A DNA stretch of 29,838 bases from a virus: positions 1 to 29,838 of the IMG/VR virus record IMGVR_UViG_3300028610_000670. The stretch is one strand, 5' to 3'. The notes under the pieces were generated by a model. That model saw only the letters and a list, made by a program, of their open reading frames with translations, ran no database searches and was not told the origin of the DNA. The stretch's first letter is position 1; each line of letters starts with the position of its first letter. Shown piece after piece: positions 1 to 29,838 of this stretch. The position numbers and the translations under genes were made by a program.

Positions 1-1073
1 CCTCGCGCAGCGGGTCCAAAATTCAACTCCAAAATCTGGTCTACTAGGTGCCAATTGGTCAGCCTAGTTATGTGTCTGTCCGTGCGCTCGGCGTCTACTA
101 GCGCCAAATCCTTATGCGTCCCCGCTTCGGCCTTTGAACCGAATCGCCCCTCAAGTAACGCGCGCTCTGGCCAACCGAAACCACGTACAAACAATGCGTC
201 TAGATACTTTGCTCGATCGACAAAGGAAACTTGTCTTGCGACTTTGTCGGAAATCAATTCAAGCTTCCACGAGAGTTTGTCGTTTATGTCCCCTTTCAAT
301 TCTTCGATTGTGTTCGCTGTAGTCCTTGGGATCGTTACACTGCCCGAAGCCTCCAGCCCCGCGAGTATGTTTTTCGCAATCACGGAGTTTTCTTGATACA
401 CACCCTCCAGAACAGCGCCGCCATACGGGTAGGTGATTACCCAATGCGATCCAGCAATTCGCAAATCGTACCTCGCGGCGCCCGCGTCGGTTGCGCACCA
501 CTTCTCGAAAATCGGTCTTAGGTTTTCAAGTATCGAGTTGCCATACCAGTCGGTACCCTCGACTCTCATGGACACTAAAAAGGATTTTTCGAGAGGTACA
601 GTAACAGACGGATGCCCCCTGTCTTGCAAGAATCCGGCAAACTGTCCGGTTTCCGGTACGACCAGTATCTTAGTAATGTCGACAAGTAACGATTTTAATT
701 TCGCCAACACCACCCGCTGTCCAGCTTTGGTCTGCTCTAGACGAAACACTTTCTCGAATCCAGCCCAACCAAAGTCGGTCCCATTGTTCAGGGCATCCGT
801 GTACAATACCTCGCGCAACGGTAAAAACATCCCATCGATAAAATCTACCCAATCATCGTCAACGTCGTCATCCCGCTTTTCTACGGTCCATGATCCAGAC
901 GAGATAGCGGCAGACATTAGCTGACGAGCAAGCCAAACAGTCGGTTGCGCTCTGATAGTTCTGTATGTCTTGAAAGTCTTGGGCAACGACGGGGGCAGCT
1001 TGTCCCCTATCATCATTACAATCGTCTGAGACTTTGTCAGTTCTTCGTTAGGTTTCGTTGGTTCATCGGGCAT
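1..1073 (-). CDS. Phage portal protein, Mu gp29/DUF935 type (partial, C-terminus outside window)
   Basis: The reading frame opens with ATG at 1073, directly after the terminase stop (TAG at 1074-1076), and stays open for 357 codons to the window edge, so the C-terminus is missing. The product begins MPDEPTKPNEEL. Near residue 300 it has FVRGFGWPERALLEGRFGS followed by KAEAGTHKDLALVDAERTD, the pattern I associate with DUF935/Mu gp29 portals, in which this segment precedes a C-terminal helix bundle. Portals form the dodecameric ring at the capsid vertex through which terminase pumps DNA. Position right after the large terminase gene is the usual packaging order. Family assignment is from recalled motif pattern; the gene itself is clear from its long open frame and tight spacing. 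Confidence 0.85.
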   Translation of the reverse strand, partial: MPDEPTKPNEELTKSQTIVMMIGDKLPPSLPKTFKTYRTIRAQPTVWLARQLMSAAISSGSWTVEKRDDDVDDDWVDFIDGMFLPLREVLYTDALNNGTDFGWAGFEKVFRLEQTKAGQRVVLAKLKSLLVDITKILVVPETGQFAGFLQDRGHPSVTVPLEKSFLVSMRVEGTDWYGNSILENLRPIFEKWCATDAGAARYDLRIAGSHWVITYPYGGAVLEGVYQENSVIAKNILAGLEASGSVTIPRTTANTIEELKGDINDKLSWKLELISDKVARQVSFVDRAKYLDALFVRGFGWPERALLEGRFGSKAEAGTHKDLALVDAERTDRHITRLTNWHLVDQILELNFGPAAR

Positions 1074-2474
1074 CTAATTGGTCCCCGGCACGGAAATAGT
1101 AATCTCTTGCGTGCCTGCGCCACGTAGTTCTACGTCAACAGGAAACAAACGAAAAACCGGATAGCCCATCGCGTCGGTCATATGACCTATTTTTCTTACT
1201 CTACCTTGCTTATCGTCAGCCTCTTTAGTTCCGGGTTTGTATGCTCGCGTTCGCAAGTCGTCTATTAGGTGCGCGCACGACGGGTCGACAAACATTCTAC
1301 AGTCGTCGTCGACGTTACAGAACATTGCGTTACATGCTGCGAAACGGTCCGAAACTGGAGGATTGATACTCGGATAGTGAACCGAGCACCCTAACTCGTG
1401 AAAACGTTTGTCCGACGCTATATGGTTGTAGTCAGACTGCTCGGCGGAACTTTTGTTCTGCTGCCCAGTAGCGTCCCCGTAGAATTCAAAACCTCCGACG
1501 TGGCTCTTATATCGTTCGTAAAGAACTCTCAGAGTCGCGGGCGTGTTAGTGTGTTCCATGTAAATCTCGTCGAACCACTCCATTCGGTTCTTGTAACGAT
1601 GCCCGAGAACCCACGCCATCGGGTTGACGTTGAAATCCGAACCTACAACTATCGCTTGATCGTGATGGTACTCTACGCGACGAACGTTATACGATTCTGA
1701 AAACGCATGGAACACACCACCACCAGCGTCGACAAACACTCCACCGAATTGTTCCCGGTAGTCTAGCGTCGCCATCATGCGACGCGCGTACTCTAGCTGC
1801 TCGTCGGATAGTATGTCGTCAGACGCCCACGTAAACCCCGCAGCGTCGGGTATCTGTCCCGAACAGGCTCCTTCATGGAACTTGCGAAACTCAGTAGCAG
1901 ACGGCCCGAATCGTTTAGGTACGCCGATGCGCCAGCACCACCCAAGACGATGCGCGAGCATCGGCAGCACAACAAGCTCGAATACCTTTGGCTTTAGATC
2001 GCACGACTCGTCCAATCCGCAGCCGTCCCACTGTATACCTTCCGCCCTCTGCGGTTTATCCATCCCGATGACGTACAACTCGGAACCGAACACCGTTTCA
2101 ATTTTCAGTTCCGCCGTCTTGATCGCATGAATCCAGTTCTTGGGGATTAGCTGTAGGAAATGATTCCAGGCAATACGCTTAGCCTGCGCCTCAGTAGGCG
2201 CTCCATAGAAGTATCTCGGCGTCCCCCACGGTTTCGGAATCGGTAAGCAACGAACCAATCGCCGCTTGAGTAACTCCGTCTTGCCCGACCCACGCCCGGC
2301 CGGTACCGAAACGAACCTTTTCTTGCAAAGCCAGAGCGCCCGTTGAATAGCGTGGTGATGCAACCTAGACCACGCATCCGTTAAAGGCGTTCTCTTAGTT
2401 TGGCGCAGACTTCTCCGTATCGCCGAAGTTGATCGAGCTTTGTCTTGTTCAAGTTTTGCAGTAGCTCTGACCAT
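1074..2474 (-). CDS. terL: Terminase large subunit (packaging ATPase-nuclease)
   Basis: 466 residues, a normal length for the family. The ATPase half has Walker A PAGRGSGKT at about 58-66 and a Walker B-like strand ending GCGLDE at about 151-156. The nuclease half is RNase H-like, with acidic residues in GSDFNVNP (about 278-285), FYGDATG (about 331-337) and a C-terminal HMTDAMGYPVFRL segment that matches the conserved last Asp region of terminases. The protein cleaves concatemeric DNA and drives it into the prohead through the portal encoded immediately downstream. The ATG at 2474 has only a weak Shine-Dalgarno and follows the previous stop by 4 bases. The N-terminal 30 residues are basic, which may help contact DNA or the small subunit. 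Confidence 0.95.
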   Translation of the reverse strand: MVRATAKLEQDKARSTSAIRRSLRQTKRTPLTDAWSRLHHHAIQRALWLCKKRFVSVPAGRGSGKTELLKRRLVRCLPIPKPWGTPRYFYGAPTEAQAKRIAWNHFLQLIPKNWIHAIKTAELKIETVFGSELYVIGMDKPQRAEGIQWDGCGLDESCDLKPKVFELVVLPMLAHRLGWCWRIGVPKRFGPSATEFRKFHEGACSGQIPDAAGFTWASDDILSDEQLEYARRMMATLDYREQFGGVFVDAGGGVFHAFSESYNVRRVEYHHDQAIVVGSDFNVNPMAWVLGHRYKNRMEWFDEIYMEHTNTPATLRVLYERYKSHVGGFEFYGDATGQQNKSSAEQSDYNHIASDKRFHELGCSVHYPSINPPVSDRFAACNAMFCNVDDDCRMFVDPSCAHLIDDLRTRAYKPGTKEADDKQGRVRKIGHMTDAMGYPVFRLFPVDVELRGAGTQEITISVPGTN

Positions 2475-2478
2475 GTTT

Positions 2479-3030
2479 CTAGCTGTCGTACAAAACTAAC
2501 TGATCCTCACTGCGCCACCCACTGAACAAATCGGGGTCGGCATTCTCCACGCGATACAACGTCTTGTCCCGCTCGATTCGTACGCCTACGATCTTACAGA
2601 CCCCGCATCGCGCACACTCGGTCTTGTCGTATCCCGTAACAACGCCCTTGTTCGTAACGGGTAGATGAATGTAGACAAGATCATCCATATCGAACTTGAC
2701 CGCGTGCGTACACGTTCCATCGTCGTGCCCTTCGGTGTGCCGAATCTCGCTCTCAGCGAACCAATGATTGAGCGAAGATTTTTGACGACGGGTGGCAGCT
2801 TCCGTGACAACTTCCCCAGACTCGTTCAACTCTGGAGGCACAGCTACTTCAATGTCAGGCGCTTTCGCAATATGCCGAACTTGACCCTCGAAAAAAATCG
2901 TTCCGAAAATCGTCCATACGCTCTGCCGACCTGTAAGTGGGTCGATCGCGGTGTACTTTTGACGACGGTAATCTTCTTTGACAGTAGCAATTACCGTGTC
3001 ACCTAACGAAAACGCGCTAGCTATGTGCAT
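2479..3030 (-). CDS. Hypothetical protein with two SH3-like barrel segments and a Cys pair
   Basis: 183 residues, no family recognised. The N-terminus (GDTVIATVKEDYRRQKY, then GTIFFEGQVRHIAKAP) and the C-terminal half (DDLVYIHLPVTNKGVVTGYD, then IVGVRIERDKTLYRV) both look like short beta barrels with the G-x-V rhythm of SH3/KOW folds. ECARCGVCK near residue 140 contains a C-x2-C-x2-C cluster that could bind metal. ATG at 3030 has AAAGG 7-8 bases upstream. It lies between virion-type genes and the large terminase, so a packaging or virion accessory role is likely from context only. Confidence 0.75.
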   Translation of the reverse strand: MHIASAFSLGDTVIATVKEDYRRQKYTAIDPLTGRQSVWTIFGTIFFEGQVRHIAKAPDIEVAVPPELNESGEVVTEAATRRQKSSLNHWFAESEIRHTEGHDDGTCTHAVKFDMDDLVYIHLPVTNKGVVTGYDKTECARCGVCKIVGVRIERDKTLYRVENADPDLFSGWRSEDQLVLYDS

Positions 3031-3044
3031 GATCCCAACCTTTC

Positions 3045-3356
3045 CTACAGATTCGCAAATACACGGAATGGAGCGATCGACGATCTAAACTCGCTCCCCG
3101 GAAGAACTACACGCGCCTGTACTTTCCAGTTACCGATTTCGTCCAAGTTGCCGGACACTGTCGTATATACCAAAATACCATCGACACCGTCAGAATCAAA
3201 CTCTGCGGTGACAGTCAACGTCGATCCACCCGGCTTCTCAAAAACAAACTGTTTGGTTGTGGCTGTGCTAATGTCTACCACAACAGTGTCATCCTTAACG
3301 GTCAACTTCAAAACAGTACCGATGTCGTCCTTGTGTATTTCTTCACGTCTTGGCAT
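3045..3356 (-). CDS. Small Ig-like/BppU-N-like virion protein
   Basis: 103 residues, almost all predicted beta strand. The order is DIGTVLKLTVKDDTVVVDIS, then TTKQFVFEKPGGSTLTVTAE, then VDGILVYTTVSGNLDEIGNW, then KVQARVVLPG. The pattern 'variable property linked to a class of value, trait by trait, ending in G-x-W-K-x-Q' is what I remember for the N-terminal domain of phage baseplate upper proteins (BppU_N) and related structural proteins. The protein is probably part of the tail or another virion appendage. ATG at 3356 is preceded by GGAG at a spacing of 8, inside the end of the upstream gene. The assignment to a BppU-like fold is an inference from pattern only. Confidence 0.7.
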   Translation of the reverse strand: MPRREEIHKDDIGTVLKLTVKDDTVVVDISTATTKQFVFEKPGGSTLTVTAEFDSDGVDGILVYTTVSGNLDEIGNWKVQARVVLPGSEFRSSIAPFRVFANL

Positions 3357-3359
3357 CGG

Positions 3360-4130
3360 TCAAAACTCCACGACAAACTCGGGCACGCGATCGTTGTAGA
3401 CCCTCTTTTCTAGCACGCGAGTATTGAACACGTCGATGGGTCGCTCTCGATCGGTGTATACATTGATTGCTACAACATCGACTATTTGCTCGGACGTTAC
3501 GTTGCTCGAAACCACGAGCACGATGTTCGCGGACGCGAGAATAGCCGCGCCGGCGCGTAGCACGCCCGACGTAGTTATGGTTACGTTTGACGAGCCCGCT
3601 ACCGACGCCGCTGCTCTCGCGGTCGATCCCACGGAAACGGACACCACGGCGGCGCCCGAAGTGGTCGACGTAGCGCGTATCGTGGAAGATGCGGATAAGC
3701 TGACGATAGATGCGCCCGATCCTCCAGCAGATGCGCGCAACTGTCCTATCGCTGATACAGAGATTGACGCCGCTGCCTCGATTGGATTTCCCGACGCTAA
3801 ATCGGATACCACTGTCAACACAATCGAAGATGCGCCTTGCGCCTTCGCTGATGCTCTTAGCTTCCCGGACGACGACACCGCCACCACTGACGCACCCGAC
3901 ATTGTCGCGGTTGAACGTAGCGTGGCGGTGGACGACACTACAATGGCAGAATTCCCCTCTAATTTCGACGTCGCCGTGAGTGTTGCACTCGCAGTGATGG
4001 AAATACTGGACGCTGCAACCATCGCTCCCGTAGCGCGTAGATTCCCCGAAGATGTCAGAGCGATTGACGCCGCTGCCTCGATTGGAGTCGCGCCGCCTAC
4101 TGTCGGTTTCTGAAACCACCAAAATATCAT
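3360..4130 (-). CDS. Virion-type protein built of ten 20-residue repeats
   Basis: 256 residues. After a short hydrophobic start (MIFWWFQKPT), residues 11-210 split without a single gap into ten units of 20 residues, with a rough consensus L-R-A-[ST]-A at the start, small residues G/A-S in the middle and alternating V/S or I/S at the end. The alternation suggests a beta-solenoid or stacked beta-arcades, as in phage fibres. Residues 211-256 are a non-repeated tail. Composition is Ala/Ser/Val rich with no Cys. A GAAGGAAG purine run sits just upstream of ATG 4130. Two other long frames cross the same DNA but do not preserve the alternating hydrophobic pattern. Neighbours are small virion-type genes, so a fibre or decoration role is inferred. 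Confidence 0.8.
   Translation of the reverse strand: MIFWWFQKPTVGGATPIEAAASIALTSSGNLRATGAMVAASSISITASATLTATSKLEGNSAIVVSSTATLRSTATMSGASVVAVSSSGKLRASAKAQGASSIVLTVVSDLASGNPIEAAASISVSAIGQLRASAGGSGASIVSLSASSTIRATSTTSGAAVVSVSVGSTARAAASVAGSSNVTITTSGVLRAGAAILASANIVLVVSSNVTSEQIVDVVAINVYTDRERPIDVFNTRVLEKRVYNDRVPEFVVEF
3501..4100 (-). repeat. Ten tandem 60-base coding repeats with a 300-base super-period
   Basis: These are the DNA units encoding residues 11-210 of the repeat protein. A 25-base stretch is identical at 3762-3786 and 4062-4086, exactly 300 bases apart, which equals five units. Units 1 and 6 both encode PIEAAASI, and units 5 and 10 both encode an IVL-x-VVS core. This suggests a five-unit block (100 residues) was duplicated once. 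Confidence 0.85.
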
Positions 4131-4136
4131 CTTCCT

Positions 4137-4313
4137 TCAATCAAGATTCCACAGAACGTCACAGCAGGTATCCCCTTGCTCCGGGGAAGTTTTTACGTTG
4201 TCGTCACTCCACGTCGCTAGACCCAAATCAACCGAAATCGTCCCGTCATCGTCCGGCGTGGGAAACGCCAACGTAAACCGAATGTCGCTTTGTGTACTCG
4301 TCTCGTCCATCAT
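4137..4313 (-). CDS. Small hypothetical protein in virion operon
   Basis: 58 residues beginning MMDETSTQSDIRFTLAF. The ATG at 4313 overlaps the TGA of the preceding gene (ATGA). A longer in-frame start at 4400 would run 88 bases deep into that gene and is not favoured. The product is acidic with a mostly beta pattern (TISVDLGLATWSDDNVK) and two adjacent Cys near the end (DTCCDVLW). No family recognised. It lies 6 bases before the repeat protein, in the same operon. Confidence 0.65.
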   Translation of the reverse strand: MMDETSTQSDIRFTLAFPTPDDDGTISVDLGLATWSDDNVKTSPEQGDTCCDVLWNLD

Positions 4314-4714
4314 GCTACCGCGACAGACAAATCCGTCGCGTTGAATTTCGGTTGCGTACCAGTCACGACGGGCAGCGCGGTTGTCAATACATCGAACCAT
4401 AGAAGATTACCGGCGCTGGACGCATCACAAGCCGCTACGTCTGTTTCCGTCTCCGATCCCGACGTAGCTTCCGGGAACGTGATAACGTTGGCATTGTTTG
4501 CCAGACCCGCCGCTGCCGCGTTCCAATCCGCACCCGCTGTAGACTGACGCGCATATCCTCCATACGCCGCTTCCGTAATCGTTGTACCCGTGTCGTTGTC
4601 GGCCACAGCAGCCGTACATAGAGCAATGAAAACGTTCGTGGGTTTGGTGTAGGCGGTTTTTGAGGTCACGTGGTCCGCCAATGCGTTTTCTAGAAAGTCG
4701 CTTGCTTGAGACAT
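4310..4714 (-). CDS. Conserved phage structural-type protein (tail/appendage-like)
   Basis: 134 residues. The N-terminus MSQASDFLENALADHV followed by KPTNVFIALCTAAVADND, a central GGYARQSTAGADW, and GNLLWFDVLTTALPV form a pattern I recall from a widespread family of small phage virion proteins (start 'x-NYLENALLDHx', 'Y-[TV]-ALFTA', 'Y-x-R', 'GNLLW'). Several members are annotated as tail or head-fibre proteins; the exact role is not settled. ATG at 4714 has GGGAG 6 bases upstream. It precedes two other small structural genes and overlaps the next by 4 bases. Confidence 0.75.
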   Translation of the reverse strand: MSQASDFLENALADHVTSKTAYTKPTNVFIALCTAAVADNDTGTTITEAAYGGYARQSTAGADWNAAAAGLANNANVITFPEATSGSETETDVAACDASSAGNLLWFDVLTTALPVVTGTQPKFNATDLSVAVA

Positions 4715-4726
4715 ATCGCGCTCCCG

Positions 4727-5299
4727 TTATTCTGATCGTCCTAGAATCATAAACGAATTTCCGTTTGTTGGCGTGGTGACCATCGCCGTTCCGAGAGTTA
4801 TGTGTCCATTCGTGCCGACATACACCGAAATCTTTGCGCCCGCTCCAACCATCGGTCCGCCCGTGAACATCAAAAACATCTTTTCATAGTGTCCGTTGGT
4901 CGCTTCGGAAAGGTTAGTGTCAAACTCTGTCGTAGTCGGAGAAACATCCGAAATGTTTCCTTGTGTTATGACGAGCTTGTACATTTCCTGAAACGCACCC
5001 GGTAACGTATGGAAATCAACCGGGTCGAGAACAATGTCAGCAGTCGCCGACACTGGGGTTATGGAAATCAAATCAGCTTGGGATTCTGCAAGAGACAAAT
5101 CGAAAATGTACAAACCCTTATGGTCTGTTGCGTCAATCTCGGTCGGGTTGACATCATTGGTAGCTGCCGCTGTACCTCCGTCTTTGGAAATCTGCGCGGT
5201 GATGTTGGCAGCATCACCAGTGACAGGCGCGCCAGTTTTCAGATTCCACGCCCTGACTGCGATCTTTTGTCCGGCAAGGTTTCTGTATACGTTTGCCAT
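4727..5299 (-). CDS. Virion-type beta-rich protein
   Basis: 190 residues starting MANVYRNLAGQKIAVRAWNL. The segments TGDAANITAQISKDGG, then GLYIFDLSLAESQADLISI, then ADIVLDPVDFHTLP match a phage/prophage protein type I remember from aquatic bacteria and planctomycetes, whose molecular role is not defined. The C-terminal half (residues about 110-190) is a second domain ending in GNSFMILGRSE. ATG at 5299 has AAGGA upstream. The context of virion genes supports a structural or adhesion role; this is inference. Confidence 0.75.
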   Translation of the reverse strand: MANVYRNLAGQKIAVRAWNLKTGAPVTGDAANITAQISKDGGTAAATNDVNPTEIDATDHKGLYIFDLSLAESQADLISITPVSATADIVLDPVDFHTLPGAFQEMYKLVITQGNISDVSPTTTEFDTNLSEATNGHYEKMFLMFTGGPMVGAGAKISVYVGTNGHITLGTAMVTTPTNGNSFMILGRSE

Positions 5300-5303
5300 T
5301 TAC

Positions 5304-6377
5304 CTACGTCCTTTGTATCGGCCGATAGATACTCTCACAACGATCGAACACTAGGCCGAATTCTCGAATGCGTTCGGCGTTGAATGTGAACGATCCGGGA
5401 GTCGCGCCGTTTACGGTTCCCCAGCCCTCGCGCTGACAAGCCGCTACGTCGGCCGGGGGAGACGTTCCCATACCCGCATACGGCCAAACTGTATGGGCAC
5501 TAGCCGGTTTGATAACTAGGTCGTACAAACTGTTCGCAAGTAGAGTCACGGGAGCAAACCGTCTATGGGAAGTCTGCTGTCCGGCACTCAAGCCTATAGT
5601 TGCCGACACCAATGCGGTACCGCTATCTGACGGATAAATAGCCATCAATCCAGAATTCAAAGCGGATGTTAGAGCTCCCCCCCATTCAAACCCTGATACT
5701 ACGCTGTTCGCAAAAACCTTGATTCGTTGCCCGCGCCAATTGGTGCTGGACGCTGGAGCCGCTCCTACAACAAACGGATTACCCATCACGGAACCGTCGT
5801 CAAACTTCATGCAGACGGGAAGCACCCATGTACGACTGAGAGGATCGGCGGTTGCGGGCCAACCGTCCTCATCTTCAAGAGACTGCATCAAGAAATAACT
5901 CTGTCCCCCCAAAGCGCAATCGAATGAGCCGCGCGTAAAGATGTCGAAATAGTTCGATACAGCGGTCGCGTGAAGGTTATATATCCCGATCCAGTAGGAA
6001 TCCCCAGCAGTCAAAACGCAATTCGTTATCGTGATGGATTGCCACGACAAGTCCCCGCCAGCGGACCAATCTTGACCGGTCATCAAATCGCTAACTTCGT
6101 TGGTATCTGTTGCCCTACGATCAGCATCCGTTGCGTGCTCTGGATAAACTCCCGCGCCAAAAGCATTGGGTGTGCCGGTCTTACCGTCAACGAACCAGTA
6201 AACGACAAGGTCTCCAGTGTTATCAACTGGAGCCGTGAAACGGACCATGACCGACGGACCTGTACTGCTCAACAGGAAAGTTCCGTTCAAAGACTTGGAG
6301 ACAACGGACGTAGCGCCCGAATCCAGGTTTCCCAAGTCGGATGAGAGTTGCGGAAATCGGCTAATCTCGTACGCCAT
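5304..6377 (-). CDS. Large beta-rich virion/appendage protein
   Basis: 357 residues, dominated by Gly, Ser, Thr and aromatic residues, with jelly-roll-like segments such as SVMVRFTAPVDNTGDLVVYW, GDSYWIGIYNLHATAV and SLYDLVIKPASAHTVW. The strands GLSAGQQTSHRRF and LLANSLYDLVI near 265-290 look like a carbohydrate-binding-type sandwich. No signal peptide, no catalytic motif and no family that I can name. ATG at 6377 has AAGGAAT upstream and follows the previous stop directly. Size and place in the operon suggest a receptor-binding or tail appendage subunit, which is inference. Confidence 0.75.
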   Translation of the reverse strand: MAYEISRFPQLSSDLGNLDSGATSVVSKSLNGTFLLSSTGPSVMVRFTAPVDNTGDLVVYWFVDGKTGTPNAFGAGVYPEHATDADRRATDTNEVSDLMTGQDWSAGGDLSWQSITITNCVLTAGDSYWIGIYNLHATAVSNYFDIFTRGSFDCALGGQSYFLMQSLEDEDGWPATADPLSRTWVLPVCMKFDDGSVMGNPFVVGAAPASSTNWRGQRIKVFANSVVSGFEWGGALTSALNSGLMAIYPSDSGTALVSATIGLSAGQQTSHRRFAPVTLLANSLYDLVIKPASAHTVWPYAGMGTSPPADVAACQREGWGTVNGATPGSFTFNAERIREFGLVFDRCESIYRPIQRT

Positions 6378-6671
6378 CTACACAATTCCTTGATCGGCCA
6401 ACGCGCGACCGGTGAGTCTGAAAGTATGATTATGTCGTTCGTTCAATCGAGCCATTCCGCCGTTCGCGCGCTGGAAAGTGATAATCTCTTTAAGGACGAT
6501 GTTCGGATCGATACGCGCGAGAACTGAAACATTCTCATACCACGCGCGAAATTGATCCATTGTGAACCACGTATGTTTTGTAACCGACCCGTTGGGCTCT
6601 CTGATTCGCATCCAAAACGGAGGCGCTCCCGTAACGTGGCTGTCCAACAGAACTATGTCGCGTACCGCCAT
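6378..6671 (-). CDS. Hypothetical protein, probable virion accessory
   Basis: 97 residues, MAVRDIVLLDSHVTGAPPFW first. Aromatic-rich centre (KHTWFTMDQFRAWYENVSVL), then a probable helix and the C-terminal HTFRLTGRALADQGIV. No family recognised. ATG at 6671 is preceded by GAGG at about 10 bases. The stop abuts the start of the next gene, so the two are probably translated together. Confidence 0.7.
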   Translation of the reverse strand: MAVRDIVLLDSHVTGAPPFWMRIREPNGSVTKHTWFTMDQFRAWYENVSVLARIDPNIVLKEIITFQRANGGMARLNERHNHTFRLTGRALADQGIV

Positions 6672-6700
6672 GAATCAACATCCTCAATACTGACGGATCA

Positions 6701-6961
6701 CTACCAACCGTGCGTGACTACGTGCCCGGTTGCATCAAATTCTAATCCAGGTAATCCGACCGACGCGCGCGACCGAGAGTCTATACGCGCCGATCGAATC
6801 ACCGCCCGCGCCCAATAACGTAGGCAAACGGCGTAGCCAAACTGGCCCGTCAAAACTCTCTTGATCCTACGGCGACCCGCCACGACTCGTGCAAACTGTC
6901 CGGCGTGCTCCAAACATTTACAGACAAGTCGTCGTAGGATGAAAAGAGTTTTGAAAATCAC
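6701..6961 (-). CDS. Small basic hypothetical protein with hydrophobic N-terminus
   Basis: 86 residues from a GTG at 6961 that overlaps the upstream stop as GTGA; a longer version from GTG 6970 is possible. The product starts with a hydrophobic stretch (MIFKTLFILRRL), continues very Arg-rich and ends with GLPGLEFDATGHVVTHGW. It fills a 287-base interval that would otherwise be empty in a tightly packed operon, which is the main reason for calling it. The hydrophobic start is too short for a confident membrane helix. No family recognised. Confidence 0.5.
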   Translation of the reverse strand: MIFKTLFILRRLVCKCLEHAGQFARVVAGRRRIKRVLTGQFGYAVCLRYWARAVIRSARIDSRSRASVGLPGLEFDATGHVVTHGW

Positions 6962-7179
6962 GAGCAACACCGCACACCTACTCCCGCCGTTCTTACAACG
7001 TGTCCATGATCTACCACGTAGGGAAGGTAAAAATCTGGCTGCAACAGTGCGCCAAATATGAGAGCGCCGCCATCAGCATGAGTAGTGTAACCCACGGAAA
7101 CATCTTCCCAGTTTTCATCGTTGCACCGAACCTCGAAACGTTGCCCTTCGTTCGTTTCCGAGTATTCCGATTCAGCCAT
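6958..7179 (-). CDS. Small conserved-motif protein, paralogue of its upstream neighbour
   Basis: 73 residues from ATG 7179 (a GTG at 7182 lies directly before it). The core NEGQRFEVRCNDENWEDVSV, then GYTTHADGGALIFGAL, then LPYVVDHG aligns residue for residue with the protein encoded just upstream. The shared features are EGQR[YF]EVRC, EDV-x-VG[WY], DGG and PYV[IV]D. A tail VVRTAGVGVRCCS follows. The start overlaps the upstream stop by a few bases. A small beta-sheet module is likely. The function is unknown. Confidence 0.7.
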   Translation of the reverse strand: MAESEYSETNEGQRFEVRCNDENWEDVSVGYTTHADGGALIFGALLQPDFYLPYVVDHGHVVRTAGVGVRCCS

Positions 7180-7390
7180 CACTCTGCCGATCGATCACGT
7201 AGGGATCATGCCACGACGGGTGCATGTTGATTGACTCGACGAGTCCACCGCCATCCTCTTTGTCCGTCCAGCCAACACCTACGTCCTCTCCATCTTCGTT
7301 CTTACATCGCACTTCGTAGCGTTGCCCCTCATCGCCGACGCGCGGCATTTGATCGCAAGCCGATCGTATCAACTCGTCGTTCGATGCCAT
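7172..7390 (-). CDS. Small conserved-motif protein (EGQRYEVRC family)
   Basis: 72 residues. After a 20-residue lead (MASNDELIRSACDQMPRVGD) comes EGQRYEVRCKNEDGEDVGVG, then WTDKEDGGGLVESI, then HPSWHDPYVIDRQ. I recall similar small proteins in other phages, with no known role. ATG at 7390 has GGAGTGA 7 bases upstream, overlapping the stop of the terminase small subunit gene. The neighbour at 6958-7179 is a clear tandem duplicate with diverged ends. Confidence 0.75.
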   Translation of the reverse strand: MASNDELIRSACDQMPRVGDEGQRYEVRCKNEDGEDVGVGWTDKEDGGGLVESINMHPSWHDPYVIDRQSDG

Positions 7391-7396
7391 TAGCTG

Positions 7397-7837
7397 TCAC
7401 TCCGGTAAGCCGATCGAGACATCCATAGCTGCGACCTGCGCTTGCAGGTCTTCGACGTCAATCGTCTCGGGTTCTTGCTGCCTTCGGAGACCGAGCATCT
7501 TGTTAAGCACTCGCTGTGCTTGAATGATCGCGTTGCGGTCTCCGGTTGCGAAGGCGTCACGGATGACCAACAACAAACGATCGTGCGCGGCCGCAATCTC
7601 ACCGCCCGTGTCGAACACTTGCTCACGGTGATACCGTTGCACGCGATAGATGTATCTGCGAATCGTCTTAGTAGATAAGAGCCTAAACCGAATGTGGTTC
7701 GGGGATCCGGCGGACCGCACGTCGTCGAACAAATCGGACGATTGACAGAGAGCGATAATCTCATGGACGAACAGACCCCTTGCGAGTAGGCGTCGGATAA
7801 ACGTCTCTCTCGAACGAACCAGTCGTTTGTCAGCCAT
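7397..7837 (-). CDS. Probable terminase small subunit
   Basis: 146 residues, all-helical by pattern. Residues about 1-65 hold a possible helix-turn-helix (GLFVHEIIALCQSSDLFDDV and LLSTKTIRRYIYRVQRYHRE). Residues about 75-115 (HDRLLLVIRDAFATGDRNAI, then QAQRVLNKMLGL) match the oligomerisation region typical of small terminases, where 'A-x-x-[GT]-D-x-x-A[AI]...L-x-x-[ML]-x-GL' recurs. The C-terminus (DVEDLQAQVAAMDVSIGLPE) is acidic, as in portal- or TerL-contacting tails. Small terminases recognise the packaging site. Unusually it lies 5 kb from the large subunit. No Shine-Dalgarno is evident before ATG 7837. Assignment by pattern only. Confidence 0.65.
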   Translation of the reverse strand: MADKRLVRSRETFIRRLLARGLFVHEIIALCQSSDLFDDVRSAGSPNHIRFRLLSTKTIRRYIYRVQRYHREQVFDTGGEIAAAHDRLLLVIRDAFATGDRNAIIQAQRVLNKMLGLRRQQEPETIDVEDLQAQVAAMDVSIGLPE

Positions 7838-7918
7838 TGTTTAGGCACTTTACAATCCTGTCGGGCAGGAATTACCCTATGCACCTGCCGACGAAATTGT
7901 ACGGAGCCATGGGGTTTT

Positions 7919-8221
7919 TCAGGAAACTAACCGAATTGCTACGACGTGCTCGTTATGTAACCCACCGTGTAGTAAGGCTTTACGTCCGTTTCTGGAGTCG
8001 AAATAGATCACCAAATCGAAGAACGGTAGGGGCTTGACGGTCCAAGGTTCCGCGCGCACGGTCAATTGCCCGATTATCAAACGACCGACGAGACCCGAAA
8101 GGTAGGACGTGTCCCCCGGCTCATGCGAGAGCCAAACACGCCGGAACCCGCCAGCTTGAACGAATGACACCACGTCGTCACTGCTCACGGATCGTTCCAT
8201 CGGTCGACGTGCGTCGATCAT
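7919..8221 (-). CDS. Hypothetical alpha/beta protein, weakly like a degenerate receiver fold
   Basis: 100 residues from ATG 8221, which overlaps the stop of the upstream membrane-peptide gene (ATGA). A GTG at 8242 gives a longer version. The order is MIDARRPMERSVSSDDVV, then SFVQAGGFRRVWLSHEPGDT, then FFDLVIYFDSRNGRKALLHG. The strand-helix-strand layout with VWLSHEPGD recalls the VSLDHDLG turn of cREC-type receiver domains in phages, and the later YFDSRNGRKAL lies where those have HS-x-N. The usual acidic pair is not preserved, so activity cannot be assumed. The similarity is weak and the function is unknown. Confidence 0.6.
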   Translation of the reverse strand: MIDARRPMERSVSSDDVVSFVQAGGFRRVWLSHEPGDTSYLSGLVGRLIIGQLTVRAEPWTVKPLPFFDLVIYFDSRNGRKALLHGGLHNEHVVAIRLVS

Positions 8222-8295
8222 CGTCCACGCCACGTCGCCCACGTCAGAATCAACACGACGAACATCACAGCAAATCGTGTGACAACGTCTGACAC
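8218..8295 (-). CDS. 25-residue single-pass membrane peptide
   Basis: GTG start at 8295, right after the previous TAG, with TTAGGCAG upstream. The product is MSDVVTRFAV followed by MFVVLILTWATWRGR: a short polar lead, about 15 hydrophobic residues and a basic end. Its TGA overlaps the next ATG as ATGA, which supports translation in series. No family can be assigned at this length. It is one of at least five tiny membrane proteins in 8.2-11.9 kb. Confidence 0.55.
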   Translation of the reverse strand: MSDVVTRFAVMFVVLILTWATWRGR

Positions 8296-8296
8296 T

Positions 8297-8476
8297 CTAC
8301 TGCCTAAGCCGGAACTGTTTACGCTTGCCCGGATTGGCTCGTTTCTCATATCGGTTTTCAATGTTCAATACCCATCGAATCGTGCTGTGACAGAGCCCTG
8401 TCATCACTCGCAATTGGTGAACCGTGGTCCAAAATCTGCACGCTCCGGCGACCGTTCCTTGTCCTCCGACCCTCAT
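8297..8476 (-). CDS. 59-residue basic helical protein, possible HTH
   Basis: ATG 8476 to TAG 8297. The product starts MRVGGQGTVAGACRFW and continues TTVHQLRVMTGLCHSTIRWV, then LNIENRYEKRANPGKRKQFR. The middle fits helix-turn-helix spacing (helix QLRVMTG, turn LCH, helix STIRWVLNI), followed by a very basic tail. It lies exactly between the WLTR-domain gene upstream and the membrane peptide downstream with minimal spacing. The Shine-Dalgarno is weak. A DNA- or RNA-binding role is only a suggestion. Confidence 0.5.
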   Translation of the reverse strand: MRVGGQGTVAGACRFWTTVHQLRVMTGLCHSTIRWVLNIENRYEKRANPGKRKQFRLRQ

Positions 8477-8490
8477 AGTTCTGTCACTTT

Positions 8491-8883
8491 TTATTTTTGG
8501 CCCACCACTATCCGAACAACCTGCGAGAAGCTTTTTTCGTTTCTACACATTGCTTGCTCGACCGTTACTGATCCCGGTTCGTTGTTATCCGGCTCGTCGT
8601 CGTCATCAATGTCATCGTCCGAATTGTTAGTGGCGTCTTGAATCTGAGTCCTCTTTTTTTCCGCTTCGGCACGAGTCAGCCAAAGATGGGGCGGTCCACC
8701 TGTAACGTCCGTAACGTAAGACCATGGCCCCCGTCGGTACCTCACTCGAATTGCGTACCACGGTTCTTTTTGTGCTCTCAATCCCGCAGTTATCCAGCCG
8801 TTACCCGTTTCTATCGGTATTCCGGCAAATTGTCCATACTGCTGAATCCGCGTAGCTGCTGTTGACCGTTTCTTTTTCTTCAT
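8491..8883 (-). CDS. WLTR-domain protein with acidic insertion
   Basis: 130 residues. A basic lead (MKKKKRSTAATRIQQYGQF) is followed by one copy of the domain repeated in this region: EPWYAIRVRYRRGPWSYV (about 40-57), GGPPHLWLTRAEAEKKR (about 62-78) and a closing strand FSQVVRIVVGQK (119-130). Between the helix and the last strand sits an Asp/Asn-rich insertion of about 20 residues (DDDIDDDDEPDNNEPG). The fold is probably three strands plus a helix. The function is unknown. The ATG overlaps the stop of the related upstream gene (ATGA-type coupling). Confidence 0.75.
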   Translation of the reverse strand: MKKKKRSTAATRIQQYGQFAGIPIETGNGWITAGLRAQKEPWYAIRVRYRRGPWSYVTDVTGGPPHLWLTRAEAEKKRTQIQDATNNSDDDIDDDDEPDNNEPGSVTVEQAMCRNEKSFSQVVRIVVGQK

Positions 8884-9173
8884 AGTTTTCCCTCTTGTTC
8901 AGGTACGATTTTGACGACTCGCGCCCATAAATTTTTCCCGTGCTGATATTTCAATTCTCTTACACGCTTCTCCGCTTCCTTACGTGTCAGCCACAGTTTC
9001 GGCGGACCTTCGGCTACAACTCTCTCGTAATCGTAGCCTTCCCAAGAATTGTCGGATATTCTCAAATTCCATTTGACAGCCCACCACGGCCCGAATAAAA
9101 CTTTTGAGTTTGGCTCTGTAGCTATCTCAACTGTACCCAATGTAATCAGTCGCGTTGTTCGTTTTCTTTTCAT
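8880..9173 (-). CDS. WLTR-domain protein, single copy
   Basis: 97 residues from ATG 9173, which overlaps the upstream TGA (ATGA) and has GAGAGGAAA before it. A much longer start at 9290 would run through the upstream gene and is rejected. A basic start MKRKRTTRLITLG leads to the domain: GPWWAVKWNLRISDNSW (28-44), then EGPPKLWLTRKEAEKRVREL (55-74), then WARVVKIVPEQ (83-93). The shared core is [PG]PW[YW]-[VA]-V, GPP-x-x-WLTR-x-x-AE, and a last RVV-x-I strand. No catalytic motif and no known family. Confidence 0.75.
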   Translation of the reverse strand: MKRKRTTRLITLGTVEIATEPNSKVLFGPWWAVKWNLRISDNSWEGYDYERVVAEGPPKLWLTRKEAEKRVRELKYQHGKNLWARVVKIVPEQEGKL

Positions 9174-9346
9174 CGCTGTTTCCTCTCGTGCCGTTGCAAT
9201 GCTACAAGCGCTGCCTGGATCGTCAGTGTCAGTTGACTCGTCGATCCGTCTAAGAGAACTTCGGGGCCACGATAGAGATTCCACGCCCAACGATCACCAC
9301 GGAGTTTCCAAATGCTGATCGAAAACGTTTTTCGTTTACCAGTCAT
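9170..9346 (-). CDS. 58-residue beta-alpha protein
   Basis: ATG 9346 overlaps the stop of the upstream basic peptide gene as ATGA, and its own TGA overlaps the next ATG the same way. The order is MTGKRKTFSISIWKLRGDRW, then AWNLYRGPEVLLDGSTSQL, then TLTIQAALVALQRHERKQR. The pattern of two or three strands (with W-x-W and GPE-V-LLDG) and one helix resembles a shrunken WLTR domain, but the PPWY and WLTR residues are not present, so I do not place it in that family. Confidence 0.6.
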   Translation of the reverse strand: MTGKRKTFSISIWKLRGDRWAWNLYRGPEVLLDGSTSQLTLTIQAALVALQRHERKQR

Positions 9347-9471
9347 CTTCGTTTTCTCCGTTTGGGTCGCTGCTGAATCTTCGTACCTTTTCTCGTGCTC
9401 TTTTTCTTCCTACGTTTTTTTCTCAGCTTCCAACTACATGTTAGCCTAGTAATTTCTTTTGCGTTGTTCAT
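9343..9471 (-). CDS. 42-residue highly basic peptide
   Basis: ATG 9471 overlaps the preceding stop (ATGA), and the end overlaps the next start (ATGA). The product is MNNAKEITRLTCSWKLRKK followed by an almost continuous Arg/Lys run to the stop (…KRRKRR). Roughly half of all residues are Lys or Arg. It may bind RNA, DNA or membrane phospholipid; nothing more can be said. Being coupled at both ends makes it unlikely to be chance. Confidence 0.55.
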   Translation of the reverse strand: MNNAKEITRLTCSWKLRKKRRKKKSTRKGTKIQQRPKRRKRR

Positions 9472-9701
9472 AGCACACACGACCAACAAACGAGTTTCCA
9501 ACCCGTACTAGACAAAACGGACGTCATATTTTCGTCCGTCATGGGCCGTCCGCATTCGTTACAACGCAATACGGCTCGGTCACGCGAGGATCGCGACTCG
9601 TCCGGCCAAATCCACCAAACGAGAATGAACAGAGCGCCACAAGCGAGGAAAGCCCCTCCAATGAGCCACAGCAACACGGTAATCGGTTCGGCTTCTGGCA
9701 T
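9468..9701 (-). CDS. Membrane-anchored zinc-ribbon protein A
   Basis: 77 residues from ATG 9701, chosen because GGAGAGG lies 8 bases upstream; a TTG at 9719 is inside that site. Residues about 5-32 (ITVLLWLIGGAFLACGALFI, then LVWWIW) form one transmembrane helix. The cytoplasmic part has CNECGRPM … CWSC, a zinc ribbon with two C-x2-C pairs. The layout matches that of the protein at 9793-10044. No partner is known. It may tether a zinc domain to the inner membrane. Confidence 0.7.
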   Translation of the reverse strand: MPEAEPITVLLWLIGGAFLACGALFILVWWIWPDESRSSRDRAVLRCNECGRPMTDENMTSVLSSTGWKLVCWSCVL

Positions 9702-9706
9702 GATGT

Positions 9707-9796
9707 TTATCCTCTCCAATGGTCTCGGAAGAAATCACGTATTCCGACCATGAGCCACCACAGACCAAACAAAATGAACCAATCCCAAAACGTCAT
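9707..9796 (-). CDS. 29-residue aromatic membrane peptide
   Basis: ATG 9796 overlaps the upstream TGA (ATGA); stop TAA at 9707. The product is MTFWDWFILFGLWWLMVGIR followed by DFFRDHWRG: Trp/Phe-rich hydrophobic helix with a charged end. A longer in-frame start at 9910 lies inside the upstream gene and is rejected. The gene sits between two membrane-anchored zinc-ribbon genes. No family is assignable. Confidence 0.55.
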   Translation of the reverse strand: MTFWDWFILFGLWWLMVGIRDFFRDHWRG

Positions 9797-10044
9797 AGCC
9801 CGACCCCTCCTTGGCATTGCGGACAAATCGTCTTGACGTTTCGCTGTCGCATATCGCGAATAACTTGACGATCGACGTTTACCTCTATCGGTCTCTTGCA
9901 CGTGTCGCAACGAATTATTCCATGTTCAAGGTCGTAACGTTCCCCTCGGGTCTTGTAGCGTTGATAGATGAGAATTGCCCCAAGCACCACGATTAGCAAT
10001 ACCCACGCCACAACCAAAGCTCCGAGAATTTTCAACCAAATCAT
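9793..10044 (-). CDS. Membrane-anchored zinc-ribbon protein B
   Basis: 83 residues from ATG 10044, with GGGAGCG about 7 bases upstream (a TTG at 10059 gives a longer form). Residues 2-27 are one transmembrane helix (MIWLKILGALVVAWVLLIVV, then LGAILIY). The soluble part carries IIRCDTCKRPI … TICPQC, two C-x2-C pairs spaced like those of protein A. The stretches [IV][IL]RC-x-x-C-x-RP[IM] are nearly the same in both, so the two are probably diverged duplicates. Confidence 0.75.
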   Translation of the reverse strand: MIWLKILGALVVAWVLLIVVLGAILIYQRYKTRGERYDLEHGIIRCDTCKRPIEVNVDRQVIRDMRQRNVKTICPQCQGGVGL

Positions 10045-10045
10045 A

Positions 10046-10630
10046 CTATTCGCTCCCAAATGCCGTCACCCGTACCAAATAAGACGTTGAACGTTTCAAT
10101 CTCCACGCTCGGATTAGCGCACGCTCCCTACTCAACCAAACTCTTGGCGGCCCTCCGTAAACCGCTAGGCGTTGTGTCTGCCAATTGCCTCCGTTTATTT
10201 TAGGATGACACTGCACCACATACCACGGAGGTTTGTAGAATCTGTCACGTCGTCCGTTCGTATGTTCTACGCGCGCATCTACAGACGTATACACGGTTTG
10301 CGAAGTTTGGTCGTGTCGTTTCGGATGGATGTAATTCAACCATTTAGCGGTTTCGCTCTCGACTACTGAGAAAATTTCGACGACACGGGTATCGTAGCAG
10401 TTCTTGAATTTATTCGTGCCTCTTTTCAGAAACGCTGCGCGATCATCAGCCGACCTTTTGGCGAGCCATACTCTTGGCGGGCCTTCGGTGAAGTATCCGC
10501 CTAACATGCGTTCGGTCTCCCAGTCGTCCCCAAAATACGCCATCGTCTGTACGACGTACCACGGCGGATTCCAGTCTGATCCGATGCTATGCTCTATCGC
10601 TACTTGTACATCCTTGTAGCTAGGTTTCAT
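10046..10630 (-). CDS. Protein with two WLTR domains
   Basis: 194 residues containing the local repeat domain twice. Copy 1 has NPPWYVVQTMAYFGDDW (21-37), EGPPRVWLAKRSADDRAAFL (49-68) and TRVVEIF (81-87). Copy 2 has KPPWYVVQCHPKINGGNW (133-150), GGPPRVWLSRERALIRAWRL (159-178) and LVRVTAFG (185-192). A 45-residue linker with no clear structure separates them. The first copy replaces WLTR by WLAK, the second by WLSR. It overlaps the upstream gene by 4 bases. The function is unknown; repeated fusion suggests a small binding module rather than an enzyme. Confidence 0.8.
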   Translation of the reverse strand: MKPSYKDVQVAIEHSIGSDWNPPWYVVQTMAYFGDDWETERMLGGYFTEGPPRVWLAKRSADDRAAFLKRGTNKFKNCYDTRVVEIFSVVESETAKWLNYIHPKRHDQTSQTVYTSVDARVEHTNGRRDRFYKPPWYVVQCHPKINGGNWQTQRLAVYGGPPRVWLSRERALIRAWRLKRSTSYLVRVTAFGSE

Positions 10631-11046
10631 CGTCTACACCTATCACACCACTGTAGCCCTTTTTCGTCCTTGACAGTCGCGTTTGTGGAACATGGAATCG
10701 GTCCGGTTGCTCCCGGTTGTGTCCCTTCGCATTGCCATGTAATCGCACGACCGTGAACGTCTGCCGGTAGATGTACGAACACTTCCTTGGATTCTGGTCT
10801 ACGTGTTAAGGGTTTCGTTGGATAGTCGATACCTAGCTCTAGTATCCGTGTCTCCAATTGTTTGTCAAGCTTCTTCGCGTAGCCCTCCGCGACGTCACGA
10901 GTCAGCCATATATGTGGCGGACCATTGGTTATCGATCGTACGGTTTTCCACACCTTTGACTCACCGCGTACGCGAAACTGTACGACGTACCACGGTGGGC
11001 GTTGCTCACCTACGTTACCCGTTTCAAGCTCTGGTCTCACGCCCAT
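10627..11046 (-). CDS. WLTR domain fused to a zinc ribbon
   Basis: 139 residues. One WLTR copy at about 17-72: RPPWYVVQFRVRGESKVW, NGPPHIWLTRDVAEGYAKKL, LETRILEL. It is followed by a zinc-ribbon-like C-terminus with C106, C119, C134 and C137 (ending WCDRCRR). ATG 11046 overlaps the upstream stop region; a GTG at 11040 forming a GTGA overlap is an alternative. The fusion to a zinc ribbon suggests that the family binds nucleic acid or protein. This is inference. Confidence 0.75.
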   Translation of the reverse strand: MGVRPELETGNVGEQRPPWYVVQFRVRGESKVWKTVRSITNGPPHIWLTRDVAEGYAKKLDKQLETRILELGIDYPTKPLTRRPESKEVFVHLPADVHGRAITWQCEGTQPGATGPIPCSTNATVKDEKGLQWCDRCRR

Positions 11047-11444
11047 GGATTACACAATCTCAAATCGTGATAGAGACCCTCTGTACAATTTAGAATAACA
11101 TTTCGAGTAGGTTCGTCGATGCTACACCTTGAGTCTATAAGACCGTCTGCCATGAGTCTCGTTACAGAATTCGGGTACAATGGATTGCACGGCACCGACG
11201 CTTGTTCGCAACGACACTTCATAACAAGATCGTAAAGTGCCGTCGGTAGTTCGGCACGCAAGTGTTGTAGTTTTAGTATGACGGCGACTACTAATCCTTT
11301 CGCCTCTACTGTGCCGTTTTTCAGCTTGACCGTCGGACTAGGTTCTGCGCCGCCCGATTGTGATACGTCGCGTGGCGACGCACCCGGAGAATTTTCTAGT
11401 GCTCTTAAATCGTCCCCCGGTGTTGTGTGTCCTATTCGTCTCAT
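11037..11444 (-). CDS. Hypothetical protein, possible winged-helix C-terminus
   Basis: 135 residues with a strong start signal: ATG 11444 preceded by GGAGGTAA. Residues 1-45 are disordered (Gly, Ser, Pro rich). From about 48 it is helical: EAKGLVVAVILKLQHLRAEL, then PTALYDLVMKCRCEQ, then NSVTRLMADGLIDSRCSIDE and RNVILNCTEGLYHDLRL. The last two pieces look like a recognition helix followed by a beta wing. It contains six Cys but not in clean pairs. Family not recognised. Confidence 0.65.
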   Translation of the reverse strand: MRRIGHTTPGDDLRALENSPGASPRDVSQSGGAEPSPTVKLKNGTVEAKGLVVAVILKLQHLRAELPTALYDLVMKCRCEQASVPCNPLYPNSVTRLMADGLIDSRCSIDEPTRNVILNCTEGLYHDLRLCNPWA

Positions 11445-11446
11445 CG

Positions 11447-11512
11447 TTACCTCCCTCGCGCTATGCGCTCAAAAATGAATCCAAGAACAAGAGCAAGAAT
11501 TATCCATCCCAC
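11447..11512 (-). CDS. 21-residue membrane peptide
   Basis: GTG 11512 has TAGGAG about 9 bases upstream. The product MGWIILALVLGFIFERIARGR is a single hydrophobic helix with a basic tail. Its stop TAA lies inside the Shine-Dalgarno sequence of the next gene, a typical coupled arrangement. Although very short, signal, composition and spacing all agree. No homologue can be named. Confidence 0.5.
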   Translation of the reverse strand: MGWIILALVLGFIFERIARGR

Positions 11513-11559
11513 GATTTTTTTCTCCTAGAGTGTCGGTTCGTTTTCCTTTGCCCAGTCTC

Positions 11560-11904
11560 CTATAATGGCTGAATCGTTTTTAGCTCAACATCAGTGTGTA
11601 GAATCGAATACACAACGGTGCCTCTCAGTTTCAAAACAAGGAAGAATGTTTCGATAATTGCTACGTCGTATTCGTGGACTAGCGCGGGTTCTCCCCTTCG
11701 TTTGATTTCATAGCGTCCTGTTCTACCGCCCGCTACGCGATGACTCGTATCCGTCCCCGGCACAACGTTTGAGAACAGTCTCGGATATTCTACTACAGGT
11801 TCGGCGCGTCCCTTTTTACGTCGTGAACGATACGCCCAACAAACACAAACAATCGCAATAAACGCCGCGATCCAATCTGTTTTGACCCAAGTAATCTCTC
11901 CCAC
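11560..11904 (-). CDS. Single-pass membrane protein of unknown function
   Basis: 114 residues from GTG 11904, with AAGGGAG 6 bases upstream. A membrane helix lies at about 10-25 (DWIAAFIAIVCVCWAY), stopped by RSRRKKGR. The soluble part is beta-rich: TGRYEIKRRGEPALVHEY, DVAIIETFFLVLKLRGTVVY, SILHTDVELKTI. The positive residues after the helix put the C-terminus in the cytoplasm. It belongs to the series of small membrane genes around it. Confidence 0.7.
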   Translation of the reverse strand: MGEITWVKTDWIAAFIAIVCVCWAYRSRRKKGRAEPVVEYPRLFSNVVPGTDTSHRVAGGRTGRYEIKRRGEPALVHEYDVAIIETFFLVLKLRGTVVYSILHTDVELKTIQPL

Positions 11905-11929
11905 GGTTCACTCCCTTATACTACGTGTT

Positions 11930-12199
11930 CTATTCCTTCAAAAAAAACAAAGCAAATTCCATCCGATTAAAACAAGATGAATGCCAATCTATCCCACGAA
12001 ATACCCCCATGCTTCCTGCCCATGTATTGGGGTGTCGATCGTGGGGTGGATTACCTCGAAATCGTCGTTTAACGGTCGCCAGTGAATCTGTTCCACAACA
12101 CGCCCCCATGATATTCGACCGATGCGCAAACCGCAACCGAGAAACGCGGGACGGAAACGTTTCGATTTTCCGTGTCGCAGAATCGTCAAAAGTGTACAT
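11930..12199 (-). CDS. Doubtful CDS following an inverted repeat
   Basis: An 89-residue frame from ATG 12199 to TAG 11930 begins MYTFDDSATRKIETF and ends NRMEFALFFLKE. A competing frame, 11989-12189, opens only with TTG but reads more like protein (WGRVVEQIHWRPLNDDFEVI, then HPTIDTPIHGQEAWGYFVG). Neither has a clear Shine-Dalgarno, and both starts fall inside a 10-base inverted repeat. I cannot decide between them, and the stretch may be partly non-coding. No family recognised for either product. Confidence 0.3.
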   Translation of the reverse strand: MYTFDDSATRKIETFPSRVSRLRFAHRSNIMGACCGTDSLATVKRRFRGNPPHDRHPNTWAGSMGVFRGIDWHSSCFNRMEFALFFLKE

Positions 12200-12226
12200 T
12201 TTAGGGGGTCTTATCCGTACACTTTT
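12188..12226 (-). terminator. Perfect 10-base inverted repeat, terminator or operator candidate
   Basis: Arms AAAAGTGTAC and GTACACTTTT (12188-12197 and 12217-12226) are exact complements with 19 bases between. On the minus strand the second arm ends in TTTT, so a transcript would form a hairpin ending in U residues. The large loop makes it an unusual terminator; a dimer-binding operator is the alternative. It covers the stop of the zinc-ribbon gene and the possible start of the next frame. Confidence 0.5.
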
Positions 12227-12377
12227 CTCGGTTCGGGCCGAGTTGTAACGGCCAATCTCCGATTTTTTGGCACGCAAACTCCGAATCCTCGCTCGCTTTG
12301 CACTCTGGACAAAGCCGATTCCCGAACACAAGAACGAGATTCGGGCATAGTACGCATTCCTTGGGGTCTTTGGGCAT
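12201..12377 (-). CDS. 58-residue zinc-ribbon protein
   Basis: ATG 12377 has GGGAG 8 bases upstream and follows the MazG-like gene by 4 bases. The product starts MPKDPKECVLCPNLVLVFGN and continues RLCPECKASEDSEFACQKIG. C8-C11 and C23-C26 form a compact zinc knuckle pair. The rest is polar. It continues the run of zinc proteins upstream. Found by hand translation; the stop is TAA at 12201-12203. Confidence 0.65.
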   Translation of the reverse strand: MPKDPKECVLCPNLVLVFGNRLCPECKASEDSEFACQKIGDWPLQLGPNREKCTDKTP

Positions 12378-12381
12378 ATTC

Positions 12382-13008
12382 TCAGCTCCCGTTTTGATTC
12401 TCGCTGCACCGATAGCATTTTCCGCCGGGTTCTTGAACCGCGATCCCGCAGCGCACGCAATCGTGAAGCTTCGCTACGCTTTGCTCTATCTCACGTGTTG
12501 TGGGTGTCGCAAATTGACACTCAACACACATTCCCTCTATACGTTTCGTCGGCATCGGGCCGCCACAGCCTGGACACTTTGGATCATCAACAGGTTGCAA
12601 GTCCCCGAAGTCTATCTGAGACGTATTCGGTTGCTCCTTGCGATGCACCTTAAACGGGAAAAGAACATCCGACAATTTATCCACCCGTTCCTCTGGAATC
12701 GTAGCCGGTGGCGCTCCAGCTATTTGCGACGGGGGCAATAGATGATTACGATGACTGATCGCTTCCATCCATGACGTACAAACGGCCATGACTTCAATAA
12801 GTTCTTTCACGTCAACCAATGTAGGATTCGCGACAGGGGGCGACTCGCGAATTAACAAAAATAGCCTGTCTATGATTGACTTGGAAACCTCGCCTACCTC
12901 TTCGGATAGAATACCGAACCAAACTAGGTCGGCGTGATCCCGATCACCATGTAGGTCGCGCTGCCGACCCTGTTCCAATTCGATAAGCGCTACAAGATGT
13001 TCATTCAT
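12382..13008 (-). CDS. MazG-like NTP pyrophosphohydrolase fused to two zinc ribbons
   Basis: 208 residues. Residues about 8-88 fit the all-alpha MazG-like fold: RQRDLHGDRDHADLVWFGIL, SEEVGEVSKSI with the metal-binding E37-x2-E40, and a second pair in VKELIEVMAV (E69, E72, where the usual last residue is Asp). MazG enzymes hydrolyse (d)NTPs or ppGpp-type nucleotides to monophosphates. The C-terminal part carries C145-C148/C161-C164 and C184-C187/C198-C201, two zinc ribbons (CPGCGG, CVEC; CVRCG, CYRC). ATG 13008 overlaps the upstream stop (ATGA). Ribbon fusion is not standard for the family; the Glu-for-Asp change leaves activity open. Confidence 0.75.
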   Translation of the reverse strand: MNEHLVALIELEQGRQRDLHGDRDHADLVWFGILSEEVGEVSKSIIDRLFLLIRESPPVANPTLVDVKELIEVMAVCTSWMEAISHRNHLLPPSQIAGAPPATIPEERVDKLSDVLFPFKVHRKEQPNTSQIDFGDLQPVDDPKCPGCGGPMPTKRIEGMCVECQFATPTTREIEQSVAKLHDCVRCGIAVQEPGGKCYRCSENQNGS

Positions 13009-13331
13009 GGTAGTTTTCTACCGAAGGTATCGCCTTTTTGTGCCTGAGTTTCCTTGAAATTTGCTTGTGCTGTCATCGCTGTAGACGATAGCTCAGCGCC
13101 GGTGCGTCTCATGTTCTCGTCGCGTATAGCTACGCACTTACCGCAAATGTGCCGGTCTGCCGCAGTTTGTTCAAAACCGTAGTGTTTCCACCACGAATCC
13201 ACGGCGCGAGCGACCGAACTAACCCACCGTGTAACGTTGTCGCATTGCGGCCGATCACACCGTATCTGGAACTTATCCCCTCCGGCAATCCCACACTCCC
13301 CTACAGTGTCTACCTGTTTGTACAGTCCCAT
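13005..13331 (-). CDS. Single zinc-finger unit protein
   Basis: 108 residues. Residues about 22-67 repeat the motif of the large array protein upstream: FQIRCDRPQCDNVTRWVSSV, then SWWKHYGF, then RHICGKC, that is C-x4-C, a helix with aromatic residues, then C-x2-C instead of C-x2-H. The tail (TAMTAQANFKETQAQKGDTF) is polar and probably disordered. ATG 13331 has AAAGGG 7 bases upstream. It probably derives from, or works with, the array protein. Confidence 0.7.
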   Translation of the reverse strand: MGLYKQVDTVGECGIAGGDKFQIRCDRPQCDNVTRWVSSVARAVDSWWKHYGFEQTAADRHICGKCVAIRDENMRRTGAELSSTAMTAQANFKETQAQKGDTFGRKLP

Positions 13332-13343
13332 CGGTTGCCCTTT

Positions 13344-15224
13344 CTACTGACCGTGGTTTCTTGTGCGGTGAAACTCATCTTCACATTTTCGGCACCAGCC
13401 GTGTATACGCACTGCCTGTTCTTCGTGAACGTTGTACGACTTTTCGCAACGTGGACAGATCGACTTGTCACCAGCACGCTTATTTCGCACAACGCCCATG
13501 GCTTGTGGTGTCATCCCTACTACATGCTCCGTAGGATCAAACGCGGTGAAGATTGTTGGCGCGTTTGCTTGTTTTCTATCCTCTACACGTCGCTCTTGTG
13601 CAACGTGTTCGGCATCCGTGGCGCCATCAATCATAATACAGTCCGTGCATATTCCTTGACCGAACGCGGAATTCGTGTTGTTTAGTTCTTGGCTGCATCT
13701 ACAGCAGCGTGGTACCGTTTCTTCGGCGTCTTTTCGACCTTCCCTAATATCGGTACTTACCCTGTCTGTTCTTCTCTCTTGGGCTCGCCTAATAGCTGCA
13801 TCTATTCTGTCGGAACCACCCGACGCTAGATCAGTAACGGTGATGGTATCCGCGCGATGACGTAAGGCGTCAAACGCCTTCCTAACTTTCGTACGTTCCT
13901 CATCAGGTAGAGCGTTTAGCTCGTCTACTACCCATTGGGTCCGACGCCGCGTCCACATATCCTGTACAGAGTCCGAGGCTTTCCTAGCATCCTCTGGAGA
14001 AATCTGTTCTTTGTAAATCTCCCAGTCGTCGGCTATCGCGTCGTCACCCGAGAGTTTCCATTCCTTCGGTACCTCGAATCCGACGAGTATAACGAATCCT
14101 GTATTGACAACGTGTCTAACTCTTGTACTCGGCTCCCAAGACTTACGCCTGAACGAATTTCCACAACTAGCAGCGTCAGCAACCCACGACGGAATGAGAG
14201 GATTTATTGACGTATGCTGTGGGCAAAGCCACCCACGATCGGCGTTGTTCGGTCTCCACCCCGATCTAATCGCATTGCGTGTAAACGAGTCGTATGTCTC
14301 ACCCATCCCCGGTACTTCATGCTCTCCACAACCCGGTTTGCAGCACCACAGAGATAGTGTCACCGCGAGACGCTCATACTCCCTCCGTTCTTGTTTGTAG
14401 GCGTGTACCTTACAACGCCACGTATCTTCAAAGTCTCCGCGTATTTCCCATCCAGCCTTTACCGCAGCCCAAGCGCTTATAACTACTCTACCGCATTCGC
14501 GGATGTCACACTGCACACAACTATCAGCTAACGGATGCCCGTCTACACCGTGCATCGGACAAACCCAAGTAGTATCCGATGATCTTGTCCAACTATCCTC
14601 AACGAGCAATCGATCATACGCAAGGTCGTCCATAGTAACGGTCGTGCTGTGCTGTACCGTACATCCTTCGGCGCTACACATTGTTCCGTGGCATTGTGTC
14701 GGTTGTATCGTCGGTTGAGCGTGCAGTTTACAATACCAGTGTCCGTCCCTACGTTGCCAACCTACCGCAATCATCGCTACTGAAAAATGACTCCCAGCCG
14801 GATCAAGAATAAAATACGCGCCGCATGACACGTCATTGCATTGGACGCCGTAAGGCTCAGACGCCTTATCGTTAGACTGTCTATGCCCTGGGCACACCCA
14901 ACTACAGTGTTCGCTTTCATTGACGCGCCAACCCGCTTTTACCGCTAAGTAATAGAACTCTGCCCTGCCCTGATTATGGTCCGCGAGAAACAAACGGTTA
15001 CATCCATCGTGACCGCCACCACTACAAGTCATTGCGGTTTGTGCAGGCGCGCTTTCCATTAGTACGACGTGTTCGGGACAGAACCAATGCCCGTTAGAGC
15101 TACGTTGCCATCCCGCTTCACGGACACGATCTAGGAAGCGTTCGGGACTTTCCTCTGCCCGTTTAACCATTTGCCGGGTACAACACGGCGTATAGCAGTA
15201 GGCGCGGTCGATGTTGGTTTCCAT
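13344..15224 (-). CDS. 626-residue tandem zinc-finger array protein
   Basis: Six units run from about residue 10 to 337. Each has a Cys pair (C-x3-8-C), a short helix ending in [AS]GW or a variant, then a W-x-C-x2-H closure: C10-H52, C67-H114, C129-H168, C183-H225, C239-H274 and C294-H337. Typical closures are WFCPEH, WVCPGH, WYCKLH, WVCPMH, WRCKVH and WLCPQH. Single units of this kind are common as small actinophage-type proteins, from memory. Residues 340-500 are mixed and helical, with no Cys array. Two classic ribbons end the protein (C507-C510/C526-C529; C590-C593/C611-C614). Likely a multivalent nucleic-acid or protein binder; the function is unknown. GGGAG precedes ATG 15224. Confidence 0.8.
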   Translation of the reverse strand: METNIDRAYCYTPCCTRQMVKRAEESPERFLDRVREAGWQRSSNGHWFCPEHVVLMESAPAQTAMTCSGGGHDGCNRLFLADHNQGRAEFYYLAVKAGWRVNESEHCSWVCPGHRQSNDKASEPYGVQCNDVSCGAYFILDPAGSHFSVAMIAVGWQRRDGHWYCKLHAQPTIQPTQCHGTMCSAEGCTVQHSTTVTMDDLAYDRLLVEDSWTRSSDTTWVCPMHGVDGHPLADSCVQCDIRECGRVVISAWAAVKAGWEIRGDFEDTWRCKVHAYKQERREYERLAVTLSLWCCKPGCGEHEVPGMGETYDSFTRNAIRSGWRPNNADRGWLCPQHTSINPLIPSWVADAASCGNSFRRKSWEPSTRVRHVVNTGFVILVGFEVPKEWKLSGDDAIADDWEIYKEQISPEDARKASDSVQDMWTRRRTQWVVDELNALPDEERTKVRKAFDALRHRADTITVTDLASGGSDRIDAAIRRAQERRTDRVSTDIREGRKDAEETVPRCCRCSQELNNTNSAFGQGICTDCIMIDGATDAEHVAQERRVEDRKQANAPTIFTAFDPTEHVVGMTPQAMGVVRNKRAGDKSICPRCEKSYNVHEEQAVRIHGWCRKCEDEFHRTRNHGQ

Positions 15225-15229
15225 TCGAT

Positions 15230-15448
15230 CTAATCTCCCATAGCTTGTTCAATTTCCCTATGATATTCCTCACATACGTCCGAGATTGCTTTGCGTAACG
15301 TCGCGTTGTTGATCGTCAGACCGTTCAAGTAGTCCAGGTACAGCACGTCGTTATCCGCAATCCACCCCAACGACTTACGCTTGTGCTTGCCGAACGGAAT
15401 TTTCATTTCCAGCGCGTCGTCATCGTCGATTGGGGACAACCTGCCCAT
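15230..15448 (-). CDS. ExoX C-terminal-like / DUF3820-type small protein
   Basis: 72 residues. After an acidic lead (MGRLSPIDDDDALE) comes MKIPFGKHKRKSLGWIADND, then VLYLDYLNGLTINNATLRKA. The block 'm-x-[IF]PFGK[HY]-K-x-K-x-L-x-x-[IL]…D-x-x-YL-x-[WY]L' is the signature of the small domain found at the end of exonuclease X and as stand-alone DUF3820-like proteins. No exonuclease domain is present. GAGG lies 7 bases before ATG 15448. A DNA-end or processivity role is speculative. Confidence 0.75.
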   Translation of the reverse strand: MGRLSPIDDDDALEMKIPFGKHKRKSLGWIADNDVLYLDYLNGLTINNATLRKAISDVCEEYHREIEQAMGD

Positions 15449-15465
15449 CGGTCAGCCTCGATTGT

Positions 15466-15846
15466 TTAGTACGTGAACAACTCGTGTCCGCAATGCGAAC
15501 AGCGAAACTGATCCTTGACCGAACCACTTGTATAGGTACCATATTTACCGCACGATTCACAACCCCCATGGCCGAAAACAATTCGCCGGTTTTTCGTATC
15601 GAGCGTTCGCAACGCCTCCGCGGCGCACCTTGGGCACCACTTTTTAGCGGTCGTTTCAAGCTCGGCTTTACAGCGATCGCATTTCGGGACGATCCGCGTC
15701 TTTGTGTCCTCTCGGGCCGGTCGCCCGAGGCGCATCCTTTGCGTGCGCTCTGAGAGAACGTAGGACGCCTGCCGTCCCGTCGCGCCACCGTGAAGCGTGC
15801 TATTGAGAGACGCCGATCCGTGCCGTTGTTTTGCTTTCCTACGCAT
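15466..15846 (-). CDS. Double zinc-ribbon protein
   Basis: 126 residues. The first 50 are basic and low in structure (MRRKAKQRHGSASLNSTLHG …). Then CDRCKAELETTAKKWCPRC (about 56-74) and CESCGKYGTYTSG … CSHCGHELFTY (about 95-126) form two ribbons. A competing frame (15420-15788) has no such pattern and is rejected. ATG 15846 overlaps the primase stop by 8 bases. It may be an accessory zinc protein of the replication block; the function is unknown. Confidence 0.75.
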   Translation of the reverse strand: MRRKAKQRHGSASLNSTLHGGATGRQASYVLSERTQRMRLGRPAREDTKTRIVPKCDRCKAELETTAKKWCPRCAAEALRTLDTKNRRIVFGHGGCESCGKYGTYTSGSVKDQFRCSHCGHELFTY

Positions 15847-17974
15847 TTTTTCCGTTTCCCTGATTCGGAGCCAAACCTGCCCGACCGACGTACAGCCGGA
15901 CCCGCTGAGTCACGACGTACCCGAATCGTGGTCGCATCCCTGCGCGCCCGGCGCGCGAGCTTTTCATCACTCGTTCTTGATCCCGCTGCAACATCGGCCG
16001 ACGTCTCAAGATTCCAAGGTCGATCAAATCGTCAATCCGACGTGTCAACGTGGTCGAGGGTATCCCCGTTAGTTCCGAAATCTCGGTATGCGTTAGCGCG
16101 TGCCGAACGTGCATCATACACAACACAATGTCCAGGTGAAAAGCGTTACACGTGTCAACCGCGATTCTCTTAACGAATTCGTATACCGCGCGGTCTATAC
16201 CCGTGCCATTAACTATCGACACGGCATGCGCCAGCTTAGTAAATTGCTTGGCTAGACGTGTCCCATACTCGGGCTCGGGCCGATACGGTAAGTCTCCCGT
16301 GTAGTCGTTCCTGTCGACGTTTGCACGCAACAAAGAGATTAGCTGACAGAGCGGAATGAGTCTCTCGACGTACCACGGTGGGGGTTTCTGTATCTCTGGA
16401 ATACGAAACGCAAGAAACTTCCGCACTACGTCGCGCAGCTCTCTCTCCATTTCGGTCTCGTGGGCTGTAGCAAAGATCGCGGCTTTTAATCGTGCGGTTT
16501 CGTTGGCTACGGTTGTACGTCGTAACCTGTACCGAACGAACCTCTCCCCTAGTGATGCGCCGCGGTACTTGTCCACGACGCCAGTAACGCCGATGATAAG
16601 GGTGAAATGTGCGCGGTATTCACGCTCTACCCCGTTTCCGTATGTACGAACGGTATGTCCGTCGTACGCCCCCCTAAATATCCCCATCACTTCGTCGAGT
16701 TTGAATCCGGGAAGCGTGAACAATTCCGTTCCGTCCTTGAACATCAAACACAAACCGTGAACGATCGCAAGTAGTGACGGGTCTTTAGCTCCCTGGAAAC
16801 CGGAAACCAAAGAAGCCGGGCCAACAGACGAACGATAGATAACTTGATCGGATAGCTGCGCCGCCTGGATCAGTTGCGTTTTTCCAGAAGATGGCGGTCC
16901 ACAAATATATGTCCATAGTGGCGGACCCGGCATTTGATTAGAGACTATAACCGACAAGATCATCCGCAAACAGCCGACCATTTCGTCGTCCATTTCTAGA
17001 TGTCTGCCGAAAACTTTTAGTACCTCCGGGAATGTCGGCCGCTCTCTGCGAGGTAAAACTATGATTTCCGGTAACGGGGGCATTTCCGTTTGTTTACCCG
17101 CTACGTGTTGTTCTGTCTCGCCGTCGCGTCTGTGCTTACTCTGAATCAGTTTCAGCAGTTGATTAACAGCACGTTTCGGCCTTACTCCCGCTGACTCTGC
17201 CGCGATGCAAAAGTCTCTGATGTCGAAGCCGTCCGGGCGTGACTCCGGCCAGTGTATGTACTGCACGTTCTTAGCCACGCCCTGTAACATCGATCCAGCG
17301 CGAGACGATCCCTTGTCTCCAGCTTCGTCGTTGTCGTAAACGATCCGAACGTTTCGACCTTCAAAATACTCGGACCAATTACGTTTGAAGATTCCCGCGC
17401 CGGGGACAGACAACACAACGTCCGACGTCCGACCCGTACACTGTAGTAGATGTCTGAGCGCGATCGCGTCCCACTCACCCTCACACAACCAAACGTCAGA
17501 GCGTGTCCCCGGTTCCCATAGGTGTAGCCCAAACAGTTGTGTTTTGCACCCCTTTGTAGATAGGATGTTCTTCCCCGTTCTCCATTTTCGTATATCGTGC
17601 GCTTGTCCGTTTTGATTGAAACATGGCAGTAGCCAAAAAACACCGTCGTATCCCACACACCACGGACGGAACGCGCGACGGGCTATTGACCTCGACTTTG
17701 CCAATTTCTTGTAACGAACATCTACGGTTGATTGCTTTGCGACTCGTGTAAGAAACGACACCACGTTACCGGATACGTTGCATTTTTTGCACTGGAATTG
17801 TCCGGTACTTGTGTTGGCATAGAAGTGTTTCGTGTTGTCGCAAAATACGCAGTTGCCGTATAGCTCCGAACCAGACTCGCCAATCGGTTCAAAGCCCCAC
17901 GCGCACATAGGGTCTAATATCTTGGGAACATTCACAGGCTTAGCTTTTCCTTTTTGTCCCAACGGTGATAGCAT
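15839..17974 (-). CDS. Primase-helicase with zinc finger, Toprim, P-loop ATPase and C-terminal HTH
   Basis: 711 residues from ATG 17974; a GTG at 17935 overlapping the polymerase stop as GTGA would remove 13 residues and is equally plausible. Order: DnaG/T7 gp4-like zinc motif C42-x2-C45 and C62-x2-C65; Toprim catalytic region CEGEWDA (E165) and VYDNDEAGDKG (D214, D216); P-loop CGPPSSGKT at about 358-366; later FVRYRLRRT, an arginine-finger-like stretch; and a possible winged HTH at about 625-665 (THTEISELTGIPSTTLTRRI). The protein would make primers and unwind DNA at the fork beside the polymerase encoded just upstream. The ATPase type (D5/SF3-like or other) cannot be settled by eye. Confidence 0.9.
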   Translation of the reverse strand: MLSPLGQKGKAKPVNVPKILDPMCAWGFEPIGESGSELYGNCVFCDNTKHFYANTSTGQFQCKKCNVSGNVVSFLTRVAKQSTVDVRYKKLAKSRSIARRAFRPWCVGYDGVFWLLPCFNQNGQAHDIRKWRTGKNILSTKGCKTQLFGLHLWEPGTRSDVWLCEGEWDAIALRHLLQCTGRTSDVVLSVPGAGIFKRNWSEYFEGRNVRIVYDNDEAGDKGSSRAGSMLQGVAKNVQYIHWPESRPDGFDIRDFCIAAESAGVRPKRAVNQLLKLIQSKHRRDGETEQHVAGKQTEMPPLPEIIVLPRRERPTFPEVLKVFGRHLEMDDEMVGCLRMILSVIVSNQMPGPPLWTYICGPPSSGKTQLIQAAQLSDQVIYRSSVGPASLVSGFQGAKDPSLLAIVHGLCLMFKDGTELFTLPGFKLDEVMGIFRGAYDGHTVRTYGNGVEREYRAHFTLIIGVTGVVDKYRGASLGERFVRYRLRRTTVANETARLKAAIFATAHETEMERELRDVVRKFLAFRIPEIQKPPPWYVERLIPLCQLISLLRANVDRNDYTGDLPYRPEPEYGTRLAKQFTKLAHAVSIVNGTGIDRAVYEFVKRIAVDTCNAFHLDIVLCMMHVRHALTHTEISELTGIPSTTLTRRIDDLIDLGILRRRPMLQRDQERVMKSSRAGRAGMRPRFGYVVTQRVRLYVGRAGLAPNQGNGKNA

Positions 17975-20055
17975 ACGTCAACGGATACGGGGGTATCGAC
18001 GCCCGGAAATACTCCCCTGTCGTCCTCCATAATTGCCTTTAGTCGTAGCATCAGGCCGCGCGTTACTTGACTACGTTCTATCTCGAAAATAATCTCGTCA
18101 TGTATACACAAAACTATGTGTCCGTCGATGCGCCTCGATCGTAGCATCAAGTCGCAGCGTCTCATCGCACGTTTCAAGTGTGAAGCTGCCGAACCCTGTA
18201 CCCGGTAGTTTACTGAGCGATACCCGTAATCAGGATGTACGTTTATCCTATGGCCGTAAGCGTCAATTATGTATCCCTCTTGTTCGGCTCGCGCGGAACA
18301 TTCGTTCATGTATTCGCCAATGCGCGGGAATGCGTCGTCATACTCATCTAACACGTCTATGGCTTCCTGACGCGATACGTGTAAATAAGTCATAGTTGCG
18401 GGTATTCCCATTCCGAACAGCTTACCAAAGAACATACCCTTCGCTCTTACACGTAGATTTGATAATCCGAGACACTTCTCGCAATCGCTGACTCTGTAGT
18501 CATTCAATTCTAGCCATCGGTTAGCGAGTCTCACCCGTTGTAGTCTCGTTAATGTCTGTCTGTTGTCGTGCGTGATCCCTAATTTTTTCCAAATGACTAA
18601 CAGTTCGTTACTAGCTTTTGATCTTCGGTCATAATTCCCGATCTTTAGCAAGTCGTTTGCTACAGTTAGAGCCTTCATGCTGTCTCGTCCGCCCCACAGC
18701 CTATTCGCTGTTTCCGCGTGTAGGTCTCTACCTTTAGCGAAAGCTTCTAACATAAACTGTTCGTCGGCTACTGATGCAAATATCCTAGACTCTAGTTGTT
18801 CGTAATCGTAACAAAGCCAAACGTGTCCCGGACGCGGTCCGAACGATGAGCGAGCTTGTACTAGACCAGTTGACCTAGTTTTTTTGTCATCGGCCACGTT
18901 CTGTAAATTGGGACTAGCGCAAGCAAACCGACGTGTTGCTGGGCCTACTTGGCGAAATTGCGGCTTGATACATCGCACAGTGTCGTCAATGTCATCCGGT
19001 ACGCTCCACTCTTTGAAACGTAGTAGGAAGGATGCCAGCCCCTTACACGCCGACTTGAAGTTGAGTAGGTCAGCTATTGAGTCATTGTCTCTGTACCCCT
19101 GTAGCGATTCAGCGTCCACACAAGCTAGACCTGTTTTCGTGCGCTTCTCTATCCTGATGTCCAACGACTCTACGAGCCTAGCGATATGCCTGTTTGATTC
19201 TAGATTAGGTGATTTAATCGACGGACAATGTCTCCGAAAGCTTTGGCGCAATGACCGTAGTTTTTCCGATCGTATGCGTTTCAATCTACAGATTTGCTTC
19301 GCGGTTTCTCTGGGATGTACTCGCACTCCGCGAGACTCCATGCGATAGACCGTCCACCACGTAGCCATTTCGTCGACGTATGCTTGTCTCGCTCCGGGCA
19401 AGTCGTCTAGCGCACGGTCCAAGAACAAGAACAACTCCATTGTGCGTCGAGCATCCTTTAACGCATATATGCTGCAAAGTCTCGCCCACCGTTTGGGAAC
19501 TAAAGTGTTGTTGTGTTTGTAGATGGCGCGCGGCAACCAATAATCAGCTTGGACTTGCGCTTTCTTCTCGATCGTGCCGTCAGCCTTTTCAGATCGTCGA
19601 TAGCTAACGTTCCATCCAAGTTTAGACGCGATACGTCTACAAGACCGTACAGCTTCTAAAAGTTCTTGCTCGTCGTCGTCGGGTATACTAAGTAGTCTCT
19701 TACTCAGAGGTTTCAATCCTATCGATGGTTCGAGAGAATTTGCGCAGTGTGCCATAAACATCGTGTCGTGTATTGGCTTTCCAAGAAAGGAAAACGATCC
19801 ATGTAGGTCCGTCATCCTTACGTCAAATTTCGCGTTGTGCATGACCACGGTACGCGCCGCGGAAAGTCGGCGATGCGTTTCTCTAAGTGCTCGCGACGTT
19901 AATGCCGGTATTCTCGTGTAAGGATCGACGTCAACCTCTATGCAAGATGCGCGCAAATCGGTGTCACAGAACGCGAACAGAAACGGCGCGTCCCCATGCC
20001 ACGGATTCAATCCCGTGGTCTCAGTATCGTAGGCTATGATTCCTTTGCTGAACAT
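17932..20055 (-). CDS. polA: Family A DNA polymerase with 3'-5' exonuclease and a fingers insertion
   Basis: 707 residues from ATG 20055 (a TTG at 20064 adds three). Exonuclease: YDTETTG (D10, E12), HNAKFDV (D78) and YALKDA (Y197, D201), all intact, so proofreading is expected. There is no 5'-3' nuclease domain. Polymerase: motif A YDYEQLESR (D417), motif B RVRAKGMFFGKLFG (R535, K539), motif C CIHDEI (H652, D653, E654). The residue equivalent to E. coli Phe762 is F543. Motifs A and B are 122 residues apart (D417 to K539) against 53 in E. coli Pol I, with a C525-x2-C528 pair in the extra part. This is the replicative enzyme of the phage, coupled to the primase-helicase. Confidence 0.95.
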   Translation of the reverse strand: MFSKGIIAYDTETTGLNPWHGDAPFLFAFCDTDLRASCIEVDVDPYTRIPALTSRALRETHRRLSAARTVVMHNAKFDVRMTDLHGSFSFLGKPIHDTMFMAHCANSLEPSIGLKPLSKRLLSIPDDDEQELLEAVRSCRRIASKLGWNVSYRRSEKADGTIEKKAQVQADYWLPRAIYKHNNTLVPKRWARLCSIYALKDARRTMELFLFLDRALDDLPGARQAYVDEMATWWTVYRMESRGVRVHPRETAKQICRLKRIRSEKLRSLRQSFRRHCPSIKSPNLESNRHIARLVESLDIRIEKRTKTGLACVDAESLQGYRDNDSIADLLNFKSACKGLASFLLRFKEWSVPDDIDDTVRCIKPQFRQVGPATRRFACASPNLQNVADDKKTRSTGLVQARSSFGPRPGHVWLCYDYEQLESRIFASVADEQFMLEAFAKGRDLHAETANRLWGGRDSMKALTVANDLLKIGNYDRRSKASNELLVIWKKLGITHDNRQTLTRLQRVRLANRWLELNDYRVSDCEKCLGLSNLRVRAKGMFFGKLFGMGIPATMTYLHVSRQEAIDVLDEYDDAFPRIGEYMNECSARAEQEGYIIDAYGHRINVHPDYGYRSVNYRVQGSAASHLKRAMRRCDLMLRSRRIDGHIVLCIHDEIIFEIERSQVTRGLMLRLKAIMEDDRGVFPGVDTPVSVDVCYHRWDKKEKLSL

Positions 20056-20272
20056 TTTCGACAAATAGTATAAGGTTTTCGATAATCAATAGTTGCAGTG
20101 TCGTACCGTAACCGCGCCGCGCTGCGCGATTGTGTACTTGCATGGCTCTCTCTTGCGACGCCCTAACCAATAGGTTACGAGAGTCTCTTGCGGACCGTGT
20201 CAGCCGAGCGAGCCCGTCTGTAAGCGACGTTAGGCTCACTCGGACATTCCGTCTTTTATTCGATGTATCCAT
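20021..20272 (-). CDS. 83-residue basic hypothetical protein
   Basis: ATG 20272 follows GGTGGA; the frame ends inside the first codons of the polymerase gene (35-base overlap). A longer start at 20332 would include a strong hairpin and is not favoured. MDTSNKRRNVRVSLTSLTDG is followed by a predicted helix (LARLTRSARDSRNLLVRASQ) and a hydrophobic part (LQLLIIENLILFVENVQ). No family. It fills an otherwise empty 270-base interval. The long overlap with polA is unusual here, so confidence is moderate. Confidence 0.45.
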   Translation of the reverse strand: MDTSNKRRNVRVSLTSLTDGLARLTRSARDSRNLLVRASQERAMQVHNRAARRGYGTTLQLLIIENLILFVENVQQRNHSLRY

Positions 20273-20284
20273 AATCCACCGGAG

Positions 20285-20318
20285 CGGAGCGCGGCGCCAT
20301 CCTTGACACCGCGCTCCG
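20285..20318 (-). promoter_or_regulatory. Strong hairpin in the leader between ssDNA-binding gene and polA block
   Basis: Arms CGGAGCGCGG and CCGCGCTCCG (20285-20294 and 20309-20318) are perfect complements. The next four positions also pair, two of them as G·U, only if the minus strand is transcribed; on the plus strand they would be C·A mismatches. This gives a 14-pair stem with loop AAGGAU in the RNA. No T-run follows, so it is more likely an mRNA stabiliser, processing site or translational control element than a rho-independent terminator. Confidence 0.65.
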
Positions 20319-20335
20319 TACGTCGCCCGCATGGA

Positions 20336-21520
20336 TCAACTTTCTTTTTGGTCGACCAAAATCTCAACGTCGTCGAAGTCTAATTTGAACTCTTTTTTCT
20401 TCGACTTGACCTTGACTCTTTGCTTATCCTCGAAAACCTTGACAACCGTTCCGCGCCTTTCCGTCCCGTTCACTGTGAACGCGACCTTGTCACCCTTTCT
20501 GGGGTTACGGTAGGTCTCGCCGTCGGCCGCGTCTCCACTCGTGTCCAGCGTCAACTCATCGAAGCTGCACGTCTCTACGGCGTCATCAAACACAACCTTT
20601 GCGGTTCTATCGGCCATTTTGACCGATTGAATCTCTCCGAGGTATGTGTCCTCTCCGTAGTCCACGGACACACAATCGCCCTTTGCCCAAATGTGTACCT
20701 TTTCCGTCGCGTCGTCGTTTGAGTCATCGTCTGAATCGTCGCCGTCCGAGTCAGAGTCATCGTCTGAATCGTCGTCGCTGTCCTTGGCAACAATCTCGAT
20801 GTCCTGCCATTCAACGGTCTCGGTGCCGTCCTCAAACTTCACGCGGCACGTGTTGTCCTTTTTACTGATTCGCGTGATCTCACCGCGCCAGGGCTCACCC
20901 TCATAGACAACGTCGACCGCTTGACCGATTGCTAAACCGCCTCGATCGTCATCGTCGTCGTCCGAGTCAGAGTCATCGTCTGAATCGTCATCGTCGGCAT
21001 CGGAATCTGAATCCGAATCGTCGTCATCGTCGTCGTCGGAATCATCCGGTTCGGTGTCGTTGTCGTCGTCGGAGTCATCGTCGTCATCGATGTCGACGAG
21101 TCGGTTCAGGCGCGCGTTACAGTAACCGTCCTTCATTTTCGTTGTCAGACGGGCCGTGATGCGTTCCTTTACCAGACTGCCCATGACGTCCTCTAAATCT
21201 TCCATGTTGAGCTTGTCAACGTCGATGTTGAGCGCAGCCAAGAACGACTTAGTGAACCCGAGACGTTCGGGATTTTCGAGTCCCTGATTGATCCCGAGCA
21301 TATCGCCCATGTAGTCACCCTTGACGATGTTCCATGACGTGAAAAGGCGTAACTCGTTATCGTCGTTGTTATCATTCATACTACAAGCGACTAGACGACA
21401 GATATACGCACCGTTCGGAACCTCCGTGAATCCACCTTTCTTTGCTTTCCGAAACGGCTTGTTTAGTTTCTTCAGTCGGTCAGCGTAGTCCTTATCTTTT
21501 GTTTTAGACCGCGTTGCCAT
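20336..21520 (-). CDS. DUF669-like ssDNA-binding protein with acidic linkers and three Tudor/SH3-like domains
   Basis: 394 residues from ATG 21520. Residues about 25-145 fit the DUF669-type fold seen beside phage recombinases: GGFTEVPNGAYICRLVACSM, LRLFTSWNIVKGDYMGDML and a closing YCNARLNRLVDI. Residues 146-192 are almost all Asp and Ser. Three barrels follow: IGQAVDVVYEGEPWRGEI (198-245), KGDCVSVDYGEDTYLGEIQS (280-325) and KGDKVAFTVNGTERRGTVVK (342-388), with a second Asp/Ser linker at about 246-270. Each has the G[DQ]-x-V … G-x[IV] rhythm of Tudor/SH3. It lies between Sak4-like ATPase and polymerase, so it is probably the phage SSB. The added modules are not usual for DUF669. Confidence 0.75.
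   Translation of the reverse strand: MATRSKTKDKDYADRLKKLNKPFRKAKKGGFTEVPNGAYICRLVACSMNDNNDDNELRLFTSWNIVKGDYMGDMLGINQGLENPERLGFTKSFLAALNIDVDKLNMEDLEDVMGSLVKERITARLTTKMKDGYCNARLNRLVDIDDDDDSDDDNDTEPDDSDDDDDDDSDSDSDADDDDSDDDSDSDDDDDDRGGLAIGQAVDVVYEGEPWRGEITRISKKDNTCRVKFEDGTETVEWQDIEIVAKDSDDDSDDDSDSDGDDSDDDSNDDATEKVHIWAKGDCVSVDYGEDTYLGEIQSVKMADRTAKVVFDDAVETCSFDELTLDTSGDAADGETYRNPRKGDKVAFTVNGTERRGTVVKVFEDKQRVKVKSKKKEFKLDFDDVEILVDQKES
20744..20989 (-). repeat. Repeated Asp/Ser-linker DNA
   Basis: A 30-base sequence is identical at 20744-20773 and 20960-20989. Both copies lie in the acidic linkers of the ssDNA-binding protein, and many imperfect TCATCG/TCGTCG units surround them. The exact match suggests recent duplication or slippage, and probably the linker-barrel unit moved together. 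Confidence 0.75.
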
Positions 21521-21566
21521 TTGTTTCGTGTCCTTTCGTATTCTAGAAACCACTGAACCAGTTTAA

Positions 21567-22445
21567 CTACGTCTTTTTGCCTTTGCCGTCCTTTTCCGGC
21601 GGTACATACTCGTTATCATACGCTTGTGTCAAACGCTTATACGCGGTATCCGCCGAATTACCTGCGCGGATTAGTTTTAGTTTTTTACCATCAGGTGTTC
21701 GGAAATGGTACGACCCTGACGTATCGTCGTCGAGCGAATGGCCCGCGCCGATTTGTTCGGAACCCGCAACGAATAGCACGCGACGATCCTTAACGTAGTC
21801 ATAGGCCATCCACAAGTCTACACGGCCGTTTAGAATCTCTTCCGCGCGAGACGGAAGTTTAGGTTCTAGTCGTTGCACTTTGTCCCCGTCGTGGTTTGTG
21901 TGTTCCACCCATTCGCTATGGCAAATGTACCAACGACCGCAAGGTAGTTTCTCCATTCTAAGAACAGCATCAGTGAACGTGTCAGTTAGTTTAGTCCACG
22001 CCTTACCCCAGCTTTCTTCCGAAGGATGTTCTATAGCGAACTTTTCACAAACCCATTCCTGACACTGCGAATACCAAACGTCTGCCCCGTCAACTACCAC
22101 TCGGGTATACGGGAAGGTCTCTGGATTTTCCGCTGCTCTCTCCAGCGCCTTCAAAACTATTCTGAATTGCTGCCACGTAGAAATGGGTTCTTCAAGCCTT
22201 CGATAAGACTTTTGTTCACGGTCGAATTGTATCAACAACACCTTTCCTTCACACTGCTGGGCTAATGTTGTTTTTCCTATTTTTTTCCCGCCGTGTATCA
22301 GCGTAGAAATCTGATTAAAGTCGTCGATGGGTTCTGTATATTCGGTAGGTAGCCGATAACTAGACACACTAGCTGCCTTGTTTTTCCGTCGACGTGTTCT
22401 AGGTTGATCGTCTGCGGAGCCGCGTGTTGTCCGAACCCTTGACAT
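21567..22445 (-). CDS. Sak4-like AAA/RecA-fold ATPase
   Basis: 292 residues from ATG 22445, which has AGGAGG 7 bases upstream; a longer start at 22517 is rejected. Residues 1-40 are basic and disordered. Walker A HGGKKIGKTT at about 51-60 and Walker B RVVVDGADVWY at about 115-125 (D119) mark an AAA_24/Sak4-type RecA fold. Later features are GRWYICHSEWVEH, in the position of the sensor strand, and SRAEEILNGRVDLWMAY. Sak4 proteins are phage single-strand annealing recombinases that work with a phage SSB; the DUF669-like protein encoded next downstream is the natural partner. Confidence 0.85.
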   Translation of the reverse strand: MSRVRTTRGSADDQPRTRRRKNKAASVSSYRLPTEYTEPIDDFNQISTLIHGGKKIGKTTLAQQCEGKVLLIQFDREQKSYRRLEEPISTWQQFRIVLKALERAAENPETFPYTRVVVDGADVWYSQCQEWVCEKFAIEHPSEESWGKAWTKLTDTFTDAVLRMEKLPCGRWYICHSEWVEHTNHDGDKVQRLEPKLPSRAEEILNGRVDLWMAYDYVKDRRVLFVAGSEQIGAGHSLDDDTSGSYHFRTPDGKKLKLIRAGNSADTAYKRLTQAYDNEYVPPEKDGKGKKT

Positions 22446-22470
22446 TTTTCGTCCTCCTAGCAGTGAATAG

Positions 22471-23505
22471 TTACCCACCAAATAACGACGATCGGTATCC
22501 ATAAACATCGTCAACAACGTACGTTCCTGATCGGTTCCCGGAGACTATCGCGTGGAACATTTCGCATCGCCCGTACTTGCTAATTAGCGCGTTCGGGTTA
22601 AGGTAGTGCGACCGTCTACCTTCCCACCAGCCGCGTATGTCGTCCATCAAGGGTGCTAGTACAAGTGATTCCCATCTACGAATGTCCGACGGCTTTACAG
22701 TTAGTTCGTACCTCTGGAAGAAATGATCGGGCCTGAGCTTTATCTCGCCCCTAACCCTGTCGTAGAAATCCACTTTGCTCTCGTTCTTCTTAAACCTATG
22801 ACCCGGACGACGACAAATGTTCAATAAGAAACCGCGCGGTGTGGTACCGTGTAGATTCCTGTACGCCCACAGATACAACATGAATTGAAGATTGAGAGAC
22901 ATCGTTTCTTCTAAATCTTCCGGTATGATTACCGACAGACACTTAGTATCGAATATCCAAACGAGCCCGTAACGATCGACAAACACCCCATCCCACATTC
23001 CGCGAATCGGAACCTTTCTTCCGTCCCCGAAAACCCACCACGTTCTAAACTCGTGTTCTAGCTGGAGCCACCGACGCGGTCTTACGGTCACGTTTGGTAG
23101 GGGATACTTGGAGCCGCGCCAATCGCCCGCCCATCGCTTAGCATATCGCGGCATCAATACTCCATGCAATCCGTAGATATGATCTTGCTGATCGCGCATG
23201 GTTCGCGTGGCGCGCGGTACTTCGTCTGTCCACGCTTCGCTATACTCTCTGATCCAACGACTTATGCGTATTGGTCCCGACGGTTTTTGTCGGTCGTACA
23301 TATTGTGGAGTAGCCAGTGTCCGCATGTACCGAATCCGAGATAGATTTTTTCCGAACTCGATCGCAAGCCTTCGACTAGCTGTAGTCTTGCTTGTTCACG
23401 ACACGCGAGAAACACCGCCAAGAGAGAGGACGAAACCCCGTCTCTCCAGAACCTCCAGACCGATTTTTCGGTACCGCGAAATAGGTCAGTCTTTTTTGTC
23501 CTCAT
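22471..23505 (-). CDS. PD-(D/E)XK (RecB/Cas4-like) nuclease
   Basis: 344 residues from ATG 23505, overlapping the glycosylase stop (ATGA); ATG 23514 is an alternative. Motifs in order: VSSSLLAVFLACREQARLQL and FGTCGHWLLH (H63), then LEHEF (E150), RGMWDGVFVD (D172), WIFDTKC (D186, K188) and LNLQFMLYLWAY (Q207, Y211). This is the full H…E…D…D-x-K…Q-x3-Y set of the RecB/Cas4 branch. C35 plus later Cys (NICRRPGH, YGRCEMF) might build an iron-sulphur cluster as in Cas4/AddB, but this is not proven. In phages such nucleases resect DNA ends for the adjacent annealing protein. Confidence 0.85.
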   Translation of the reverse strand: MRTKKTDLFRGTEKSVWRFWRDGVSSSLLAVFLACREQARLQLVEGLRSSSEKIYLGFGTCGHWLLHNMYDRQKPSGPIRISRWIREYSEAWTDEVPRATRTMRDQQDHIYGLHGVLMPRYAKRWAGDWRGSKYPLPNVTVRPRRWLQLEHEFRTWWVFGDGRKVPIRGMWDGVFVDRYGLVWIFDTKCLSVIIPEDLEETMSLNLQFMLYLWAYRNLHGTTPRGFLLNICRRPGHRFKKNESKVDFYDRVRGEIKLRPDHFFQRYELTVKPSDIRRWESLVLAPLMDDIRGWWEGRRSHYLNPNALISKYGRCEMFHAIVSGNRSGTYVVDDVYGYRSSLFGG

Positions 23506-24071
23506 GGTAAGCATCCGTCAATGTATGATCGGAAGCCGGTAAGCACGCTTGTATTTAGTTCTGATCCGGCGCCGCCTGCGCGTAGCACTGCTGCCGGATG
23601 AATAAGATAGAACGACGGAACATTGACTCGCTGGTACCGTCTAAAAACGCGCTCAGCGACACGACCTACGCAAACTATTATTCGTGGCTCTGCGATTTGA
23701 ATAATCTCGGAAACGCGCGGTGAGCATTCCGCTAGTTCTGCGGGTAATGGTTCCCTGTTTTCTCCCCCTAGTTCTCCAGTCGGACGACACGCTACGACGT
23801 TAGTCAGCCCCCAACGAACGTTTACGGACCTATGTGCGTCGATATAATCTAACCACTGGTCAAGTAGTTTCCCCGCCCGACCAACAAACGGCGCACCGAT
23901 GTTGTCCTCTGTCTTGCCTGGACCCTCTCCGATTAGCAGCACTTCGCACGGTAACACGCCACGGAACAACACGTGACGGAATGCGAATTCATGTAGCGGA
24001 CACGCCGTACACTCACTCCATTCTAGCGAGTGCGCTAACCAGCGTCTCTTTGCTACCTTTGCTACTTTCAT
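23502..24071 (-). CDS. Uracil-DNA glycosylase, family 4 (iron-sulphur type)
   Basis: 189 residues from ATG 24071, sharing one base with the preceding TGA (TGATG). Motif 1 is LLIGEGPGKTEDNIGAPFVG at about 45-64. TNVVACRPTG (about 90-99) and YLIHPAAVLR near residue 160 are the other family motifs. Cys 21, 24, 95 and 116 are in the places that hold the 4Fe-4S cluster. The enzyme removes uracil from DNA. A phage-encoded copy suggests either repair of deaminated cytosine or exclusion of dUMP during replication; it also argues against a uracil-substituted phage genome. Confidence 0.9.
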   Translation of the reverse strand: MKVAKVAKRRWLAHSLEWSECTACPLHEFAFRHVLFRGVLPCEVLLIGEGPGKTEDNIGAPFVGRAGKLLDQWLDYIDAHRSVNVRWGLTNVVACRPTGELGGENREPLPAELAECSPRVSEIIQIAEPRIIVCVGRVAERVFRRYQRVNVPSFYLIHPAAVLRAGGAGSELNTSVLTGFRSYIDGCLP

Positions 24072-24637
24072 CAAAACTTGTCCAAGTCGTGTAAGCCGAT
24101 ACCAACTGCATCCCATGCGTGCGTCTTTATACGGTCAAAGTCGAAGCAATCCCCAGACCGACTATTCCGTCGTAGCACGTTCTTTACTCTATGGATCACG
24201 ACAGATTTTTTTAGCTGACCTTTCCATTGTGTCGGCGTGACGAACCTTACAACACCACCGTAGCTAAAAAAGTTTTCTAAAACGGTACTCCATAGGAAAC
24301 CTACGGACACCGTCAGCTTGACTAGGTCTCCGCGTCTAGCGGCTGCTTGACCTACTTGCGATCCGCTCCAAAATTCGGGTAGCTCTATGACTGCGCCATT
24401 AACATAATTGTTCCCCACGCGAGATTCCAATAATTTAGCGACATCTGCGAATTTTCTGTGCGACGACTTTATCTTGCGTTGCCAGCCGTCAATGTTACGG
24501 CAACCACGGCTCATACTATCCGGTCTGCAAACTCCCACGTCCACCAATTGAAAACCTTTTCTGCGAACCCGCCATAGTGCCCAACCGACGTTTTCTCCAG
24601 GATCGATCGATATAAAACTGGATTCATTAGGCGGCAT
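24071..24637 (-). CDS. RuvC-like Holliday-junction/branch endonuclease
   Basis: 188 residues. The RNase H-like active site is visible: SIDPGENVGWA (D12), AVIELPEFW (E85) and HAWDAVGIGL near 173-182 (D176). Between them WKGQLKKSVVIHRVKNVL follows the phage RuvC-like pattern. Such enzymes cut recombination or branched intermediates before packaging. ATG 24637 overlaps the helicase stop by 11 bases, with GGGAC upstream. The Asp-Ala-x-G end motif is standard for the family. Substrate choice cannot be predicted. Confidence 0.85.
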   Translation of the reverse strand: MPPNESSFISIDPGENVGWALWRVRRKGFQLVDVGVCRPDSMSRGCRNIDGWQRKIKSSHRKFADVAKLLESRVGNNYVNGAVIELPEFWSGSQVGQAAARRGDLVKLTVSVGFLWSTVLENFFSYGGVVRFVTPTQWKGQLKKSVVIHRVKNVLRRNSRSGDCFDFDRIKTHAWDAVGIGLHDLDKF

Positions 24638-26087
24638 ATTTCTTGTCCCATTCCTGACGGAGTTTTCGCGCTACATCGTCTAACACAAACGCCGAGCGAA
24701 TTCTTTTTTTCAATAACGACGTATGAATGTGCTCGTCCACCGTGTCACGACAAACAAGCGTGATAACAGTTAGTTGCGTTTTTTTCTTGGGGTGCCTCAT
24801 GCGCTGACGAGATTGTGTGTACTGATCGTTTGACACGGGCTCAGAGTAGTAGATCATCACATTTGCATGAGAATAGTCTAGGCCATATCGTGAAGTTGCG
24901 GTCTGCAAGCATAAGTTTTGAATTTCTCCCCTGTCAAAACGAAAACAATAGTTCTCTCTTAACCGTCGTGGTGTTGCTCCCGATATTCGTCGGGTCGTTA
25001 TACCAGCCTCATAGATTGCATTCTCGATTGCGCGACCTTCGTTAGTGAATTGGAACCAAACAATCGTAGGCACGTTTCGCAATTCACCAGTCAACAACGA
25101 TACCAACTCCCGCAATTTAGCGTCGTGATTAGGTAAACTGTCTTGCTTTGGCCGCCCTCCGGTTATTTGACGTAGCCAGCCATCGACCACAACTGACCAT
25201 TTAGTTTCCATACCTGCGCAAGCAAACATCGTTTCGGTTTCGCGGTATGCTTTACGCGCAGGCGCAGGCAGTTCAATATGTCGAACTAATTCAATGTCAC
25301 GATCGGATCGTTTCTTTTTTCCGAATACCTCATCCCATTGCAGCCTGTAGGACAAGTCTTTTACACTTGACGAAATCTGCTCTGTTACACCCCGACGCGG
25401 TATCCACTGAAAACCGTATTGTTGAAAATAGCGATGTCTGAAAGTCCAAAACGACGTGCATCCGAGAAACGATCCGTAGACAAACCGAAACTGCTCAAAA
25501 TAATCTAGCTCACTCTCTGGATCAGGAAGTCCGGTAAGAATCGCGCGATGCTTTGCCGTGTTCCGAAGGTGAGAATTTACGACGCGCGTTACATTCGCTT
25601 TGGGATTATGGATACGGTACGACTCGTCGAGAATGACCGTCTCCCAGTCGTCCATTGCCACGGGCGATGGCTGCGCCTTGCGCGTTCCCTTTCCACGGTG
25701 GGTTAGTCCTTCCCAATTGACGATGCACCAGCGCCGGGAAGCGGGCAGACGTCTCAATAGCTCGTCCCGTTTTTCCCGGCTTGAAGCGTGAAGAATTGTC
25801 GATCGGTGTCCTTGTTCTAGAAGTGATTCGCGCCAAACCCACGCGACCGAGAGCGGGCAAACGATCAGCACGCGGCCGGAGAAACGCTCAGCCCAGCGGA
25901 TCGCGACAAGGGTTTTCCCCAATCGCAAGTCCATGAATAACGGAATGTTTGCACGTGGACGCGCCCAGCGATACGCACGTCGCTGATGCGGCATCAACTG
26001 CCGTCGATCGCACACAAATAAGTCGTCCTTGACCTTTTCCTGCCCTGATCGTCGCGTCGTCACGCCGATTTGGGCATCCGCTACCAC
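24627..26087 (-). CDS. SNF2-type superfamily 2 helicase
   Basis: 486 residues from GTG 26087, the first possible start after an in-frame TGA at about 26110. Q/I region: LMPHQRRAYRWA and FMDLRLGKTLVAI (motif I, about 52-62). Motif II is VILDESYRIHN (D154-E155-S156-Y157, the loose DE-x-x of SNF2 proteins). Motif III is AILTGLP, and motifs V-VI are QTATSRYGLDY and QSRQRMRHPKKK. This compact form, without accessory domains, is common in phages beside recombination genes, where it remodels forks or displaces proteins. The start gap upstream is a hairpin-rich region. Confidence 0.9.
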   Translation of the reverse strand: MVADAQIGVTTRRSGQEKVKDDLFVCDRRQLMPHQRRAYRWARPRANIPLFMDLRLGKTLVAIRWAERFSGRVLIVCPLSVAWVWRESLLEQGHRSTILHASSREKRDELLRRLPASRRWCIVNWEGLTHRGKGTRKAQPSPVAMDDWETVILDESYRIHNPKANVTRVVNSHLRNTAKHRAILTGLPDPESELDYFEQFRFVYGSFLGCTSFWTFRHRYFQQYGFQWIPRRGVTEQISSSVKDLSYRLQWDEVFGKKKRSDRDIELVRHIELPAPARKAYRETETMFACAGMETKWSVVVDGWLRQITGGRPKQDSLPNHDAKLRELVSLLTGELRNVPTIVWFQFTNEGRAIENAIYEAGITTRRISGATPRRLRENYCFRFDRGEIQNLCLQTATSRYGLDYSHANVMIYYSEPVSNDQYTQSRQRMRHPKKKTQLTVITLVCRDTVDEHIHTSLLKKRIRSAFVLDDVARKLRQEWDKKYAA

Positions 26088-26492
26088 TACTGGGAAGCGA
26101 TCCAGGCGTCAAGGAAAATATGTGGGTATTATTGCCCACGCCACAACATCGTGTATGGGAGCGATTCTAAGGCACTTCCGGTAGCGGGTCGGCGCAACCT
26201 CCGACCGTTGCCGGATCATCGCCACGCGGGTAGCCTACGGACGCATGACCGGGGATCCCTGCCGGGTCGTTCGATCAAAGAACGGACCCGCCCTCTCGGA
26301 TTGCCAAGACACCGGCCGCGAGGCGCTCGCGGCATGGTTCTCCGATTGGACGGGTCCGTACGGGCCGGGCCGTCGTGGGGGTTGGTTACTGAGCCTTCAC
26401 AATGCTCAAGTCAACGACCGAATCAGCAAACGTCGGCTGATTCCCCTGGAGCCCTACAAGCCCCAGAGACACCCGGACCCTCCAAACTCCCT
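26088..26492 (-). other. GC-rich, hairpin-rich stretch without a convincing gene
   Basis: About 405 bases between a zinc-ribbon gene and the helicase. By hand count bases 26161-26460 are about 64 % G+C, against 50-58 % in two sampled flanking lines. Inverted repeats: 26122-26139 (5 pairs), 26187-26206 (6), 26264-26289 (9 with a bulge), 26282-26359 (outer 9, then 5, then an apical 7-pair stem 26316-26332), 26420-26443 (8) and 26446-26466 (7, with one G·U only on the minus strand). The 26264 and 26282 stems use the same GGACCC and exclude each other. A 28-residue frame after GGAGGG (GTG near 26470) and open plus-strand frames exist but look like chance. It may be a structured RNA or an origin. 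Confidence 0.5.
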
Positions 26493-26681
26493 CTATTTGT
26501 CGTAGTAGACCGCGTTCGGGTGATGCGTATGATACAACTCACGTCTACGCGCGCGCTCTTTTCTTCCGCAAGGGTTGCAATGCTGCGCGTAGTCTCCGTC
26601 CCGCAAATCTCCGCACGTCCGACAACGACCAGCAGCTACCATTTTTTTCTGCCAATCTCTTGAGCGTTTGGATTGCGACAT
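26493..26681 (-). CDS. 62-residue zinc-ribbon protein
   Basis: MSQSKRSRDWQKKMVAAGR leads to CRTCGDLRDGDYAQHCNPCG (about 20-39), a compact ribbon with two C-x2-C pairs, then a very basic helix (RKERARRRELYHTHH). ATG 26681 has AAAGGGAAAT upstream. The basic helix after the ribbon suggests nucleic-acid binding. It is the last gene before the GC-rich stretch. No named family. Confidence 0.7.
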   Translation of the reverse strand: MSQSKRSRDWQKKMVAAGRCRTCGDLRDGDYAQHCNPCGRKERARRRELYHTHHPNAVYYDK

Positions 26682-26684
26682 CCG

Positions 26685-27413
26685 TTATTTCCCTTTCGAT
26701 ACCACGCGAACCCTCACTCCCGGTCGCCGTGTCCCAATACCCGGCGGACTAAATGCTGATTTTTTTCGCGCTCCACCACGCCCCCGGTTTGGTAAAACGT
26801 TTCCATGCTCGTCGTACTGGTCAGAATGCGGACCTGAGATACCGCCAAGTCCCGGACCTAGTTCTCCGTTGTTATATTGCCAACGTACTCTAGTTACTCC
26901 CCCCGGTTCTGTCAATGCTTTCGCGTTCGATTCTGGAAACTCCGAGCGCATCCGTCTTTGAATCCGAGCATCGGTTAGCCTGTTTCGTTTCGGTGCGCGC
27001 TCGTTGTATCGGAACAGTCTCGACCAATGGTCCGCCATACTTGCGCCGTCACTTTTCGCACGACGTCTGCCGCCAGCGCTCTTTTTCTTCTTGACAATTT
27101 TCGTGTCTTGTTTGTTGTGTCTCATGTTCAGTAGCTCCAATATGATTTTCGTCTCTGTCACTGCCGCCAAGCGAGCGCGAACTCTCGCTCGTCGAGTATC
27201 AAACCCGATCGCGTCCATGCAATCAAACCATGCGTTCCCGATCACGTTTTCTATTATCTCCCAATGTCGAGAACAGACGCATCGGGATTTGTAACGTCCA
27301 CTCGGATTTTCGCAAGACGTACAGCGCCAGTGATACTTCGGGTACCCTCTACAGATTATCCGAAGTCTCGCTCGTCTTGTACATCTTTTCCATGAACAGG
27401 TTCTACGAATCAT
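26685..27413 (-). CDS. Two-part protein: Cys-rich N-terminus and basic C-terminus
   Basis: 242 residues. Residues 1-55 hold seven Cys in CSWKRC, IICRGY, WRCTSC and SRCVCSRH, which could bind two metals. A helical middle follows (WEIIENVIGNAWFDCMDAIG), then a lysine run at about 105-120. The last 115 residues (ASMADHWSRLFRYNERAPKR, RLTDARIQRRMRSEFPES, KALTEPGGVTRVRWQYNNGE) look like a separate domain ending in a basic Gly-rich tail. ATG 27413 overlaps the upstream stop (ATGA). No family recognised; DNA or RNA binding is likely from charge. Confidence 0.65.
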   Translation of the reverse strand: MIRRTCSWKRCTRRARLRIICRGYPKYHWRCTSCENPSGRYKSRCVCSRHWEIIENVIGNAWFDCMDAIGFDTRRARVRARLAAVTETKIILELLNMRHNKQDTKIVKKKKSAGGRRRAKSDGASMADHWSRLFRYNERAPKRNRLTDARIQRRMRSEFPESNAKALTEPGGVTRVRWQYNNGELGPGLGGISGPHSDQYDEHGNVLPNRGRGGARKKSAFSPPGIGTRRPGVRVRVVSKGK

Positions 27414-27625
27414 TGCGAGTCGTCTTGATCTAAATGCCTTGTTAGTCTGTCCGAAAGTTCCCTACATTCTGCCGTCGTCAATCTGAGATTCAAAAACCTT
27501 TCGTCGGCGTCTCTGATTGCGAGCATTTCAAATGCTCTACCACAACTCGCCTTGTTTGCGAAACGTAACAAACATACGTGTTTATTCGCTCGTCGTCCGC
27601 GCACGTGCCAGTTCTGTACTATCAT
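27410..27625 (-). CDS. Small hypothetical protein
   Basis: 71 residues, MIVQNWHVRGRRANKHVCLL first, then RFANKASCGRAFEMLAIRDA and TTAECRELSDRLTRHLDQDD. The pattern suggests two strands and two helices, like a small ferredoxin-type or ribbon-helix fold, but nothing is decisive. Both ends overlap neighbours by 4 bases (ATGA). No family recognised. Confidence 0.65.
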   Translation of the reverse strand: MIVQNWHVRGRRANKHVCLLRFANKASCGRAFEMLAIRDADERFLNLRLTTAECRELSDRLTRHLDQDDSQ

Positions 27626-28062
27626 GGGTAGACTTCCTCAAAGTGTAAAGCGTCTGCAAACTCGCTAGTTAGTGGCAATGTGCGGCCGCGTATGCCCATT
27701 GCGTACTCTGTCTCTCGTGTTGCAAGGTCGACGGCTAACATCGATTCAAATTTACCGCCAGTCATCGCGAGTATCAACCCCTTTTCGTTTGTGATAATCC
27801 CCCGGAATAGAGACTCGTGTTTAGCTGTTCGGATGACACCACGCCACGCGGGTACCCAAGTTTGCTGTTCGCAGCGCGCAAGCGAATCGGCTATTGTTTG
27901 CCTGTCCTCTCGTATTCCGCCAACATCGCAAGCCACGGGGTAGACACGCAAAGCAGACTCCCAGTATTGAACAGCTTCGTTCCAAAGATGTTTTCTTTCT
28001 GCACGCCTAGCCAACCGTTTGAACCTAGACGACCACGATTGTAACTTGTTACGCATGTTCAT
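27622..28062 (-). CDS. Hypothetical protein with TPR-like helical start
   Basis: 146 residues. Residues 10-75 are helical with a TPR-like stretch: RLARRAERKHLWNEAVQYWE, then SALRVYPVACD. Residues 78-146 turn to strands (RGVIRTAKHESLFRGIITNE, KGLILAMTGGKFESMLAVDL). ATG 28062 has GGAG 9 bases upstream; a second ATG follows two codons later. The helix-hairpin part suggests protein contacts. No family recognised. Confidence 0.65.
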   Translation of the reverse strand: MNMRNKLQSWSSRFKRLARRAERKHLWNEAVQYWESALRVYPVACDVGGIREDRQTIADSLARCEQQTWVPAWRGVIRTAKHESLFRGIITNEKGLILAMTGGKFESMLAVDLATRETEYAMGIRGRTLPLTSEFADALHFEEVYP

Positions 28063-28066
28063 CCGA

Positions 28067-28648
28067 TCAACTCCACTTCTCGATTATCGCGTCAATGTGT
28101 CCCATTCTCTTGCCACGGTGGATAACGCCATACGCTTTGATCCCCCAGACAATGCCGGTCGCCTTTTCCAGTAGGTACCGTCCAGAATCTCCGTCGTCCA
28201 GCGCCACATACTTTCTGCGGTCCTTAGCAGTCTTGGCGTACGGCGGGGAATCGTAGTCGAGGTTTTTGTAGTTGCGCTCGAATGTTTCTCTAAACTGCTC
28301 GTGCCAGACCTGTAACAATCTGGTTATGCGCGGGTCGCCGAATTCAACACGGGCGTTTTTTACTGATGCTCTCAGCGATTCAATCTGCTGTTTTCTTAAC
28401 TCGTCGTATGCTGTTTTGGTTACTACCCGTGTTGATCCGTTTCCGCTGTCAACGTGGTAGACGTGCGCTAAGGTATACGTGTAGGGCTGTAATCCCGCGC
28501 CCGAATCCGGTAGAATCTTTACTTCCTCCGGCCCTAATCTTGTCGCGGGGATGAACTTTACAACCGTTCCGAAGTGCTCTTGATTAGCCATATCGCCACG
28601 GTTGAAAATTCTCGTACCGACCTCAACTTTTTTGGCGTCGTTTGTCAT
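28067..28648 (-). CDS. Conserved phage-type protein, first gene after the promoter
   Basis: 193 residues from ATG 28648, chosen for AAGGGACG 7-8 bases upstream; ATG 28684 lies only about 10 bases from the -10 box and would be nearly leaderless. KVEVGTRIFNRGDMANQEHF, then GTVVKFIPATR, is a small barrel that I recall from phage and plasmid proteins of unknown role. A helical middle follows (RITRLLQVWHEQFRETFERN). The end (GRYLLEKATGIVWGIKAYGV, then IHRGKRMGHIDAI) is a second beta unit. No catalytic motif is visible. Confidence 0.75.
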   Translation of the reverse strand: MTNDAKKVEVGTRIFNRGDMANQEHFGTVVKFIPATRLGPEEVKILPDSGAGLQPYTYTLAHVYHVDSGNGSTRVVTKTAYDELRKQQIESLRASVKNARVEFGDPRITRLLQVWHEQFRETFERNYKNLDYDSPPYAKTAKDRRKYVALDDGDSGRYLLEKATGIVWGIKAYGVIHRGKRMGHIDAIIEKWS

Positions 28649-28693
28649 TGTCTCGTCCCTTGTGTTGTCTTGTTCGTTCCTCATTACACTATA

Positions 28694-28721
28694 AGTATAT
28701 CACACAAGGCGTGTCTGTCAA
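28694..28721 (-). promoter_or_regulatory. Sigma70-type promoter
   Basis: On the minus strand, TTGACA (28716-28721, exact -35 consensus), a 16-base spacer (28700-28715) and TATACT (28694-28699, one mismatch to -10 consensus). The spacer holds ACAC-GCCTT-GTGT, a short palindrome that might bind a regulator. It points into the 28648 gene and the long downstream operon. It lies in the only clear AT-rich intergenic gap of the right part. The host would need a standard housekeeping sigma factor. Confidence 0.8.
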
Positions 28722-28759
28722 CCACCAAATTGATAATATCTGAGAATTTTTTCTGAGCA

Positions 28760-29224
28760 CTATTGCCCATGTTTTCGTCGCTGTTTACGATCTTCTCGCA
28801 CTCGGTCAATCTCCGCGTAGATGGCTCTGGCAGTCTCTAGGTACGTCAAAGCCATATGGTTATTGGGGACGACAAACACCCAATGTCGCGTACGTCTGAC
28901 CCATTCTCGGAGATTCTGATACGCTTCACTCTTGGGCAATCGCTCATCTACGACAACGTGACACGTAGCTATTGCCCATCCTCTGGCCGATCTTAGCCAA
29001 TCAAGCACCCGGTGCTTGGCGTTTATGTGTTCTACCTGACCGCGCGGTAACATTCTGTGGCCTAAGCCTAGCTCGCAATCTAGGTGTTCAATTTCAAGAC
29101 ACGACACGCATTTACCGTCTTGTCCCCAACAATCCCATCCGTGCCATCGTGTCTTTTCCTCATCACAGTCATACTGTTTATCGCACAACACACACTTGTG
29201 TTTTTCGCACTTTGAATAACTCAC
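28760..29224 (-). CDS. Cys-rich protein of unknown function
   Basis: 154 residues from GTG 29224, which overlaps the upstream TGA as GTGA and has AAGG upstream; a TTG at 29296 would overlap the zinc-ribbon gene by 76 bases. The Cys-rich start comprises CEKHKCVLCDKQYDCDEEKT, then HGWDCWGQDGKCVSCLEIEH, which could bind two zinc ions. Then comes a mixed domain HRVLDWLRSARGWAIATCHV, with DERLPKSEAYQNLREWV and WVFVVPNNHMALTYL. The strand-helix pattern of the last part resembles a nuclease or HNH-like fold only vaguely; no motif supports it. Confidence 0.65.
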   Translation of the reverse strand: MSYSKCEKHKCVLCDKQYDCDEEKTRWHGWDCWGQDGKCVSCLEIEHLDCELGLGHRMLPRGQVEHINAKHRVLDWLRSARGWAIATCHVVVDERLPKSEAYQNLREWVRRTRHWVFVVPNNHMALTYLETARAIYAEIDRVREDRKQRRKHGQ

Positions 29225-29412
29225 TTGCCAGAACACCTTAAAGTTTTTGACAGACTTGACACGTTCGTCGATGATTTTCGGAAAACGTGTCCGCAATCGT
29301 CACAATGGAACATGATCCAGCGCTCGGTTGTCGCTATCGTGTTCGTTCCTGTTTCGCGACTACCACAACTCGGGCAAGGGTAACTACCGCGATAGACTCG
29401 GTTTTCATCCAT
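29221..29412 (-). CDS. 63-residue zinc-ribbon protein
   Basis: MDENRVYRGSYPCPSCGSRE, then WIMFHCDDCGHVFRKSS: a classic ribbon C-x2-C … C-x2-C (C13, C16, C37, C40). The tail is Ser/Lys rich. ATG 29412 has GGAG 9 bases upstream. It is followed by a GTGA overlap with the next Cys-rich gene. Ribbons of this size are often small regulators or RNA polymerase-binding proteins in phages; this one is not assignable. Confidence 0.65.
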   Translation of the reverse strand: MDENRVYRGSYPCPSCGSRETGTNTIATTERWIMFHCDDCGHVFRKSSTNVSSLSKTLRCSGK

Positions 29413-29419
29413 GACTCGC

Positions 29420-29749
29420 TTACTCCGGTTCCGTGGTTCTAATCTCGCCCATATCTCTCTTGGAGTTTAGTCCCCCATTCATACCGAGACTCGGGTATTC
29501 GTTGACGATTGCGGCATAGGCTTCCTCATATTGTGTTTCATGCCAAAACCCAACCGCTGCTAACCGTTCGCTCGACAGCGCCTGCAATGCGTCCAGCGTC
29601 TCAGATAACCGACGTGTACCGACACGACCCATTGAAACACCGTCTATCGTCTTTTGTGTAGAGTGTCCGTCGTACGGTTCCCATGCGGAGTAGTATACCG
29701 TGTCTGTTCCGTAGATTCGGCCTCGATCGATTGTGAGTGCTGTTGTCAT
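29420..29749 (-). CDS. Hypothetical protein
   Basis: 109 residues starting MTTALTIDRGRIYGTDTVYY. Strands at the start (TVYYSAWEPYDGHS) are followed by two helices (LSETLDALQALSSERLAAVG and YEEAYAAIVNEYPSLGM). The C-terminus is polar. ATG 29749 has AAAGGGG about 7 bases upstream, inside the end of the previous gene. No family recognised and no catalytic residues visible. Confidence 0.65.
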   Translation of the reverse strand: MTTALTIDRGRIYGTDTVYYSAWEPYDGHSTQKTIDGVSMGRVGTRRLSETLDALQALSSERLAAVGFWHETQYEEAYAAIVNEYPSLGMNGGLNSKRDMGEIRTTEPE

Positions 29750-29751
29750 CG

Positions 29752-29838
29752 TTACGCCCCTTTCCTTTCGTCTACCGCAGTCTGCATATCGTTTTGATAA
29801 GCTTGCAGTCGTGCTTCACGCGCCGCCATTGTGACTAC
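29752..29838 (-). CDS. Gene end at right edge (partial or 25-residue peptide)
   Basis: An open frame enters from the right edge and ends with TAA at 29752-29754. It contains ATG 29829, giving MAAREARLQAYQNDMQTAVD then ERKGA, a helical charged peptide. The codons before the ATG are open to the window edge, so this may be the C-terminus of a longer gene. The stop lies 2 bases before the next start codon. Nothing can be said of its role. Confidence 0.5.
   Translation of the reverse strand, partial: VVTMAAREARLQAYQNDMQTAVDERKGA

Follow-up and report, generated by a model that had tools for sequence, protein, structure and literature searches.

Several described small domains and proteins invite comparison with the domain reported here. 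DUF2188 (PF09954) has its features in the same order, namely an aromatic-x-V-V strand, a W on the second strand, a T-x-x-E-A-x-x-x-A helix and a last strand, but it is without the G-P-P-x-x-W-L motif of our domain. DUF1508 (PF07411), a small beta-beta-beta-alpha module, occurs as tandem pairs in several genomes. The phi29 protein p56 is a uracil-DNA glycosylase inhibitor; it and the RNA polymerase epsilon subunit and T7 Gp2-type proteins are likewise small alpha/beta proteins that come from phages or bind RNA polymerase. The epsilon subunit is structurally related to T7 Gp2, and a title cited in the same paper names Gp2 as an inhibitor of the host RNA polymerase (PMC7722741). The anti-CRISPR AcrIC9 is a highly acidic protein of 79 residues, ordered from Met5 onward, with element order beta-beta-alpha-beta-alpha-alpha and with epsilon and PaaB as its structural neighbours (PMC10478522).

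The DNA analysed (the window, 29,838 bases) spans an entire IMG/VR virus record, which is a tailed-phage genome or a fragment of one. Four of its genes, A to D, carry five copies of a domain of ~60-70 residues, and they sit in an accessory region between the packaging and head genes and the replication genes:

3-1073, minus strand, open reading frame adjoining the terminase gene and kept in terminase relatives
1074-2474, minus strand, large terminase (PHROGs match)
4310-4714, minus strand, head protein
8491-8883, minus strand, gene A, 130 aa, single copy of the domain from ~residue 40
8880-9173, minus strand, gene B, 97 aa, single copy
10046-10630, minus strand, gene C, 194 aa, copies C1 (residues ~23-91) and C2 (residues ~134-194)
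10627-11046, minus strand, gene D, 139 aa, single copy (residues ~17-76) and a C-terminal four-cysteine tail
~15.8 to 26.1 kb, minus strand, replication and recombination module (primase, PolA, Sak4-like protein, PD-(D/E)XK nuclease, uracil-DNA glycosylase, SNF2-type helicase)

The stop codon of gene B overlaps the start codon of gene A in an ATGA, as does the stop of gene D with the start of gene C, which suggests coupled translation within each pair. In gene A a mostly acidic insert of ~35 residues precedes the final strand of the domain, and in gene C a linker of ~43 residues separates the two copies. The domain thus occurs alone (B), with an acidic insertion (A) and duplicated (C), as the initial annotation had it; the zinc ribbon that it saw fused to copy D is present as a four-cysteine tail (C-x12-C ... 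C-x2-C), although no Pfam model recognised that tail. The genes, which had been called neighbouring, are indeed neighbours but are not all contiguous, with at least three unrelated small genes (9170-10044) between the A/B and C/D pairs. A 58-aa ORF between the copies (9170-9346, minus strand) has a DUF1508-like look (RWAWNLYRGPEVLLDGS) and gave no family match.

Leave-one-out profiles, each built from four copies, recover the held-out copy with E-values of 4.7e-10 (A), 4.5e-14 (B), 4.4e-14 (C1), 1.2e-12 (C2) and 3e-15 (D), while among 8,360 shuffled ORFs of the window, run as decoys against the same profiles, the best score is an E of about 1 to 2.3. This confirms the proposal of one domain in five copies across four ORFs. 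Single-sequence searches agree, each copy matching all the other genes of the set above the remaining ORFs of the window. Pairwise identity among the copies is 27-47%, the maximum being that between C1 and C2 of the same gene (47%). The alignment is invariant at P, W, W, G-P-P, W-L and A. The core motif first written for the domain is shared by all five, but with exceptions at its ends: copy A has E-P-W where [PG]-P-W was given and finishes in Q-V-V-R-I in place of R-[VI]-[VL], and copy C2 finishes in R-V-T-A-F. Searched as DNA, the motif has exactly five sites in the window; chance would give 0.00, and 100 shuffles contained none. Where two copies have the same residue, the third codon position differs in 49% of cases, the first in 9% and the second in 0.5%; with the differences mainly at the third position, the likeness is held at the protein level and does not come from duplication in assembly.

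Three further sets of small domains are locally duplicated in the region, so that the expansion, placed by the initial annotation in a phage accessory region and borne out as a local one there, may reflect the region more than the domain. Two overlapping small paralogues (6958-7182 and 7172-7390, minus strand; 49% identity over 49 residues, E 6e-18) gave no Pfam match. The genes at 9468-9701 and 9793-10044 (minus strand) encode weak paralogues (E 8e-6), each with an apparent membrane helix and CxxC...CxxC. The gene at 13344-15224 (minus strand) encodes a protein of 626 aa that contains six tandem Cys/His units of the form C..C...GW...W-x-C-x-x-H (leave-one-out E 2.6e-4 to 4e-9), followed by a Tad2-like stretch (phrog_643, 4.4e-5; Pfam Tad2-like, 0.021, below the cut-off) and by two cysteine-rich stretches at the C-terminus. 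Cysteine-pair (zinc-ribbon-like) stretches are found in two more proteins (12382-13008 and 15466-15846, minus strand), and the phage seems rich in such proteins.

No match passing the thresholds was found for A to D in Pfam, PHROGs, NCBIfam, PADLOC or PDB sequences, in keeping with the earlier statement that no named family was recognised; the profile search put forward as a check never placed the copies in different known families. Nor was there a significant match in 50,697 phage records (INPHARED) or, with gene C as query, in plasmids. Pattern scans of IMG/VR gave 8 loci, none with a relative, and zero loci with a second block pattern, and a scan of GTDB gave 10, all chance by frame and profile; these scans were strict, and distant relatives could escape them. 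Two matches among 299 sampled bacterial genomes (E about 0.008 per genome) are what chance predicts. The 19 records sharing the terminase, and the fetched stretch inspected from one record sharing the PolA/replication module, contain no significant match to the domain. The best candidate among the relatives, L035:642-890, was rejected, since a longer reading frame runs antisense to it, and tblastn matches to Thibault gp182 and to a saliva phage protein were rejected on inspection. One phage, with a terminase 52% identical to that of our record, has ~6 kb upstream of its terminase an orphan ORF of 53 residues (L012:4018-4176) with the same layout, WYVV...TRAQAEA...RVEKIF; the similarity of this ORF to the domain is not significant (E about 0.1) and the ORF is without relatives of its own. 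By these sequence searches the domain is an orphan family, so far found only in this record, with no orthologue found and no conserved neighbour; the selection for variety that the initial annotation proposed is a possibility.

AlphaFold models were made for copies B and D, B with the five-copy alignment. In the copy B model two strands (30-39; 43-47) are followed by a third, short one near 59-61, a helix at 64-81 and a strand at 82-89; the mean pLDDT is 62, and block means reach 76-86 in strand 1 and at the helix-strand end. The copy D model has the same order of elements at lower confidence (mean pLDDT 50; tail mostly about 30-56). The comparison of predicted folds thus did not go against a single domain, and the two models agree on a beta-beta-(beta)-alpha-beta topology, predicted with modest confidence. 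In the models strand 1 carries P-W-Y-x-V and strand 2 the next W; G-P-P precedes strand 3, and the helix opens with W-L-T and has the A in its first turn. These conserved residues look like a structural core. The variable parts are the surface, the loop ahead of G-P-P and the loop from helix to last strand, which ranges from 0 to about 35 residues.

Among solved structures, both programs rank 8g9s_A, a chain of 70 residues in a type I-C Cascade entry, first for copy B. Foldseek gives this chain E 0.25 and probability 0.91 (others listed, 0.25 or less), and VIA gives Z 5.7 over 61/70 residues at 2.6 A and 21% identity; for copy D it ranks seventh with Z 3.6. The tool states a background, a best Z of 7-8 being typical of models that match nothing clearly, and no fold match of B or D exceeds it, so the likeness to 8g9s_A is suggestive only, a lead from predicted models. 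Among viral models Foldseek had no match with E under 0.001. Chain A of 8G9S is probably AcrIC9, since the size and topology of AcrIC9 fit and its neighbours PaaB and epsilon are also in the copy D list. AcrIC9 would then have a beta-beta-alpha-beta core in common with the copy B model, whereas it has two additional C-terminal helices and is highly acidic (PMC10478522), proteins A to D being at pI 8.7-10.0. PDB sequence searches gave no match between 8g9s_A and the copies. Phi29 p56 is lower in the lists of both B and D, and the T4 Dmd antitoxin and the RNA polymerase epsilon subunit (YkzG) are low in that of D; epsilon and p56 have a Z of only 2.2-3.4 to the domain, and no sequence relation to it was found. 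With AcrIC9, p56 and epsilon/Gp2 among these neighbours or linked to them, small phage host-takeover proteins recur around this fold.

Of the folds first suggested for comparison, AP2 (PF00847) has a Pfam model that no copy matches, and dsRBD sheets did not stand out in the structure lists of the modelled copies; nor did SPOR or NusG-type sheets. DUF1508, also suggested, does not match, with no Pfam match and a profile comparison that scored like shuffled columns (hhalign probability 0.3 against shuffles up to 1.4).

With invariant residues at strand and helix boundaries, variation in loops and surface, and local multiplication, we favour a scaffold with variable binding surfaces. Proteins A to D may be small phage accessory proteins built on one orphan scaffold of conserved core and variable loops and binding different host partners; joined to this is the view that the copies multiplied by local gene duplication and by duplication within a gene, and to the two together we give a little less than an even chance. 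Each copy would be a stable scaffold presenting its own surface and binding its own partner, for which the likeliest candidates are host proteins (enzymes or defence factors) or nucleic acid. Early or middle expression, the binding role itself and the diversity of partners are what we infer for these genes, and the domain resembles a kind of small folded domain that is common in phages.

The main rival comes from charge. All four whole proteins are basic (pI 8.7-10.0; B 10.0, C 9.7), and this mostly positive charge makes nucleic-acid or RNP binding possible: the genes would encode accessory proteins of replication or transcription that bind DNA or RNA through a basic sheet or helix, and whose tandem and cysteine-rich forms raise the affinity or change the targets. 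The +8 core of C2, the four-cysteine tail of D and the adjoining primase, PolA and recombination genes are consistent with this. Against it, the core of A is acidic (pI 4.8) and that of C1 neutral, the five-copy alignment has no invariant basic column, and no nucleic-acid-binding family was matched; we think this reading unlikely, if the strongest of the alternatives.

Perhaps the domain instead belongs, as a diverged branch expanded here, to the small DUF2188-type domains (YxVV...W...T..EA..A), which may be housekeeping or phage domains. An hhalign comparison of the domain with 15 DUF2188 members puts the W and T..EA..A in register with a probability of 6.8, above the 1.2 or less of 20 column-shuffled controls, and the Foldseek matches to viral models include a phage protein with DUF2188. 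However, 6.8% is far from significant, the alignment covers only 34 columns at 9% identity, and no copy matches the Pfam DUF2188 model (cut-off 22 bits) even at E up to 1, so such descent appears improbable. About equally improbable is the view of the four proteins as anti-CRISPR or other anti-defence proteins of AcrIC9-related fold, each blocking one defence complex. The rank of 8g9s_A for copy B, the local multiplication of a small module, as anti-defence genes would be multiplied, and the Tad2-like stretch in a gene ~2 kb upstream all speak for it; yet the Z-scores of B and D to 8g9s_A (5.7 and 3.6) are at or below background with no sequence match, the Tad2-like match is under the Pfam cut-off, and A to D are basic where AcrIC9 is highly acidic (PMC10478522) and DNA-mimic Acrs are acidic. 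A combined form, in which a phage-specific scaffold, distantly of the AcrIC9/epsilon neighbourhood, was multiplied and loop-diversified within one phage into inhibitors of a different host complex each, is a long shot. Neutral expansion, by which duplicated small genes without present function survived by chance in a region that evolves fast, would fit the absence of an orthologue from every relative found but is very improbable indeed, given protein-level constraint across the diverged copies (49% third against 0.5% second position) and four intact frames with coupled starts.

A 30-kb phage record with five paralogues of one domain that the family libraries lack offers an example of a set of small proteins built from one scaffold. 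If the copies do not bind different targets, they add another orphan family to those with a common small fold; if they do bind different host targets, they would form a natural stock from which binders or inhibitors could be taken.
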